Assembly: GCF_016950255.1 (NCBI RefSeq)
Contig: NZ_JACGFN010000001.1
Coordinates: 2,046,001 to 2,110,000 of the forward strand
Origin: Pectobacterium brasiliense
GTDB lineage: Bacteria; Pseudomonadota; Gammaproteobacteria; Enterobacterales; Enterobacteriaceae
DNA length: 64,000 bases
Direction of reading: 5' to 3'
A program made the translations under genes and the position numbers. The notes below the pieces were generated by a model that was given only the letters and a program-made list of their open reading frames with translations, was not told where the DNA came from and ran no database searches. How positions within the stretch are numbered: the stretch's first letter is position 1; each line of letters begins with the position of its first letter. Positions 1-64,000 of the stretch are shown in pieces.

Positions 1-27
1 CAGTAGGTCCGTTGCACGAAGAGCAAT

Positions 28-56
28 AACAAAAAGGGCCGCATTACGCGGCCCTC
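28..56 (-). terminator. Rho-independent terminator of thyA
   Basis: An 8-bp GC-rich stem (AGGGCCGC at 35-42, complement at 48-55) with a 5-base loop. Read on the minus strand it is followed by a run of T, directly downstream of the thyA stop. Confidence 0.85.
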
Positions 57-74
57 GAAAACATGGGAGAAGCT

Positions 75-869
75 TTAGATCGCAACCGGTGCTTTGATGG
101 CGGGATGTGGATCGTATCCCTCGATTTCAAAGTCCTCGAAGCGATAGTCGAACAACGTATCTGGACGGCGCTTAATCACCAGTTTAGGCAGCGCGCGCGG
201 TTCACGGCTCAACTGTAGATTCGTCTGTTCCAGATGGTTGTTGTACAGATGCGTGTCGCCGCCAGTCCAGACGAAATCACCAACATCCAGATCGCACTGC
301 TGTGCCACCATATGCACCAGCAGCGCATAGCTGGCGATGTTGAACGGCAGGCCGAGGAAAATATCGCACGAGCGCTGATAAAGCTGGCAAGAGAGTTTGC
401 CATCCGCCACGTAGAACTGGAAAAACGCGTGGCACGGTGCCAGCGCCATTTTGTCCAGCTCACCCACGTTCCAGGCAGACACGATAATACGGCGAGAATC
501 TGGATCTTGTCTCAACTGGGTCAGAACATTCTTCAACTGGTCGATCTCACGACCGTCGGCAGCGCCCCACGAACGCCACTGTTTGCCGTAAACCGGCCCC
601 AAATCACCGTTCTCATCCGCCCATTCATCCCAAATACTGACTTTATTTTCATGCAGATAAACAACATTGGTATCGCCGTTCAGGAACCAGAGCAGCTCAT
701 GAATAATCGAACGCAGGTGGCATTTTTTGGTGGTAACCAGCGGAAACCCGTCCTGCAAGTTGAAACGCATCTGATGGCCGAAAATAGAACGCGTGCCCGT
801 GCCGGTACGGTCGGCTTTCGGCGTGCCCTCTTCAAGCACTTTTTTCATCAGATCCAGATACTGTTTCAT
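75..869 (-). CDS. thyA: Thymidylate synthase
   Basis: Converts dUMP to dTMP using methylene-tetrahydrofolate, the cytosolic de novo route to dTMP. The 264 residues match the E. coli enzyme in length and nearly throughout. The nucleophilic cysteine is C146 in the segment [10 protein letters not shown], with the dUMP-binding QRSCD motif downstream. The start is set by a GAGGT ribosome site about 5 bases ahead of ATG. The gene is last in a minus-strand run with lgt 36 bases upstream, the arrangement known from E. coli where lgt and thyA are coupled. It is followed by a strong terminator. Confidence 0.98.
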
Positions 870-905
870 ACTACCTCACCAAAAATATTAAAGAAGGACG
901 GCGGA

Positions 906-1775
906 TTATTGCTGTGCAGGCTGACGGCGGTAGGCCCAGACCATCATCAGAATACCAGCGATCACCATCGGCAGAGACAGGATTTGCCCCATGCTGAACA
1001 GGCCGCCGAACAGCCCCAGCTGCGCATCCGGCTGGCGGAAGAATTCAGTAATGATTCGGAACATGCCATAACCGATCAGGAAAAGCCCTGAAACGCTGCC
1101 CATCGGCCGAGATTTACGAATAAAGATATTCAGAATGATAAACAGCGCCACTCCTTCCAACATCATTTGATACAGCTGGGAAGGATGACGCGGCAGCATG
1201 CCGTACTGATTGAAAATCGCCTGCCATTGCGGGTTACTGACGGCCAGCGCCATATCTTCGCCGCGCGAACCAGGAAACAGCATGGCCCACGGCGTATCCG
1301 TCGTCACGCGTCCCCACAGTTCGCCATTGATGAAGTTGCCCAGTCGGCCAGCGCCAAGCCCGAAAGGAATCAGAGGGGCAATAAAATCAGCAACCTGGAA
1401 GAAATGGCGTTTGGTGCGATGAGCGAACCACAGCATGACGCAGATGACGCCCATTAAGCCGCCGTGGAACGACATACCGCCATCCCAGACTTTGAAAAGA
1501 TAGAGCGGGTTTTCAAGAAATGACGGGAAGGCATAAAACAGGACGTAGCCCAGACGCCCACCGACGAAGACCCCAAGGAACCCCATATACAGCAGGTTTT
1601 CGACTTCATCTTTGGTCCAGCCACTCCCCGGTTTATTCGCCCGACGCACCGCCAACCACATGGCAAATACAAAACCCACCAGATACATCAGCCCATACCA
1701 GTGCAGCGCCAGCGGGCCGATTGAGAAAATCACGGGATCAAACTGAGGAAACGCCAGATAGCTTGTCGTCATCAT
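906..1775 (-). CDS. lgt: Prolipoprotein diacylglyceryl transferase
   Basis: Inner-membrane enzyme that moves diacylglycerol from phosphatidylglycerol to the lipobox cysteine of prolipoproteins, the first step of lipoprotein maturation. The 289-residue protein has several hydrophobic helices, the conserved MSFHGGLMG segment and the Lgt signature [13 protein letters not shown]. Two adjacent ATG codons open the frame. The second (at 1772) aligns with the E. coli start MTSSYL and is equally plausible. It lies between ptsP and thyA as in E. coli. Confidence 0.97.
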
Positions 1776-1998
1776 TCACCACATATTTTATTGTGTTATC
1801 CCTACTTTTGGGATCGTCATTGATAGGCAAAAGGCAGGAGAATGAATCTGTTCCTGCGAACCGCGGTGGCGAATCATAGCATACGCGCCCACGCTCTTTG
1901 ATCGCGAAGGGGAAAAGTTCTGTAAAACATTGAGTCGTTGTTAAACATTTACTCGCAATTAAATCTTGATATATCCGTCAATACCGCACCGCGACGGA

Positions 1999-4245
1999 TT
2001 AGCGTCCGCCTCGAATTAAGCCGCCCAATCCGCGCTCTTCCATGAAGATCGCCGCCCACTGTCGGACTTCCGTCGCACTCTGCGCACCGAGTAGTTGCTT
2101 CACCAACGCCTGCGATTCCGCCAGCGTAATTTGGCGCAGCAGGTATTTAATTCGCGCAACGCTACGTCCGTTCATACTGAGCGAGCGATACCCCAGCCCG
2201 GTTAGCAGCAGTGCACCAAGCGCTTCACCCGCCATTTCACCACACACGGAAAGCGGAATATTGTGCCGCTCGCACTCGACGGCAATCATATTCAACGCCT
2301 GCAACATGGAAGGATGCAGGCTGTCATAAAGCGATGCCACATGAGCGTTGTTACGATCTACCGCCAGCAGATACTGCGTCAGATCGTTGGTACCAACCGA
2401 AACAAAATCGATGCGGGAAGCCAGATGAGGGAGCAGGAACAGCATCGACGGGACTTCAATCATGATCCCAATTCGCGGCTTGGGCTGCGGGAAGCCCAGC
2501 AATTCTTCTACTTCGCCCGCGGCCTGATCGATCAGGCGACGCGCTTCGCTGATTTCATCCAGACTGCTGATCATCGGCAACAGGATGTTGAGATTGCCAA
2601 TATGTGCGTTGGCACGCAGCATCGCGCGCACCTGAATCAGAAAGATTTCAGGCTGATCGAGCGTAATACGAATGCCGCGCCAGCCAAGGCACGGGTTCTC
2701 TTCGCTAATAGGTAGATAGGGCAGCGGCTTATCCGCGCCGATATCCAGCGTGCGCAGCATCACGGGGCGCGTAGGGTAAAGCGCCAACATGCTTTGATAT
2801 TGCGCCATCTGCTCATCTTCAGACGGAAATCCGCTTTGCAACATAAACGGGATTTCCGTGCGATACAGACCCACCCCATCAACCTGATTGATAAAGCGTT
2901 TTTCGTGTTCAGCGCTGAGCCCCGCATTCAACATGACCTGAATGCGTTCGCCGCTTTTCAGTACAGCAGGCTGTTCCATCTCGCCTTCGGCCAGGCGAGT
3001 CAGCTCATTTTCTTCCGTCAACAGACGCTGGTATTCCTGTACCAGCACGGGTTCAGGATCGACCAGCAGCTCGCCGCGATAGCCGTCGATAATCAGCTGT
3101 CGCTGATGCAGCAGTTCGGGCTGGATGTCTGCGCCCACCAGCGTCGGAATGCCCATGGCACGGACGAGAATCGCCGCATGCGAATTCGCGGCACCGTCAT
3201 AGACAACAACGCCCGCCAGACGCTCCGGCGGCAGTTCCGCCAGCAGCGTGGCGGTTAATTCATCCGCCACGAGGATAAAGCGCTCAGGCCATTGCCCCAT
3301 GATTTGCGCGTTATCGTCGAGATGGAACAGCAGCCGCTGCCCCAACGCACGCAGATCGCCCGCCCGTTCGCGTAAATAAGTATCCTGCAAATTGGTGAAC
3401 TGTGCGGCAAAGCGCTCGATCACCAGCTTCACGGCCCACTCGGCGGCATTGCCCGCATCCACTTCCTGAAAGAGTTCTCGCTTGAGCCGCGCATCGTTCA
3501 GCAAGTGCGAGTACAAATCGAAAATCGCCGCGCTCTCTTTCTGCGCGCTGGCGCTAAACCGCTTGCTGAAGCGACGGAATTCCGCCGTGGCCTCTTCCAG
3601 CGCCTGCGTTAAACGGGAGCGCTCACGCTCGCTGTCCAGACTCGATGCGGGGAAAACCTGTTCCAGAGAAGGCTGAGTACAATCCTGCCAGCCGGGGGCA
3701 ATCGCCACGCCGGGTGCAGCCACCAGCGCCTTAACGCGCGTCTGACGGTATTGACCGAAGAGCGTTTTTATCTGTGAAAGGGAAAGAATAGCGGCCATCT
3801 GCGTGGCCAGCGTCACCATGAACGATTCTTCGTTTTTATCAAACTGACGATGTTCACGCTGCTGCACTACCAGTACGCCCAGCAGGTGGCGACGGTAGAT
3901 AATGGGAACGCCAAGAAAAGAGCGGAAATGTTGCTCTTTCACAGCGGGGATATATTTGAAACTGGGGTGTGCACGCGCGTCGGCCAGATTGATGGGCTCA
4001 GCACGTTGCCCGACCAACCCGACAATACCTTGCCCAAACGCCAGCGTAACCGTACGCCCGCGCGGCTTTTTCAACCCGCGCGTTGCCATCAGGTAATAGC
4101 ATTGACGATCGTGATCGGCCAGATAAATGGAACAGACTTCCGTGTCCATAGCCTGACAGGTCTCATTGACCAGAATGTCCAGCGCATCACTAAGGCGTGC
4201 CGTTGCCGCAACGTTTTCGACAATTTCTCGCAAGCGCGTGAGCAT
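1999..4245 (-). CDS. ptsP: Phosphoenolpyruvate-protein phosphotransferase PtsP (EI-Ntr)
   Basis: First component of the nitrogen-related phosphotransferase chain. It autophosphorylates from PEP and passes phosphate to NPr and then EIIA-Ntr, linking nitrogen and potassium status to regulation. At 748 residues it is full length. An N-terminal GAF domain spans roughly 1-160, followed by the enzyme I N-terminal and mobile domains with the phosphorylated histidine H356 in GAANSHAAILVRAMGIP. The C-terminal PEP-binding barrel carries GLYRTEIPFM and SVGTNDLTQY. It starts 12 bases after the rppH stop, so the two are probably cotranscribed as in E. coli. Confidence 0.97.
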   Translation of the reverse strand: MLTRLREIVENVAATARLSDALDILVNETCQAMDTEVCSIYLADHDRQCYYLMATRGLKKPRGRTVTLAFGQGIVGLVGQRAEPINLADARAHPSFKYIPAVKEQHFRSFLGVPIIYRRHLLGVLVVQQREHRQFDKNEESFMVTLATQMAAILSLSQIKTLFGQYRQTRVKALVAAPGVAIAPGWQDCTQPSLEQVFPASSLDSERERSRLTQALEEATAEFRRFSKRFSASAQKESAAIFDLYSHLLNDARLKRELFQEVDAGNAAEWAVKLVIERFAAQFTNLQDTYLRERAGDLRALGQRLLFHLDDNAQIMGQWPERFILVADELTATLLAELPPERLAGVVVYDGAANSHAAILVRAMGIPTLVGADIQPELLHQRQLIIDGYRGELLVDPEPVLVQEYQRLLTEENELTRLAEGEMEQPAVLKSGERIQVMLNAGLSAEHEKRFINQVDGVGLYRTEIPFMLQSGFPSEDEQMAQYQSMLALYPTRPVMLRTLDIGADKPLPYLPISEENPCLGWRGIRITLDQPEIFLIQVRAMLRANAHIGNLNILLPMISSLDEISEARRLIDQAAGEVEELLGFPQPKPRIGIMIEVPSMLFLLPHLASRIDFVSVGTNDLTQYLLAVDRNNAHVASLYDSLHPSMLQALNMIAVECERHNIPLSVCGEMAGEALGALLLTGLGYRSLSMNGRSVARIKYLLRQITLAESQALVKQLLGAQSATEVRQWAAIFMEERGLGGLIRGGR

Positions 4246-4257
4246 AATGTGCCTGAA

Positions 4258-4790
4258 TTACCCTCTTTTTCGCCGAGGACCGGATGGGGTAACCACCCGA
4301 GCCGCAACACTCTCCTGAAGCAGTATCACCGGATTGATAAATTCCTTCATCACGCGACGATACACATCTCGCTTAAAAGAGACGACCTGACGTACCGGAT
4401 ACCAGTAACTCACCCAGCGCCAGCCATCAAATTCCGGCGTGCCGCTGCTCTGCATATTGATATCCGACTCATTACACATCAACTGTAGCAAAAACCATTT
4501 CTGCTTTTGGCCGATACAGACCGGTTTTGTATCCCAACGCACCAAACGCTTTGGTAATTTATAGCGTAACCAGTTACGGGTAGATGCCAATACGCGCACA
4601 TCCTTTTTTCTTAACCCGACTTCTTCAAACAGTTCGCGGTACATCGCCTGCTCAGCACTTTCACCGGGGTTAATCCCCCCTGCGGAAACTGCCAAGAGTG
4701 CTGACCATAGCGCCGGGCCCACATCACCTGCCCCTGCCGATTACAAATTACAATACCAACGTTTGGGCGGTAGCCATCATCATCGATCAC
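4258..4790 (-). pseudogene. rppH: RNA pyrophosphohydrolase RppH, frameshifted at the Nudix box
   Basis: RppH removes pyrophosphate from mRNA 5' ends and so triggers RNase E decay. From a GTG start at 4790, preceded by GAGG, the frame reads [20 protein letters not shown] and continues to HSWQFPQG. It then loses frame at a run of six G (plus-strand C at 4675-4680). The rest, [20 protein letters not shown] to the C-terminal RRKRG, continues one frame over. Adding one G restores an intact protein of about 177 residues that follows E. coli RppH throughout. The break falls at the first glycines of the Nudix box, so the allele as written is dead. A homopolymer sequencing error is the simplest alternative. 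Confidence 0.85.
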
Positions 4791-5485
4791 CGACTACCTC
4801 GATAAACATCAATGCAAAGATGACCTGATTGTTTCACACTCCCGTCAGGTGGTAAACCACTGCTTGGAAAGCATGTGATACGAATAAAAGTAAGATAACC
4901 CACAGATAAGATCAAAGTTATAAACATGTGAAGACCAGAATCGGCAATTTATTCACTTTTTCTGTGGACATCTTTGTGCAGAACCCATGAAGAAGTGAGT
5001 AAAACTCATTTCTCATGAAGAAAAAATATTAATGCGAATTAAAAATTAATGCTTTCTATTCATTAAATTACAAACAATCTTACGTGAAACAGCAGCCCCT
5101 TGTTTTTTGTTCAAATGGCATACAACGCAAGATTGGCGAAAGATCGCACTATGCCGATTTTATCCACAGGTAATAACTCAAAGTCAGGCAATAAATAGGC
5201 AAAAACAGTAAAAAGGTCAGGAGTCAAGGCTGTAAATAGAACCAGTAATTCATGTTTATGTGGGTTATCCAAGAAATCTGTGGATAACCTAGTGTAAGAT
5301 CCTGTTTATTGTCGGTGGCTATACGTGCACAGTTTGCAAAACGGTGTTAAGTGATCGCCATCACACTAAAAAAAAGCACTACGAATCATGCTATTATTGT
5401 TTTTCTCCACAGTCTTGCAGGCTGTGCACTGGTACTCTCTATCTATTGTGTTTTTTTTGAGCGAAAAAATATCGAGCTATACGCT
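4791..5485. other. Gene-free rppH-mutH intergenic region
   Basis: About 700 bases without a supportable gene between divergent rppH and mutH. It is AT-rich, especially 5021-5080, and holds two perfect DnaA boxes plus several near matches. It must also contain the promoters of both flanking genes. In E. coli the same gap contains DARS2, a site that recharges DnaA with ATP. Confidence 0.7.
4896..5411. promoter_or_regulatory. DnaA-box cluster, candidate DARS2
   Basis: Perfect consensus boxes TTATCCACA lie at 5160-5168 (plus) and 5279-5287 (minus). Eight-of-nine matches lie at 4975-4983 (minus, TTCTGCACA) and 5403-5411 (plus, TTCTCCACA). Weaker seven-of-nine matches lie at 4896-4904 and 5265-5273. 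The last one faces the 5279 box across five bases as an inverted pair. E. coli DARS2 occupies this same gap and also uses DnaA boxes with IHF and Fis sites. I could not assign an IHF or Fis site by eye. Confidence 0.6.
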
Positions 5486-6181
5486 ATGAATTCACCCACG
5501 GTTCACACGACTGCGCCGCCAAGTGAGCACACGTTACTGGAACGCGCGCAATCCCTCGCGGGTTATAATCTCGCGGAATTAGCGGACATCGCCCGCCTGC
5601 CCCTTCCCGCTAACCTGAAACGCGATAAAGGCTGGATTGGTATCTTGCTGGAGCGTTTTCTGGGTGCAAGCGCAGGCAGCAAGCCCGAGCAGGATTTCCC
5701 CGACATCGGCGTTGAACTCAAAACCATTCCTATTGATGAACAGGGCAAACCGCTGGAAACCACGTTCGTCTGCGTCGCACCATTAACAGGCAACAGCGGC
5801 GTAACGTGGGAAAGCAGCCACGTACGACACAAGCTCGCGCGGGTACTGTGGATTCCGGTGGAAGGCTCGCGGCACATTCCGCTGGGGGAACGCCGTATTG
5901 GCACACCGCTGATCTGGAGCCCCAATGAAGAAGAAGAGGAACAGCTGCGCTGCGATTGGGAAGAGTTGATGGATCTGATCGTGCTTGGCCGGGTAGAAAG
6001 CATCACCGCCCGACATGGCGAAGTGCTACAGCTACGCCCCAAAGCGGCAAATAGCCGGGCATTAACCGAGGCAATTGGCGAATTTGGTCAACCGATTCTA
6101 ACCTTGCCACGCGGGTTCTATCTGAAAAAAACCTTTACCGCACCGCTACTGGCACGCCACTTTATGCAGCTCAGCAGCTGA
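5486..6181 (+). CDS. mutH: DNA mismatch repair endonuclease MutH
   Basis: Nicks the unmethylated strand at hemimethylated GATC sites after activation by MutS and MutL, directing mismatch repair to the new strand. The 231 residues from ATG 5486 match the family length (E. coli 229). The catalytic D-E-K set is in [11 protein letters not shown], and [12 protein letters not shown] and the C-terminal [11 protein letters not shown] are conserved. The frame is open upstream to 5351, but that extension has no family similarity and was left out. Its promoter would lie inside the DnaA-box region. Confidence 0.97.
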
Positions 6182-6474
6182 ATTTCATTAGCGCGATGTT
6201 CTATTAGCACGATGTTTCATCAGCGCCCCGCTTCATCGTACACTAGCCTCATACGCCGCACTCTATTACGCAGCAATCGTGCGACAAGGGAATCGTTCTG
6301 GGAAAAGCCTGACGTCAACCCAGAGTAAAAAACCAGAGCAAAAGGGACGCCAGCACACGGCTGCAATACGAAGTATGACGAGTATATTTTCACGACATCA
6401 CACTTTCGCTTGCCTACGCCCCGAGCTGGCAGAGTATAATATCGTTTACGTTTCGTTTAAGGTGTATTGATATA

Positions 6475-7191
6475 ATGTTTGATTGGATTGTTGATCCGAA
6501 CGCATGGTTAGCATTGGGAACGCTGACTATTCTGGAAATCGTTCTTGGGATCGATAACATTATTTTCCTGTCTCTGGTTGTCGCCAAACTGCCTAAAGCC
6601 CAGCAAAACAAAGCTCGCCGCATCGGGCTGATGGGGGCGATGTTAATGCGTTTGGGACTGCTCGCTTCTATTGCCTGGGTCATGCGTCTGACCGACCCGC
6701 TGTTCACCGTCGCTGGCAATGAAATCTCCACACGTGACCTGATCCTGTTCTTCGGGGGACTCTTCCTGATCTGGAAGTCGAGTATGGAAATTCACGAAAC
6801 CGTCGAAGGCGGTTCAGAAGACCATACTTCCAAGGTGTACTCTTTCTTTGGCGCAATTGTGCAGATCATGATGCTGGATATTATCTTCAGCCTGGATTCA
6901 GTGATCACTGCTGTCGGCCTGTCTGACCATCTGTTTATTATGATGGCAGCGGTCATTATTGCCGTTCTCGTGATGATGTTCTCTGCGCGCCCTATCGGCG
7001 AGTTTGTCGAACGCCATCCGTCCGTCAAAATGCTGGCCTTGTCGTTCCTGATCCTGGTTGGGTTCACCCTGATTCTGGAAAGCTTCGACGTTCACGTACC
7101 GAAAGGCTACATCTACTTCGCCATGTTCTTCTCGATGTCCGTCGAGGCGTTGAACCTGCTGCGCAGTAAAAAAGAAAAATCAGCGCACTGA
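6475..7191 (+). CDS. ygdQ: TerC-family membrane protein YgdQ
   Basis: Integral inner-membrane protein of the TerC superfamily, whose members are linked to metal ion homeostasis; the role of YgdQ itself is not settled. The 238 residues form about seven hydrophobic helices. The two acidic TerC signatures are present: EIVLGIDNIIF near the start and MLDIIFSLDSVITA in the middle. An AAGGTG ribosome site precedes the ATG. Gene order mutH-ygdQ-ygdR-tas is as in E. coli. Confidence 0.93.
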   Translation: MFDWIVDPNAWLALGTLTILEIVLGIDNIIFLSLVVAKLPKAQQNKARRIGLMGAMLMRLGLLASIAWVMRLTDPLFTVAGNEISTRDLILFFGGLFLIWKSSMEIHETVEGGSEDHTSKVYSFFGAIVQIMMLDIIFSLDSVITAVGLSDHLFIMMAAVIIAVLVMMFSARPIGEFVERHPSVKMLALSFLILVGFTLILESFDVHVPKGYIYFAMFFSMSVEALNLLRSKKEKSAH

Positions 7192-7228
7192 TCGTCGTAT
7201 AACGAGCGATCAAAACGCTAGATGGCCT

Positions 7229-7255
7229 AATCAGGCGGCGACCAGCCGCCTGATT
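7229..7255 (+). terminator. Hairpin downstream of ygdQ
   Basis: A perfect 11-bp stem (AATCAGGCGGC and complement) with a 5-base loop, 38 bases past the ygdQ stop. It lacks a clear T-run, so it may be a weak terminator or an mRNA-stabilising stem. Confidence 0.5.
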
Positions 7256-7363
7256 ACACAATATTAATTCCCTCCAAACACATTTTTTCCATTATTCCTA
7301 CGTTATCCCCCGCAACCATTTGCTAGACTCACCTTAGATTTTGGCATTTATGAACGGGTTAAT

Positions 7364-7585
7364 ATGATGAAAGTACGGATGAAAATGGCAATCACACTGG
7401 CGTTATTATTCACTCTGGCAGGCTGTTCCAGTGACTACGTGATGGCGACAAAAGAGGGGCAAATGCTCCTGACGCAGGGAAAACCCGTCCTGGATAAAGA
7501 TACCGGGTTGCTCAGCTATACCGATGAGCAAGGTAATCAGAAACAAATCAACAGCGACCAGATCTCCCAGATCGTGCAGCGCTAA
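7364..7585 (+). CDS. ygdR: Small YgdI/YgdR-family lipoprotein
   Basis: Predicted 73-residue lipoprotein with a short hydrophobic signal and lipobox LAGC at residues 18-21. The remainder ([20 protein letters not shown], then a DEQGNQKQI stretch) is typical of the YgdI/YgdR SH3-like family. No molecular function is established for the family. Position between ygdQ and tas matches E. coli ygdR. Confidence 0.9.
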
Positions 7586-7592
7586 CGGCAAC

Positions 7593-7619
7593 GTTAGCCC
7601 GATATTCCTCATCGGGCTA
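7593..7619 (+). terminator. Hairpin after ygdR
   Basis: Inverted repeat TAGCCCGAT / ATCGGGCTA around a short loop, just past the ygdR stop. There is no strong T-run after it. Confidence 0.5.
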
Positions 7620-7770
7620 TGCTCTCCGGCAAAATCCCGCTTCCCCACTCGCCACGGCTTCGTTTATAGTCGAATTCAGGTGTGTTTTCCCAAACTCATT
7701 GGAATCGCAGCAAATCATGCGGAAATGACGGGAAAGGCGCCTGCTATTTTCAGACATAAGGAAGCTGGCA

Positions 7771-8832
7771 ATGCAATATCACCGTATTCCCCATAGTTCT
7801 TTAGAAGTGAGCGTGCTGGGTCTTGGTACGATGACCTTTGGCGAACAGAACAGCGAAGCAGACGCTCATGCTCAGTTAGATCACGCCATTGCCGCAGGTG
7901 TTAACCTGATTGACACAGCAGAAATGTACGCCGTTCCTCCACGCCCGGAAACACAGGGGTTAACCGAGAGCTATATCGGTTCCTGGCTGAAATCCCGTGG
8001 CGGACGCGAGAAATTGATTGTGGCCAGTAAAGTCTCCGGCCCCGTGCGCGGAAACGATCACAGCATCCGGCCACAGCAGGCGCTGGACAGAAAAAACATC
8101 CGTGCCGCGCTGGATGCCAGTCTGCAACGCCTGAACACCGACTATATCGATCTCTATCAGTTGCATTGGCCACAGCGCCAGACCAACTGCTTTGGCAAGC
8201 TGAACTATCAGTATACGGATGACAAACCGCAATATACTGAAGACAAATCGGTCGTGACACTGCTGGAAACGCTGGAAGCGCTAAATGAACAGGTGCGTGC
8301 CGGTAAGATCCGCTACGTCGGCGTCTCCAACGAAACCCCGTGGGGCGTGATGCGCTATCTGCATCTGGCGGAAAAGCATGACCTGCCGCGTATCGTGTCG
8401 ATTCAGAACCCCTACAGCCTGCTGAACCGCAGTTTTGAAGTCGGCTTAGCGGAAATCAGCCAGCATGAAGGCGTGGAACTTCTCGCCTACTCATCACTGG
8501 CATTCGGTACGCTGACGGGGAAATACCTGAACGGCGCACAGCCTGCTAACGCACGCAACACGTTATTTAGCCGCTTTACTCGCTATACTGGCCCGCAGGC
8601 TCAAGCAGCGGTTGCCGAGTACGTCGCGCTGGCGCAAAAGCACGGTCTGGATCCGGCTCAAATGGCATTGGCGTTTGTGCGTCAGCAGCCGTTCGTCGCC
8701 AGTACGCTGCTAGGCGCGACTACACTGGAACAGCTGCAAACCAACCTCGACAGCCAGAACCTGACGCTGGACGGCGAGATCCTCGACGAGCTGGAAGCTA
8801 TCCATCGTCGTTTTACGTTTCCGGCACCATAA
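7771..8832 (+). CDS. tas: Aldo/keto reductase Tas
   Basis: NADP(H)-dependent aldo/keto reductase-like protein of unknown physiological substrate. The E. coli relative suppresses tyrosine auxotrophy of some mutants under starvation. The 353 residues begin MQYHRIPHSSLEVSVLGLGTM and contain the catalytic D-Y of the family in NLIDTAEMYAVPPRP. The later histidine lies in DLYQLHWPQR and the cofactor-binding end in FVASTLLGATTLEQL. An AAGGAAG ribosome site precedes the ATG. It is monocistronic and followed by a strong terminator shared with convergent yggN. Confidence 0.95.
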   Translation: MQYHRIPHSSLEVSVLGLGTMTFGEQNSEADAHAQLDHAIAAGVNLIDTAEMYAVPPRPETQGLTESYIGSWLKSRGGREKLIVASKVSGPVRGNDHSIRPQQALDRKNIRAALDASLQRLNTDYIDLYQLHWPQRQTNCFGKLNYQYTDDKPQYTEDKSVVTLLETLEALNEQVRAGKIRYVGVSNETPWGVMRYLHLAEKHDLPRIVSIQNPYSLLNRSFEVGLAEISQHEGVELLAYSSLAFGTLTGKYLNGAQPANARNTLFSRFTRYTGPQAQAAVAEYVALAQKHGLDPAQMALAFVRQQPFVASTLLGATTLEQLQTNLDSQNLTLDGEILDELEAIHRRFTFPAP

Positions 8833-8836
8833 ACGC

Positions 8837-8865
8837 AAAACCGGGCATTGCCCGGTTTTCTTTAA
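8837..8865. terminator. Bidirectional terminator between tas and yggN
   Basis: A 10-bp stem (AAAACCGGGC and complement) with a 3-base loop and T-rich tails on both strands. It lies between two convergent genes. Confidence 0.88.
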
Positions 8866-8889
8866 TGCATGCACAAGAACGCTGAACAA

Positions 8890-9603
8890 TTACTTCAGCG
8901 TCTGCAACAGACTCTTGCGCTGGTTTTCCAGCGATGTGACGCGGCTACATACGTCATTGCCGAAGCGCTGGAACTCCAGTTCCTGATTGTTCCATTCGGC
9001 CTGAATCGCTTTCTGCAAACCACCGAGGTTGCCCATCATCGCCTGTAGCGGGTTGCCGCCGCTGGACATCTGTTTCACGCCCATTTCGTTCAGGCTGTCC
9101 TGCAAGACGCCGCCCATGCTTTGCTGCACGAGCTGTTTGCCATCTTGCTCAACTTGCTTAATCGCCTGATGGTGAAACGTCAGGCCATCGGTGCGGTGTT
9201 CGATAATTCGGTTCATCTGCTGCTTGAGCTGTTTATCCAGCGTAGTCAGACGATTGCGCACATTGCTGTCGCTGCCAAGCTCCTGCACGATCACGTTATC
9301 CAGCGCGACTCGCGCTTTTTCAAGATGCTGCTGCGCGCCCTGATCGATCCACGGCAGCTGCTGGCGTAAATCTGCCTGATAGGCTTTGGCCTTCTGGCGC
9401 TGTTCGGCATTCAGGGTCAGTGGCGTACCGTTACGGACGATATCGCCCTGCGGGGAGAGTTGTAAATTGCCGCTGGCACCCACGACCTGTACGTGTTGCG
9501 GACTGATAATGATGTCGTCCTGCGGGTTCACGTTGCACTGGTAGGCTGCCTGCGCTTGCCAGGACAGCAACATCAATAAACCCAAGGTTATTTTACGCGA
9601 CAT
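8890..9603 (-). CDS. yggN: YggN family periplasmic protein (DUF2884)
   Basis: Exported protein of unknown function. From the ATG at 9603, preceded by AGGAG, the 237-residue product has a clean signal peptide (MSRKITLGLLMLLSWQAQA). The helical polar body has many Q residues and ends in QRKSLLQTLK, as in E. coli YggN. An upstream in-frame ATG at 9624 would place the Shine-Dalgarno inside the coding region and was rejected. Beside yggL and trmB as in E. coli. Confidence 0.9.
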   Translation of the reverse strand: MSRKITLGLLMLLSWQAQAAYQCNVNPQDDIIISPQHVQVVGASGNLQLSPQGDIVRNGTPLTLNAEQRQKAKAYQADLRQQLPWIDQGAQQHLEKARVALDNVIVQELGSDSNVRNRLTTLDKQLKQQMNRIIEHRTDGLTFHHQAIKQVEQDGKQLVQQSMGGVLQDSLNEMGVKQMSSGGNPLQAMMGNLGGLQKAIQAEWNNQELEFQRFGNDVCSRVTSLENQRKSLLQTLK

Positions 9604-9717
9604 ATTTTCTCCTGAAGAAAACAACGGCAGTAGCGGGAGAGCGGTAATCCGCCCGTTGAGGAGGCGGATAACGCCTGAGCCAGAATCAGCTCAGGCATGC
9701 CTTGATAAGACCAAGGA

Positions 9718-10062
9718 TTACAGCAGGTGTTCTGGCAGATCCCACCAGATATCGAACAGGTTGCTGACTTTCACGTCCGTCAGTTTCTGCTCTTCCAACC
9801 AGCGGCTAACCAGTTGGCGATGCTCTTCGGTGCAGTGACCAACTTTTTGCAGACAGATCAGGCCTTCCCAGAGCAAATAACCGCTGCCTTCAAATGCCAG
9901 TCCTTGTGGTTCAATGACGTCGTCAACGAACTTATCCATCAACTGATCGATATCTTCTACGCTAGTGCCTTCTGGAAAGCGGAAGCTGACAGAAAAACCT
10001 AATTCCTGAAACTCATCGATATGAAGCTTTTTACGTAAACGACGGCTACGAGCTTGTGCCAT
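9718..10062 (-). CDS. yggL: YggL family protein (DUF469)
   Basis: Small conserved protein of 114 residues, very similar to E. coli YggL. The family has been reported to bind the 50S ribosomal subunit, but a precise role is not established. The N-terminus is strongly basic (ARSRRLRKKLH) and the C-terminal half is acidic and aromatic. Its ATG lies one base after the trmB stop codon, so the two genes are almost certainly translated from one mRNA. Confidence 0.92.
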   Translation of the reverse strand: MAQARSRRLRKKLHIDEFQELGFSVSFRFPEGTSVEDIDQLMDKFVDDVIEPQGLAFEGSGYLLWEGLICLQKVGHCTEEHRQLVSRWLEEQKLTDVKVSNLFDIWWDLPEHLL

Positions 10063-10063
10063 T

Positions 10064-10783
10064 TTATTTTATCCTCTCAAACATCAGATCCCACACGCCA
10101 TGCCCCAAACGCTGGCCGCGCGCTTCAAATTTCGTCAACGGACGGGACTCCGGCCGCTCAACGTACTCATTATTATTGGAAAGATTACGGTACTCGGTGA
10201 CAGAGGTCATCACTTCGAGCATATGCTGCGCATAAGGTTCCCAGTCTGTTGCCATATGGAACACGCCGCCGACTTTCAGCTTACTCCGTACCAGTTGGAC
10301 AAAAGGTACCTGGACGATACGGCGTTTATTATGGCGGGCTTTATGCCACGGGTCTGGGAAGAAAAGTTGAACCATAGACAGCGAGCCATCCGGGATCATA
10401 TTCATCAGCACTTCGACCGCATCGTGACACATCACGCGCAGATTGCTGATTCCCGCCTCCTGTGCGGCAGCGAGACACGCTCCCACGCCCGGCAGGTGAA
10501 CTTCGATGCCGAGGAAATTCTGCTCAGGATGCTGTGCCGCCATCGTCACCAGCGAGGCGCCCATCCCAAACCCAATTTCCAGTACTACCGGCGCGTCACG
10601 ACCAAATAGCGCGTTAAAATCGACCAGCTCGGTCTGATATTCCACGCCCATCACCGGCCAGTAGTTATCCAGCGCCAGCTGTTGCCCGTTCGTCAAACGC
10701 CCCTGACGGCGGACAAAACTGCGGATACGGCGCATCGGGCGCCCATTCTCATCAAATTCCGGTGAAATGACGTTGTTAATCAT
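10064..10783 (-). CDS. trmB: tRNA (guanine-N7-)-methyltransferase
   Basis: Methylates G46 of tRNAs to m7G with S-adenosylmethionine. The 239 residues have the Rossmann SAM-binding motif [17 protein letters not shown]. The family-specific [21 protein letters not shown] segment and the C-terminal [20 protein letters not shown] are also present. It is divergent from mutY across about 165 bases, the same arrangement as in E. coli. Confidence 0.97.
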
Positions 10784-10948
10784 AAAGAGTGCTTACTTGC
10801 TGTCCGATTTCATTAAGGAAACGCGCATTATGCAAGGATACCGTGGTTTAGCAAGCCCACTGCCTCGGAAAGTTCCGGTTTACAGCACATTCACTCTGTG
10901 CTGGAATCGCTGTCAAACTTTTTATCTGTCGGATAGTGACCCCATTTT

Positions 10949-12055
10949 ATGATGCAAGCGCAACAGTTCGCCCATCAGGTGCTGGACTGGTATCAACGCT
11001 ATGGCCGCAAAACCCTGCCGTGGCAGCTTGAGAAAACTCCCTATAAAGTATGGCTATCCGAAGTGATGTTGCAACAAACGCAGGTCACCACGGTTATTCC
11101 CTATTTCCAACGCTTTATGGAACGCTTTCCGAACGTAAACGCACTGGCGGCAGCGCCGCTGGACGAAGTGCTCCACTTGTGGACCGGGCTGGGCTACTAC
11201 GCCCGCGCGCGCAACCTGCACAAAGCGGCACAAACTATCGTGTCACGTCACGGCGGCGAGTTCCCCACCACCTTTGATGAAGTCGCGGCATTACCGGGCG
11301 TCGGGCGTTCCACCGCCGGCGCGGTGCTATCGCTCGCTCTCGGCCAGCATTACCCCATTCTCGACGGTAACGTGAAGCGCGTACTGGCACGCTGCTACGC
11401 GGTTGACGGCTGGCCGGGCAAGAAAGAGGTCGAAAAGAAACTGTGGGCGCGGAGTGAAGACGTCACGCCAGCCGAGGGCGTCAGCCAGTTTAATCAGGCA
11501 ATGATGGATCTCGGTGCGATGGTCTGCACCCGCAGCCGCCCCAAGTGCGAGCTGTGCCCGCTGAACACCGGCTGCATTGCCTATGCCAACCACAGCTGGG
11601 CGCAATACCCCGGCAAGAAACCGAAGCAGACGCTGCCGGAGAAAACCGGCTGGTTCCTGCTGATGCAACAGGGTTCTCAGGTCTGGCTGCAACAGCGCCC
11701 TGCCGTCGGCCTGTGGGGCGGGCTATTTTGCTTTCCACAGTTCAGCGAACGTCGGGAATTGGAACTCTGGCTGCAACAACGCGGTCTGAATCCTGATGGA
11801 TTGCAACAGCTTGTCGCGTTCCGCCATACATTTAGCCATTTTCATCTGGATATCGTTCCGCTCTGGCTGGACGTATCGCAGACCGACCGCTCACAAAACC
11901 AGTCCTGCATGGATGACGGTGCAGGTCTCTGGTATAACTTAGCGCAGCCGCCGTCTGTCGGACTGGCCGCCCCGGTAGAACGCTTGCTGAGGGAGTTGGC
12001 TCACCCGCAGTCAACACATTTGAAAGCCTGCGAAATTGATGAGGAAGAAGCATGA
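10949..12055 (+). CDS. mutY: Adenine DNA glycosylase MutY
   Basis: Removes adenine mispaired with 8-oxoguanine. The 368-residue protein has the catalytic glutamate in [11 protein letters not shown] and the helix-hairpin-helix [11 protein letters not shown] followed by the catalytic aspartate in [11 protein letters not shown]. The 4Fe-4S motif C-X6-C-X2-C-X5-C runs from CTRSRPKC to NTGC, and a C-terminal NUDIX-like 8-oxoG recognition domain follows. Two ATGs begin the frame; the second (10952) gives E. coli numbering. The C-terminal tail is somewhat longer than in E. coli. Its stop overlaps the yggX start by four bases. Confidence 0.97.
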
Positions 12056-12324
12056 GCAGAACGATTTTTTGTACTTTTTTACAACGCGACGCCGACGGGC
12101 AGGATTTCCAGCTCTATCCCGGCGACCTGGGCAAGCGCATCTATAACGAAATTTCCAAAGAAGCCTGGGCGCAGTGGCAAACCAAGCAAACTATGCTAAT
12201 CAACGAGAAAAAACTCAGCATGATGAATGTTGACGACCGTAAGCTGCTGGAACAGGAAATGATCAAATTCCTGTTTGAAGGGAAGGACGTACACATCGAA
12301 GGCTATACGCCTCCGAGCCACTGA
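12052..12324 (+). CDS. yggX: Iron-trafficking/oxidative damage protein YggX
   Basis: Small cytosolic protein (90 residues) that protects iron-sulfur enzymes from oxidants and affects iron trafficking in Salmonella and E. coli. The invariant start [24 protein letters not shown], including the conserved Cys7, is present in full. ATGA overlap with mutY shows translational coupling, and MutY is itself an Fe-S enzyme. The conserved mutY-yggX-mltC order is kept. Confidence 0.96.
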
Positions 12325-12329
12325 GATTG

Positions 12330-12348
12330 CGGGCTTTCGGGCCCGTTT
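12330..12348 (+). terminator. Short hairpin between yggX and mltC
   Basis: A five-base GC stem (CGGGC/GCCCG) followed by TTT, directly after the yggX stop. It is weak and probably only attenuates read-through into mltC. Confidence 0.4.
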
Positions 12349-12376
12349 ACGTCCCCATTCCGACACGGCTTGTTAT

Positions 12377-13450
12377 ATGAAGAAAATGTTAGCTCTGCTG
12401 GTGATTGCACCACTGCTGGTTTCCTGTTCAGGAAACAAAGGGAATGCCAACGACGAAGAGTTTCTCAAGGATACCAACGCCTTCGATATTTTGATGGGCC
12501 AGTTCGCCAACAACATCGAAAATATCTGGGGAATGAATGAAGTACTGATCGCCGGCCCGAAAGACTACGTCAAATACACCGATCAATATAAGACGCGTAG
12601 CCACATCAACTTTGATGCCGGTTCAATCACGATCGAAACCATTTCGGCAACCAATTCCGTTGCCAGCTTGCGCCAGGCGATTATTACGACCCTGCTGATG
12701 GGCGATGACGCCAGTAACACCGATCTGTATTCCGACGCTAACGATATTCAAATCAGCCGCGAACCGCTGCTATACGGACAGGTGCTGGATAACACCGGAC
12801 AGCCAATCCGCTGGGAAGGCCGTGCCGCCAGCTTTGCGGATTACCTGCTCCAGAATCGTCTGCAAAAACGCACCTCCGGCATGCACGTTATCTGGTCGGT
12901 CACGATGCAGCTTGTCCCTAACCATCTGGATAAGCGTGCGCACAAATACCTGCCGCTGGTGCGTAAAGCCTCCGAACGTTACGGTATTGAAGAGTCGCTG
13001 ATTCTGGCGATTATGCAGACAGAATCCAGCTTCAACCCTTACGCCGTCAGCCGTTCCGATGCGCTGGGTCTGATGCAGGTGGTGCAACACAGCGCAGGAC
13101 GCGATGTCTTCAAGATGAAAGGGAAATGGGGACAGCCAAGCCGCAGCTATCTGTTCGATCCAGAACAAAACATCGACGCGGGTACCGCCTATCTGTCGAT
13201 TCTGAAGAACAGCTATTTGGCAGGCATTGAGAACCCGACGTCGAAACGCTACGCCGTCATCACCGCATATAACGGTGGCGCAGGCAGCGTGTTGCGCGTC
13301 TTCTCCAGCGATCGCGATCGCGCCGTGGGCATTATCAACAACATGTCACCGAGCGATGTCTACCAAACGTTGACGACGAAGCACCCGTCTGGTGAATCAC
13401 GTCGCTATCTGTACAAAGTGAACACGGCACAGAAAAATTACCGCCGCTAA
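12377..13450 (+). CDS. mltC: Membrane-bound lytic murein transglycosylase C
   Basis: Outer-membrane lipoprotein that cleaves peptidoglycan glycan strands to 1,6-anhydromuropeptides. From ATG 12377 the product is 357 residues with lipobox LVSC at 14-17. A DUF3393-type N-terminal domain precedes a C-terminal SLT domain, with the catalytic glutamate in [16 protein letters not shown] and the motifs ALGLMQV and AYNGGAG. An open frame back to 12275 overlaps yggX and has no family similarity. E. coli has nupG and speC next; here an accessory block intervenes. Confidence 0.96.
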
Positions 13451-13470
13451 TTCACGCGCACCACAGAACG

Positions 13471-13505
13471 CCGTGCTACCGGGTTTACTCCGGTAGCGCG
13501 GTTTC
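13471..13505 (+). terminator. Terminator of mltC
   Basis: Stem GCTACCGG / CCGGTAGC with a 7-base loop, extended outward by further pairing and followed by GGTTTC, 25 bases after the mltC stop. Confidence 0.65.
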
Positions 13506-13545
13506 ATCAGACCAGATATCTACAATAACGTTGTTGATAAACACA

Positions 13546-14637
13546 ATGACCGCGATTCCTTTACCGTTTATTACCGCACTTCTGCTGGTTATTTTGTTTT
13601 TTCGCATCCAGATTCTGGCTATTCACAACCCTTCTCAAAACAAGAACACCAAAAAACGCAGCGCACTGGCAGAAGCGGTACTCATCGTCGTAAGCTGTCT
13701 TGCCCTGACGCTGGTGGCGTTACGCTGGGGCAGTCATGTTGCCTTACCCGCGTTTATTCAACCCGCGATTGCCGCATCGATTCCGCCGCTGCTATGGCTG
13801 TGCCTTTTCCCCCACGGCGACAAGGCATCTGAGGACGTACCCCACAGACGCAGACGTTCTCTCTGGCATCTGTTACCGCCTTTACTCATCCTTGGCGCAG
13901 GCGCTATCCAGAATAGAACAACCGTTCCGCTTATCGATCTGATGCTGGTGAGTATTTACTTCAGTTATGGGGCGGCGCTGATTTACCGCGCTCGCCGTCT
14001 GCAAACGTCATCACCCAGATGGAAAAGCGCGCCGTTTATCGCCGGGCTATATGTGCTTATCTCCGGCGCTATCGACACCGTCATTGCTCTGGATATCGCG
14101 TTCTACAGCGGCAATAGCGCGGCGACCATCATCACCGCATTCCACATCGTCATGCTGGCGATATTGACCCTGCTGATCGTCACATACCGCACGTCCCCGC
14201 AGGCAGGGGTTGTCGCGCAGCCTGACCAGAAGCCTGAAGCCGTACCCGCCACCGAAGACGAACACCAGCTCGCGAAAGCGTTAGATGATTTCATCCGCAC
14301 TCACGCGCTGTACACCGATCCGGGCATGACGCTTCAGCGTCTGAGCAGGCGCATGGGCATACCGCTCAGACGCCTGTCCGAAACCATCAACCGCGTTCAC
14401 GGTCGTAATTTCTCGCAGGTGATGAACGAATACCGCATCGAGGAGGCTAAGCGCCTCCTCAGCCAAACGGATGACCGAATCACGGATATCATGCTGGCCA
14501 GCGGGTTTCAGACTAAATCAAACTTCAACCGCGAATTTTTGCGGCTAACGGGGATGAGCCCCAGCGTCTGGCGTAGTCAGTACCCACTTCAGGAACAGAC
14601 TACGGCTTCCGCCACGCCGCCTGAAGAAAATCGCTGA
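13546..14637 (+). CDS. Membrane-anchored AraC-family transcriptional regulator
   Basis: The N-terminal two thirds is hydrophobic with about six or seven predicted membrane helices. The C-terminus is an AraC-type double helix-turn-helix (about residues 245-345: LQRLSRRMGIPLRRLSETIN, then ITDIMLASGFQTKSNFNREF). This architecture suggests a regulator that senses a signal in the membrane. ATG 13546 was chosen; the frame also opens at TTG 13531 and neither has a clear ribosome site. Its 3' end overlaps the convergent hydrolase gene by 38 bases. Target genes are not evident from context. Confidence 0.8.
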   Translation: MTAIPLPFITALLLVILFFRIQILAIHNPSQNKNTKKRSALAEAVLIVVSCLALTLVALRWGSHVALPAFIQPAIAASIPPLLWLCLFPHGDKASEDVPHRRRRSLWHLLPPLLILGAGAIQNRTTVPLIDLMLVSIYFSYGAALIYRARRLQTSSPRWKSAPFIAGLYVLISGAIDTVIALDIAFYSGNSAATIITAFHIVMLAILTLLIVTYRTSPQAGVVAQPDQKPEAVPATEDEHQLAKALDDFIRTHALYTDPGMTLQRLSRRMGIPLRRLSETINRVHGRNFSQVMNEYRIEEAKRLLSQTDDRITDIMLASGFQTKSNFNREFLRLTGMSPSVWRSQYPLQEQTTASATPPEENR

Positions 14638-15643
14638 CATCCTTCCCAACTTCCTGATGGATCTGCTCACGCGAACGCTCACCGCCGTCGAGACAAATCA
14701 TGCCCTCGCCCGGGTTCTCGGCGTTGATGATTTCAACAGCACCTGGCTTACAAAGCTGCATAAAACTAAAATGCGTTGCGTCGGCAATTTCTTTATACGC
14801 TGAATGCGCAGGCGACAGCTTCTGCGCCAGATCGTGGGATTCCAGCATGGCGGGTAATTCCTCATTGGGATACCCCGCCGCCATAATCAAGATAGGAATG
14901 TTTATTGCCGCCAGACTCTCTGCGGTAAACCCTCGCGCCAGCCCCATATCCAGAGATACCACCGCGCTGACGCGTGGATCTGCAAACGACTTATCAAGCT
15001 GCGCAGGCGATGCGGCATTTTTTGCGACCTGCATCTTTTCATACACCTTGCAGGACGCCAGCCCAGCGTGCGTCAGGCAATCCTTCTCAAATTGCTCCGT
15101 ACTAAAGCGCCCCCCAGCCAGCTCAAGCACCGTCCATCCTCCCAGCGAGTGACCCACGGCGGCAATGCGCTTCGCATCAACCTGCCCCGTCTTCTCTGGC
15201 GTGGCGAGTAATGCCGTAATCACGCGACTGAGGTCATGAGGCCGTTGCCACAATTCCTGAGCCTTCTCGGTCCGCATATCTTTAAAGGTGGTTCCGGGGT
15301 GGTTGGGCGCGGCGACAATATAGCCTTGTTTAACCAACGCCTGCGCCAGCCAAAATTGATTGAACCAGCTCCCGCCGTAGCCGTGTGAAACGACAATCAA
15401 AGGATGCTCACCGGACTCAGGCACGGCATTTTTACTCACGGCGATGCCGGGAAAAACAATATTTTCACCAATGGTCGTCGTCTGCGATGGTGATGAAGCC
15501 GGATAAAATACGGCGACGTCCAACGGCCTGTTAGTGGCCTCATCCGCTAACGTTATTTGTTGAAACCCAATGCCCGTTTTTGCCATAACAGCAAAGCTGA
15601 GTAGTAAGTTCGTTATCAACCCTATCGTAATACGCCATGTCAT
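14600..15643 (-). CDS. Exported dienelactone-hydrolase-like alpha/beta hydrolase
   Basis: 347-residue predicted secreted hydrolase. An N-terminal signal (about residues 1-21) precedes an alpha/beta hydrolase fold. It shows an HPLIVVSHGYGG oxyanion segment, nucleophile elbow GHSLGG and late histidine ADATHFSFMQLC. Related proteins are annotated as predicted dienelactone hydrolases or PAF-acetylhydrolase-like. The substrate cannot be deduced. It is convergent with the AraC-type gene and shares 38 bases of coding sequence with it. Confidence 0.8.
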   Translation of the reverse strand: MTWRITIGLITNLLLSFAVMAKTGIGFQQITLADEATNRPLDVAVFYPASSPSQTTTIGENIVFPGIAVSKNAVPESGEHPLIVVSHGYGGSWFNQFWLAQALVKQGYIVAAPNHPGTTFKDMRTEKAQELWQRPHDLSRVITALLATPEKTGQVDAKRIAAVGHSLGGWTVLELAGGRFSTEQFEKDCLTHAGLASCKVYEKMQVAKNAASPAQLDKSFADPRVSAVVSLDMGLARGFTAESLAAINIPILIMAAGYPNEELPAMLESHDLAQKLSPAHSAYKEIADATHFSFMQLCKPGAVEIINAENPGEGMICLDGGERSREQIHQEVGKDVSDFLQAAWRKP

Positions 15644-15748
15644 ACCTATTTCTCCGAAGTTTCTGCACTGTGAAAAATAGCATTTATAACAATGACTTTC
15701 TTGCCGATGCGACCTAAAACGCTATTTAGTACCTCTGTTTAATACACA

Positions 15749-15778
15749 AAAAACTACGGCCAGCATGTGCTGGCCGTA
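15749..15778 (-). terminator. Terminator of the Tm-1-like/TIM-barrel operon
   Basis: Long stem TACGGCCAGCA / TGCTGGCCGTA (15755-15778). On the minus strand it is followed by GTTTTTTG, downstream of the 15859 gene. Confidence 0.85.
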
Positions 15779-15858
15779 TTCCCTGATATTGGCGCAAAAT
15801 TTACCCGCCTTCCTTCCTGCTTTAGAACGTCGGCTAGGTATAGAGCCAAAAAAGTCTG

Positions 15859-16692
15859 TTAACGCTTAATTTTTTTGAATTGCTGTGTAGTAGCCGTTAA
15901 TGCGCTTTCTGTCGGCAGCCGCTCCATAGAGCTGGCGCCGTAAAAACCATCGCACTGCGGGCAGTGATCCATAATGAACTGTGCGTCCTGCGGTGTTGAA
16001 ATCGGCCCGCCGTGGCACAACACAATCACATCCTTACGGATGGATTTCGCTTCATCCGCCCAGTGATTAATCAACGGCACGCAATCCGCCAGATTAAGCG
16101 CGGTTTCCGCGCCAATGTTACCGCCGGTGGTTAACCCCATATGTGGCACAATAATATCCGCCCCCGCTTTCGTCATCGCGACGGCATCTGCCGCACTGAA
16201 CACGTAAGGCGTGGTCAGCATGTCTTTTTCATGCGCCAGACGAATCATGTCCACTTCCAGCGCATATCCCATACCGGTTTCTTCCAGATTGGCGCGGAAA
16301 TTACCGTCAATCAGCCCAACGGTTGGGAAGTTCTGCACGCCAGAAAAACCCAGCGCTTTCAGGTCATCCAAAAACTTATCAAACTGACAGAAAGGATCGG
16401 TTCCGTTTACGCCCGCCAGCACTGGCGTGTGCTTCACAACGGGCAGCACCTCTTTCGCCATATCCACGACAATCTCATTCGCGTTGCCGTAAGCCAACAG
16501 GCCAGCCAGCGAACCGCGTCCTGCCATGCGATAGCGCCCGGAGTTGTAGATCACGATCAGATCGATACCGCCCGCTTCTTCACATTTCGCGGAAAGGCCC
16601 GTTCCTGCACCACCGCCGATAATCGGTTCGCGACGCGCGATCATTTCGCGGAATTTTGCCAGCAGTTCCTGGCGATTTATGCCTGACTTCAT
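15859..16692 (-). CDS. TIM-barrel protein of the phosphoenolpyruvate hydrolase-like family
   Basis: 277-residue predicted cytosolic TIM barrel (PF09370 type), annotated in many genomes as PEP hydrolase family or TIM-barrel signal transduction protein. Conserved glycine-rich [17 protein letters not shown] and the [15 protein letters not shown] segment are visible, with a C-terminal [12 protein letters not shown] resembling a phosphate-binding loop. The gene lies 13 bases after the Tm-1-like gene. In plants the two domains occur as one polypeptide, Tm-1, so the pair probably acts together. The true reaction is not established. Confidence 0.82.
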
Positions 16693-16705
16693 ACTTTTTC
16701 CTTTC

Positions 16706-17929
16706 TTATTTCACTAATTCCCGAAACGCATCAACAGCGGCATGGGCAAATAAAGGATCGTTAATATGGAAAGGCAGACGAATAATCTGTCGTCTTGCCG
16801 TTTGCTGCACGACGCTCTCCAGCGTGCTGATAAACGCGTCGCGTGCTTCCGGGTGCCAGAATGCTTGATTCGGTGCATCCAGCGCGGAGAAGCCGCCTTC
16901 CGGAATCAGGAAGCGCACCTCGCCTTCACAGCGGTTCAGCTTCTCCCCAATCCAGCGCGCCATCGCGATATTTTCATCTATCGTCGTCCGCATCAGGGTG
17001 ACCTGCGCGTTGTGGTTGTAGAACAGGCGATGCGCGTATTTCTCCGGCACGCTGGCGGGAGAACCAAAATTCACCATGTCCAGCGCACCGCAGGACGCCA
17101 CATAAGGCACTTGCGTCTTGGCTATCGCATCAAACCGTTCCGGCCCGCAGGCCAGCACGCCATCAAACAGTAAATCGCACACCTCTGTCGTGGTGAGATC
17201 GAGCACGCCAGTAAGCAAATGGCTGTCCACCAGCTTTTCCATCGCTTTCCCACCGCTGCCCGTCGCGTGAAAGACCAGACAGTCAAACTCCGCTTCCAGC
17301 AATGCACTGGCTTCCTGAATGCACGGCGTCGTGACACCAAACATAGTCAGGCCAATCGCGGGCTTATCGTCATGATGTTCCTGAATATGAAACGTCACAG
17401 CACCAGCGATCTGGTGCGCGGCGTTGCCGAGAACCTGACGAGAAATGCGGTTCAGGCCCGCCACATCGGTAACGGAATACATCATGCTGATATCGCTGGC
17501 ACCGATGTAACCGGAGATATCGCCGGAGGCCATCGTCGACACCATCAGCTTCGGCATACCAATCGGCAACGCCTGCATCGCGGGCGTAATCAGCGCGGTT
17601 CCGCCGGAGCCGCCGAGACCCAGCACCCCGGCAATATCATCGCGGGACAGCATGAAGTGCTCAAACGCAACGGCCATCGCGCTAATCGCCTGCCCTCTGT
17701 CATGGCAAAACACCGCCGATGCGCCCTGCGGATGGTAAGAGGCCACCGTTGCGGCGCTGATATCTGTCGCCTCTGACACCCGTGTATCGGCTGACGGCAG
17801 TGTCGTTGACAGATCGACCGTGACGGTTTTTAAGCCCGTAGCGGCAATCAGATCACGGACGTAAATCTGTTCTTTTCCTTTAGTATCCGCAGTACTTGCA
17901 ATATAAACGCTGCCAATTTCACTTCCCAC
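16706..17929 (-). CDS. Tm-1-like ATP-binding protein (UPF0261)
   Basis: 407-residue protein matching the N-terminal domain of plant Tm-1, the tomato mosaic virus resistance protein that binds ATP. Recognisable segments are [13 protein letters not shown] at the start, [29 protein letters not shown] and the C-terminal [21 protein letters not shown]. In bacteria this family is typically beside the PEP-hydrolase-like barrel, as here, and a catabolic role is suspected. A divergent TetR-type gene lies 288 bases upstream. No ribosome site stands out at the ATG. Confidence 0.85.
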
Positions 17930-18026
17930 TTGGTATCCCTCCCACCGTTAGCGAAACAATTAACAGATTGATATAAGTGATAATTACAAGAAACCAAAAA
18001 CAAACAAGATTAATTTATCGCCATAT

Positions 18027-18084
18027 TGAGACTTGAGTATCACAAAGACAAACCATTAAATACCCAAATGAGACAAAAGTCTCA
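18027..18084. promoter_or_regulatory. Palindromic operator in the Tm-1-like/TetR divergent promoter region
   Basis: A perfect inverted repeat TGAGAC-AAAA-GTCTCA at 18069-18084, with an extra half site TGAGAC at 18027-18032 about 42 bases away. The intergenic position suggests binding by the adjacent TetR-type protein. Confidence 0.5.
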
Positions 18085-18217
18085 AAATGTTATGTATGGC
18101 ATTACATTAACAGTAAGAAAGCTTGACGTGGCACAAGAATCACTCAATTTGCTATAGTTCAGGCGACAACGCCGTGCTGCCCGATAGCGTCCGGCCCGAA
18201 AATGCAATGAGGTCTAT

Positions 18218-18847
18218 GTGATTGAACGGGATGAAAAACTGACATCAACACGGGCGAAAACCCGTCGTTTACTAATTGATACCGCCATGAATATGTTCGA
18301 TCAAGGCATATTCCCTTCCATTACGGATGTTGCCGCTGCGGCTCAGCTTTCACGCGCGACAGCCTACCGCTATTTTCCGACGCAAAGTGCGTTAGTTTCA
18401 GCCGTTGTCGGCGAAAGCCTTGGCCCGATTCTGGCGTGGCACCCGACACAGCCGGATGCCAGCGAACGCGTTGCCGAACTGCTGCGCTTTGCTTACCCAA
18501 GGATGCTGGAACATGAAGGTGCGCTGCGTGCCGCACTGCATCTGTCACTGCAACAATGGGCCGATCGCCGCTCTAATCGCCTGCATACGGATACGCTGAC
18601 GCGCGGCAATCGTAAACGCCTGCTCAAGATTGCCACTGAACCGCTGGAAGGAAAAATCACGCCGGAAGCACAACAGCGGGTGATCTATGCCTTATCGCTT
18701 ATTTATGGTTCGGAAGTTTTCCTGGTGCTGAAAGATATCTGGCATCTGGAAGAAGATGGCATTCAGGATGTCACGCAGTGGGTCGCCAAAGCCATTTTAC
18801 GGCAGGCGGAAGAAGACGCCGCACAGGCAGCTTCACAGAAAACCTAA
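18218..18847 (+). CDS. TetR-family transcriptional regulator
   Basis: 209-residue regulator with an N-terminal helix-turn-helix (about 30-55: ITDVAAAAQLSRATAYRYFP) and a helical ligand domain. The GTG start follows TGAGG at a suitable distance; no in-frame ATG lies near it. It is divergent from the Tm-1-like/TIM-barrel pair and upstream of the dehydrogenase gene on the same strand (about 76 bases). It probably controls both, through the TGAGAC palindrome in between. Confidence 0.85.
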   Translation: MIERDEKLTSTRAKTRRLLIDTAMNMFDQGIFPSITDVAAAAQLSRATAYRYFPTQSALVSAVVGESLGPILAWHPTQPDASERVAELLRFAYPRMLEHEGALRAALHLSLQQWADRRSNRLHTDTLTRGNRKRLLKIATEPLEGKITPEAQQRVIYALSLIYGSEVFLVLKDIWHLEEDGIQDVTQWVAKAILRQAEEDAAQAASQKT

Positions 18848-18923
18848 CGAACACATCTATGCTGCGTCCCGCCCTATCACCGGATACGCAGCAACGGAAG
18901 AACACACGTTGCCAAGGAAACAC

Positions 18924-19667
18924 ATGATGCTGGAAGGTAAACGCGCGATTGTCACCGGCGGTGGCCGCGATTTTGGACAAGCGGTATCCGTCTGGCTGGC
19001 TCGCGAAGGGGTGAAGGTCGATCTTTGCGCCCGCAAATTGGCCGATGCCCAGGCCAGCGTCGACATCATTCATCAGGAAGGCGGCACGGCACGCGCGTAT
19101 CAGTGCGATATTGCCAACCCTGATTCGGTCAGAGATTTTTCCGCACAGCTGCTGGGAGACAGCACGCCCGTCGATATTCTGGTGCTCAGCGCCGCCCAAT
19201 GGCTGGAAGGCGCATTGGGGGAGGAAGACACCGATACGGATATCGTCAGCACCATCAACTCCGGCCTGACCGGTTCTATCCTGCTCACCAAAGTGCTATT
19301 GCCAAGCCTGCGTCGTTCACAGCGTGCCGACATTCTGGCGATGGTTTCCGTCTGCGGTATCCCGCAGTTCCACGACTCTATCGCCCACCCCGCCTTCTTC
19401 GCCGCCAAGCACGGTATGAGCGGTTTTAGCCAGAATCTGGCACATCATGTCGCACAGGAAAACATTCGCGTAACGGGGTTTTATCCGCCAGATTTTGAGG
19501 TCACAAGCTTTGACGACAATCCCGCTAGTGGGGAAAAAATGGGCGAGCATTTGCTGAACGCCCGCTCGATATGGGAAACCATGCGTTTCGTGCTCATCCA
19601 GCCGCGCAGTTGCCATATCAACGCCATCCATTTTCAGGGGCCGACGCGCGCAGATATCGGCGTGTAA
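18924..19667 (+). CDS. Short-chain dehydrogenase-like protein lacking the catalytic tyrosine
   Basis: 247-residue Rossmann protein of the SDR superfamily. AAGGA precedes two adjacent ATGs (18924, 18927). The nucleotide-binding motif is TGGGRDFG instead of TGxxxGxG. The active-site YxxxK is FFAAKHG, so phenylalanine replaces the catalytic tyrosine (codons TTC TTC GCC GCC AAG). A serine is kept in MVSVCG. The protein may be catalytically different or inactive. Location behind the TetR gene links it to the Tm-1-like locus. Confidence 0.82.
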   Translation: MMLEGKRAIVTGGGRDFGQAVSVWLAREGVKVDLCARKLADAQASVDIIHQEGGTARAYQCDIANPDSVRDFSAQLLGDSTPVDILVLSAAQWLEGALGEEDTDTDIVSTINSGLTGSILLTKVLLPSLRRSQRADILAMVSVCGIPQFHDSIAHPAFFAAKHGMSGFSQNLAHHVAQENIRVTGFYPPDFEVTSFDDNPASGEKMGEHLLNARSIWETMRFVLIQPRSCHINAIHFQGPTRADIGV

Positions 19668-19977
19668 CCCATCACCTTTTGCGCGGCATCCCGCTCCGGT
19701 ATTTATCATATAACCGGGGCGGTGAAGGGTGTTTCCCGCCTAACGTCCCACATTCCCCCACGCATCACGCTCTGACACACTTTCCTTCTCTCCATTTTTT
19801 GCCACAGCACACAGGAAAAGGTAGCATCGCTGCCGTTGTTTTCTGCCATGCGGCTCACCGCGCCCAGCGCACTATAAAAAAAACGCCTCAAGCAAAAACA
19901 TAACCAGTTGAATTCGAAATAATAATAGCGAACGCGTCACCACAAGATGCGTGATAGACAGGAAAGCACGGACACCA

Positions 19978-21429
19978 ATGACAGAACATTCCTCCCCTCA
20001 TGGCGAGCGTCATGCCGCCGAGCAACGTCTCCACGAAAAGGGTTATCACCAAAGTCTCGGCAATCGCCATGTGCAGATGATCGCCATTGGCGGCTCCATC
20101 GGCACCGGGCTGTTTCTTGGCGCAGGTGCGCGTCTGCAAATGGCAGGGCCAGCGCTGGCGTTGGTCTATCTGGTTTGTGGCATTTTCTCTTTTTTCATCC
20201 TGCGCGCACTGGGTGAACTGATCGTGCATCGCCCCACCAGCGGCAGCTTCGTGTCGTACTCGCGTGAGTTTCTGGGTGAAAAGGCCTCCTACGTGGCAGG
20301 CTGGATGTACTTCCTCAACTGGGCGATGACGGGAATTGTCGACATCACCGCCGTCGCGCTCTACATGCACTACTGGGGCACGTTTGCCGATGTCCCACAG
20401 TGGTTGTTCGCGCTGGGAGCACTGTCCATCGTCACGCTGATGAACCTGATCGGTGTGAAGTGGTTTGCCGAAATGGAGTTCTGGTTCGCACTAATTAAGG
20501 TCGCGGCCATCGCCATTTTTCTGGTGGTCGGCACGGTCTATCTCGGCACGGGCAGCCCGCTGGATGGCAATACGCCCGGCCTGCACCTGATTACCGATAA
20601 CGGCGGCCTGTTCCCGCACGGCATTCTGCCTGCGCTGGTGCTGGTTCAAGGGGTGATATTTGCCTTTGCCGGTATCGAGATCATTGGGACAACCGCAGGC
20701 GAATGTAAGAACCCAGAGCAAGTACTGCCGAAAGCGGTCAACAGCGTCATCTGGCGTATCGGCCTGTTCTACGTCGGCTCTATCGCGTTATTGGTCTGCC
20801 TGCTGCCGTGGAACGCCTATCAGACAGGACAAAGCCCGTTCGTGACCTTCTTCAGCAAGCTGGGCGTGCCCTATATCGGGACGATCATGAATATCGTGGT
20901 GCTGTCCGCTGCGCTGTCCAGCCTGAATTCCGGTCTGTACTCGACGGGCCGCATTCTGCGTTCACTGTCGCTGGGTGGATCGGCTCCCGCTTTCCTGTCG
21001 AAAATGAGCAACCAGTCCGTACCCTATACCGGTATTTTAGTCACGGTCTGCATCCACATTATCGGCGTGGTGCTGAACTACGTGGTGCCGTCGCAGGTAT
21101 TCGAGATTGTCCTGAATATCGCCTCGCTCGGCATTATCTGTTCCTGGGCATTCATCATTCTGTGTCAGATGCAGTTGCGTAAAGCGATTCGTCAGGGGAA
21201 AGCCAAGCCGGTGGCGTTCAAAATGCCCGGTGCGCCCGTGACATCATGGCTGACGCTGGCTTTTCTGGTGAGCGTATTGGGATTGATGGCGTTTGATTAC
21301 CCGAACGGTACCTGGACGGTTGCGACAATTCCGGTACTGGCGATCATGCTGATTATCGGCTGGCGCGGGCTGAAAAAGCAGCGAGAAGCCGTGAAGCTCG
21401 CCAACCAGCAGGAATCCAGCCTGCGTTAA
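19978..21429 (+). CDS. ansP: L-asparagine permease-like amino acid transporter
   Basis: Inner-membrane amino-acid/proton symporter of the APC family with twelve predicted helices. It is close to E. coli AnsP through much of its length, for instance GNRHVQMIAIGGSIGTGLFL, NWAMTGIVDITAVALYMHYW and the ending LMAFDYPNGTW. From ATG 19978 the product is 483 residues. The frame is open to 19951 but the family starts at the later codon. Not obviously part of an operon; a strong terminator follows. Confidence 0.88.
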   Translation: MTEHSSPHGERHAAEQRLHEKGYHQSLGNRHVQMIAIGGSIGTGLFLGAGARLQMAGPALALVYLVCGIFSFFILRALGELIVHRPTSGSFVSYSREFLGEKASYVAGWMYFLNWAMTGIVDITAVALYMHYWGTFADVPQWLFALGALSIVTLMNLIGVKWFAEMEFWFALIKVAAIAIFLVVGTVYLGTGSPLDGNTPGLHLITDNGGLFPHGILPALVLVQGVIFAFAGIEIIGTTAGECKNPEQVLPKAVNSVIWRIGLFYVGSIALLVCLLPWNAYQTGQSPFVTFFSKLGVPYIGTIMNIVVLSAALSSLNSGLYSTGRILRSLSLGGSAPAFLSKMSNQSVPYTGILVTVCIHIIGVVLNYVVPSQVFEIVLNIASLGIICSWAFIILCQMQLRKAIRQGKAKPVAFKMPGAPVTSWLTLAFLVSVLGLMAFDYPNGTWTVATIPVLAIMLIIGWRGLKKQREAVKLANQQESSLR

Positions 21430-21439
21430 GGTTAAGATA

Positions 21440-21477
21440 GAAAAAATTCAGGCTCGTTTCCGAGCCTGAATTTGAGA
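21440..21477. terminator. Bidirectional terminator between ansP and speC
   Basis: A perfect 13-bp stem, AAATTCAGGCTCG and its complement, around a 4-base loop, with A-run and T-run on either side. It serves convergent ansP and speC. Confidence 0.9.
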
Positions 21478-21650
21478 TTACTGACAAAGTCCGTAGAGCG
21501 GGAATAACGGATAGATCGTAAAGACGCTGTGAATACGTCCATGTACGCTCGGCTTGCGCCATCCCTGGCGCAAACGCTTTACTCTTCTATTCCGTTACTC
21601 CCGTTCTAATTCGGTAAATAGGTTTGTCAACGGTCTGAAGAGAAATGTAA

Positions 21651-23804
21651 TTACTCTTCTACCACGTAACCGTACAGACGCTTGCTGCCATCTTCTTCCG
21701 CGACGCTGTAAACGCCCTGCAATTCCGGAGAGAAGCCCGGCAGCAGGTTAATGCCCGCTTCCAGCGCCAGAAAATAGCGCTGTACCGCCCCGCCCCAGGT
21801 TTCCCCCGGCACGACACACAATACGCCCGGCGGATACGGCAATGCGCCTTCTGCTGCGATACGTCCTTCTGCTTCGTCGATAGGAATCAGCTCGATATTC
21901 CCGCGCACAAATTCCCTGTTGGCATCCTGCGGCAACATCACCACGGACGGAAACTCGGTTTTGCGGAACATCGCTTTTTGCAGATCTTTCACGTTGTGCT
22001 GGGCGTAAAAATCATGCATTTCCTGACACAGCCGACGCAGCCGGTAACCGCGATAACGCTCTTTGTATTTTTGATACAGGCTAGGCAGCACTTCGCTCAG
22101 AGGCGCATCGCGGGCGATCAGCGTTTCGAAATGCACCAGCGCATTCACCAGCTCCTGCATTTTTACAGCGTCTTCCGCTGGCGTTAGCAGGAACAAGATC
22201 GAGTTCATGTCGCATTTTTCAGGGATGATGCCGTGCTCGCGCAGGTAGTTGGCAAGGATCGTCGCCGGAATACCAAATTCAGTATAATCGCCGCTAATCG
22301 CATCAATACCCGGCGTTGTCAGCAGTAATTTACAAGGATCGATAAAATACTGATCCTCCGCGTATCCTTCGAACGCATGCCATTTCTCACCCGGCTCAAA
22401 GTTGAAGAAGCGCACGTCCTGCGCGATGGTCTCCGTATCGTGATCCTGCCAAAGCGCCCCGCCCACCGTCACAGGCACGAACGGTTTGATGAGCGAACAA
22501 CGCGTCAGTAGCTGCTTACGCGCCTCAATGCCCAGCTTCACGCAGTCCATCCACATACGACGCCCGCTTGCCCCTTCGTGCATTTTGGCATTGACGTCCA
22601 ACGCGGCGAACAATGGGTAAAACGGGCTGGTCGAGGCGTGCAGCATAAAAGCGTTATTCAGTTGCTTATGGTTGCAGAAACGGCGCTGGCCTTTGATATG
22701 CGTATCTTTCTTGTGGATCTGCGAGGTCTGGGAGAAGCCCGCCTGCTGTTTATGCACCGACTGCGTCACGAAAATCCCCGGATCGTTCTCATTCAGATCC
22801 AGCAACAGCGGCGAACACTGCTCCATCATCGGGATAAACTGCTCGTAGCCGACCCAGGCGGAGTCAAACAGAATGTAGTCGCACAGGTGCCCGATGCTAT
22901 CGACGACCTGACGCGCGTTATAAATCGTGCCGTCATAGGTGCCAAGCTGGATGACGGCCAGACGGAACGGGCGCGGCTCGTTGGCACGTTCCGGCGCGAC
23001 TTCCGCGATCAGCTTACGCAGATAGGCTTCATCAAAACAGTGCGCATCCACGCCGCCGATAAAGCCAAACGGATTGCGCACAGTTTCCAGATAAACTGGC
23101 GTCGCGCCCGCCTGAATCAGCGCACCGTGATGGTTGGATTTATGGTTGTTGCGGTCAAACAGCACCAGATCGCCGCGTGCCAGCAACGCATTTGTCACCA
23201 CTTTGTTCGCCGAGGACGTGCCATTCAACACGAAATAGGTTTTATCGGCATTAAACACGCGCGCAGCGTGCTTCTGCGCCTTCTTCGCCGCCCCTTCGTG
23301 AATCAACAAATCGCCCAGTTTGACGTCTGCGTTACAGATGTCCGAACGAAACACGTTCTCACCGTAAAACTCAAAAAACTGACGCCCCGCCGGGTGCTTG
23401 CGGAAGAACTGGCCGCCCTGATGCCCCGGACAGGCAAACGTCGTGTTTTTCATGTTGACGTATTTGGTCAGCGTATCGAAAAACGGCGGCAGCAGCGCGT
23501 CCTGATAAGCTTTCGCCGCTCGCTCTAACACGTTGGCGTGCTCGCCTTCGTCATCGAGAATCAGCCATTCGCTACCCGCAGGCAGAACATCTAACTCTTT
23601 ATCTTCATCAGGCTCTTCGACAAACGCCGGAATACTAAAACCGGTGTGCTGCAATATCGACAAAATGCCGCTACGGGCTTCCTCAATAGAAACCACGACC
23701 GCCGCCACATCCGTGAAGTCAGTCTGACTCAACGCGACAATCTCACGCGTTGTGGTTAAACGGGTGCCAACCGCTGCATTCGCCGCAATTTTTAACTGTT
23801 TCAT
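21651..23804 (-). CDS. speC: Ornithine decarboxylase
   Basis: PLP-dependent enzyme making putrescine from ornithine. The 717-residue product has an N-terminal wing domain, the PLP lysine in FVTQSVHKQQAGFSQTS, FDRNNHKSNHHGA and the C-terminal AEGALPYPPGVLCVVPGE. The start is ATG 23804 (MKQLKIAANAAVG), which aligns with E. coli SpeC; an upstream ATG adds 16 unrelated residues. Position before tRNA-Phe and after mltC matches E. coli speC. SpeF, the inducible paralogue, is the alternative and is similarly close in sequence. Confidence 0.93.
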   Translation of the reverse strand: MKQLKIAANAAVGTRLTTTREIVALSQTDFTDVAAVVVSIEEARSGILSILQHTGFSIPAFVEEPDEDKELDVLPAGSEWLILDDEGEHANVLERAAKAYQDALLPPFFDTLTKYVNMKNTTFACPGHQGGQFFRKHPAGRQFFEFYGENVFRSDICNADVKLGDLLIHEGAAKKAQKHAARVFNADKTYFVLNGTSSANKVVTNALLARGDLVLFDRNNHKSNHHGALIQAGATPVYLETVRNPFGFIGGVDAHCFDEAYLRKLIAEVAPERANEPRPFRLAVIQLGTYDGTIYNARQVVDSIGHLCDYILFDSAWVGYEQFIPMMEQCSPLLLDLNENDPGIFVTQSVHKQQAGFSQTSQIHKKDTHIKGQRRFCNHKQLNNAFMLHASTSPFYPLFAALDVNAKMHEGASGRRMWMDCVKLGIEARKQLLTRCSLIKPFVPVTVGGALWQDHDTETIAQDVRFFNFEPGEKWHAFEGYAEDQYFIDPCKLLLTTPGIDAISGDYTEFGIPATILANYLREHGIIPEKCDMNSILFLLTPAEDAVKMQELVNALVHFETLIARDAPLSEVLPSLYQKYKERYRGYRLRRLCQEMHDFYAQHNVKDLQKAMFRKTEFPSVVMLPQDANREFVRGNIELIPIDEAEGRIAAEGALPYPPGVLCVVPGETWGGAVQRYFLALEAGINLLPGFSPELQGVYSVAEEDGSKRLYGYVVEE

Positions 23805-24478
23805 GTAACCAACCCAAACGGTTAAAGGTAAGTGTACGTGCCTGGAAGACACCGTTCAGGGATAACAATCCCGACCAATCACAATGCCAATCAATAACGA
23901 CAAGCGTATGATCCCTACAGGTAAACTGTAGGCTAAGAATGGAAAAACTGGAGCCAGCACCATCCGATAGACATCAGTAAAAGCAGAGGCGTACTCTATT
24001 TTTACTCATGCCTAACAGCGAGCGAACGAACGCTTCACCGCATGGTGAAGGAGGATAATCGACGGGGAGAAAAGTAAACTGCGCAGCGGTGATAAGAAGA
24101 AACGCACAGCGACGTCATCAACGAACTGGCGCGAGCATGCGACACCATGAGCAATGAATCTGACATATCGGCGATCCTCTTTAGCTAACGCTAACTACGC
24201 TTAAAGGGGCGTTCAGGTGAACGAGACGTTAAAAACCGCGCAATAATGGCATTATTCTTCATCAAATTCAACAATCCAGCCCGCACTCAACACGGTAAAA
24301 AGTGCAACGAAACATGCCACGCGAATCAGGAAGAAACGTTACCGCGCTAAGCGTGCTGAAAGGATCGCCAGAAACTGGCTAGCAAATAATACAATTGCCT
24401 GAAAATAGCGCAGGCGCTCCGCTTTGTGACAGAAACCCATTGACGCCACGTGGCCAATACGGTTTAATGCGCCCCGTT
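23805..24478. other. speC leader and tRNA-Phe upstream region
   Basis: About 670 bases without a long gene. E. coli has yqgA in this position; nothing of it is recognisable. The stretch should carry the speC promoter and a long leader on the minus strand. It contains a hairpin CTTCACC-GCAT-GGTGAAG at 24033-24050 and a 43-codon frame described separately. It should also hold the promoter of the tRNA gene near its right end. Confidence 0.6.
24035..24166 (-). CDS. Possible 43-residue leader ORF upstream of speC
   Basis: Minus-strand frame from ATG 24166, with AGAGGA about 9 bases upstream, to TGA at 24035. The product starts MSDSLLMVSHARAS and ends RRLSSFTMR. The stop codon falls inside the hairpin at 24033-24050. 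Ornithine decarboxylase speF in E. coli is controlled by a leader peptide that stalls ribosomes on ornithine. This ORF shows no clear similarity to that peptide, so it is only a positional candidate. Confidence 0.25.
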   Translation of the reverse strand: MSDSLLMVSHARASSLMTSLCVSSYHRCAVYFSPRRLSSFTMR

Positions 24479-24554
24479 GCCCGGATAGCTCAGTCGGTAG
24501 AGCAGAGGATTGAAAATCCTCGTGTCCTTGGTTCGATTCCGAGTCCGGGCACCA
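24479..24554 (+). tRNA. pheV: tRNA-Phe (GAA)
   Basis: 76-base tRNA beginning GCCCGGATAGCTCAG and ending with encoded CCA. The anticodon loop TTGAAAA gives anticodon GAA between five-base paired arms. The T-loop is GGTTCGATTCC. The sequence is nearly identical to E. coli pheU/pheV, and speC lies nearby as it does for pheV. tRNA-Phe is a known integration hot spot in Pectobacterium and E. coli. Confidence 0.98.
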
Positions 24555-24563
24555 CTAATTCTT

Positions 24564-24589
24564 AACCCTCGCCTTTGGCGGGGGTTTTT
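24564..24589 (+). terminator. Terminator after tRNA-Phe
   Basis: Stem AACCCTCGCC / GGCGGGGGTT with a TTT loop followed by TTTTT, starting 10 bases after the tRNA 3' end. Confidence 0.88.
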
Positions 24590-24700
24590 CGTTTCTGGCG
24601 CGTGGACTCTTCATCGAACACCATTCGATTATTCGCCGCAAGCGGCTCACCCTTTCAGGGCCAGCGCGACAAGCGCGCTGTTCAACGCCTCCCGCGTTTG

Positions 24701-24723
24701 TCCGAGTCCGAGTACCACTAATT
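24701..24723 (+). repeat. Degenerate direct repeat of the tRNA-Phe 3' end (att-like)
   Basis: The 23 bases here match 24538-24560 (the tRNA 3' end plus flanking CTAATT) at 21 of 23 positions; the differences are G to A and C to T in the acceptor region. A duplicated tRNA 3' end is the usual footprint of site-specific integration. No integrase gene is present in the window. Confidence 0.7.
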
Positions 24724-24729
24724 TAAAGA

Positions 24730-24753
24730 AACCAGCCTAACGGCTGGTTTTTT
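24730..24753 (+). terminator. Second terminator downstream of tRNA-Phe
   Basis: Perfect stem AACCAGCC / GGCTGGTT with TAAC loop and a T-run. It follows the att-like repeat and may be the original tRNA terminator displaced by insertion. Confidence 0.8.
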
Positions 24754-24982
24754 GCTTTTGGGGATTGGGTTCTGAACTGGGTCTCGTTCTCTACGAGTGC
24801 TATCTATCCCGCCTCCCCTTCCCCATGATTCGAGCCCATCCCCTGATAGCGTGACGGCCAGATCTCCTCAGGCCGCTTTCCCAATGCGCAGGCAATTAAT
24901 CTCTCACCTTTCGGCCAGTGTCTCGTTAAAGCATTAGCGAGTGTTGAAGACGCTAATCCAGATGCTCTTGATACCGCGGCCA
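24736..24982. repeat. Left-end sequences repeated at the right end of the island
   Basis: Two segments, 24736-24761 (terminator and following bases) and 24953-24982 (inside the Ner-like gene), recur in the same order at 28151-28175 and 28190-28219. The second pair agrees at 25 of 30 positions. Confidence 0.6.
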
Positions 24983-25046
24983 ACGTTGTTCCTTTCTTCC
25001 TTAAACCAGCAATAATGTCTGCCGGATGCCAATTGTGCTTATCCAT
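24804..25046 (-). CDS. Ner/Nlp-family DNA-binding protein
   Basis: 80-residue helix-turn-helix protein like phage Mu Ner and E. coli Nlp/SfsB: HNWHPADIIAGLRKKGTTLA, then SRASGLASSTLANALTRHWP and a conserved GKRPEEIWPSRY. Such proteins repress early phage transcription or act as accessory regulators. GAGAGG precedes the ATG. It is divergent from the first XRE gene, and the palindrome at 25080-25098 lies between them. Probably a phage or integrative-element relic. Confidence 0.88.
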   Translation of the reverse strand: MDKHNWHPADIIAGLRKKGTTLAAVSRASGLASSTLANALTRHWPKGERLIACALGKRPEEIWPSRYQGMGSNHGEGEAG

Positions 25047-25079
25047 TTATCGACCTCTCCCTGTGATGAATTGCTCCAA

Positions 25080-25098
25080 TTATCCCATTTTGGGATAA
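25080..25098. promoter_or_regulatory. Palindromic operator, copy 1
   Basis: TTATCCCATTTTGGGATAA, an inverted repeat with 7-base arms and a 5-base centre. It lies between the divergent Ner-like and first XRE genes. An almost identical copy precedes the second XRE gene, so it is probably the operator of these regulators. Confidence 0.7.
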
Positions 25099-25149
25099 AA
25101 AAGGAAATGGTTGATATTCGATTTTAGGATATCTATCAAGGTCACCAAA

Positions 25150-25404
25150 ATGGCATCGATTTATTCAAATGAATATCAATCAGTTATAAAAATACTGCGA
25201 GAGGCCAGAATCGAAAAAGGCATGACCCAAGAAAATTTAGCGAACGCTTTAGGTCGACCTCAGTCTTTTGTAGCCAAAATCGAGAATGGGGAACGTAGGC
25301 TGGATGTTGTTGAATTTGTCCACATCGCTCACCTGCTATCTGTAGACGCTTCCACTGTTTTAGAAAAAATAGCGCATAAAATACAGAAAGATAGCATTAA
25401 GTAA
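25150..25404 (+). CDS. XRE-family regulator, paralogue 1
   Basis: 84-residue Cro/C1-type DNA-binding protein. Its five-helix domain covers nearly the whole chain, with the recognition region TQENLANALGRPQSFVAKIENGERRLDVVEF. ATG 25150 follows AAGG; an upstream in-frame ATG at 25111 would add 13 unrelated residues. It resembles the next gene over its whole length (about two thirds identical by eye), showing a tandem duplication. The palindrome about 50 bases upstream is probably its own operator. Confidence 0.88.
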   Translation: MASIYSNEYQSVIKILREARIEKGMTQENLANALGRPQSFVAKIENGERRLDVVEFVHIAHLLSVDASTVLEKIAHKIQKDSIK

Positions 25405-25422
25405 TCAATACAAAAAAATCAC

Positions 25423-25441
25423 TTATCCCGTTTTGGGATAA
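25423..25441. promoter_or_regulatory. Palindromic operator, copy 2
   Basis: TTATCCCGTTTTGGGATAA, differing from the copy at 25080 by one central base. It sits between the two XRE paralogues, about 50 bases before the second start codon, the same spacing as copy 1. Confidence 0.7.
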
Positions 25442-25489
25442 AGCAGTGAGCGACTGATATTTGATCCCAAATTTTATGGGGTTGAATCG

Positions 25490-25738
25490 ATGGCTTCTGT
25501 TTACTCTGATGAATATCAAATCGTTATCAAGGCATTACGTGAAGCACGCATTGCCAAAGGGATCACACAGGTAAACCTGGCTCTAGCGCTGGATCGTCCT
25601 CAATCGTTTATCGCTAAGGTTGAGAACGGGGAAAGAAGGTTAGATATCGTAGAATTTATCCATATCGCCCGTTTACTTTCTCTAGACCCTGCCAGCATTA
25701 TTGCTAAGATCCCTGCAAAACATAAAGCGCTTGGTTAA
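25490..25738 (+). CDS. XRE-family regulator, paralogue 2
   Basis: 82-residue Cro/C1-type protein, a diverged duplicate of the upstream gene. Both share the pattern MAS-YS-EYQ at the start, REARI-KG-TQ and RPQSF-AK-ENGERRLD. Differences cluster in the C-terminal tail. Fourteen bases separate its stop from the ccdA start, so it may form an operon with ccdA. Confidence 0.88.
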   Translation: MASVYSDEYQIVIKALREARIAKGITQVNLALALDRPQSFIAKVENGERRLDIVEFIHIARLLSLDPASIIAKIPAKHKALG

Positions 25739-25752
25739 AGAGGAACACGGCC

Positions 25753-25980
25753 ATGAAACGCCGGATTAGCATTGCCGTGGACAAAGATGGCTATCAGATT
25801 CTGAGTGCTGCCGGAGTTAATATTTCCGAGCTGGTGAATGACGCCCTTGGCAAAGAAGCCCTCCGCATAAAGACTGAAGCGTGGAAGAAGGAAAACCGTG
25901 AAGGGATGGAAAACGCCGCCCGATTTATCGCAAAGAATGGTTCTTTTGCGGATGAAAACAGGAACCTGGTGATCGTGTAA
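25753..25980 (+). CDS. ccdA: CcdA antitoxin
   Basis: 75-residue antitoxin of the CcdAB family. The N-terminal ribbon-helix-helix domain (MKRRISIAVDKDGYQILSAAGVNISELV) binds the operator. The C-terminal toxin-binding segment keeps WKKENREGMENAARFIAKNGSFADENR. The normal ending ENRDW or similar is replaced by ENRNLVIV, apparently by a base insertion that extends the frame. AGAGGA lies at a good distance before ATG. The partner toxin gene directly downstream is inactivated. Confidence 0.92.
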   Translation: MKRRISIAVDKDGYQILSAAGVNISELVNDALGKEALRIKTEAWKKENREGMENAARFIAKNGSFADENRNLVIV

Positions 25981-26239
25981 ACGCTCCAGTCATTACAAAA
26001 CGTTTGTCGATATGTAAAGCGATATTGTCGAGACACCAAAGCGGCGCATGGTCATCCCACTTATTGGATCGCATTACCTGTCTGAGAAAATGAATAAGAT
26101 GTGGTTCCCTCTGATCCGCATTGACAACGACCATTATCGGCTGATGACGACTGAGGTGATTGGTGAGGCTATTGCGGATCTTGGCGAGTATGCGAATGAG
26201 ATCAAGGATGCTATTAATCTTATGTTTTGGGGGATTTGA
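25979..26239 (+). pseudogene. ccdB: Inactivated CcdB gyrase-poison toxin gene
   Basis: CcdB poisons DNA gyrase. In-frame remains read RSSHYKTFVDM, a TAA stop at 26015-26017, then [15 protein letters not shown] and the family C-terminus [13 protein letters not shown]. Against chromosomal CcdB proteins there are three lesions: loss of the start and about the first nine codons, a CAA-to-TAA nonsense change in FVD(V/M)QSDI, and loss of about seven residues after RLMTTE. The residual ATG at 26048 could give a 63-residue fragment that keeps the C-terminal gyrase-binding residues but lacks the N-terminal strands. Confidence 0.9.
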
Positions 26240-26525
26240 GAGGTGTTCTTGAGCCTTACGCATAGTGAGGGACATAATCAGTACTAAAAATGAATAGTTC
26301 GATTCGCTATGATGCTTACATAATGTTTAATTGTATTGAATGCCACGAAAATCATTGCTATCGTAATTGTATCAATTACGCATTTCCTTGGGGAAGGTCA
26401 AAATCTACATCTCACCTAGCGAAACATTAACTGTTAGCTTGTAGAGTAGGTGCATATTCATTTCACTGATAGAGCAGCAAAAAGATACTCAACGCTTACC
26501 ATATACAACAAAAAGAGATATAAAA

Positions 26526-27317
26526 ATGTGGAACAAAATAAAAATATATTACTACATAATCATGTCATCTTTGCGGGCTAAGACAATATATCCTGATGAT
26601 ATCGATATTGATATGAAAAATTTTTTTGACAAACCAAGTAAATTAAAGATCGCGATAATTGATGATAATGATTTTCCTTGGGTCCAAACTTTAGAGAGCA
26701 AGGGTCACACAGTTAAAATATTTAAAGACTATCATAAAACAAACACAAAAATTTCACAAAAGAAATTGATAGCATACCAATTTAAAACTTTCGATTTAAT
26801 ATTTTGCGATATCGAAGGTGTTGGAACTTTGGCATATCCAGGTTTGGACGGGATCGGTGTAATACAAGACCTACGCGAATTAAATCCCTTACATGTGGTA
26901 GTGGCCTTCACAGGAAGCCCCGCTAGACTTTTAGATCCTAAGACAGGGAAACATTTTACTTCTCTAGATGCAGTTTTTCAGCGAGATTGGGGCGTTGATG
27001 ATTTTTTGCTTAACTTCAGTAATTTGACTAAAATATTTATAGCACCAAAACAAAGGTGGAAATTTATTAGAAGTCGTTTAGTTCATTTAGATCTAAGCGA
27101 ATCAAAAATCACAAAAGTACAAAAAGCATTTACACAAAATGTATTATTATTGAAATATTTAGGAGAAAGCACAGATATTTCAAAAAATGAGATACAAGAA
27201 ATAATTTTAAAGTCTGAAAAGAATGTAGACATTAAGGGTGTTATTGAAGTTGCAGCTATTTCCACTAAAGCAATAAATATAGCAAGTTCATTGTTTATTT
27301 TTAATTCATTCAAATAA
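26526..27317 (+). CDS. Receiver-domain-like protein of an AT-rich two-gene unit
   Basis: 263-residue protein not recognised beyond its fold. Residues 40-165 look like a response-regulator receiver domain: acidic pair D46/D47 in KIAIIDDNDF, likely phosphoacceptor D95 in DLIFCDIEG, T129 in VVVAFTGS, and R153 where lysine is usual. The C-terminal 95 residues are helical and contain no helix-turn-helix I can identify, so output may be protein-protein contact or an unknown activity. Strongly AT-rich codon use contrasts with its neighbours. The next gene, 18 bases on, encodes a histidine-kinase-like ATPase. Confidence 0.75.
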   Translation: MWNKIKIYYYIIMSSLRAKTIYPDDIDIDMKNFFDKPSKLKIAIIDDNDFPWVQTLESKGHTVKIFKDYHKTNTKISQKKLIAYQFKTFDLIFCDIEGVGTLAYPGLDGIGVIQDLRELNPLHVVVAFTGSPARLLDPKTGKHFTSLDAVFQRDWGVDDFLLNFSNLTKIFIAPKQRWKFIRSRLVHLDLSESKITKVQKAFTQNVLLLKYLGESTDISKNEIQEIILKSEKNVDIKGVIEVAAISTKAINIASSLFIFNSFK

Positions 27318-27335
27318 CCTAACGAAGGTATGCAT

Positions 27336-28073
27336 ATGTCTAATTCAGTTGAATGGGCACAGATATTCGAAAGATATAGACATCTCTCAAGAGATTTTCA
27401 ACAAAAATTCCAATCTATCCAAGGGAGATTGTCTATTGAAAAATATGAAAACAGTGACTCTGTAATAAAAAAAGTAAGAACGGAACTTGAAGAACTTGAC
27501 GAGGTTTTTCAAGATTTCAACTCATGGCTTTATATCAGCTTACTTGAAAATCTAGAAGAAGCAAAAAACAATAATGCCGTCGGACTTTTAGAAATACCAT
27601 CAAAAATACAAAGAATAAAAATAAAAATGAAGAATAAACTTCAGGACAAAAGAATAAAAATAGAGACTGACTTTGATGAAAAAATAGCCATATCCACTTA
27701 TATTACATTCTTTGAGCAATTAATAAACCTTATTTTCCAAAATGCTTTTAAATACTCCCCAAGTGGCTCATCAATAAATATTTCAACAACTAACAAAAGT
27801 GACTATATTTTACTAGAAATTTCTTCACCTGGCCCTGTAGTTGAAAACTCTGAAATTCATAGCCTCACAACAAAGGGATTCAGAGCTAATGCAGCCATTA
27901 ATTCGGATATTCCAGGAGAGGGATATGGATTATATAACTGCAAACGCATATCGGACCTTCTAAATATAAATATAGATTTTAAATCCCAATCAACAAAAAG
28001 GTATACTTTTAATGAAATTGGATATTGTAACTTTACAGTTACTCTAAAAATCCCCTATGAAATAAATCCATAA
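27336..28073 (+). CDS. GHKL (histidine-kinase-like) ATPase of the two-gene unit
   Basis: 245-residue protein with a charged, coiled-coil-like N-terminal half (about 1-110) and a C-terminal HATPase domain. The N-box is QLINLIFQNAFKYSPSG (N136) and the G2 lid GEGYGLYNCKRI (194-205). The G1 box reads EISSPGPVV, lacking the usual aspartate. No membrane segment, sensor domain or clear phosphorylatable H-box is seen. ATG 27336 is favoured because GAAGG is 7 bases upstream; ATG 27330 is too close to it. AT-rich like its partner. Possibly a soluble kinase or an allosteric ATP switch. Confidence 0.75.
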   Translation: MSNSVEWAQIFERYRHLSRDFQQKFQSIQGRLSIEKYENSDSVIKKVRTELEELDEVFQDFNSWLYISLLENLEEAKNNNAVGLLEIPSKIQRIKIKMKNKLQDKRIKIETDFDEKIAISTYITFFEQLINLIFQNAFKYSPSGSSINISTTNKSDYILLEISSPGPVVENSEIHSLTTKGFRANAAINSDIPGEGYGLYNCKRISDLLNINIDFKSQSTKRYTFNEIGYCNFTVTLKIPYEINP

Positions 28074-28150
28074 AAATCTATTTAAAATACATTCATCTAT
28101 GCAATATTTTACACCAAAGGCAGACCGATGGGTTTGCCTCAAATAATCAA

Positions 28151-28219
28151 CTTAGCGGCTGATTTTTGCTTTTGGCCACCCCTGAAAAACTAATCCAGAC
28201 GCTTTTGATACCACCGACA
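28151..28219 (+). repeat. Degenerate copy of the island's left end
   Basis: 28151-28175 repeats the terminator-adjacent sequence at 24736-24761. 28190-28219 repeats part of the Ner-like gene (24953-24982). Read on the minus strand the second part gives VVSKASGLV, compared with AVSRASGLA in the intact gene. The rest of the Ner gene is absent. It marks a probable right border of the tRNA-Phe island. Confidence 0.6.
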
Positions 28220-28280
28220 GCAACCACGATCGCTACGATGGCACGTTCGCTTCCAATACGATCCCTAACTCTGTTCCCCA

Positions 28281-29237
28281 TTAAACCTCCTCAGAAACCT
28301 GACTGATTTCTCGCAGCGTTCCCGGTGCATGGCCTACGATGCGTTTAAATGCGCGACTGAACGCCGCCAGCGATCCGTAACCCAGACGTAGCGCCACCGT
28401 TTCAATCGGCTGATGTTCATGACGGATGTACTGGACAGCTAAGCGCATGCGCAGTTCGCTGAGATATTTTACGGGCGTAGTTCCGGTTGCGAAGAGAAAC
28501 CGCTCGGCAAAGACGGAACGGGAGGTGCCCGCCTCTTTTGCCAGTTCCGCGACGCTCCAGTTGACGCCCGGATTCTGATGCATCGCGTAAATCGCCCGGC
28601 TCAGCCTCGGGTCACGCAATACCTGCACCCAGCCCGTTGCTTTACCGCAGCCAGCTTCAACCCATCCGCGCACGATGAGCGCCGCGACCACATCAGCCAG
28701 TCGCGCCAGAATGCCGGCGAAGCCCACCTGACGCGTCATCGACTCACGTTCCATGGCCGCAAGAATCGGATGGATTTCCGGCCAGGTCGACATCAGGCGG
28801 CTCACCATCATGACTTCCGGCATCGCTTTGATCAGCGGCTGCATTCCACCCAGCTCAAAATCCATGCATCCACTGAAGATCACCGTGTTTTCGGTGTCTG
28901 GGCAGGGTTCGCAGTCAATCGCACACACCGAATTGCAAATCGGTTCGCTGGGAAATGCCGACACCGGTGTGACGTCAGCCTTTTCATCAGAGAGCAACGC
29001 ATGCGAATTCCCGTTGGGGATAAACAGCGCGTCCCCACTTTTTAGCACAAACGTCGCGCCACTCTCCATGCGCAGCAGCGCTGTACCCTGGCTGACAAAA
29101 TGAAACTGCGCCTTGCCAGGCACGTAGTGGAACGCCACACCAAAGGGAGCGTGGGTTTCAATTCGACGATATGTCACCCCGGAAAGACGCATCCCACGCA
29201 GAAGCTCGCTGATCAAATCGGGTGACTGAACGGTCAT
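28281..29237 (-). CDS. AraC-family regulator with cupin sensor domain
   Basis: 318-residue regulator. The N-terminal cupin (about 1-190) contains GVAFHYVPGKAQFHFVSQG and a cysteine cluster ICNSVCAIDCEPCPDTENT, a Cupin_6-type arrangement. A C-terminal AraC double helix-turn-helix spans about 215-310 (SVAELAKEAGTSRSVFAERF and IETVALRLGYGSLAAFSRAF). Related regulators with clustered cysteines sense reactive chlorine or oxidants; that is only a possibility here. It is divergent from an MFS exporter gene, its likely target. Confidence 0.85.
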   Translation of the reverse strand: MTVQSPDLISELLRGMRLSGVTYRRIETHAPFGVAFHYVPGKAQFHFVSQGTALLRMESGATFVLKSGDALFIPNGNSHALLSDEKADVTPVSAFPSEPICNSVCAIDCEPCPDTENTVIFSGCMDFELGGMQPLIKAMPEVMMVSRLMSTWPEIHPILAAMERESMTRQVGFAGILARLADVVAALIVRGWVEAGCGKATGWVQVLRDPRLSRAIYAMHQNPGVNWSVAELAKEAGTSRSVFAERFLFATGTTPVKYLSELRMRLAVQYIRHEHQPIETVALRLGYGSLAAFSRAFKRIVGHAPGTLREISQVSEEV

Positions 29238-29352
29238 GACGACAACCCCGGACGAATAATCAATAAGTGAAGAGTATATGTCATAGATCGTCCATGTGGA
29301 ACGCTCTATGCTTCGTGACGGTTGTCACATTTTTCTAACGAGAGAGCAACAG

Positions 29353-30540
29353 ATGAATTCATGTATAGCGGCAAGTGAGGCCATCGCGCCCACCAAACCC
29401 GCCTGGCGAGCCGTTTATTCACTGGGACTGGGGGTATTTGGCCTGATTACGGCTGAGTTTCTACCAGCCAGTTTATTAACGCCGATGGCAGCAAGTCTAG
29501 GCGTCACGGAGGGAATGGCAGGCCAGGCGGTGACTGCGACGGCGATAGTCGCGCTGGTGACCGGCTTGCTCATCACGCCGGCGACCAAAAGTATCGACCG
29601 CCGCTGGGTGTTAATGTTTTTCTCGGTGCTGCAAATCATCTCCAGCCTGTTGGTGGCGTTTGCTCCCAATCTGCATGTGCTGCTATTCGGGCGCTTACTG
29701 CTGGGAATTGCCATTGGCGGGTTCTGGGCTATGTCCACCGCTACGGCGATGCGTCTTGTGCCTAAGGATAAAGTGCCAAAAGCACTCGCGGTGATCTTCT
29801 CCAGCGTCTCGATTGCCACCGTTGTTGCCGCGCCACTTGGTAGCTATCTGGGGAGTTTGATTGGCTGGCGAAACGTCTTTATTCTCTGCATTCTGCCAAG
29901 CGTTGTGGCGCTGTTTTGGCAGCTGTGGGTGTTGCCATCGATGAAGCCGGAAAGCAGCGGCAGCCTCGGAACACTGTTTCGCGTGCTGCGCCGTCCGGGC
30001 ATGATCGGTGGGCTGCTGGCAACCGTGCTGATCTTCAGCGGACATTTCGCGTTCTTTACCTACCTGCGCCCGTTCCTGGAAACCGTCGGGCAGGCAAGCG
30101 TCGAAAATATTTCCCTGATTTTACTCGGCTTTGGCCTCGCCAATTTTGTCGGTACTTCGATTGCCGGTTATCTGTTGGCGCGAAACTTACGCCTGACGCT
30201 GGCACTCGTGCCCTTTGTGATGGGCGTTCTGGCACTGACCATGGCGGCCTTTGGACATCTGGCGATACTGGATGGTCTGCTGGTGGCAATGTGGGGATTT
30301 GCGTTTGGTCTGGTTCCTGTGGGCTGGTCAACCTGGCTTGCGACAACCGTACCAGACGAAGCCGAAAGCGCGGGCGGTTTACTGGTGGCATCGATCCAAT
30401 TTGCGATCGGGGCTGGCGCAGCGGGTGGCGGGGTGATATTTGACCTCAACGGAGCCAGCGGTGTGTTTGCTGGCAGCGGATTATTGCTGGTATCAGCAAT
30501 GGTGATTGTTTTTGCGGGCGTGCGAGTTCGCGCACAATAA
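29353..30540 (+). CDS. MFS efflux transporter (NepI/YdhP-like)
   Basis: 395-residue, twelve-helix drug:proton antiporter family protein. It shows clear resemblance to the E. coli purine ribonucleoside exporter NepI: EFLPASLLTPMAASLGVTEG, GGFWAMSTATAMRLVPKDKVPKAL, and FALVPVGWSTW-like GLVPVGWSTWLATTVPDEAE. ATG 29353 follows GAGAG; the frame opens earlier at 29296 without support. It is divergent from the cupin AraC regulator, 115 bases apart, which suggests inducible efflux. The substrate is unknown. Confidence 0.85.
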   Translation: MNSCIAASEAIAPTKPAWRAVYSLGLGVFGLITAEFLPASLLTPMAASLGVTEGMAGQAVTATAIVALVTGLLITPATKSIDRRWVLMFFSVLQIISSLLVAFAPNLHVLLFGRLLLGIAIGGFWAMSTATAMRLVPKDKVPKALAVIFSSVSIATVVAAPLGSYLGSLIGWRNVFILCILPSVVALFWQLWVLPSMKPESSGSLGTLFRVLRRPGMIGGLLATVLIFSGHFAFFTYLRPFLETVGQASVENISLILLGFGLANFVGTSIAGYLLARNLRLTLALVPFVMGVLALTMAAFGHLAILDGLLVAMWGFAFGLVPVGWSTWLATTVPDEAESAGGLLVASIQFAIGAGAAGGGVIFDLNGASGVFAGSGLLLVSAMVIVFAGVRVRAQ

Positions 30541-30636
30541 CACGCTATGCCACCCCCAGCGCGCTGGAGCAGGCAGGCGCGGAGTTGCAAAAACACCTGA
30601 AATAACAGCTTGATGTAGCAACGGTCCCAAATGATA

Positions 30637-30669
30637 AAAGCCCTGACTGTATTAGCCAGGGCTTTTAAG
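30637..30669. terminator. Terminator downstream of the NepI-like gene
   Basis: Stem AAAAGCCCTG / CAGGGCTTTT around an 11-base loop, about 95 bases after the stop, with T and A runs on both sides. Confidence 0.75.
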
Positions 30670-31321
30670 GTACTACAGATTTAAGATTTAACATTCATTG
30701 ACTTAATAACATTTACTACTATTGGTAGTGCTTCAAATGTACACGTTTATAACAGATAATATTGGGTACTAAAATGAGCTAAACCTCCCTATATTTACTG
30801 ATTTAAACAGTCTGCCAACCTTATCACCATTCAAAGATATGGCAGGTTAACAAGTACATCCCCCATCGCGATATAGACTCTTTGATGCGTGGCCTTACTC
30901 CCGTTGCGATATCCTTCACATCACTAAATCAATACTTCATCGCAACCAATAAAAACAAAATCATGGCCTTACATCATCGCGCTTTCACCCCATTTTTGCG
31001 ATTGTCGGTACTGACTACGTGGCCTTAAAGCATCATCGAGTGAGAACATGAACTTTTCTCAACATCGATTCCCCATACAAAAATACTTCGTGACCTGTAT
31101 CGCAAAATACGTGTTAAAGAACATATTCGATGTCTTTAACATCACAGCAGACTGAAACTTTACTGCTGTTAGTAACCAATCTACGGATTTTAAAAACGGT
31201 GTCAATACTGTTTTTAATAACATGATTTTAATAACAGTAGTCATTAGAAAAGCATAAGGAGAACACAGAAGAATAGAGCACCTTCAATATTCACCTCTGC
31301 GGCACCGCGTTTAATTTAATC
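30670..31321. other. AT-rich gene-poor stretch
   Basis: About 650 bases with no convincing gene. The string TGGCCTTA appears three times (near 30892, 30965 and 31019) with variable context. A 35-codon plus-strand frame from ATG 31048 exists but has no recognisable relatives, so I do not call it. It looks like decayed accessory DNA. Confidence 0.5.
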
Positions 31322-32329
31322 TCAACGACCGTATGGCCAGTGGTTAATTTCTTTGTACCAACGATGATTAATCCACTTAACGTCCAGAATATCCTCCATA
31401 TCTTTCAACGTTCTGTATCGCGTGCCATCCTGGCAGATGACGGATTGAAAAAGCGCATTCATCAATAACCTTGGTGAGGTTTCCTCATGCTCTAGCAAAG
31501 GTTCGATAATTAATAACGTTGAATGCCCAATTGATTGCGCGATGGCTTTTAATATTTTCAGGCAGAATTCGTCGTTCCAGTTATGCAATATGTTTTTAAG
31601 CAGATAGATATTATAACCAGATGGAATAGCATCAAAGAAACTGCCGGGAGTGAAAACCATTCTTTCTTTCAATTCAGGATAGTGCTGTGCGACACGCTTT
31701 TCGCTTCTGGTACAGACACCGGTCATGTCGAAAAGACAGCCTGTTAAATGATGATACTGCTTTATAAGCTCAGTCAGAATAACGCCACTACCGCCGCCAA
31801 TATCAACAACGCTGCCAGCCGCTGTAAAAAGAGACTCATATTCTTTAGCCAGCACATATCCCACCGGGCGAGATAAATCCCGCATGGCAAGATCGTAAAT
31901 GTCTGCTCGTGATGCGGAGTGCGCCAGATGCTCATATAGTGTCAACCCAAAGACCTGCTTAAATCCCGATTCCCCTGTTCGGCTCGTATGCAATAGTCCA
32001 TCAAACCCCTGATAGTATTCATTGCCGAACAGCATACAGAAATGTTTCATTGAGCTGATGTTATCCGACATCAGCAGCGTAGAACGTGCATTATTCTTAA
32101 TAATACTTTCATCTTTCACTTCAAAAAAGCCAAAGACCTCAAGCACCTTGATGATATCAAAAATGTTCTTTTCACTCGCCTGACATTCCCTTGCCAATTC
32201 AGCGATGGTTATCCCCTGCTCTCCTATTTTATCGGCTATCCCTATTTCCGCTGCAACGCATAATGCTTTTGCGGCCAAAGGCATCATCATAATTTCTAAA
32301 ATATTTCTAATATACTCAGCGGAATTCAT
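31322..32329 (-). CDS. SAM-dependent O-methyltransferase (family 2)
   Basis: 335-residue methyltransferase of the hydroxyindole/flavonoid O-methyltransferase type. An N-terminal winged-helix dimerisation domain (about 1-95) precedes a Rossmann domain with motif I VVDIGGGSGVILTEL and the LLKNILHNWNDEFCLKIL segment. The start is ATG 32329, with AGGG about 7 bases upstream; the frame extends to 32431 without a good ribosome site. AT-rich relative to core genes. Such enzymes usually modify small secondary metabolites, but no biosynthetic genes adjoin it. Confidence 0.82.
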   Translation of the reverse strand: MNSAEYIRNILEIMMMPLAAKALCVAAEIGIADKIGEQGITIAELARECQASEKNIFDIIKVLEVFGFFEVKDESIIKNNARSTLLMSDNISSMKHFCMLFGNEYYQGFDGLLHTSRTGESGFKQVFGLTLYEHLAHSASRADIYDLAMRDLSRPVGYVLAKEYESLFTAAGSVVDIGGGSGVILTELIKQYHHLTGCLFDMTGVCTRSEKRVAQHYPELKERMVFTPGSFFDAIPSGYNIYLLKNILHNWNDEFCLKILKAIAQSIGHSTLLIIEPLLEHEETSPRLLMNALFQSVICQDGTRYRTLKDMEDILDVKWINHRWYKEINHWPYGR

Positions 32330-32562
32330 ATATTTCCCTTTATTCTCTGATTTCATAGCGAGGATGAGTTTACGATCTAGCTCATCATTGATGACGATAC
32401 GCAAAGTATGCGGAAATGAGGCTAAAAACATATCATCCGTTTGGCCGAACGGTAATCAGCCATCTACCATCCGGCCAGAAGAAATAAGAGATTAAAGCGG
32501 CATGCTTAAAAGATATTATTACTTTAAAAATAGGATTGGTTATCTATGGCTTAAAATAACGA

Positions 32563-33150
32563 TCACTGGAAAATGCGGCCACCAATATGGCGTGCGGCAT
32601 CGATACACGCCTCTGGCGTTCCCAACTCCGGCATCAGTAGCATTTCAGACGTCAATACTGAAGCACCGCAGTAGTCAAAAATCCCGTGATCGATCTGTGC
32701 ATGAAAGGCGTCCGCGTAACCACGCTTTTCAAATGTTCTCTGGTTAGCTGCGCCCAGCGCCACAAGATGCACCGGTAAATGTCCCAGTTTCTTTATCACA
32801 TTCCCATCGGCGGTTTCTTCATAGGCCCAGCCGTTTGAAAACACGCGGTCGATCCACCCTTTCAACAGCCCCGGCATGGACCACCAGTAAATCGGGAACA
32901 CCAGCACCAGTGCATCTGCGTTATCAATACGCGATTGCTCAGCAATGACGTCAGGCGGTGTTGCACCTGTACACTGAAAAGCCGCCATATCTGACTCAGA
33001 AAACACCGGGTTAAAGCCTTCCTGTGTAAGATCCGCGATTTCAAACGTATTTTCTGGGTTTGCCCCAGCGATCCCTTGCGCAATCGCGGTAGCGACACTG
33101 TGCGTTAGTGAAGTATGAACAGGATGAGAAACGACAAGTAATGCATGCAT
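32563..33150 (-). CDS. Flavodoxin-fold NAD(P)H quinone oxidoreductase
   Basis: 195-residue FMN enzyme of the NQO/KefF/MdaB type that probably reduces quinones or electrophiles by two electrons. Seen are the phosphate-binding start LLVVSHPVHTSLTHSVA and the signature PIYWWSMPGLLKGWIDRVFSNGWAY. GGGAG precedes the ATG. It is divergent from a TetR regulator with an inverted repeat in the shared promoter region, a standard electrophile-response layout. Confidence 0.88.
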   Translation of the reverse strand: MHALLVVSHPVHTSLTHSVATAIAQGIAGANPENTFEIADLTQEGFNPVFSESDMAAFQCTGATPPDVIAEQSRIDNADALVLVFPIYWWSMPGLLKGWIDRVFSNGWAYEETADGNVIKKLGHLPVHLVALGAANQRTFEKRGYADAFHAQIDHGIFDYCGASVLTSEMLLMPELGTPEACIDAARHIGGRIFQ

Positions 33151-33206
33151 TCCGAGTACTCCCTATTGCTATAGAACGATGTCAGCGATAATCTAATATA
33201 CTAACA

Positions 33207-33229
33207 GTAACCTACTATTGGTAAGTTAC
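33207..33229. promoter_or_regulatory. Possible TetR operator between the oxidoreductase and TetR genes
   Basis: Inverted repeat GTAAC (33207-33211) and GTTAC (33225-33229) with 13 bases between, inside the 117-base divergent gap. The arms are short, so this is tentative. Confidence 0.4.
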
Positions 33230-33267
33230 TTTTGGTACATAAAAATGTCAACAGGATAATATCGCCA

Positions 33268-33885
33268 ATGTCTAAACCACAGGCACGACAGCGTTTATCA
33301 AGAGAAGAGCGCCATATACAGCTGATCAAAACCGCCTGGCAGATTATTCGAGAGGAAGGCACTGAAGCGCTGACGCTTGGACACCTGGCGGAACAGGCAG
33401 GTGTAACAAAACCGGTGGTTTACGATCACTTTACTAACCGTTCGGGGCTGTTAGCTGCACTTTATAAGGAATATGATGCTCGCCAGACGGCAATTATGGA
33501 TGACATGATCCGTAAGACTGAGCCTGTGCTCGATAAGCTGGCTGCGGTGATTGCCACCTCGTACATTGATTGCGTACTGCTTCAGGGCCGTGAAATGCCT
33601 AATGTCATGGCGGCACTTACCGGAACTCCCGAGCTTGAACAAATCAGGCAGGAGTACGATGCCAGCTTCACGGAAAAATGCCGCGATCTCTTTGCCCCAT
33701 TCTGCGCAGGTAAACCTCTTCATGATGCCGCGCTGCGGGCCATGCTCGGTTCCGCCGAAGGACTATCTTATGCCGCCGTTAAAGGAATTATTACGGAACA
33801 GCAAGCTAAGGATGAACTGTTCCACGTGATTGTCGCGATGGTGCAAAGGTGTAGCGCGAGCGAGCTTCATGCTATTTCCATATAA
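33268..33885 (+). CDS. TetR-family regulator of the adjacent oxidoreductase
   Basis: 205-residue TetR-type repressor with helix-turn-helix LTLGHLAEQAGVTKPVVYDHF (about 36-57) and a C-terminal helical ligand domain. ATG 33268 was chosen, with AGGA 12 bases upstream; the frame is open to 33232. It is divergent from the quinone oxidoreductase gene and presumably represses it. Confidence 0.87.
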   Translation: MSKPQARQRLSREERHIQLIKTAWQIIREEGTEALTLGHLAEQAGVTKPVVYDHFTNRSGLLAALYKEYDARQTAIMDDMIRKTEPVLDKLAAVIATSYIDCVLLQGREMPNVMAALTGTPELEQIRQEYDASFTEKCRDLFAPFCAGKPLHDAALRAMLGSAEGLSYAAVKGIITEQQAKDELFHVIVAMVQRCSASELHAISI

Positions 33886-33887
33886 AA

Positions 33888-33932
33888 CGGCCCCATGCAA
33901 AGCGGCTCCATGAAAAACAGCTCCATACAAAA
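33888..33932 (+). repeat. Three imperfect 15-base tandem repeats
   Basis: CGGCCCCATGCAAAG, CGGCTCCATGAAAAA and CAGCTCCATACAAAA follow directly one after another just past the TetR stop codon. No function is apparent. Confidence 0.6.
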
Positions 33933-34070
33933 TAGCTGAAGCCTCCTCATACCGGTGAGTTAGCCACTACATCAAAACGCTGACTCATCCCTGAGTCAGA
34001 CCACCTCCTCTGAGTCTCTTCATAGCCCATCCCCCGATAAAAAATGATGTTATGAAATTGCTGTGCTAGA

Positions 34071-34096
34071 TTATGTGTACAGATCTGTACACATAA
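34071..34096. promoter_or_regulatory. Perfect 26-base palindrome, TetR operator
   Basis: Arm TTATGTGTACAGA is followed at once by its exact reverse complement, ending 29 bases before the TetR start codon. The length and perfect symmetry suit a TetR dimer or dimer pair and autorepression of the downstream TetR-VOC pair. Confidence 0.75.
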
Positions 34097-34125
34097 AAAC
34101 ACTCCATCATTGATGAAGAAAAACG

Positions 34126-34692
34126 ATGAAAGAGATAATGGGCAAGAGAGAGCACATTTTAGATATCGCGGAAGCGCTGTTTAATGAATTTGGCTATACC
34201 GCCGTTGGCGTTGATTTAATTAGAGATAAGGCGGGAGTCTCTAAAACATCCATGTATCGCCATTTCGGCTCAAAGAATAAGTTGATTGAAGCCGTGCTGG
34301 CTCGCCGACATACGCGCTTTGAGGAAGGGTTAGCTAGCGTGATAGCTGGCGCTAACGATGCGGAAAGTCGTCTGGATGCCGTGATGGACTGGCATTTTTC
34401 CTGGTTCCGAACCGTTAACTTTAAAGGGTGTATGTTCATGCATGCGCTGGCTGAGTTTAAAGAGCAAGATGAAGCCATTACAGCTCTGGCCCTGCGCCAT
34501 AAAACCTGGATCAAGTCATTCTTGCTATCGATATTCACTGCCGAAGAACCAGAAAAAGAAGACAAAATCGAAGCTATCATGACGTTTATCGAAGGGATGA
34601 TCGTGAGAGCGGAATTTATTGGCCTAACCCGCGGCGAGGATGTTTATCGCCGGCACGTGAGACAGTTAGCCTTCCCTCATCCTTCTCAGTAA
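34126..34692 (+). CDS. TetR-family regulator
   Basis: 188-residue TetR-type protein with helix-turn-helix GVDLIRDKAGVSKTSMYRHFGSK (about 28-51). An alternative in-frame ATG at 34138 (MGKREH) is equally likely. It stands behind a perfect palindrome and 85 bases before a VOC-family gene, so a repressor/target unit is likely. Confidence 0.86.
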   Translation: MKEIMGKREHILDIAEALFNEFGYTAVGVDLIRDKAGVSKTSMYRHFGSKNKLIEAVLARRHTRFEEGLASVIAGANDAESRLDAVMDWHFSWFRTVNFKGCMFMHALAEFKEQDEAITALALRHKTWIKSFLLSIFTAEEPEKEDKIEAIMTFIEGMIVRAEFIGLTRGEDVYRRHVRQLAFPHPSQ

Positions 34693-34777
34693 TCACTCGG
34701 TGCCTATCACACATCGGTAAAGCAAGCCGACGAAAAAGCAGCCACTATTAACTTTATCTCTCATTGAGGAAGTAACC

Positions 34778-35179
34778 ATGAACTCACCACTCACCCAAGG
34801 CGTTCACCATATTGGTTTGACGGTATCAGCATTGGAAGAAAGCGCGCACTTTTTTACCACGCTTCTGGGATGGAAAGAGGTAAAACGAAAAGAGGATTAT
34901 CCCGCCATTTTTGTCAGCGATGGCACGATAATGCTCACACTTTGGCAGGCACAAACCAGCGAGCCGGTTCAGTTTGATCGAAAAAATCATATCGGCTTGC
35001 ATCATCTTGCCATTAAGGTTGATAGCAAAGCGATGCTGTTTGAGATCGCTGAGAAATTATCAGCGCATAACATCAACATTGAATTCGCGCCCGCTCTGGC
35101 TAGTGGTGGCCCAGCCATGCATATGATGTGCTATGAGCCAAGCGGGATCCGCATCGAGTTTTACTGGTCAGGTCAATAA
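34778..35179 (+). CDS. VOC (glyoxalase/bleomycin-resistance) family protein
   Basis: 133-residue single VOC unit pair. The metal-ligand pattern is visible: GVHHIGLTVS at the N-terminus, GLHHLAIKVDS in the middle and GIRIEFYW near the end. Such proteins include glyoxalase I, dioxygenases and antibiotic-binding proteins; which one this is cannot be told. GAGGAAG precedes the ATG. It follows the TetR gene and is probably regulated by it. Confidence 0.85.
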   Translation: MNSPLTQGVHHIGLTVSALEESAHFFTTLLGWKEVKRKEDYPAIFVSDGTIMLTLWQAQTSEPVQFDRKNHIGLHHLAIKVDSKAMLFEIAEKLSAHNINIEFAPALASGGPAMHMMCYEPSGIRIEFYWSGQ

Positions 35180-35319
35180 GTGAGACCTAAGAACACCTGA
35201 CTCATGCGCCACATCAATAATAGCGCTGATATCTCCGCCGCCAACCCTGATTTAAAATTGACCAAAATCAATAAAAAATCAGTAAATACCTTAATTTACC
35301 TTTCTATACTCCCCGTCTT

Positions 35320-35350
35320 TTGACCTTCCCGTAGGGGGAAGGTGTAACGT
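35320..35350 (+). promoter_or_regulatory. CueR-type copper-responsive promoter of cueP
   Basis: The -35 hexamer TTGACC (35320-35325) overlaps the inverted repeat ACCTTCC (35323-35329), seven bases, GGAAGGT (35337-35343). The -10 TAACGT begins at 35345, giving the overlong 19-base spacer typical of MerR-family activation. The arms equal those of the E. coli copA promoter. Confidence 0.9.
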
Positions 35351-35390
35351 CATAGCCTGTGATTCCAGATGATGACTCTATTGAGGGGAA

Positions 35391-35945
35391 ATGATGATGA
35401 AGCTAAAGATGATAGCGGCGCTACTCGGTCTGACATTAAGCGGTTCAGGTTTTGCAGCAACAGCTGACGCTAACGCGTTTCTGGCTAAACAAGGGCTGGC
35501 GGGGAAAACGGTCGAGCAGATCGTCGATGCTATCGATCAATCGCCGCAGGCAAGACCGCTACCCTACAGCGCGTCGATTACCAGCAAAGCACTGAAATTA
35601 TCCGATGGGCAGCAGCAGTATAGCTATCCGCTGGGAAATAAATTCTATCTTTCATTCGCCCCCTATATTCAGCAAACCCACCCTTGCTTTAACCACAGTT
35701 TATCCGGCTGTCAGGGGGAGCTTGCTAATACCGCATTTGACGTAAAAATCACGGATAAAGCGGGCAATGTTATCGTGCAGAAAACCCTAAACAGTCACCA
35801 GAACGGCTTTGTCGGCGTATGGTTACCGCGCAATATTGAAGGAACGATTAATGTTACCTATCAGGGACGCGTGGCAAGTTCACCGTTTGCAACCTATGAC
35901 GACAGTCAGACCTGCATGACGACACTGCCATTGAAAGAGGCGTAG
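35391..35945 (+). CDS. cueP: CueP periplasmic copper-binding protein
   Basis: 184-residue exported protein of the CueP family, which stores copper in the periplasm and delivers it to superoxide dismutase in Salmonella. A signal peptide covers about residues 1-22. The three conserved copper cysteines are C99 (QTHPCF), C107 (LSGCQG) and C175 (SQTCMT). Several ATGs open the frame; the first follows GAGGGG. The CueR promoter upstream confirms copper control. No copA, cueO or cueR is in the window. Confidence 0.92.
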   Translation: MMMKLKMIAALLGLTLSGSGFAATADANAFLAKQGLAGKTVEQIVDAIDQSPQARPLPYSASITSKALKLSDGQQQYSYPLGNKFYLSFAPYIQQTHPCFNHSLSGCQGELANTAFDVKITDKAGNVIVQKTLNSHQNGFVGVWLPRNIEGTINVTYQGRVASSPFATYDDSQTCMTTLPLKEA

Positions 35946-35969
35946 CAGAACGCCGTCGCGAACACGGAT

Positions 35970-36004
35970 TCAGCAACCCAGCGACATCGCTGGGTTGCTG
36001 ATTC
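35970..36004 (+). terminator. Terminator of cueP
   Basis: Perfect 14-bp stem TCAGCAACCCAGCG and complement around ACAT, 25 bases after the cueP stop. It lacks a long T-run but is very stable. Confidence 0.7.
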
Positions 36005-36050
36005 AACGGGAAACTGACGTATTACTGACTTCATCGCCCCCGCGATTCAC

Positions 36051-36944
36051 TTACACCACGCCGGTATCCACGCGCTTACCGATATCTTTTAGCTGCGAGT
36101 ATTTTTCTAACAGGCTGGGTGCGTCGTCCAGACTCATGGCAAACATCCACATGTAGGTCATCACCGAATAGATATGCCCCGCATTGGTTCCGCCGTTAAG
36201 CGTCATATACACAATCGTCAGTGAAAACAGGACCGCAGCGGCGGCACCGATAGCCAGATAGCCCAGCGCCTCACGATCCGACAGGCGAATGCGCAGCCCG
36301 GCCAGCACATGGTAATGCTTGGTCAATGAAGCCGCCGTCGCGCTGTTGACAAAGCCAACCTCTTTTTCCAGACGGTTATTTAATTTGCCAAACAAGGCTT
36401 CATTCTTTCGCGTGTAACTTGGCAGGAACAGGGAAAAAAACAGCAGAATCACGATGCAGGCAGCGCCCGCCCAGAACTCAATCACCAGCAGCATCACCGC
36501 CGCACCGGTGATCGACGCCAGCGACGTGATCAACACCGGGAGGTGAATTTCAAAAAAATCCACGAACTCGCGTGAGAGCGCTACGCGCGCCGCGATAGTT
36601 GAATGATTATGGTTTTCCTTTCTCTGCGCCAGAATCACCGGTACGGCCAGTGCCGCATAAATACGGGCAAACGTGCGGGTATCCACGCTGCGCCGTGCAG
36701 CGCCAATCGCCCACATAATGAAAACCATCAGCGCATACAGCACTGCATGCCAAGGCTGAGCGTTCAGAATCGCGTTAATGGCGAAGCCTGCCATCAAGGG
36801 GTAAAGCAGATAAGTCACATTCTCTGCCACCACTAGCAGCAGGGTGAGAATCAGTTTTTTGCCATGCAGCTTGCCAAGTTTTTTAAGGGTGACAGCAGCA
36901 CTATGCGAAACCTTGACCGGTTCGCTGATATTATGGGTTTGCAT
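36051..36944 (-). CDS. ABC-exporter-type six-helix membrane protein without ATPase domain
   Basis: 297-residue integral membrane protein resembling only the transmembrane domain of an ABC exporter: about six helices, with coupling regions such as NRLEKEVGFVNSATAASLTKHYHVLAGLRIRLSDREA. There is no Walker A, signature or Walker B motif, and no separate ATPase gene next to it. The start is ATG 36944 (MQTHNISEPVKVS); the frame extends to 37010 across the operators. It is divergent from a TetR gene. It could be an orphan half-transporter or act with an ATPase encoded elsewhere. Confidence 0.78.
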   Translation of the reverse strand: MQTHNISEPVKVSHSAAVTLKKLGKLHGKKLILTLLLVVAENVTYLLYPLMAGFAINAILNAQPWHAVLYALMVFIMWAIGAARRSVDTRTFARIYAALAVPVILAQRKENHNHSTIAARVALSREFVDFFEIHLPVLITSLASITGAAVMLLVIEFWAGAACIVILLFFSLFLPSYTRKNEALFGKLNNRLEKEVGFVNSATAASLTKHYHVLAGLRIRLSDREALGYLAIGAAAAVLFSLTIVYMTLNGGTNAGHIYSVMTYMWMFAMSLDDAPSLLEKYSQLKDIGKRVDTGVV

Positions 36945-36970
36945 GAGAATCGTATTTAACAGAGTTATAC

Positions 36971-37018
36971 TTGAGCGGTTGCTCAAGAAGCAAAAAGTGT
37001 ATTTGAGCACTTGCTCAA
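36971..37018. promoter_or_regulatory. Paired TetR operators
   Basis: Two copies of a 16-base palindrome, TTGAGC-GGTT-GCTCAA at 36971-36986 and TTGAGC-ACTT-GCTCAA at 37003-37018. Their centres are 32 bases apart (about three helical turns), and they lie between divergent genes. Confidence 0.85.
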
Positions 37019-37037
37019 AGTCAACGCGGGGACAGTA

Positions 37038-37610
37038 ATGAAAGAGACGACGAAAGCGCTAAAAGACAAAATCCTTGATGGCGCAATCGAGCTGTTTATT
37101 GAGAAAGGCATAGAGAAAGTGACGACGCGCGAACTGGCGGAACACGTTGGTATTTCGCGCAGCCATATTTATCACTACTTTCCTGACTGGCAAACGCTGT
37201 CGATTGAGGCGCTAACGGCATTCATGCTGGCGGATTTGGAAGAGGTCGCGGCAGAAATCGCCACATTGCCGCCGAAAGAGAAACTGCATGAGCTAGTGAA
37301 AAATTACCTGCCGGATACCACGGACGTCATCTGGAATCTGTATGGATCGCTATGGCAGTTGGCCGTTCACAATACCGCTTACGCTGAACTCGCCCATGTC
37401 ATGACAGGAAAATGGTCTGCCTTACTGGAAGAGATTATTGCATCAGGCGTCGCGTCCGGTACCTTTAAAAATACCGATATCCAGCGCGTTTCTCGCCAAT
37501 TGGACGCGCTGTTAAACGGCTACTCTGATCACCTGATTATTAATCCATCCCCTGCCGATTTTCAGCAGGCAATTGAAGATATTGATGATTTCATACAACG
37601 CGTGTTGTGA
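37038..37610 (+). CDS. TetR-family regulator of the ABC-like membrane protein
   Basis: 190-residue TetR-type protein with helix-turn-helix VTTRELAEHVGISRSHIYHYFPD (about 28-50). ATG 37038 follows GGGGAC; the frame opens 27 bases earlier inside the operator. The two flanking palindromes cover its own promoter and that of the divergent membrane protein, indicating autoregulation and control of its neighbour. Confidence 0.88.
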   Translation: MKETTKALKDKILDGAIELFIEKGIEKVTTRELAEHVGISRSHIYHYFPDWQTLSIEALTAFMLADLEEVAAEIATLPPKEKLHELVKNYLPDTTDVIWNLYGSLWQLAVHNTAYAELAHVMTGKWSALLEEIIASGVASGTFKNTDIQRVSRQLDALLNGYSDHLIINPSPADFQQAIEDIDDFIQRVL

Positions 37611-37686
37611 ATCACATGAACAGTACGTCCAGAATGGCATGACATCTAAAATAGCGATTAATGTGTACATACTGCGTCAATACACA

Positions 37687-38157
37687 TTAGTCCCGGATGT
37701 TACATGCCATTTTTGATTGGACGGTGCTAATCAAGTAGGAATGCTTCGTCAACATTTCGAACTGGATGACATCATTTTCAGCCAGAATAGGGATTGCCTC
37801 ATCGGGAGCGTTATCATTACCGTTTTTATTCATCGCGATATTGTTCACCACCAGACGATTCCCTTCCCAAACAGAATCAAAGCTGAACGTACGCCGAATC
37901 GTCAGCGGCACACCATCCTCGCCGATGTAAAAACCGTTGACTAAAACCAGCGCTCTATTTTGTTTATTTAAATAAAAATAGACGTCATATTCCTTTCTGA
38001 TGTTCTGATCTTCTGCGTAGAGTTTTACTTCACCCTGACATATCAGAGGGTTTCGGTATAAATTGCTTTTTAAATAAAAAAGGGTTCCCAGAGAAAATGA
38101 AATAAAAAGCACCAATGTGGTGCAAAAAAATTTCTTTCTGACTTTAATTATTAACAT
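37687..38157 (-). CDS. Small membrane-anchored partner of the ToxR-like regulator
   Basis: 156-residue protein with one N-terminal membrane segment (about 10-28) and a predicted periplasmic domain containing two cysteines (PLICQGE and KMACNIRD). I do not recognise a family by sequence. It overlaps the upstream regulator gene by 14 bases, so they are translationally coupled. The layout resembles E. coli yqeI-yqeJ and other ToxR/ToxS-like pairs, where the small protein stabilises the regulator's periplasmic domain. Confidence 0.72.
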   Translation of the reverse strand: MLIIKVRKKFFCTTLVLFISFSLGTLFYLKSNLYRNPLICQGEVKLYAEDQNIRKEYDVYFYLNKQNRALVLVNGFYIGEDGVPLTIRRTFSFDSVWEGNRLVVNNIAMNKNGNDNAPDEAIPILAENDVIQFEMLTKHSYLISTVQSKMACNIRD

Positions 38158-38929
38158 AAGTTATACATCCACTCCCGTCTTTCTTGCAGGAAATAACGAT
38201 TTCACTTTTCTTATCCAGCATTCCAGAGATGACAATTTTTTTCGACAGGAAGAACAATGTGTTCTCTGAACATAGGTTTTCATAGTCGGTAGGTAGTGGA
38301 TAACCCACGCTGTCATATAAATAGAAAAGATCGCATTTCCCGCTCATCTTCACGTCAACAAGGTGCCGATACGGGAAACGGTTTGCGTTACCTAACGCGA
38401 ACAGAATAACCCCCACTATCATTATCCAGATGAGAAGAAACCGGGTGTATTGTTGTGTTTTTACGGGCTCAGATATGGCGTGGTGTTTTATGGAGAACGG
38501 TTTTTTTTCTTTATAAACATCATCTTCCACTTTCTCTTCTACGTTCCCTTCTACCGCCTGATGTGATGTTTCTTTCTCACCTCCTCCCCTATCCGCCTCC
38601 AGATAGGAAACAATGCTTTCCACGTTAAAAACAATACCTAGCTTAGGAATAGTCACAATCGAATCCGCCAGGTCAAATTCGCGTAATACCTTCCTTAACA
38701 GAGATAAATAGTTGTTTAGATTATTAAGAGAAGGGCAAAGCGCGTGCTTTTCTAGTGCCTCCTTTAACAAAAAATCTCGGCTTAGCGTTACCCCCTGATT
38801 CTCAATGAGCAAACAGAGCAATCGAGAAATAGGAAAGCTCAGAGAGATTGCTTCATTTTCACGTTCTATCCATGCAAGCGTTCCTTCTCCTTCATTAAAA
38901 ATGATTTGATCATTAATCAAATAAACCAT
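38144..38929 (-). CDS. ToxR/CadC-like membrane-bound winged-helix regulator
   Basis: 261-residue regulator. An N-terminal OmpR/PhoB-type winged helix (about 1-110; LTLSRDFLLKEAL-like VTLSRDFLLKEAL, then LNNYLSLLRKVL and TIPKLGIVFNVE) precedes an acidic, charged linker. One membrane helix (about 164-181, FLLIWIMIVGVILFALG) and a periplasmic tail with several cysteines follow. It binds DNA from the membrane. The fimbrial operon starts about 690 bases away on the other strand and is a likely target. AT-rich. Confidence 0.82.
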   Translation of the reverse strand: MVYLINDQIIFNEGEGTLAWIERENEAISLSFPISRLLCLLIENQGVTLSRDFLLKEALEKHALCPSLNNLNNYLSLLRKVLREFDLADSIVTIPKLGIVFNVESIVSYLEADRGGGEKETSHQAVEGNVEEKVEDDVYKEKKPFSIKHHAISEPVKTQQYTRFLLIWIMIVGVILFALGNANRFPYRHLVDVKMSGKCDLFYLYDSVGYPLPTDYENLCSENTLFFLSKKIVISGMLDKKSEIVISCKKDGSGCITYVNN

Positions 38930-39621
38930 ACATGCTTTTCCATCGAGATTAAGAAGCGCTATTCGTTTGTTATAATCAGCCTGATAGATACATTATTTAT
39001 GATGATAAAACCTATGGAATAGTCTTAAAATCACCATACCACAACAAAAAAAATACGTTATCTATAAAATCAAAAACAATTATATATCTCTATTCACAGG
39101 CTCTATCTCAGGCAAGGATAAAAACTTACCTATTTATTGTCAAAGATTATTTACTCTTCATTTAAGAACTATGTAAATAAAAAGACATTTCATTATTTTT
39201 ACAAACCAATAGATATTCCGTACTAACACATACTAAAGACGAAGAATAACAAATAACACATTGAATTAAATGAACTATCTTGATAATTATATTTATAGCT
39301 TATAATTTCCCCCTGGAACATGAAAACAAAAAAACAGAATAAAAAACTAAATAAACGTAAATTTAAAACATTTGATCTAAATAAAAGTAATTAATTCAAT
39401 ATATTTGACCACAAAATCATTCAACACTACGATACATCCAGTTTCAGCGTCGCTGGTTAGGCAAGCGGAAATATATTCTCCGCATGAAACACGAAAAGCC
39501 ACCAATCAGTCAGAAAAGACATTACAAAAGAGAAGGCATTACTCGTTATACATGAATGTGTGAACATTCAGGCGAGTCATGCTCATTTTTTAAATAAAGT
39601 AACCAACCGAGAGAGCATAAT
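38930..39621. other. Very AT-rich region upstream of the fimbrial operon
   Basis: About 690 bases with no gene, rich in A and T tracts, between the divergent ToxR-like gene and the fimbrial major subunit. Such DNA is typical of H-NS-silenced promoters that a ToxR-like activator can open. I saw no invertible repeat pair that would suggest a phase switch. Confidence 0.6.
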
Positions 39622-40170
39622 ATGAAATTATCAAAGATCACCCTGGCATCCCTCATCTCCGTGATATTTTCTGTCGGCGCACATGCCGCAGATTCACATA
39701 ATGGATCGGTGACGTTTAAAGGAAAAATTATTGATACTCCCTGCTCAGTATCTCAGGATGATTTGCACCAAACGATCGAGTTTGGCGAAATCAGCAAAAC
39801 GGTGTTGGAAAACGGCGGCACGTCAGAAATCAAACCGTTTGATATCACATTAAAAGATTGCAGTCTGGATACCGCCACCAGCGCCAAAATTGTTTTCTCC
39901 GGCGGCGTAGCATCTGGAACCAATAATGAACTGCTGGCATTAAACGGCAGTGCAACCGGTGCGGGTATTGCCGTAGAACGCGTCGGCGAAAAAATTAAAT
40001 TCGACGGAACCACACCAGCCGTTCCTGCTACGCCGCTGGCAAATGGAGATAATATTTTCTCCTTCACGTCTTATGTCGCAAAACTGCCAACACCACAGGA
40101 AGGGGAATCGCCAGTCATCACAACAGGTTCCTTCGCCAGCACGGCTAATTTTGTTGTGTCCTATCAATAA
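39622..40170 (+). CDS. Fimbrial major subunit
   Basis: 182-residue pilin of the chaperone-usher class. It has a signal peptide (to about residue 22, VGAHA/ADS), the paired cysteines of the pilin fold (C41 in DTPCSV and C80 in LKDCSL), and the C-terminal donor-strand partner TANFVVSYQ with penultimate tyrosine. AGAGAG precedes the ATG. First gene of the operon, followed by a stable hairpin that may raise its mRNA level over the later genes. Confidence 0.92.
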   Translation: MKLSKITLASLISVIFSVGAHAADSHNGSVTFKGKIIDTPCSVSQDDLHQTIEFGEISKTVLENGGTSEIKPFDITLKDCSLDTATSAKIVFSGGVASGTNNELLALNGSATGAGIAVERVGEKIKFDGTTPAVPATPLANGDNIFSFTSYVAKLPTPQEGESPVITTGSFASTANFVVSYQ

Positions 40171-40176
40171 AATCCC

Positions 40177-40208
40177 ATTGCGCTAACAATCTATTGCGCT
40201 AACAACAG
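40177..40208 (+). repeat. 16-base tandem duplication after the pilin gene
   Basis: ATTGCGCTAACAATCT is followed directly by ATTGCGCTAACAACAG, a recent duplication just after the pilin stop codon. Confidence 0.7.
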
Positions 40209-40224
40209 GGTATCGATAATCAAA

Positions 40225-40243
40225 TGGGGAGGACACCTCCCCT
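40225..40243 (+). terminator. Hairpin between pilin and usher genes
   Basis: Stem GGGGAGG / CCTCCCC with a 3-base loop and no T-run. It probably acts as a partial terminator or 3' stabiliser that favours the major subunit transcript. Confidence 0.55.
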
Positions 40244-40277
40244 ATACCCATATTATTCCTCATATCGATTGATATGA

Positions 40278-42818
40278 ATGGATAACCACAACGCGACATG
40301 TTTTCAAGCACCTATTCCTATGGCAATGAAAAATATTACGTTCAAAGAAAAAATAAAACCCGCGTTATTTCGTTACGGTTTTTTTATTTTTTCTTTGAAT
40401 ACAACATCGCTCAGTGCAACGGAATTTAACGTTAACGTACTGGATGTCGACGATCGTAATGACATTGATCTTAGCCATTTTTCCGATCCCGAATATGTCA
40501 CACCCGGTACCTATCTTTTATCAATAAAAGTCAACGCGCGTGAAATACAACAGCAAATGGTTAGCTACCTGCCAGAAGGCAATCATCGCGCTCAGCCAAC
40601 CGCCTGCCTTTCACCCGAACTCGTCGATAAACTGGCGCTGAAAAAAGAGGCGCGTGACAAAGCCGAATTATGGAATAACGGCGCATGTGTCGATCTGACG
40701 CCTATTGCTGGCGTCACCGTCTCTAACCAGATAGGCATGGGAACGCTAAATATTACGATCCCGCAGGCCTGGCTAGCGTACAGCGATCGCAACTGGATTC
40801 CCCCCGAGCAATGGGACCACGGCATCGGCGGTGCGCTGCTGGACTACAACCTCGTCGGAAACGTGCGCCGTGATACCAACGGCAAAGGCACATCACACTA
40901 TCTCAGCAGCTACGGCACCACTGGATTTAATCAGGGAGCCTGGCGTTACCGTGCCGATTACCGCTATTTTCTGCAAAAATCGCGCAACGCGAATCGCGAT
41001 AGCTTCTCGTGGGATCAGTTTTATGCCTATCGTCCGCTGCCAACGCTTTCAGCCGATCTCAAGCTGGGGGAAATGTATTTCAGCAGCAATCTGTTCGATA
41101 GCTATCGCTTTACCGGCGTGTCATTAGCCAATAACGAGAACATGCTTCCCCCTTCGCTGCGCGGCTACGCGCCCGAAATTCGCGGTGTCGCTAAATCAAA
41201 CGCAACGGTGACCGTCACACAAAATGGCAGGCTGATCTATGAAACCACCGTGCCTGCTGGCCCCTTTGCCATTCAGGATATGAAAAACGGTGTCAGCGGG
41301 ACGCTGGATGTCCGCGTGACGGAAGAAGATGGCACGGTGACGACATTCCAGACCGAATCGGCCAACCTGCCTTACCTGACGCGACCGGGACACGTGCAGT
41401 ACAAACTCGCCGCGGGTAAACCTTCGAATACCAACCACCGTCTGCAAGGCCCAGCCTTTTCTGCCGCCGAAGCCTCGTGGGGATTATCCAACGCGTGGTC
41501 GGTGTACGGCGGCGGTATATTGTCCGATGGCTATCAGTCCTGGTCGGCGGGCATAGGGAAAAACCTTTACCTGCTGGGCGCGCTGTCGGCAGATATCACA
41601 CAGTCACGCGCGACGCTTCCGGCAACGTCCGCATCGCAGATGGGGCATGCCTTCTCACTTAACTGGTCTAAATACTTCAACTCGATCGATAGCCAGATCA
41701 GTTTCGCGGGCTACCGTTTTTCAGAGAAGACCTACATGAGCATGGCGCAGTATCTCTATGCGCTGAATCTCGATAGCCGCTATCGCAATGAAAAAGAGCG
41801 CTACACCATCACGCTCTCCAAAAACTTCGCGACGCGGGAATCATCCTCCGTGCTGAGCGGGCTATCGACCTACATTACCTATACGCGCCAAACCTACTGG
41901 AATGAAGCCGAGCAGGATCGCTACGGGGTTTCACTGAACAAGTACTTCGATATCGGCGCAGTTAAAGGCATTGCCGCGAATCTCTCGGTCTATCGCACCG
42001 AATTCAACCGCCGTACCGATGACAGCCTGTATCTGAGCTTTTCTATCCCGCTCGGAGAGAAAGATCGCCTGAGCTACAGCATGGGGCGCTATAACGACGG
42101 CAGCAATCAGGCGCTGACCTATTCCAATAACGCCGATCCGCGCCGCACCTGGAACCTGAGCACCCGGCATGACAGCAAAGAGAATACCTATCTGAGCGGC
42201 AACTATACCCATCTGGCACCGATGACGGACGCCACCGTGGGCGTCGCCTGGCAGCAGGATCGCTATACCTACCTGAACGGTTCACTGCGCGGCGGGATTA
42301 CCGCCACCCGCCACGGCGTCGCAGCACACCCGAAAGGCAATCAGGGCGGCACCCGCATCATGGTCGATGCGGGTCAAGCGGGCGTGCCGTTCACCGGTAG
42401 TCAGGTCGAGACTAACCGCTATGGCCTGGCCGTGATTGCTGGCACCAGCAGCTACTACGACGTATCGACCCGCATTGATGTACAGAAATTACCGCAACAC
42501 ATTGAAGCGGTGACGACGGTGATTCAGGGCACGCTGACCGAAGGCGCCATCGGCTACCGCAAATTCGACGTAGTGAGCGGGGCAAAAATTATGGCGCACG
42601 TCGCGCTGGCCGATGGCAAAAATCCCCCGTTCGCCGCCCAGATCAAAAACAAGAAAGGCCGCGATATCGCCATGATCACCAACGGCGGGCAGGCCTACAT
42701 CACGGGCGTGTCGCCTGACGAAACGTTGTCCGTCATCTGGGAGGGCAGAACACAGTGCGCCATCACCCTACCCGCCACCTTAAATCACCTTGATGCCCTG
42801 CTGCTTCCCTGTAAATAA
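40278..42818 (+). CDS. Fimbrial usher protein
   Basis: Outer-membrane assembly platform for the pilus, 846 residues as written. After an N-terminal export signal it shows the usher N-domain (FNVNVLDVDDRNDIDLSHFS), then a 24-strand barrel region with RGYAPEIRGVAKSNATVTVTQNGRLIYETTVPAGPF, and C-terminal plug-like domains ending in paired cysteines (TQCAITLP ... LLPCK). The start is uncertain: ATG 40278 lacks a ribosome site, and ATG 40320 or 40326 just ahead of the signal helix are alternatives. Confidence 0.92.
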   Translation: MDNHNATCFQAPIPMAMKNITFKEKIKPALFRYGFFIFSLNTTSLSATEFNVNVLDVDDRNDIDLSHFSDPEYVTPGTYLLSIKVNAREIQQQMVSYLPEGNHRAQPTACLSPELVDKLALKKEARDKAELWNNGACVDLTPIAGVTVSNQIGMGTLNITIPQAWLAYSDRNWIPPEQWDHGIGGALLDYNLVGNVRRDTNGKGTSHYLSSYGTTGFNQGAWRYRADYRYFLQKSRNANRDSFSWDQFYAYRPLPTLSADLKLGEMYFSSNLFDSYRFTGVSLANNENMLPPSLRGYAPEIRGVAKSNATVTVTQNGRLIYETTVPAGPFAIQDMKNGVSGTLDVRVTEEDGTVTTFQTESANLPYLTRPGHVQYKLAAGKPSNTNHRLQGPAFSAAEASWGLSNAWSVYGGGILSDGYQSWSAGIGKNLYLLGALSADITQSRATLPATSASQMGHAFSLNWSKYFNSIDSQISFAGYRFSEKTYMSMAQYLYALNLDSRYRNEKERYTITLSKNFATRESSSVLSGLSTYITYTRQTYWNEAEQDRYGVSLNKYFDIGAVKGIAANLSVYRTEFNRRTDDSLYLSFSIPLGEKDRLSYSMGRYNDGSNQALTYSNNADPRRTWNLSTRHDSKENTYLSGNYTHLAPMTDATVGVAWQQDRYTYLNGSLRGGITATRHGVAAHPKGNQGGTRIMVDAGQAGVPFTGSQVETNRYGLAVIAGTSSYYDVSTRIDVQKLPQHIEAVTTVIQGTLTEGAIGYRKFDVVSGAKIMAHVALADGKNPPFAAQIKNKKGRDIAMITNGGQAYITGVSPDETLSVIWEGRTQCAITLPATLNHLDALLLPCK

Positions 42819-42855
42819 GCGGCGCGAAGAAAGAGAAAAATCTGGAGAGTACGTT

Positions 42856-43605
42856 ATGAAACACACATTTTATCAGCGAGCAGCAGGATTCCTCATCGGC
42901 TGCCTGTTTTTGATGCCCGCAGCCTATAGCGCCCTGAGCCTCGATCGCACCCGCGTTATTTTTAACGATGAGGAGCAATCAGCGACGGTCATGTTGATGA
43001 ACCAAAACGCGGAGAACCCGTTTCTGGCGCAGTCCTGGCTGACAGACGATCGGCACAATAAAGTGACGACGCCGCTGATGGTGCTGCCGCCGCTACAGCG
43101 CATCGAAGCAAAAGGATATAGCCTGATCCGTCTGGTCAAAACAGAACAAATCAGCCAATTGCCAACCGACCGCGAATCGCTGTTTTACCTTAACGTCCGG
43201 GAAATTCCGCCCAAGACGGACAAGCCCAACGTATTACAGATAGCCATTCAGTCTGAAATTAAGGTGTTCTTCCGCCCCCGTGGCGTAAAGCCAGCCAAAG
43301 ACGAAATATGGCAGGAAAAACTGATCGTCCGCAAAACGGGAAACACCTTTCAGGTAGAAAACCCCACGCCGTACTACATCACGGTCAGCGGCATCCTGAA
43401 ACAGCCCAAAGCGACGCGTGCCAACCCCACCAGCCTGCTGAAGGGAAACGCCTTTATGGTCGCGCCACGCTCAACGCTGTCGGTTGAGGTGAATGACGGT
43501 GCAGTCAATCGCTTCTATCTGTACTACGTCAATGACTACGGCGGCCATCTGGAGTTGCCTTTTACCTGCGTACAAAACCAGTGCCAGCCCGTCATTCGTA
43601 AATAA
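42856..43605 (+). CDS. Periplasmic fimbrial chaperone
   Basis: 249-residue PapD-like chaperone that holds pilus subunits by donor-strand complementation. Signal peptide to about residue 26 (PAAYS/ALS), the conserved arginine in SLDRTRVIFND, and the lysine in EIKVFFRPRGVK for anchoring the subunit C-terminus. GGAG precedes ATG 42856. It follows rather than precedes the usher gene, the order of pap-like operons. Confidence 0.92.
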   Translation: MKHTFYQRAAGFLIGCLFLMPAAYSALSLDRTRVIFNDEEQSATVMLMNQNAENPFLAQSWLTDDRHNKVTTPLMVLPPLQRIEAKGYSLIRLVKTEQISQLPTDRESLFYLNVREIPPKTDKPNVLQIAIQSEIKVFFRPRGVKPAKDEIWQEKLIVRKTGNTFQVENPTPYYITVSGILKQPKATRANPTSLLKGNAFMVAPRSTLSVEVNDGAVNRFYLYYVNDYGGHLELPFTCVQNQCQPVIRK

Positions 43606-43621
43606 GCCACAGGGAACCACT

Positions 43622-44656
43622 ATGTCTTGGTTAGCTGCTCGTCAACATCGCCATGTCGCCCTCTGCGCGTCGCTTTTTTTCGGCTTAACGACGTTTAACG
43701 CCAGCGCGCTGGAATGCCGGCTGGGCACCGTGACCGGCCCAGTAAACGATTATGAGGATATTGGTACGCTAAAAATCCCTGCGACCTTGCCGATTGGCAG
43801 CCGTCTGTGGACATCAAAACCCTATACCCGCAGCCTGGCCTGCTGGGCATATAAATCCGTGCGCCCGCAGGGCGAGATGTCCTACTTCTATCCCAACCCT
43901 GAAGGCAAGGTCATCAGCCAAGGCGTTGGAATTGGCATCATCTATAACGGTCAGGATCTCGGCGTGATTACCAACGGCGGCACCACCGCCTCTCGCGTGT
44001 CCACAGGGCAGTGGATCTCGCCGGGTCCCAGCGGCTCAAGGCCGCCCACCAATCCCACCATGCTAAATGTCACGGTGCAGCTCTACCTCGAAAAAACGGG
44101 AAATATCACCGATACCACGGCGGGAGTCGATTCGCTGCGCGTCTTCCAGATCGACGGTGAACTGGGCATAAACAACAAACCCGACAGCAACTATGGCCTA
44201 AGCCTGTCTGGACTACACGGCATCGACATTATGCAGTGCGCGGCAAATATCAACGTATCGCCCGATAGCTATGTCGACTTTGGTACGGTGAGAGCGTGGT
44301 CAGGTACGGAAGCGAATGCGCTGGCGCAAACGGAATTCCACATCAACGTATCGACCGACGGTGGAGAAGACTGCGGAAAGGGTTTCGATCTGGACATCAA
44401 CTTTGATGCCTCGTCGCGGGGAAATTCACTCGTCGGAATAGACGGCATGAATATGGGGAATGGTGCCACATTAAAAATCGAAGATATGCGCAGCGGTAAT
44501 AACGTGACGTTTAACCAGTTCATCGGTCTGGTTGATGGCTTAACGGCATCAAGCGGCATGATTGAACGGCGTTATACAGCCAAGCTCTATGCCTCCGGCC
44601 CCGCCGTGGTAGGCGATACCGAGAAAAATATTATTCTGCGGTTTAATTATCATTAA
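43622..44656 (+). CDS. Fimbrial tip adhesin
   Basis: 344-residue exported two-domain subunit. A signal peptide (to about 30, NASA/LEC) and an N-terminal lectin-like domain (about 30-205) precede a C-terminal pilin domain starting near DIMQCAANINVSP. The C-terminal domain has its cysteine pair and ends IILRFNYH for chaperone binding. The length and two-domain design are those of tip adhesins. The receptor is unknown. It lies 16 bases after the chaperone stop. Confidence 0.86.
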   Translation: MSWLAARQHRHVALCASLFFGLTTFNASALECRLGTVTGPVNDYEDIGTLKIPATLPIGSRLWTSKPYTRSLACWAYKSVRPQGEMSYFYPNPEGKVISQGVGIGIIYNGQDLGVITNGGTTASRVSTGQWISPGPSGSRPPTNPTMLNVTVQLYLEKTGNITDTTAGVDSLRVFQIDGELGINNKPDSNYGLSLSGLHGIDIMQCAANINVSPDSYVDFGTVRAWSGTEANALAQTEFHINVSTDGGEDCGKGFDLDINFDASSRGNSLVGIDGMNMGNGATLKIEDMRSGNNVTFNQFIGLVDGLTASSGMIERRYTAKLYASGPAVVGDTEKNIILRFNYH

Positions 44657-44683
44657 TCTGTCTTCCTACGCGAGATCGCAACG

Positions 44684-45253
44684 ATGATAAAAAATGACAA
44701 CACGGTAATGAAAGCCAGGCCACGCGGTGCATTACTCGCTTTCACACTCGCCATCTTGGCTCTGCCGTCGGGAACGTCCATCGCACAACAGATGTCATCA
44801 TTGGACGACCATGAAGTGACGTTTCACGTTTTAGTCGTCAATGCCGCCTGCAATGTGAGTACGGAGAGCAAGGCGATTGTGGTAGACATGAGTGAAGTCT
44901 CTGAGCGCACTTTAAAAGCCAATCGCTACGGCGACTGGCATGACTTCACGATTAACCTCACGGACTGCAATCTGGATACCTACCAAAACGTCACTATCCG
45001 TTTTTCAGGCAAAGAAGAACCACAATTACCCAAGCGGCTGGCGCTGGATACGCCTTCCGGTGCCAAAGGCATCGCGGTTGGCATTTATCATGCGAACAAA
45101 CTGGTCGGCATCAACAGCAGCACGGACAACATTGTTCTGCAAAGCGGAGACAACGCTATTCCCTTTTCAGCCCGCATCGAAAAGATACGCGACGATCTGA
45201 TTCAGTCCGGCGATTTTATGGCAACGGCGAATTTTACCTTGAGCTATTTATAG
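44684..45253 (+). CDS. Fimbrial minor subunit
   Basis: 189-residue pilin-like protein with signal peptide (to about 34, SIA/QQM), cysteines in NAACNVS and LTDCNLD and the C-terminal TANFTLSYL. It resembles the major subunit in outline (DCNLDT, ADSG-type loops) but has diverged. As last gene it is probably an adaptor or anchor/terminator subunit. Confidence 0.88.
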   Translation: MIKNDNTVMKARPRGALLAFTLAILALPSGTSIAQQMSSLDDHEVTFHVLVVNAACNVSTESKAIVVDMSEVSERTLKANRYGDWHDFTINLTDCNLDTYQNVTIRFSGKEEPQLPKRLALDTPSGAKGIAVGIYHANKLVGINSSTDNIVLQSGDNAIPFSARIEKIRDDLIQSGDFMATANFTLSYL

Positions 45254-45339
45254 CGGGTTGAGGGAAAAGTCGAGGCCGCCTCTGTTTTTACCAAACACCG
45301 GCGGCACACGCATTATTCACTCACGGCTAAAGTTATTTG

Positions 45340-45369
45340 TTAGCCGCTCCCCTATTCGCTAGCGGCTAA
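45340..45369. terminator. Hairpin at the end of the fimbrial operon
   Basis: Stem TTAGCCGCT / AGCGGCTAA around a 12-base loop followed by AAAA on plus. It overlaps the stop of the convergent DUF2569-like gene. Confidence 0.55.
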
Positions 45370-45850
45370 AAACCAGCGGAACTCTTTTTGAGAACAGAAA
45401 GTAGGGAATCCAGACGGCAATACCAAAGAACGAAGAGGCTATTGCGCGAATATCGCCAGTATCGAGCTGGACATTAAACAAGTAAGCCGGTAGCAATGTC
45501 ATATACCCCACCAGCAGCGCACTAATGAAGTAGTAGGCCACCATGACATTCCGCGTTTGTTTTTTACGTCGGAAGAAGGTCATTGCGGTGAAAATTTCCA
45601 GCACAAACATGGCAAACAGGAAAAACACCAAGGCCAACGCGTAATAGCCGAGAAATCCAGTGTTCTTAAAGTGAATAATCATCGAATTGATAATATCGTA
45701 CAGCGAGAACGGCGTAGTAATGACTGAGAGAATAATCCCCAACGCCGGGAGATAGAGAATACCGTTAATCTTCTGTTGTTCTTTTTCTTCACACGCTGAA
45801 CACAGGCCGGACTCTTTACGCGCATCGTTATCGCAATTTAGGCACTTCAT
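45359..45850 (-). CDS. Zinc-ribbon membrane protein (DUF2569-like)
   Basis: 163-residue protein with an N-terminal zinc ribbon, CLNCDNDARKESGLCSACEEKE (C-X2-C-X11-C-X2-C), followed by four predicted membrane helices like DUF2569/YdgK proteins. No function is known. AGGGA precedes the ATG. Transcribed alone on the minus strand. Confidence 0.75.
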   Translation of the reverse strand: MKCLNCDNDARKESGLCSACEEKEQQKINGILYLPALGIILSVITTPFSLYDIINSMIIHFKNTGFLGYYALALVFFLFAMFVLEIFTAMTFFRRKKQTRNVMVAYYFISALLVGYMTLLPAYLFNVQLDTGDIRAIASSFFGIAVWIPYFLFSKRVPLVFSR

Positions 45851-45875
45851 TTCTTAAATCCCTGTAAGTCGGTTC

Positions 45876-45902
45876 CAAAAGAAAAGACGGTTTCCCGTCT
45901 TG
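45876..45902 (-). terminator. Terminator of the ATPase gene
   Basis: Stem AAGACGG / CCGTCTT with a short loop. On minus it is followed by TTTTCTTTT, just downstream of the 45947 stop. Confidence 0.7.
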
Positions 45903-45946
45903 ATATCACACTTAATTGTCGCTTATCCCCGAAGTGATGTTAACCC

Positions 45947-46696
45947 CTATTCCGCCATCAGCTCACGCAGCATGCGCTCAGGGTTATTCAGGAAAGCACG
46001 CGTGATCTGGTAGTGCTCCGTATCCTCATACGCGACTTGCTGTATTCCGTCCTCACCGAACTGAAAGATAGTGGCATCGGGATACGCCATCAGAATCGGA
46101 GAGTGGGTCGCGATAACAAACTGCGATCCTTCACGGATGAGATCGTGCATGCGGGCGATCGCACTTAATTGCCTGCTGGGCGACAGCGCCGCTTCCGGTT
46201 CGTCGAGCAGATAAATCCCCTCTTTACCAAAACGATTGAGCAGCAGCGCCATAAAGGATTCGCCGTGGGATTGCTCATGTAGCGAATGACCACCATAGGA
46301 GTCAATCACCGGCGGATCAAAACCAGGTTCGCTATCCAGCCGTTCAATCTCCGTCGCGACATTGAAGAAACTCTCCGCGCGTAAAAAGAAACCGTTCTTA
46401 GGCTTCTTGATGCCTTTCGCCACCCGCAGGAAATTCGACAGTCTGGAGTGCGAGGTACGGGTGCCGAAGTTGAAATTGCGGGTGCCGCCTTCCGGGTTGA
46501 ATCCCATCGAAACCGCAATGGCTTCCAACAGCGTGGATTTTCCCGCACCATTTTCGCCGATAAAAAAAGTGACTTTCGGGTGCAGTTCCAGTTTATCCAG
46601 CGAGCGAATCGACGGAATAGAAAACGGATAGACCTCGAATGAATCCACCTTTTCGTGAACCAGTGCGACTCTGCTGATGTATTGCGTTGAGATCAT
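45947..46696 (-). CDS. SMC/ABC-like AAA ATPase (COG3910 type)
   Basis: 249-residue soluble ATPase with Walker A GENGAGKST (about 48-56), an ABC-like signature SHGES near 143, Walker B GIYLLDEPEAAL (about 160-171) and H-loop VIATHSPILM. It has no long coiled coil and no nuclease domain, so it is of the short predicted-ATPase class often called AAA family ATPase. The role is unknown. It stands alone between the zinc-ribbon gene and an MFS operon. Confidence 0.82.
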   Translation of the reverse strand: MISTQYISRVALVHEKVDSFEVYPFSIPSIRSLDKLELHPKVTFFIGENGAGKSTLLEAIAVSMGFNPEGGTRNFNFGTRTSHSRLSNFLRVAKGIKKPKNGFFLRAESFFNVATEIERLDSEPGFDPPVIDSYGGHSLHEQSHGESFMALLLNRFGKEGIYLLDEPEAALSPSRQLSAIARMHDLIREGSQFVIATHSPILMAYPDATIFQFGEDGIQQVAYEDTEHYQITRAFLNNPERMLRELMAE

Positions 46697-46977
46697 TCTC
46701 AGTCTTCCTGACGGGTAATGATGGTGAGTGAATAGCGTGTTTTTTCCATTACCTTAGCAAACGAATAAAAAGCGTCAATGCCTGATACGCTTCCCCCGTC
46801 AGGCTGTGACCGCCGTCGCAGACGTGATATTTCCTCACTTTTTCCTAATCGCGCTGGCCGCCTTCATTTTCGCCGCCACTGTGGAGTAGCCCAACACATG
46901 CTGGGCATCTGCACATGGTTATTCCTTTCACTCATTTTCTATAACACTTTCGTAACCTACCTACGCGAGGTGTAAAA

Positions 46978-48324
46978 ATGACAACGACAACAACCGAATC
47001 ATCTAACCGCACCAGAGAGGCGCATCTCGCCTCAGCCATTGCCAAATTCTTCAAGCGTATTATCCCGATGCTGGCCATTATGTTGATTATTAATCAGATA
47101 GATAGGTCAAACATCGGATTTATAAAAGCAGAACTCCAGACCGATGCTGGCATCAGCGCGGCAGCATTTGGCCTTGGCGCAGGGCTTTTCTTTATCGGCT
47201 ATGCGCTGTTTGAAGTCCCCAGTAACCTGATGATGAAGAAATTCGGGGCGCGAGTGTGGCTGACACGCATCATGATCACCTGGGGCGCGGTCGTGGTCGT
47301 GACGGGTTTCGTCACCACCCCACTCCAGTTTTATGTCCTGCGATTTTTACTCGGCGTGGCCGAAGCAGGTTTCTTCCCCGGCGTACTGTATTACTTTCGG
47401 CTTTGGGTACCTAACGCCTGGCGCGGCCGCGCAACAGCGCTGATCCTCAGTGCCAGCGCGGGGGCGTTTCTCTTTTCCGGCCCGATAACGGGAGGCATCC
47501 TGATGATGCATGATTTTCTCGGCATCGCAGGCTGGAAATGGGTGATGTTTTTAGAAGGCGGAGGCTCGATTCTGGTCGGGATCCTTGCGGCTTTTGTGCT
47601 GGTATCCAGCCCGGATAAAGCCAGTTGGCTCAGTGCAGAAGAGAAGCAGGCGCTCGGGCAACAGCTACAGCAGGAAGAAATAGAACGCGATGCACAGCAG
47701 GAAAATACCGGAAAACTGCGCTTACTGACGGACCGCAGAACGCTGTTCTACTGTGCCATCTTCTTTACCATGACGATGACGGGTTACACGCTGGTGTTCT
47801 GGCTCCCACAGATTATCCAACGCATTCAGGGATTCAGCAGTTTCGGTATCGGGCTGCTTACCGCCATCCCCTGGCTGTGCGCCATTATCGCCATCAACCT
47901 GGTTGGTAAATTCAGCGATAAACATCGCCAGCACTTACCTAAAGCGCTGGGCGTCGCCATGCTGATTGCCGCCTGCGGCACGTTTATGGCGACGATCGGA
48001 TCGCCGTGGTTCGGCTTCTTCGCCATGATCGTTGCCTGCATTGGATCAAAGGTCAGCGCCACCTTCTTCTGGCCTATGCCGCAGGGCAACCTGCCTGCCT
48101 CCATCGTCGCACCGGGGATCGCCCTGATCAACTCCATCGGCAACCTCGGGGGCTTCGTCGCGCCTACCGTCTTTGGCTATCTGGAATTAAAAACCGGCAG
48201 CACAACGGGCGGGCTCTATTCCCTGACTGCGGTTTCCGTCGTGACCGGTCTGTTCTTATTGCTGCGTAACACACATACCACGCCGCCTAGTTCATTCAAA
48301 CCTATGGAGCATCGAAATGTCTGA
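46978..48324 (+). CDS. MFS anion:cation symporter, probable aldarate transporter
   Basis: 448-residue, twelve-helix transporter of the anion:cation symporter family (relatives include GudP, GarP and tartrate or phthalate carriers). Motifs: INQIDRSNIGFIKAEL, GYALFEVPSNLMMKKFGAR and GVAEAGFFPGVLYYF. GAGGTG precedes the ATG. Its end overlaps the next gene, a glucarate-dehydratase-like enzyme, by 8 bases, which suggests uptake of glucarate or a related sugar diacid. Confidence 0.87.
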   Translation: MTTTTTESSNRTREAHLASAIAKFFKRIIPMLAIMLIINQIDRSNIGFIKAELQTDAGISAAAFGLGAGLFFIGYALFEVPSNLMMKKFGARVWLTRIMITWGAVVVVTGFVTTPLQFYVLRFLLGVAEAGFFPGVLYYFRLWVPNAWRGRATALILSASAGAFLFSGPITGGILMMHDFLGIAGWKWVMFLEGGGSILVGILAAFVLVSSPDKASWLSAEEKQALGQQLQQEEIERDAQQENTGKLRLLTDRRTLFYCAIFFTMTMTGYTLVFWLPQIIQRIQGFSSFGIGLLTAIPWLCAIIAINLVGKFSDKHRQHLPKALGVAMLIAACGTFMATIGSPWFGFFAMIVACIGSKVSATFFWPMPQGNLPASIVAPGIALINSIGNLGGFVAPTVFGYLELKTGSTTGGLYSLTAVSVVTGLFLLLRNTHTTPPSSFKPMEHRNV

Positions 48325-49666
48325 CAGCCCTATCATTAAAAAAATGGAGGTCATTCCGGTCGCCGGATATGACAGCATGCTTTTGAATATTGGCGGTGCG
48401 CACAACTGCTACTTCACCCGAATTCTGGTGACGCTGACAGACAGCGCGGGCAATACCGGCGTAGGAGAATGCCCCTGCCATTCCAGCACGATCGCGGTGC
48501 TCAACGATTTTATTCCGCAGGTGGAGGGAACCTCATTACTCAAGCTGAACACGACGTTGAGCACGCTGTTTAAAAGCGATAAGCGCAACCTGAGTAGCGG
48601 GCAGAGCGATAACACCGCAATTCACATTCCACAGATGAACCCGGAGAAATTTTATAACGCGGTAGCCGCGACGGAAGCCGCTCTACTGGATCTGACCGGG
48701 CAATTCTTAAACCTTCAGGTCGCAGAACTACTGGCCAGCGGTAAGCAGCGCGAGTCGATTCCGATTCTCGGATACCTCTTTTACATCGCCGACCGCACGA
48801 AAACCGACATGAATTACCTACCCGGCGAAACCGGAAAACATGACTGGTTTTATCTGCGCCATCAGGCAGCCATGGACAGCGACGGCGTGATCCGTCTGGC
48901 GGAAGCCGCCAGCGATCTCTACGGCTTTAACGATTTCAAACTCAAGGGCGGCGTGCATCAGGGCGAAAAAGAGGTTGAGACGGTAAAAGCGCTGCTGCGT
49001 CACTTCCCCGGCTCGCGGGTTACCGTGGATCCCAACGCCAGCTGGTCTCTGGATGAATCGATACGCTTGGGGCGGGAGCTACAGGGGCAAATACCGTATC
49101 TGGAAGACCCGTGCGGCGCAGAGAACGGCTATTCTGGCCGGGAAACCCTCGCCGAATTCCGACGCGCCACCAACATTCCCGTGGCAACCAATATGATCGC
49201 TAACGACTGGCGTCAGCTTAACCACGCGCTCCAGTTGAACGCTATCGATATTCCGCTGGCCGACCCGCATTTCTGGACCATGCGCCATGCCAATACCGTG
49301 GCGCAGCTGTGTCAAGAATGGGGGTTGATTACGGGCTGCCATTCCAACAACCATTTCGATATCTCGCTCGCCATGGTCGCGCATCTGGGTGCAGCCGCAC
49401 CGGGCGAACGCATCACGCCGTTTGATACCCACTGGATATGGCAGGATGGACAACAGCTCACGCATGAAGCCCCACGAATTGAAAAAGGCCATTTGCACTT
49501 GCCGGAAGGGCCGGGATTAGGGATTACGCTGAACAGGCAACGGGTGGAGAAGGCGCACCGGCTTTATCAGTCACTACCGGATAAAAACCGTAACGACGCG
49601 CTCGGTATGCAGTTTTTAATCCCCAACTGGTCGTTTAACGCCAAACGGCCATCGCTGGTTCGTTGA
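48317..49666 (+). CDS. Glucarate dehydratase-related protein (GudX/GudD-like)
   Basis: 449-residue enolase-superfamily enzyme. The KxK base motif is in FNDFKLKGGV, metal ligands in VDPNASW, LEDPCG and ATNMIANDW, and the second base histidine in CHSNNHFDIS. These match the glucarate dehydratase group, so dehydration of glucarate, idarate or a close acid sugar is expected. E. coli carries both an active GudD and a weak paralogue GudX; which this corresponds to is open. GGAG inside the transporter gene serves as ribosome site. Confidence 0.87.
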   Translation: MSDSPIIKKMEVIPVAGYDSMLLNIGGAHNCYFTRILVTLTDSAGNTGVGECPCHSSTIAVLNDFIPQVEGTSLLKLNTTLSTLFKSDKRNLSSGQSDNTAIHIPQMNPEKFYNAVAATEAALLDLTGQFLNLQVAELLASGKQRESIPILGYLFYIADRTKTDMNYLPGETGKHDWFYLRHQAAMDSDGVIRLAEAASDLYGFNDFKLKGGVHQGEKEVETVKALLRHFPGSRVTVDPNASWSLDESIRLGRELQGQIPYLEDPCGAENGYSGRETLAEFRRATNIPVATNMIANDWRQLNHALQLNAIDIPLADPHFWTMRHANTVAQLCQEWGLITGCHSNNHFDISLAMVAHLGAAAPGERITPFDTHWIWQDGQQLTHEAPRIEKGHLHLPEGPGLGITLNRQRVEKAHRLYQSLPDKNRNDALGMQFLIPNWSFNAKRPSLVR

Positions 49667-49668
49667 AA

Positions 49669-49707
49669 AAATCCCCCGCCGATGCTGTCGGTGGGGGATG
49701 CTCTTTT
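49669..49707 (+). terminator. Terminator of the transporter-dehydratase operon
   Basis: Stem CCCCCGCCGA with its near-complement GTCGGTGGGGG, followed by ATGCTCTTTT, immediately after the stop codon. Confidence 0.85.
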
Positions 49708-49753
49708 ACTTAAGATTTAGACAGCATTATCGATCATCAGAAAGCGCCGATCG

Positions 49754-52018
49754 TCAAAAAGCATAGTTAACGGTCATTGAGACGCTGCGCGGCGTGCCAT
49801 ACACGGCATAAGGTGCAAGGTAGTCGCTATACTCTTTATCAAACAGGTTGTTGACATTCGCCTGTACCGCCAGCTGTTTGGTCACCTGATAGCGGCCAAA
49901 CAGATTAACCAGCGCGTAACTGCCCTGCTCGGCGCGCAGGGTGGTGTTTTGCGGGCCAGAGCCTTCCTGCCAGATGCCATTTTGCCAGTTCACTCCGCCA
50001 CCAACGGTTAACGCCGGCAGCGTTGGCAACTGGTAGCGGGTAAACAGTTTGAACGACGTGCGTGGCTGTTCTGGGTTAACCGACTGACCATCTTGATCGT
50101 CAACGACATAGCGCGAACCGCCAAACGTCATTTGCAGGTTATCCGTCACTGCGCCGTTCACTTCAAACTCGATCCCTTTGCTAACGACACCATCAACTGA
50201 ACGATAGGCAAATTCTCCACCACCGCCAGGAATCGCGATCCCCGTTGATTGCCCCACGTTGTCCTGCTCAATGCGGAAAACGGATACCGATGCCGTCAGG
50301 CGGCTGTTATACCAGTCCCCTTTAACACCCGTTTCGTAGTTTTTACCCGTCGTCGGAGACAGATATTTTTTATTAATATCTTTCTGCGTTTGCGGCTGGA
50401 AGATATCGGTATAGCTGGCATACGCCGACCAGGTGTCGTCGATGTCATACACCAGACCCACATAAGGCGTGACGCGATTATTGCTGGTATTTCCTGTCGT
50501 TCCAACGATGCTCCAGTCGGTATAACGTGCGCCAGCAATCAGGTGCAATGGATCCGCTAACGAGAATCGTGCTGAGGTATAGAGGGATTTTTGTCGTGTG
50601 ATTGAGTGCTCATAATCATTATTCCAGAGCCCCGGCACAAAAGTGCTACCCACCCAAGACCCCCATGTAGGATTGGCAATATTGCCATTCCAGTTGTAGA
50701 AATTACCCATATCCGCAGGGCTTATCGTCGATTGGGCATTAGAGAATTGATTACGCTGCCGAGTATAGCTACCGCCGACCACCAGCTCATGCTGACGCCC
50801 TAACAGCTCGAACGGACCAGAGGCGTAAGTGTCAATCGCATCGACTTTACGGGTGCCTTTATTCCAGCCACCGTAAGCACCAACGGCGGGTGCAATGCTA
50901 GTCGTTGGATTATAAGGATCGACAAGTATTCCGGTATCTTTATCTGGGAAACCATTGGCATACATCAGCTTGGAATCGAAGTTGGTTTCACCATGCGTCC
51001 CGTTCATACGTACCTGCCAGCCGTTATCAAAACGTTGGGTCAAATCGGCAAAGACTTTTCTCGAGGTTTTATCGGAGTAGCTCCAGTTCGGTGCGGAGTT
51101 AAAGCTACGACTGAAATGTGTACGACTGCCATCAGTGAACCACGTCGGCAACCCGCCCCACGTTGGTCTATCGGTATTGGCTTCCTGATAATCATAACCA
51201 AGCGACAACGTGGTGGAATCTGTGACATCAGCATCGATCACGCCGTAGAGGAATTTTTTGCGGTTGTGGTAACGATCGAGCCAGGTGTCGTTATCCTGAT
51301 AGCCCGCAATGACGCGTCCACGCACATTACCGGATTCCGTCAGCGGCGCAGACAGATCGGCCACCATCCGTTGTTTATCCCACGAGCCGTAGCTGCCGGA
51401 TACCGAGCCTTTGAACTCGCGGCTGTCCGCATGTTTGCGCACCATGTTCACGGCGGCAGAAGGGTTGCCCGTTCCGGTCATTAGCCCCGTCGCCCCGCGT
51501 ACCACTTCGATACGATCGTAGATCGCCGTGTCTGAGCCTGAATCACCAAAATCCCAGATTTCGTTAACGACCGTCGGAATACCGTCGAACAGGTAGTTAG
51601 TGATACGAAAACCACGAGCGAAATACGTCGCACGTTCGGAGTCAATAATTTTAGAGGACACACCGGTCGTGTTCGCCATGACCTCGCCAATCGTTTGCAA
51701 GCCCTGATCTTCAATACGCTGCTGGCTGATAACGCTCACAGACTGCGGGATATCACGCGGCGTCAGCGTCATCTTCGTTCCGGCGTTAGTGACTTTCACA
51801 CTGTAATCCTGCGGGTCGCTAGCCTCGGCGTTAGCATTGGCGTTCGCGCTGACAACGAGCGTATCGCCTGAAGCAGGATTTTCTTCGGCAGCGGCCTGAG
51901 CAGGCAGGAAAGAGGCTGAAATCAACAGGGCAAGAAGAGAGACTCCGAATGGTTTTACTCCGGCCAGCGAAGAATCACAAACGCGCGTTTTTCCGGCGCG
52001 AGTAACTCTAAAAGACAT
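49754..52018 (-). CDS. TonB-dependent siderophore receptor (FhuE-like)
   Basis: 754-residue outer-membrane receptor: long signal peptide (to about 44), TonB box DTLVV (52-56), plug domain (about 70-185, with IPQSVSVISQQRIEDQ and RIEVVRGATGLMTGTGNPSAAVNMVRK), and a 22-strand barrel ending in aromatic YAF. Similarity is greatest to ferric hydroxamate/rhodotorulate-type receptors such as FhuE, but the ligand is not certain. A Fur-like site lies about 80-110 bases upstream. No siderophore synthesis or ABC import genes are adjacent. Confidence 0.9.
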   Translation of the reverse strand: MSFRVTRAGKTRVCDSSLAGVKPFGVSLLALLISASFLPAQAAAEENPASGDTLVVSANANANAEASDPQDYSVKVTNAGTKMTLTPRDIPQSVSVISQQRIEDQGLQTIGEVMANTTGVSSKIIDSERATYFARGFRITNYLFDGIPTVVNEIWDFGDSGSDTAIYDRIEVVRGATGLMTGTGNPSAAVNMVRKHADSREFKGSVSGSYGSWDKQRMVADLSAPLTESGNVRGRVIAGYQDNDTWLDRYHNRKKFLYGVIDADVTDSTTLSLGYDYQEANTDRPTWGGLPTWFTDGSRTHFSRSFNSAPNWSYSDKTSRKVFADLTQRFDNGWQVRMNGTHGETNFDSKLMYANGFPDKDTGILVDPYNPTTSIAPAVGAYGGWNKGTRKVDAIDTYASGPFELLGRQHELVVGGSYTRQRNQFSNAQSTISPADMGNFYNWNGNIANPTWGSWVGSTFVPGLWNNDYEHSITRQKSLYTSARFSLADPLHLIAGARYTDWSIVGTTGNTSNNRVTPYVGLVYDIDDTWSAYASYTDIFQPQTQKDINKKYLSPTTGKNYETGVKGDWYNSRLTASVSVFRIEQDNVGQSTGIAIPGGGGEFAYRSVDGVVSKGIEFEVNGAVTDNLQMTFGGSRYVVDDQDGQSVNPEQPRTSFKLFTRYQLPTLPALTVGGGVNWQNGIWQEGSGPQNTTLRAEQGSYALVNLFGRYQVTKQLAVQANVNNLFDKEYSDYLAPYAVYGTPRSVSMTVNYAF

Positions 52019-52095
52019 GGTATATCCTCGGTTAACTGATGGTGATTTTGGCGAGATGCTGAGGCGTTTCTTGTCAACATTTGCACAGAAAGGTA

Positions 52096-52126
52096 AATGA
52101 TAACTATACGCATTATTATTGTCATT
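52096..52126. promoter_or_regulatory. Candidate Fur site upstream of the siderophore receptor
   Basis: Imperfect inverted repeat with outer arms AATGATAA and TTGTCATT and an AT-rich centre containing CATTATTA. It resembles the Fur consensus GATAATGATAATCATTATC in composition and arms. Confidence 0.55.
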
Positions 52127-52226
52127 TCAACGAAATGATTAATTTACTTAAAATACAAATAGATAGAAAAGAATAAATCACCATACCGTTAACACGGCAT
52201 TGTTACAAAAAGAACATACGAGGAAT

Positions 52227-53153
52227 TTATAACAGTCCGCTCAACCCAAGGACGGCCAGCGGCAGCGCGACGCCTGCTACCAGTGTTTGAACCGCAATGA
52301 TGCCCGCCATCAACGGTGCATCACCACCCAACTGACGAGCCATGATGTAAGACGACGATGCCGTCGGCAGCGCCTGAAACAGCAGTGCGGCAATCGCGGC
52401 AGAGCCAGACAGACCAAAGAGGTGGCAGGCAGCAATCGTCACCAGCGGCATCGCAACAAATTTCGCGCATGATGCCATCGCGACAGGCCGCAGCCAGCTA
52501 CGCGCGGCAGAGAAATCCAGCGCAGCGCCCACGCACAGCAGCCCCAGCGGCAGCGACGCCTGTCCCAATGATTTCATTACCGGCTCAATCCCCGGCGGCA
52601 AACCTAATCCGGTCATCTGCAAAGTAATGCCAATAGCGCAGGCCACCACCAACGGATTCAGCGCCAGCAGTCGCACGATATTCTTGAATGACGGCGTCCC
52701 GGCATTGCCGTAGCGGGCAAAGACCAAGACACAGAGAATATTGACCGTCGGCACAATCGCCGCGTTCGCGACGGCCGCGAGCGCGACGCCGTGTGCGCCA
52801 AACAGCCCAGCGGCGGCAGACACGCCAACGTAGTTATTAAAACGGACGCCGCCCTGAAATACCGAGGTGAATGCCGCATCATCAACGGGCAATAAGCGAC
52901 GAACTGCGATCACCCCGACAGAGACAGCCAGCGTTGAGAACACCAGCGTCAGGATCATTGCCGCAACCGGCACACCATCCAGACGCGCTGTCGCCAACCC
53001 ATGCAGAAATAGTGCGGGAAGTAGAATGTAATAACCTAGCCTTTCAGCCTGTGGCCAAAATGCCGCAGCCAGAAAAGATCGCTGGCGTAGCCACGATCCC
53101 AGCACGATCAGTAGCGCGATAGGTAACAGCGCCAGAAGGAGTGAGATGATCAT
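52227..53153 (-). CDS. AEC-family (auxin efflux carrier-like) transporter
   Basis: 308-residue membrane protein with about ten helices in two halves, the fold of the auxin efflux carrier/malonate transporter family. Recognisable are FQGGVRFNNYVGVSAAAGLFG and the C-terminal FQALPTASSSYIMARQLGGD. ATG 53153 (MIISLLLALL) gives the usual family length; the frame is open to 53249. A LysR regulator precedes it on the same strand. The substrate is unknown, perhaps a dicarboxylate. Confidence 0.83.
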   Translation of the reverse strand: MIISLLLALLPIALLIVLGSWLRQRSFLAAAFWPQAERLGYYILLPALFLHGLATARLDGVPVAAMILTLVFSTLAVSVGVIAVRRLLPVDDAAFTSVFQGGVRFNNYVGVSAAAGLFGAHGVALAAVANAAIVPTVNILCVLVFARYGNAGTPSFKNIVRLLALNPLVVACAIGITLQMTGLGLPPGIEPVMKSLGQASLPLGLLCVGAALDFSAARSWLRPVAMASCAKFVAMPLVTIAACHLFGLSGSAAIAALLFQALPTASSSYIMARQLGGDAPLMAGIIAVQTLVAGVALPLAVLGLSGLL

Positions 53154-53299
53154 AAGCTGACACGCCACGGCGCAGAAGGTGAAAGCGGGAAGGATTGCGG
53201 GTTGGACGCCATGACTCAATACCTGAATTGAAGAAACAGGCACTACCATAGCGAGACTTCTGATGAGAAAAAAACGAGATTAACTCGACGTTAGCTCAA

Positions 53300-54193
53300 T
53301 TATTTCTCATGGATGGCATCGTCACCAGACTGTGTTCGGATCGCTTCCGCCAGCGCCGCAGCGAGGCGCGCTGCCGGACGGTCTTCGCGCTCCAGCAGCA
53401 CAACGCGCCGCTGCTGCTGAGGTTCGCCAAAGGGGATGCACACCAGATTATCCAAACGACTCATCTCCCGTTCGGACAGCGGAATCACCGCCACGCCAAG
53501 CCCGCTGGTGACCATCTGCATAATCGCGTCCTGACTGTCCAGTTCCATATCAGTTTGTACCCGCAGCCGCTGGCGACGTAGCTCGCGATCGATGGTTCGC
53601 CCAGCCCAGGCACGACGATCGAAACGGATGAAAGGATGATCTTGCAGAAGCTGTCTGGCATCCAGAGACGCCAGCGTCGGTGGCGCAATAATCCAAAATC
53701 CTTCCTGATATAGCGGCGTACTCACCAAACCGGTTGGGTACGGTTTTACCGGCTCGGTAGTCACGGCGGCATCCAGTTCACCAGCATCAATGCGAATTGC
53801 CAGCTCTGCCGACATCCCCGAATTCACCAGAACACGCAGGCGTGGATGAGCACGACGCAATGCGGCCAGCGCGGCGGGCAAAACGCCAGCCAGCGCAGTC
53901 TGGATCGCGCCAATTCGCAGGCGTCCGGCCAACTCCCCACCCTCGCCTAACTCGGCAGCAATAGCGTCATACTGCGCAAGAATGTCCCGCGCCTGCTCCA
54001 CCGCACGATGTCCGGCTTCCGTGAGTACCGGAATGCGGCGTGAGCGATCGAAAAGCGACACCTTGAAGTCTTCTTCCAGACTGCGGACATGCAGGCTGAC
54101 GGCAGATTGCGTCAGACACACGGCTTCAGCCGCGCGGGCAAACGATCCATACTGAGCAATTGCGACTAACGTGCGTAAGGCTTTTAACGACAT
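53300..54193 (-). CDS. LysR-family transcriptional regulator
   Basis: 297-residue LysR protein. The N-terminal winged helix (SLKALRTLVAIAQYGSFARAAEAVCLTQSAVSLHVRSLE) is followed by a two-lobed effector domain. The start is ATG 54193; the open frame to 54259 adds an unrelated hydrophobic stretch. It lies 146 bases upstream of the AEC transporter gene and in the same direction, so that transporter is its probable target. Confidence 0.88.
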   Translation of the reverse strand: MSLKALRTLVAIAQYGSFARAAEAVCLTQSAVSLHVRSLEEDFKVSLFDRSRRIPVLTEAGHRAVEQARDILAQYDAIAAELGEGGELAGRLRIGAIQTALAGVLPAALAALRRAHPRLRVLVNSGMSAELAIRIDAGELDAAVTTEPVKPYPTGLVSTPLYQEGFWIIAPPTLASLDARQLLQDHPFIRFDRRAWAGRTIDRELRRQRLRVQTDMELDSQDAIMQMVTSGLGVAVIPLSEREMSRLDNLVCIPFGEPQQQRRVVLLEREDRPAARLAAALAEAIRTQSGDDAIHEK

Positions 54194-54823
54194 GCAACCC
54201 GCTCCCCGGCCTCTATATGTGAATAGAAAACGTGAATAGAAAAATATGAATGGCAACATGGCGCGCTATCGAGCAGTCCGTCAGAGCAACGTCATGAGAG
54301 ACTGGAGCCATGCCATGATAGGCCGTAACAATGTCGCCTTTTTGCATAGGTTGCAACATACGTAGGCAAAGGGGATGAACGGGAGAAGGATGCCAGCGAA
54401 AGCGTAATGCATTTCGCTGGCATAAACCGGGCGAGATTCTGCACCTTGATGTGGAGACAGAGGAATTAACGATATAAAAATGCTTAAGAGTCAGTGAGTA
54501 ACGTGTAAATAATGTATTTTTTATTTTTTGATGTAAGACCAAATACCATCCTTTACAGGATTCGGTATTATTTCCCTGGTGCGGCGAATATTTGCTTAAT
54601 TTTGTGACGCTATCGACATATAATTAGCGTAAAACGTCGTGGCGTAAAATTATAGCACAAGAATAGAAAACCATAAAAGGCAAAAAACACCCTTGCCTGA
54701 CAAAAACAATCATGATAGGCAATCGATCGAAATTTAATAAATTAGCAAGATAATAATGATCAAGACACTATTAACCAAAGACAAATATTAATATTTATTT
54801 AATACATCCTCAAGGAGGGTGGA
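54194..54823. other. Long intergenic region between LysR and LuxR-type genes
   Basis: About 630 bases between divergent regulators. The right half (54530-54800) is AT-rich. A 109-codon minus-strand frame is present but looks non-coding. It holds the promoters of both regulators; I saw no clear operator. Confidence 0.5.
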
Positions 54824-55513
54824 ATGTCACCATCAGCGGAACACATGACTGACTACATTCATAATTTGATTACAATGATCGAGTCCTTAAGCGAGCCATG
54901 GGGTATTAAGGATTTATCATCACGGCATATTTACATGAACAAGGCAGCCTATTTTTATACAAGCACACCGGAAAAATTTGATATCGAGGGGCGCTTTGAT
55001 GATGAATTCCCTGCCAGCTGGGCAGAACTCTCCGATGATTTAAAAGAACACGACAGGCTGACAGAAAATAGTGAGAAACGGGTGACGGTGATCGAAACAC
55101 ATTACTGGTATGGCAAAAAAACACTCACACCTTGTGTTAGCGAAAAGATTCCTATTTTTGATAGAAACAAGGTCTGTATTGGAACCATGTGGAGTGCCAG
55201 ACAGTTAGATTCGCGTTCTCCCTTGGTCTATATCAATCAGCAAAAACCCACCGTATTACAAACGGAAATCGCTACCGATGTTTTTACACAGGCAGAACTC
55301 GACATTATATTTCTGCTATTGCAGCGTTTTTCAAATAAGGAAATTGCCCGAAAAATGAATGTCTCGCCGAAAACAATAGAAAACAGAGTCTATAACATGT
55401 ACCAAAAAACCGACACGCACTCTCTACCTCAGTTTGAAGCATTTTGTCGAAACCTTGGTGTAGACGGTTATATTCCCCGTTCACTCATCACGAAAGGCAT
55501 TCAGTTTATATAA
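54824..55513 (+). CDS. LuxR-type regulator with PAS-like sensor
   Basis: 229-residue regulator. The N-terminal half resembles a PAS-like fold (EPWGIKDLSSRHIYMNKAAYFYT and later IFDRNKVCIGTMWSARQL). The C-terminal LuxR/FixJ helix-turn-helix spans about 154-200 (FTQAELDIIFLLLQRFSNKEIARKMNVSPKTIENRVYNMY). A strong AAGGAGG site precedes the ATG. It lies 14 bases before the cytosine-permease-like gene, so the regulator probably senses or controls that substrate. Confidence 0.83.
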   Translation: MSPSAEHMTDYIHNLITMIESLSEPWGIKDLSSRHIYMNKAAYFYTSTPEKFDIEGRFDDEFPASWAELSDDLKEHDRLTENSEKRVTVIETHYWYGKKTLTPCVSEKIPIFDRNKVCIGTMWSARQLDSRSPLVYINQQKPTVLQTEIATDVFTQAELDIIFLLLQRFSNKEIARKMNVSPKTIENRVYNMYQKTDTHSLPQFEAFCRNLGVDGYIPRSLITKGIQFI

Positions 55514-55527
55514 GCACATATATCCCT

Positions 55528-56844
55528 ATGAAAAAAATAGATGACTACCCGGTCAGTCGCGTTCCGCTGAGTGTCCGGCTGCCTTTTTTCAATGTGGCAT
55601 TAGTGCACATCGGCATGCTAACCGCGCTAGACCAATTTATGTTAGGCGCGGTACTCGGCCATTCCATGACGATAGGCCAGGCGTTTCTCGCCATCTTTAT
55701 TGGCAGTGCCATTTTTGGCGTAGTGACCGTGGGGCTGGGCTATGCGGGAATGAAAGAAGGGATGTCGGGCAGCCTGCTCGCACGCTGGTGCGGCTTTGGC
55801 CGTATTGGCTCCGTCCTGATTGGGCTGGTGATCGCCATCAGCCTCATCGGCTGGTTTGGCGTCCAGAATGCCGTATTCGCCAAAGCGCTTAACTTTGCGA
55901 TGGCGGATAAGCTCGGCTTTGGCTGGTCTGCTGCGCTGTCCGGCATGGCGCTAACGCTGCTGGTTGCCTTCGGTTTCAGAGCATTACGCTTCACCGCCAA
56001 AATTGCCGTACCGATGTTTGTTATCGTCGTCGGCTATATTTCCATCATGACGCTCTCCGGCCACAATATTGCTGAACTGATCGCTTCTGCACCTAATGGT
56101 GAAGCCATTTCTATTAGCGCTGGCGCAACAATGGTTGTGGGCGGCTGTATCGTCGCCAGCTTAATTACTCCCGATATGACGCGCTATTCCCAAAAAGGGA
56201 AACACGTTTTCTGGATGACGATGCTGTCGATTATCGTCGGGGAGTTTATCGTAAACGGCCTCGCCATCATTATTGCCCGCGCGCTCAATACCGCAGACGT
56301 TGTGACGATTATGTCTCAGGCAGTTGGCGGCATCGGGCTGATTGCCGTGATATTTTCGACACTGCGTGTGAACGATATCAACCTTTATTCCTCCTCTTTG
56401 GGAATTGCCAATGCGATAGAGGGCGTCACGGGGAAGAAACTACGCTATGTCTCGATCACGCTGGTAATTGGACTCATCGGCACACTGCTTTCCGTTGCCG
56501 GTATTCTGGATCGCTTTATCGATTTCCTGACGCTATTAGGCGTACTGTTCCCACCGGTTATCGGGGTAATGCTGGTTGATTATTATATTTTGCGCACCCA
56601 CAAAGTATTGCTCGAAACCAGTCGTGCCGAAGGCCTATTACCCGACAGTGCGCAAACGCCGCTGATTGGCTGGCCCGCTATTATTTCCAGCATTGCCGGT
56701 GCTATCGTCGGATTAGCCTTTGAGTGGGGCGTGCCAGCATTTAATTCGCTATTGGCCGCCAGCCTGCTTTATTGGTTAATAAAGTATTACACCAATAAAC
56801 ATGTTTATTTTAGGAAACTCGAGCATAACCAAAACTTAAAATGA
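55528..56844 (+). CDS. Cytosine permease-like NCS1 transporter
   Basis: 438-residue, twelve-helix nucleobase:cation symporter-1 protein close to CodB-type cytosine permeases. Conserved are VALVHIGMLTALDQFMLGAVLG, LIGWFGVQNAVFA and ITPDMTRYSQKGKHVFW. ATG 55528 was chosen; the frame extends back into the luxR gene. There is no codA deaminase gene beside it, so the compound may be another nucleobase or related ring. It is cotranscribed with the LuxR-type gene. Confidence 0.86.
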   Translation: MKKIDDYPVSRVPLSVRLPFFNVALVHIGMLTALDQFMLGAVLGHSMTIGQAFLAIFIGSAIFGVVTVGLGYAGMKEGMSGSLLARWCGFGRIGSVLIGLVIAISLIGWFGVQNAVFAKALNFAMADKLGFGWSAALSGMALTLLVAFGFRALRFTAKIAVPMFVIVVGYISIMTLSGHNIAELIASAPNGEAISISAGATMVVGGCIVASLITPDMTRYSQKGKHVFWMTMLSIIVGEFIVNGLAIIIARALNTADVVTIMSQAVGGIGLIAVIFSTLRVNDINLYSSSLGIANAIEGVTGKKLRYVSITLVIGLIGTLLSVAGILDRFIDFLTLLGVLFPPVIGVMLVDYYILRTHKVLLETSRAEGLLPDSAQTPLIGWPAIISSIAGAIVGLAFEWGVPAFNSLLAASLLYWLIKYYTNKHVYFRKLEHNQNLK

Positions 56845-56880
56845 AATAGGTAACAAGATAAAATTAATCTATAATCCAGT

Positions 56881-56913
56881 CGGCCTCTTCTTACAGAGGC
56901 CGATATGTTTTTT
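56881..56913 (+). terminator. Terminator of the LuxR-permease operon
   Basis: Stem CGGCCTCT / AGAGGCCG (56881-56902) followed by ATATGTTTTTT. Confidence 0.85.
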
Positions 56914-57028
56914 ACTTAAGCAAAATAGGCCATGATGGCCTTGGGATGGGGTCTTATATATCAACGAGGAATTCTCTCTCGTGAAATAATAAGGCTGATT
57001 AGCAACAGTCATGCTAGGAAAAGGATTT

Positions 57029-58894
57029 ATGCCAAAAATAAAAACACTTCTCACGCCGCTAAACTGTCTACTCGTTTTAAGTGGCGCATTGATGGTCAAT
57101 ACGGCAAACGCCGCTGAGGCTTGTGTCGCGGGCAACTGGCAGGTGGATAATTCCATCACCGATATGCCTTCCGTGAAATACCAGACTGAGCACTTTGCCT
57201 TCCGCTGGAATAATAACGACGTTAACCGTAATGATGCGGTTGCCGCTGGGCAAAAGCTGGAACAAATTTGGGATAAGTTTATTAAACAAATTGAGTTCCC
57301 CGAGCCTTATTGCAAACAGAGCGTGAAATATAAAGCCAATATTCACATCGACCCGACCTTTGGGCTTAGCGGAGGTATTGCGGGCGGTGGCAGCATGGGG
57401 ATGTGGATCGGTCCAGCGTCACTCAAGGATAACTGGGGGCTGGCGCACGAATTTACCCATGCGCTGCAAGGGCAAACCGGCGGCTTCCAGAGTTCAGGCG
57501 ATAACTACGTTGGCTGGATTTGGGAATCCCACGCGAACTGGATGACCCACCAGATGGATGAATTCCGCGGTACGTCGGCACACTGTTCGGAAATGCAGGT
57601 CAACTATTCGCATATTTATCTGGGTTCAACGCGTAACCGTTACTGCAACTGGCAGTTCATGGAATACCTGAAGAATCGCTTTGGCTATGGTGCCATCAAC
57701 GATATGTGGGCAAAAGCGCCGAAATGGGGCGAAAGTGGCCAGTCTACTGCCGATCCGCTGTCCATTCTGCGCACCAACATGGGCTGGAGCCAGTCTGAAT
57801 TCAACGACGTCTTCGGCGACTGGGCAATGCACAACGTCAACTGGGATTACGTCGATCCAGACGGTTTCGATCGTGGTCGTTTCTATCGTTCAACCTACGG
57901 CGGCTATGGTGCGGTGCAACCCAACCAGAATAACGCCGACCGTCTGCTGAGAACCACGGCGCTTGAGCCAGTTGTTGGCGCCAGCGCCAGCCTCCGTCGC
58001 TTCTCCGTACCGTTCGATCAGGCACCGCAGCAGTTAGGCTACAACATCGTCCGGCTGATCCCGGAAAGTGGCGCGACGAAAATCACCGTCAAATTCCGTG
58101 GCATGGTGCAGAGTAAATCAGCCATTACCCGCTTCCCTGGGCTGAAAAACGATCCGGCAACCATGCCGCAGCCTAATTCCGACTGGCGTTGGGGGATTGT
58201 CGCTGTCGGTTCGGACGGCGTTTCTCGCTACAGTGAATTGCAGCGCGGCGCGTCTGCCACGGTGAAAAACTTCACGATCCGCCAGGACGATCGCGGCATT
58301 TACATGGTGGTCATGGGCACACCGTCGCAAATGCAGAAGATCAAGTGGGATCAGGCTTATTATTCCCTGTACCGCTATCCGTGGATGGCTGATTTCACCG
58401 GCGTCTGGCCGGAAGGCAGCCAGCCTGGTGCACCGAACCCAACCGCTAACGGTTCTCGTCACGCCAACGGCGGCGGCTGGGTATCCAACGCAGCCAATGT
58501 TGCCCCTACCGCGTACGTCGGGCCTTATGCTCGCGTCATCGGCGGGACAGTGAGGGATAACGCCAGAATTGAAGATCGTGCAACGATTCTGAGCGGAACG
58601 GTGGAAGGACGCGCCGTTGTCGGCGGCCTGACGGTGCTACAGGGCAATACCGTGGTACGCGATAACGCGCGGCTGCATACGGTCTTCATGGGGCCGGGTG
58701 CGTTTGAGCGTGGCATTGTGCTGTCAGGCAATGCGCAGATGCGTGGAGATGCGGAAATTCGCGGTGCTTCCGCGTCGCAGGGCGTGTTCTATGGCTTTAT
58801 TGATGAAAATGAAGTCAGAAGCAGCGCTGCGGGTGCTTACCTGACCGAAGCCGTGCCAGAAGTGACGGCCGTTCCGGTCTACAGCACGAAGTAA
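57029..58894 (+). CDS. svx: Svx-type secreted virulence protein with metalloprotease motif
   Basis: 621-residue exported protein matching Svx, a type II-secreted virulence factor of Pectobacterium related to Xanthomonas AvrXca. Signal peptide to about residue 28 (NTANA/AEA). The gluzincin-type motif HEFTH is at 140-144 with a likely third zinc ligand E166 in WIWESHANW. The C-terminal region (about 490-600) has hexapeptide-like repeats (AYVGPYARVIGGTVRDNARIE and so on) of a left-handed beta-helix. ATG 57029 follows AAGG at 6 bases. Monocistronic. Confidence 0.87.
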   Translation: MPKIKTLLTPLNCLLVLSGALMVNTANAAEACVAGNWQVDNSITDMPSVKYQTEHFAFRWNNNDVNRNDAVAAGQKLEQIWDKFIKQIEFPEPYCKQSVKYKANIHIDPTFGLSGGIAGGGSMGMWIGPASLKDNWGLAHEFTHALQGQTGGFQSSGDNYVGWIWESHANWMTHQMDEFRGTSAHCSEMQVNYSHIYLGSTRNRYCNWQFMEYLKNRFGYGAINDMWAKAPKWGESGQSTADPLSILRTNMGWSQSEFNDVFGDWAMHNVNWDYVDPDGFDRGRFYRSTYGGYGAVQPNQNNADRLLRTTALEPVVGASASLRRFSVPFDQAPQQLGYNIVRLIPESGATKITVKFRGMVQSKSAITRFPGLKNDPATMPQPNSDWRWGIVAVGSDGVSRYSELQRGASATVKNFTIRQDDRGIYMVVMGTPSQMQKIKWDQAYYSLYRYPWMADFTGVWPEGSQPGAPNPTANGSRHANGGGWVSNAANVAPTAYVGPYARVIGGTVRDNARIEDRATILSGTVEGRAVVGGLTVLQGNTVVRDNARLHTVFMGPGAFERGIVLSGNAQMRGDAEIRGASASQGVFYGFIDENEVRSSAAGAYLTEAVPEVTAVPVYSTK

Positions 58895-58965
58895 TATCAC
58901 CACAGAAAAGGGACCGGCTCAGAACCACGTTACGTTGATTCTCAAAATAAGTCGGCCCCATAAAA

Positions 58966-58998
58966 AAACAGGCCGCCATATTGGCGGCCTGTTTCATG
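58966..58998 (-). terminator. Terminator of the small 59018 gene
   Basis: Stem AACAGGCCGCCA with its complement TGGCGGCCTGTT around a short loop. On minus it is followed by TTTTTTT. It also stops plus-strand transcripts from svx. Confidence 0.88.
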
Positions 58999-59017
58999 CG
59001 ATGCATAGCACAGATTC

Positions 59018-59095
59018 TTAGAACAGTGCGCCTGGCGGCACGTCTTTATAGGTATTCAGGTAAGCCGCCAGCATTTTTTTAAAGAAATTACGCAC
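59018..59095 (-). CDS. 25-residue small protein, unrecognised
   Basis: Minus-strand frame from GTG 59095, with AAGGTGA 5-6 bases upstream, to TAA 59018. The product is MRNFFKKMLAAYLNTYKD followed by VPPGALF, basic at the start and amphipathic. A strong terminator follows 20 bases later and a CRP-like site lies upstream, which together outline a complete small transcription unit. An alternative GTG at 59104 would add three residues. I do not recognise the family. Confidence 0.5.
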   Translation of the reverse strand: MRNFFKKMLAAYLNTYKDVPPGALF

Positions 59096-59233
59096 TTTTT
59101 TCACCTTGGTTTGACTTAATTCGTTATTTTAATGACGCGATGGAATGACTTTTTAGCGATGACTTGTCTTAATGGCAGTGCCCCGCTTTATGGTGATGAA
59201 TTGTACACCCTTGTTGAGCAAAAGCACATTTTT

Positions 59234-59249
59234 TGTGACGTAAGTCACA
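59234..59249. promoter_or_regulatory. CRP-like binding site
   Basis: TGTGACGTAAGTCACA contains both perfect CRP half-sites TGTGA-N6-TCACA and is flanked by T and A tracts. It lies between the small minus-strand gene and mdtG. A possible -10 TACAAT for the minus strand is at 59200-59205. Confidence 0.7.
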
Positions 59250-59496
59250 CAAAAAATTCACCTGCCCCCCTCCCCCAATCCACCCGATACCCACGCTGAT
59301 TTTCTTTTGTTGCGAATCATTACCATCAGTGACCAATACGCCGCTGGCTATGCTATGCTCATGATGAAAGACGAAATTTTAGTCACTGTCCGTTATCAAT
59401 TGAGCGCCATTCACTGTCGGTTAGCACACTTTTTCGCGCACAGTCACCACGGTTTCGCCATTGGTTATTCGCTGATGAAGGCCCGTTCCGACCCCC

Positions 59497-60690
59497 ATGG
59501 AAACCTGGAAACTTAACCTCTTCTCTGCCTGGCTGGGATGTTTTTTCACCGGGCTGGCCATGAGCCAGATATTACCCTTCTTGCCGCTGTACATTGAGCA
59601 GCTTGGCGTTCACTCGCACGAGTCGCTAAGCCTGTGGTCCGGTTTGATCTTCAGTTCGTCTTTCCTCGTCTCAGCCGCCGTTGCGCCACTGTGGGGAAGC
59701 CTCGCCGACCGTAAAGGGCGAAAGCTCATGCTGCTGCGCGCCGCACTCGGCATGGCGATCGTGATGTCGTTGCAAGGGTTGGCAACCAACGTATGGCACC
59801 TGTTCATCCTGCGCACGCTCATGGGGCTAACCTCTGGGTACATTCCCAATGCGATGGCGCTGATTGCCTCACAGGTTCCGCGTGAAAAAAGCGGCTGGGC
59901 GCTGGGCATGCTATCGACCGGACAGATCGCAGGCGTCATTCTCGGCCCCTTATTCGGCGGCTTTATGGCCGACTATATCGGACTACGCATCGTCTTTTTC
60001 ATCACCGGTGGCATGCTGTTTACCAGCTTCCTGATTACGCTTTTTGCGATTAAAGAGAGCGTGGTTAAGGTCACCAAAGAGAATCGGCTCAGCGGAAAAG
60101 CCGTCTTCGCGTCGCTGCCGTATCCGGCGCTCATCATCTGCCTGTTCATTACGACAATGATGATCCAGATGGCGAACGGCTCCATCAGCCCTATCCTGAC
60201 CCTGTTCATCCGCGATCTGGCTCCCGGCACCGATAATATTGCCTTTATCAGCGGCGTGATTGCCGTGATTCCCGGCGTGTCCGCCCTGCTATCCGCCCCG
60301 CGACTTGGCCGTTTAGGCGACCGGATCGGCGCACATCGCGTCCTGGTAGCCGCACTGGCGATCAGCGTACTGCTATTCCTGGTCATGGCGATGGTACAAA
60401 GCCCTACACAGCTCGGCATCCTGCGCTTTCTGCTGGGCTTTGCCGACGGCGCACTAATGCCAACCGTGCAGGCGCTGTTGGTCAAATACAGCAGCCAGCA
60501 GGTGACAGGCCGCATCTTCGGCTATAACCAGTCATTCATGTATTTAGGCAACGTACTGGGGCCGCTGGTGGGTTCCGGTGTGTCCGCCCTGATGGGCTTC
60601 CGCTGGGTTTTCGTCATCACCGCCGTTCTGGTGCTGTGCAATACGCTACAACTCTTTTTCGCTTTCAGGAAACCGCGCGGAAAGAGATAA
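59497..60690 (+). CDS. mdtG: Multidrug efflux MFS transporter MdtG
   Basis: 397-residue, twelve-helix drug:proton antiporter. It follows E. coli MdtG (YceE), which confers fosfomycin and deoxycholate tolerance: AWLGCFFTGLAMSQILPFLPLY, WGSLADRKGRKLMLLRAALGM, GSISPILTLFIRDL and LSAPRLGRLGDRIGAHR. The first ATG of the frame is used; no strong ribosome site is visible. A 600-base region without large genes precedes it. Confidence 0.9.
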   Translation: METWKLNLFSAWLGCFFTGLAMSQILPFLPLYIEQLGVHSHESLSLWSGLIFSSSFLVSAAVAPLWGSLADRKGRKLMLLRAALGMAIVMSLQGLATNVWHLFILRTLMGLTSGYIPNAMALIASQVPREKSGWALGMLSTGQIAGVILGPLFGGFMADYIGLRIVFFITGGMLFTSFLITLFAIKESVVKVTKENRLSGKAVFASLPYPALIICLFITTMMIQMANGSISPILTLFIRDLAPGTDNIAFISGVIAVIPGVSALLSAPRLGRLGDRIGAHRVLVAALAISVLLFLVMAMVQSPTQLGILRFLLGFADGALMPTVQALLVKYSSQQVTGRIFGYNQSFMYLGNVLGPLVGSGVSALMGFRWVFVITAVLVLCNTLQLFFAFRKPRGKR

Positions 60691-60694
60691 CGAT

Positions 60695-60722
60695 CCGGCC
60701 AGCGACTGTGCTGGCCATTCAT
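60695..60722 (+). terminator. Terminator of mdtG
   Basis: Stem GGCCAGC / GCTGGCC with a 6-base loop, followed by ATTCATTTCTC, immediately after the mdtG stop. Confidence 0.65.
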
Positions 60723-60979
60723 TTCTCTCGCTTAGCCCCTGCCCTATGTACCTCTCCCTTTCCCAGGGAATTCCTCCCTTGTTATAAATGATGTAAAAAC
60801 ATCAAAAAAACTTATTTTTTGACAAAGAATTACCACTTAAACGTATCCACATGAAAAATTAATCACATAAATGTAAAAAAAATTAAACAAACCCTACCTA
60901 TATTGGCTGCTTTGTTTCGGCGCCACGCGAATTGCCCTGTTCAGACATTCAGACATTCGCGCCTGTAGGGAAGTGAGTA

Positions 60980-61384
60980 ATGAGAAACTGGAACGAACCC
61001 AAGAAGCAAAAAGCCCACATCGATTTGGTTCCCATGATCGATGTGATGATGTTCCTGCTGGTCTTTTTTGTGCTGATCAGCATGAACGTTATTCCTGCGC
61101 TAGGCCTGAAAACGCAGCTCCCCGCCGCAGGCAGCGCACAGCAACTTAAGCCGCAGAAAAAAGCGATCATCACGCTTGGCGCACAGGATCATCTTGAGCT
61201 GGACGGACAGCCGATGGCCCTGAACGATCTCGTTACGACGCTGCAACAGCAGCAGCAAGATCAGCAAACCACCATCATTATCAACAGCGATAAAAGCGTC
61301 GAGGTTGAGCGTCTGGTCGCCGTGATGGATACCCTGCGTCAGGGTGGGTTCTTGTCCATTTCTATCGCTACCCGGAAATTGTGA
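60980..61384 (+). CDS. ExbD/TolR-family energiser subunit
   Basis: 134-residue inner-membrane protein with one N-terminal helix and a periplasmic domain. The essential membrane aspartate is kept in IDLVPMIDVMMFLLVFFVL. In ExbB-ExbD-TonB motors this residue carries protons. No exbB or tolQ partner lies in the operon. It is followed after one base by the tonB-like gene. The basic stretch NEPKKQKAHI is cytosolic. Confidence 0.87.
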   Translation: MRNWNEPKKQKAHIDLVPMIDVMMFLLVFFVLISMNVIPALGLKTQLPAAGSAQQLKPQKKAIITLGAQDHLELDGQPMALNDLVTTLQQQQQDQQTTIIINSDKSVEVERLVAVMDTLRQGGFLSISIATRKL

Positions 61385-61385
61385 C

Positions 61386-62126
61386 ATGTATCAGCTCTAT
61401 CGCTCACGCCACGCCATCAGTTGGTTGCCGCTGCCGGTCTTTGCCACCTGCCTGTTCTTCGCCAGCCAACAGCCACCGCTGAAAGTTCAGCAGCATTACG
61501 ACGAAACGGCCATGGCGCTCACGCTGGCTGAACCGGAACCGATTCCCCAGCCAGAACCGATCCCTGAGCCAGAACCGGTGCCACAACCTGAACCCGAGCC
61601 TGAGCCGACGCCGGTTAATGACCCCGATCCGATCATAGAAGCCCCGCCGGTTACGCCTCCGAAACCGGAAGTGAAGCCGAAGCCTAAACCAGAGGTTAAA
61701 CCCAAGGCGGAAACTAAACCTAAGCCAACACCCACGCCAGCCAAGCCGACGACACCACGCCCGGAAGCTCCGGCCAAGCGCCCGGCACCGGCTGCCCCTT
61801 CCGCGCCGTCGGTAAATGTCGCCGCGCTGGAAAATAGCTATGCGCAGGCGCTGCGTGCGCAGCTTGAACAAACCAAGCGCTATCCAACCGGACGTCAGGC
61901 GTCACTCGAACGTCCCGAAGGTCGCGTTGAAGTCTGGCTGGAGGTCGATCGCACAGGACGCGTCATCGATTCCGGCATCAGCAGCAAAGCACGCAGCATG
62001 CTGCTGAATCGGGCGGCACAAGCCAGCCTACAGAGCATCAAACAGGTTCGAGCCTTTCCCGCCGACGCCTTTGCAGGACAAAACACAAAACGCTTTTTAG
62101 CCACGTTCGATTATCAGGCGCAGTAG
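61386..62126 (+). CDS. TonB-like energy transducer
   Basis: 246-residue protein: N-terminal membrane anchor (about 12-27), a long Pro-Glu then Pro-Lys spacer (about 45-140; PEPIPQPEP, then PKPEVKPKPKPEVKPK), and a C-terminal TonB domain with QTKRYPTGRQASLERPEGRVEVWLEVDRTGRV. The membrane histidine that is essential in E. coli TonB is not found in the anchor; the nearest is H9 before it. ATG 61386 is one base after the exbD stop. It probably serves the receptor encoded next. Confidence 0.87.
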   Translation: MYQLYRSRHAISWLPLPVFATCLFFASQQPPLKVQQHYDETAMALTLAEPEPIPQPEPIPEPEPVPQPEPEPEPTPVNDPDPIIEAPPVTPPKPEVKPKPKPEVKPKAETKPKPTPTPAKPTTPRPEAPAKRPAPAAPSAPSVNVAALENSYAQALRAQLEQTKRYPTGRQASLERPEGRVEVWLEVDRTGRVIDSGISSKARSMLLNRAAQASLQSIKQVRAFPADAFAGQNTKRFLATFDYQAQ

Positions 62127-62216
62127 TGTTCCGCACCTGAGCAAGAGAGTGAATCATCAAAAATAACGTCAACAACATGTTGATTAATAAACCACTGATA
62201 ATAATGGAATTGTGAA

Positions 62217-64000
62217 ATGAAACCGTTCAAACTTTCTGGGGTATGTTTGTCCGTCGTCGGCGTATTACTGGCAGGATCCTCGCTGGCGGAAGAAGCAACA
62301 AATGTCGGCACGATCAACGTACAGGGACAACCGCTCGGCGCAGGCTTAATGGTTCAAGAAGACAGCGCTAAATCGCGCTCGACCGTGACAAAAGACGCGC
62401 TGGATAAGATGCCCGCAGCAGGCAACGCCATTGATAAACTGAAATACACCGCAGGCCTGAACGTCAGCAGCAACGACGCCAGCGGCTTAAGTGGCGTCAG
62501 CTATACCATGCGCGGCATGAGTGCGGATCAGGTCGGCCTGTCATCCGACGGCATTCCCGTCAATGACTCCGGCGACTACGCCGTGTACCCGAACGGCATG
62601 GGCGATCCGGAAAACCTGGAACAGATCTTCGTTACCCAAGGTTCATCAGAAATGGATGGCCCGCACATCGGTGCTAGCGGCGGCAATATCGGGCTGGTTT
62701 CCCACCGTCCGGCGAAAGAATTTGGCGGCTTCGTTAAGCAAACGTTCGGCAGCAACAACCTCAGCAAGACCTTCGCACGTCTGGAAACCGGTCAACACAA
62801 CGGCTTCAGCAGTTGGCTCTCCTACTCGTATACCGACTCCGACAAATGGCGCGGAGCAGGCTATTCCCGTGCCGATAAAGTCGAATGGAACGGCCTGTAT
62901 GAACATGAAAATGGCCACAGCAGCAGCCTGATTGTGAAATACAATCAGCAAGATACCATCAACTACTCAACGTTGAGCAAACGGCAGTTCGAGCAAAACG
63001 GGCGTAAGATGGATTACGCCACGACGCCGGTTTACAACAGCCGTGGACAGATTTCCCAATACTACAAACTCAACCGCAATAACTTTGAAACGCTGAATGT
63101 CACGTTCACGCAGAAATTGCAGCTGCGCGATAATCTGGCGCTGACGTTACAGCCCTACTATTTCTCGACGAACGGCGGCAGCTTCGGCAGCGGAAATGCC
63201 AGCGTGTTATCTGCGACGTCAGACCGCGCGGGTAACTACGATCTCAGCAATCTGACCTCCAACACCTACTACCGTCCGTCATGGACGGAAACCTGGCGAC
63301 CGGGTATCACCACCAAGCTGAAATGGGATCTTAGCGACGAGCATAGCCTGGATATCGGCTATTGGTTCGAGCGTGCCCGCCAGCGTCAAACGCAGCCGTT
63401 TATTCCGATTAAGAGCGACGGCACGCCGGCTAACATCTCCGGCAAACCCGGCGACGCGGATCAGATCACCGACGCGAACGGGAAAGTGGTTCAAGGCCGT
63501 AACCAGTTTACCGTCACACCTGCCCACAAAATCTGGGTTCAGGACACCTGGTTCTTCTCTCCGGAATGGACATTCACCGGCGGTCTGGCCTATCAGCACG
63601 TAGAGCGTGACGGGACTAACCTCGGCAGCTTGTATAACGTCGCAGAGAAAAAGAACAAAAAGTACCACGAATTCCTGCCCAGCTTTAATGCAGCCTACCG
63701 CATCAATACCGAAAATCAGGTGTTCTATAACATCACGCGCAATATGCGTACCCCGCCCAACTACGTCTTGTACAACGTTGGCGATTCCATCAATACCAAA
63801 CCTGAGCTGAGCTGGAATCAGGAACTCGGCTGGCGCTTCCAGAATGAGGACATGCTGCTGAGCGCCTCGCTGTTCTTTATCCGCTTTACCGATCGTCAAA
63901 TCTCCAGCCGTAACGCCGATGGCGACTACGAAATGATCAACGCCGGGAAAGTAGAAAACAAAGGTCTGGAGTTGGAATGGAGCGGCAAACTGCCTCATAA
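62217..64000 (+). CDS. TonB-dependent outer-membrane receptor (3' end beyond window)
   Basis: Frame open from ATG 62217 to the right edge, 594 codons visible. Signal peptide to about residue 24 (GSSLA/EEA), TonB box-like TINVQG (about 32-37), plug domain with VSYTMRGMSADQVGLSSDGIPVN and EQIFVTQGSSEMDGPHIGASGGNIGLV, then barrel strands up to NKGLELEWSGKLPH. It lies 90 bases after the tonB-like gene and was probably acquired with it. The ligand is unknown; the plug resembles general TonB receptors rather than hydroxamate types. Truncation is by the window only. Confidence 0.9.
   Translation, partial: MKPFKLSGVCLSVVGVLLAGSSLAEEATNVGTINVQGQPLGAGLMVQEDSAKSRSTVTKDALDKMPAAGNAIDKLKYTAGLNVSSNDASGLSGVSYTMRGMSADQVGLSSDGIPVNDSGDYAVYPNGMGDPENLEQIFVTQGSSEMDGPHIGASGGNIGLVSHRPAKEFGGFVKQTFGSNNLSKTFARLETGQHNGFSSWLSYSYTDSDKWRGAGYSRADKVEWNGLYEHENGHSSSLIVKYNQQDTINYSTLSKRQFEQNGRKMDYATTPVYNSRGQISQYYKLNRNNFETLNVTFTQKLQLRDNLALTLQPYYFSTNGGSFGSGNASVLSATSDRAGNYDLSNLTSNTYYRPSWTETWRPGITTKLKWDLSDEHSLDIGYWFERARQRQTQPFIPIKSDGTPANISGKPGDADQITDANGKVVQGRNQFTVTPAHKIWVQDTWFFSPEWTFTGGLAYQHVERDGTNLGSLYNVAEKKNKKYHEFLPSFNAAYRINTENQVFYNITRNMRTPPNYVLYNVGDSINTKPELSWNQELGWRFQNEDMLLSASLFFIRFTDRQISSRNADGDYEMINAGKVENKGLELEWSGKLPH

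Follow-up and report, generated by a model that had tools for sequence, protein, structure and literature searches.

The window, by which we mean the whole analysed stretch of 64,000 nucleotides, carries two adjacent genes, A and B, in an island behind a tRNA-Phe gene (Table 1). The reading frames, the tRNA-Phe island, the AT-richness (GC content 30.8% for the pair vs 50.9% for the window, in a genome of 4.88 Mb) and the 18-base spacing, as given in an earlier note made from the sequence alone, were all borne out, with the gap counted from the second ATG of B at 27336. From the first ATG the gap is 12 bases, and the relatives of B start at the position of the second. The regulator gene that opens the shared block is presumably Nlp-like, and of the two ccd genes ccdA looks intact and ccdB looks N-terminally short. 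Besides the pair, no third gene was found between ccdB and the AraC-type gene with which, followed by an MFS-type gene (both named by eye), the backbone restarts. A 30-nt repeat (83%) was observed at 24953-24982, inside the regulator gene, and at 28190-28219, just behind the pair near the backbone; it is perhaps the remnant of an earlier insertion.

Table 1. Features of the island and of the gene pair, in window coordinates.
Feature	Position	Strand	Description	Basis
tRNA-Phe (gaa)	24479..24554	+	integration site; 3' end repeated at 24701-24723 (91%)	ARAGORN
Winged-HTH regulator HTH_35	24804..25046	-	first gene of shared block	Pfam 7.1e-32
Two related XRE/HipB-like HTH genes	25111..25738	+	25111-25404 and 25490-25738	ORF calls, domain searches
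ccdA antitoxin	25753..25980	+		Pfam 6e-24; NCBIfam above cut-off
ccdB reading frame	26048..26239	+		matches only family positions 33-101
Gene A	26526..27317	+	263 aa; N-terminal helix 2-17, receiver domain about 38-175, helical C-terminal region 174-233, low-confidence hydrophobic tail 242-259	AlphaFold2, structure matches, hydrophobicity, PDC-M43A match
Gene B	27336..28073	+	245 aa; DHp hairpin followed by CA domain; lacks the N-terminal region seen in relatives; frame also open from 27330 (247 aa)	ORF call, fold matches, PDC-M43B match
D46-D47 of A	26661..26666	+	acidic pocket of receiver	conserved 128/128 among the matches listed
D95 of A	26808..26810	+	usual phospho-acceptor position	conserved 128/128 among the matches listed
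R153 of A	26982..26984	+	at conserved receiver lysine position	R in 10/10 subfamily, K in 118/118 others among the matches listed
E14 of B (numbered from 27330)	27369..27371	+	at H-box histidine position	register test; invariant 11/11 (window and 10 close relatives)
S166 of B (numbered from 27330)	27825..27827	+	at G1-box aspartate position	family alignment and PDB alignment

For both proteins relatives of 63-78% identity exist, the named ones being from Pseudomonas and Stutzerimonas. Among genome contigs the sole match was P. brasiliense CFBP8736 (L010), with a protein A that is 99% identical, and the DNA of the window and of the P. brasiliense copy is about 96% identical over 5.8 kb. The dN/dS values against that copy were 0.19 and 0.08 for the two genes, calculated from only 11 nucleotide differences. 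Judged from the sequences, the relatives of A and B and the few amino-acid changes in this copy indicate more than chance.

Structure matches gave protein A a true receiver fold, so the receiver part of the earlier description 'receiver-like' stands and the 'like' does not. The assignment rests on these separate matches and not on the Foldseek search with A alone, in which one PDB match was below 0.001, to full-length FixJ with poor global agreement. The residues D46, D47, D95 and T129 were confirmed by sequence check, as was the replacement of the lysine by R153. We compared 128 A sequences, made up of the window, eight loci and 119 of the 120 matches listed of 161, with P0001, a near-twin of the window, excluded; D46, D47 and D95 were kept in all of them, and T129 was kept in 123 and replaced by S in the other 5. 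Only the lysine is therefore missing from the canonical receiver set D, D, D, T/S, K. The earlier note held that ordinary two-component homologues with known targets would speak against its reading; this was pursued in part, and the five A proteins scanned had no output domain above the Pfam cut-off, only sub-threshold matches such as HHH_6 (0.067) in the Phaeobacter A, while the fold search barely covered the C-terminal part. The hydrophobicity of the tail is borderline (1.57), and the tail has low confidence in the AlphaFold2 model. The most hydrophobic stretch of A is at the C-terminus in 13 of 17; in L070, of the same subfamily, the tail scores 0.89 and is not the maximum of that protein, and it is weak in two relatives from Bacteroidota (0.44 and 0.59).

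Protein B resembles histidine-kinase cores over its full length. The label 'soluble GHKL ATPase' undersold the protein, since the kinase-core match spans the DHp hairpin too. The best Foldseek match was HK853 (6rfv_B, E 2.8e-11, 245 columns, TMt 0.78, rmsd 3.6), with DivL (4q20, rank 20) and RetS also among the matches, and a family profile search placed SrrB first (5.3e-23) and HK853 at 2.8e-21. A sub-threshold SPOB_a match (1.7e-4) agrees with the DHp reading. In the read-through model the pLDDT was about 55-89 in the CA half and only about 43-48 in the two DHp helices. Of the canonical folds, the receiver in A and the DHp and CA domains in B are present, the DHp helices at low confidence. 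Structure prediction, as proposed in the earlier note, gave the folds of both proteins; the model of the two together showed no interface that could be relied on (mean pLDDT 50.9) and served only for the kinase-core fold. The N-box and the G2 box are present as had been described, and the G1 box reads SSPG with S166 at the aspartate position, a register confirmed by the PDB alignment (ISDQG vs ISSTG). The G1-box aspartate, which contacts adenine in ordinary kinases, is replaced family-wide (Ser in 14 and Asn in 1 of 15).

The absence of a clear H-box, which had also been reported, was only partly right. As B is a DHp and CA kinase core by fold match, the H-box position exists; the histidine that a canonical kinase has there is absent, and Glu14 takes its place. 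In eight distant B proteins an H[DE] leads into a similar helix, and the best of 54 registers set Glu14 on their H-box histidine, with the histidine column left out of the score. In a trimmed alignment the position was Glu in 7/7 subfamily members and His in 7/8 distant proteins, the eighth (L002, from the Phaeobacter plasmid pair, which keeps His and Lys) having gaps at this column and its H-box being read directly. The B protein of L070, which is 35% identical to that of the window (86/244), has its own Glu at the best register. His18 was considered as a shifted phospho-acceptor and rejected: it is invariant in the same 11 sequences as Glu14, but its register scored far below that of Glu14 (-18.25 vs -0.5), and L070 has Ser at that position. 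MAFFT alignments conflict at the H-box, one setting the His of L003 on His18 and another the distant His on Glu14, and the register therefore rests on the sliding test and on hydrophobic spacing read by eye. The window's B lacks the N-terminal region that its longer relatives have. In five of these relatives (L003, L005, L036, L037 and L071) we observed recurring Cys/His residues and, ahead of the kinase core, a C-x-[YH]-G motif, features that are absent from the window's subfamily; from their sequence, these regions may possibly be a metal or redox sensor.

The window's subfamily forms one clade (support 0.999). The losses of His and Lys could thus be a single event, and since both fall on one branch, their coupling also rests on one event. 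Genes that are not neighbours in other genomes would have counted against the earlier reading; A and B were adjacent in 10/10 family loci and in the window. Since the profiles had been built with most of these loci, independent tests of the pairing come from L070 and L071 only. The family pairs were found in 10 of 40 loci (kinase match E 2.8e-47 or better); in the other 30 a kinase match was either lacking or no better than 9.8e-18, with L051 ambiguous. Additionally, DxGxG was absent from the family B in 10/10, and of 12 other loci whose kinase match was weaker, 11 had it. By protein searches, four of eight other A relatives were read as sharing a contig with a B relative, as the longest contigs given for the two had the same length (45673, 1811, 133615 and 38301).

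The pair is rare and its distribution patchy. It was present in 2/25 genomes of the genus and 2/198 of the family, both counts including the window's own and the second of the family being a weak partial match, and in 2/398 genomes of the genus taken to be Pseudomonas, where one (L071) was of the His/Lys kind. Profile A3 gave matches in 6 of 369 genomes of the class, the window's own included; L004 and L005 were family pairs, and L006-L008 were not. Profile A7 matched 91 of 398 genomes of the phylum, and of 29 loci examined three (L035-L037) were family pairs and 26 were not, most of them resembling ordinary receivers. No relatives were found in E. coli genomes by blastn. For A, one distant relative each was found on a plasmid and on a phage-labelled contig, and the same two came up with another family member as query; B matched four plasmid records, and two scans of viral contigs gave no confirmed relative.

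We compared the slot region in 10 of the 24 other genomes of the genus. The AraC-type and MFS-type backbone also flanks the slot in the P. brasiliense copy (L031), L026, L028 and L033. In the P. brasiliense copy only a 60-base piece of tRNA-Phe is present, at the far end of the island, which contains an integrase and a relaxase; masked bases lie within this island at L031 13907-14188. In 5/10 slots the ccdAB block is followed by other cargo, namely a TIR protein (L024), a partial DUF4062 domain (L026), what we take to be an insecticidal-protein-like gene (L027), SIR2 (L028), and CD-NTase with Cap15, i.e. CBASS (L032). Three of the ten had no match to the shared block, namely L025 and L030 (both with an integrase by Pfam) and L029 (integrase-like ORF by eye), and the slot of L033 had no ccdAB and an ORF without matches. 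Near the tRNA-Phe of L030 (13079-15538) lies a NERD-helicase protein that matches the RT-associated NERD-helicase, AbiO and Nhi models. With PADLOC, three of the five cargos matched well (best 2.9e-19, 5.2e-29 and 9.8e-168) vs none of ten backbone proteins; four of seven slot ORFs scanned gave no match, nor did the cargo of L027. Elsewhere, L070 adjoins a Phd/ParE pair near a tRNA-Arg, and beyond these two tRNA slots the neighbourhoods inspected looked mostly housekeeping by eye. The tRNA-Phe site (window 24479-28280; also L024, L026, L027, L028, L030 and L032) is an exchange slot of the genus, in which the cargo after a shared regulator-ccdAB block varies between genomes. The available part of the literature on Pectobacterium tRNA-Phe slots contained no publication that we recognised as describing it.

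Both proteins match models of PDC-M43, which likewise consists of an adjacent receiver-like A and a HATPase-bearing B. The match of A to PDC-M43A (4.9e-6, residues 36-126) was the only one in the genome, with none in 14 control genomes. The match of B to PDC-M43B (7.6e-14, residues 104-242) was the best of seven places in the genome; this model is unspecific and had matches in 11/14 control genomes. The A of L070 matched weakly (5.4e-5), and the B of L037 (2.2e-11) more poorly than that of the window. The window pair differs from PDC-M43 in that B has about 245 aa vs 344-361 in the models, its N-terminal region being missing and its best match starting at profile position 205, in the replacement of His and Lys, and in matches that cover part of each model. 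PDC-x systems are given in the accessible part of the source as unpublished candidates of Payne et al. 2021 (PMC11811056). In the available part of the literature we found no publication naming PDC-M43, and the parts of the literature on defence two-component pairs that were available contained nothing recognised as this pair. The claim of an undescribed system was hence only half right, as the pair is already a candidate in PADLOC-DB; it is apparently a derived, phosphotransfer-dead variant of this family and not an unknown system. The slot supports a defence role of the pair, and slot position together with PDC-M43 homology lends partial support to the earlier interpretation as a signalling or defence unit.

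Known systems share some of these features. DivL of Caulobacter, a pseudo-histidine kinase, also has a DHp and CA core without the phospho-acceptor His; according to the part of the source available, it has Tyr for His with the other boxes retained, and recognises DivK in its phosphorylated form, so that a His-less kinase core can read a receiver (PMC4211667). The window's B likewise keeps the core fold with the His replaced, but it has Glu, the G1 Asp is lost as well, and the receiver lysine is lost in A; moreover, DivL belongs to the cell-cycle machinery, whereas the pair lies in a variable slot. HK853 of Thermotoga maritima, solved in complex with the receiver RR468, is a working kinase with the phospho-acceptor H260, where B has Glu. 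In Detocs a two-component pathway is reused for defence too, but that system comprises three genes, DtcA, DtcB and DtcC, in the part of the description available (PMC11728103), vs two here, and neither a buffer protein nor an enzymatic effector domain above cut-off was seen in the pair.

We tentatively read the pair as a PDC-M43 module of two proteins that has moved horizontally and acts against phages (or mobile elements) by non-canonical hold-and-release signalling, and consider the chance of this somewhat short of even. Alternatively, A could be toxic, at the membrane or otherwise, and B a stable neutraliser on the receiver face, serving the maintenance of the element with defence at most a by-product. 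The presence of two genes only, with none more before the backbone, their short gap, the toxin-antitoxin genes adjoining the pair in two separate places and the mostly C-terminal hydrophobic maximum of A would all suit such an arrangement. We nevertheless think it unlikely, as B retains the kinase-core fold, the N-box and the G2 box, and the distant relatives keep a His, a Lys and an N-terminal region that a plain antitoxin would not need. Equally unlikely is an ordinary trimmed two-component regulator with a regulatory output, in which A receives its phosphate from a different kinase or from small phosphodonors and B acts as phosphatase or scaffold. The absence from A of a DNA-binding or enzymatic output domain above the Pfam cut-off (its C-terminal part being barely covered by the fold search), the Arg at the lysine position across the whole subfamily and the patchy spread in the genus argue against it, whereas the intact receiver fold and the invariant aspartates, with T or S at position 129, are what it would predict. 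If the pair were an orphan remnant that has drifted since its N-terminal region was lost, with substitutions that reflect decay, the joint absence of that region, His and Lys, and of the G1 Asp, the last being family-wide, would be accounted for. This reading is very improbable, as the changed residues are invariant across relatives of 63-78% identity and the dN/dS values given above, from their few differences, are low.

For the hold-and-release reading we propose the following mechanism. Most of the family would work as an ordinary phospho-switch, in which B has the His and a perhaps sensory N-terminal region and A the Asp and the Lys. In the window's subfamily the N-terminal region, His and Lys are all missing while the three aspartates of A are invariant, which suggests non-canonical signalling. 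With neither phospho-acceptor, G1 Asp nor receiver Lys left, yet an invariant acidic pocket, control may be by binding, perhaps with Glu14 facing this pocket. B, a kinase core that is dimeric by analogy, would dock A via its DHp helix as RR468 docks on HK853, and we infer that it holds A inactive. Release would occur when infection alters the nucleotide state of B, the nucleotide sitting in the remaining N/G2 pocket, or when a phage product binds B or A. The earlier idea that ATP binding by B gates A is possible from the sequence, and the family-wide lack of the G1 Asp bears on it. With only two genes in the unit, one of A and B must be the effector, and the C-terminal region of A is the candidate; our guess is that released A acts at the membrane through this helical region and the hydrophobic tail. 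The complete picture of a pseudo-two-component immune switch, in which a sensorless, His-less core presents Glu14 constitutively to an Arg-for-Lys receiver and a membrane-acting A is released through nucleotide state or a phage factor instead of phosphotransfer, is rather doubtful.

If true, a two-component fold would have been turned into an immune gate without phosphate transfer, with the receiver as its own effector, and a function would be assigned to the candidate defence family PDC-M43. The family offers a natural comparison, between members with the His, the Lys and the N-terminal region and members without them, both of which are kept as a gene pair.
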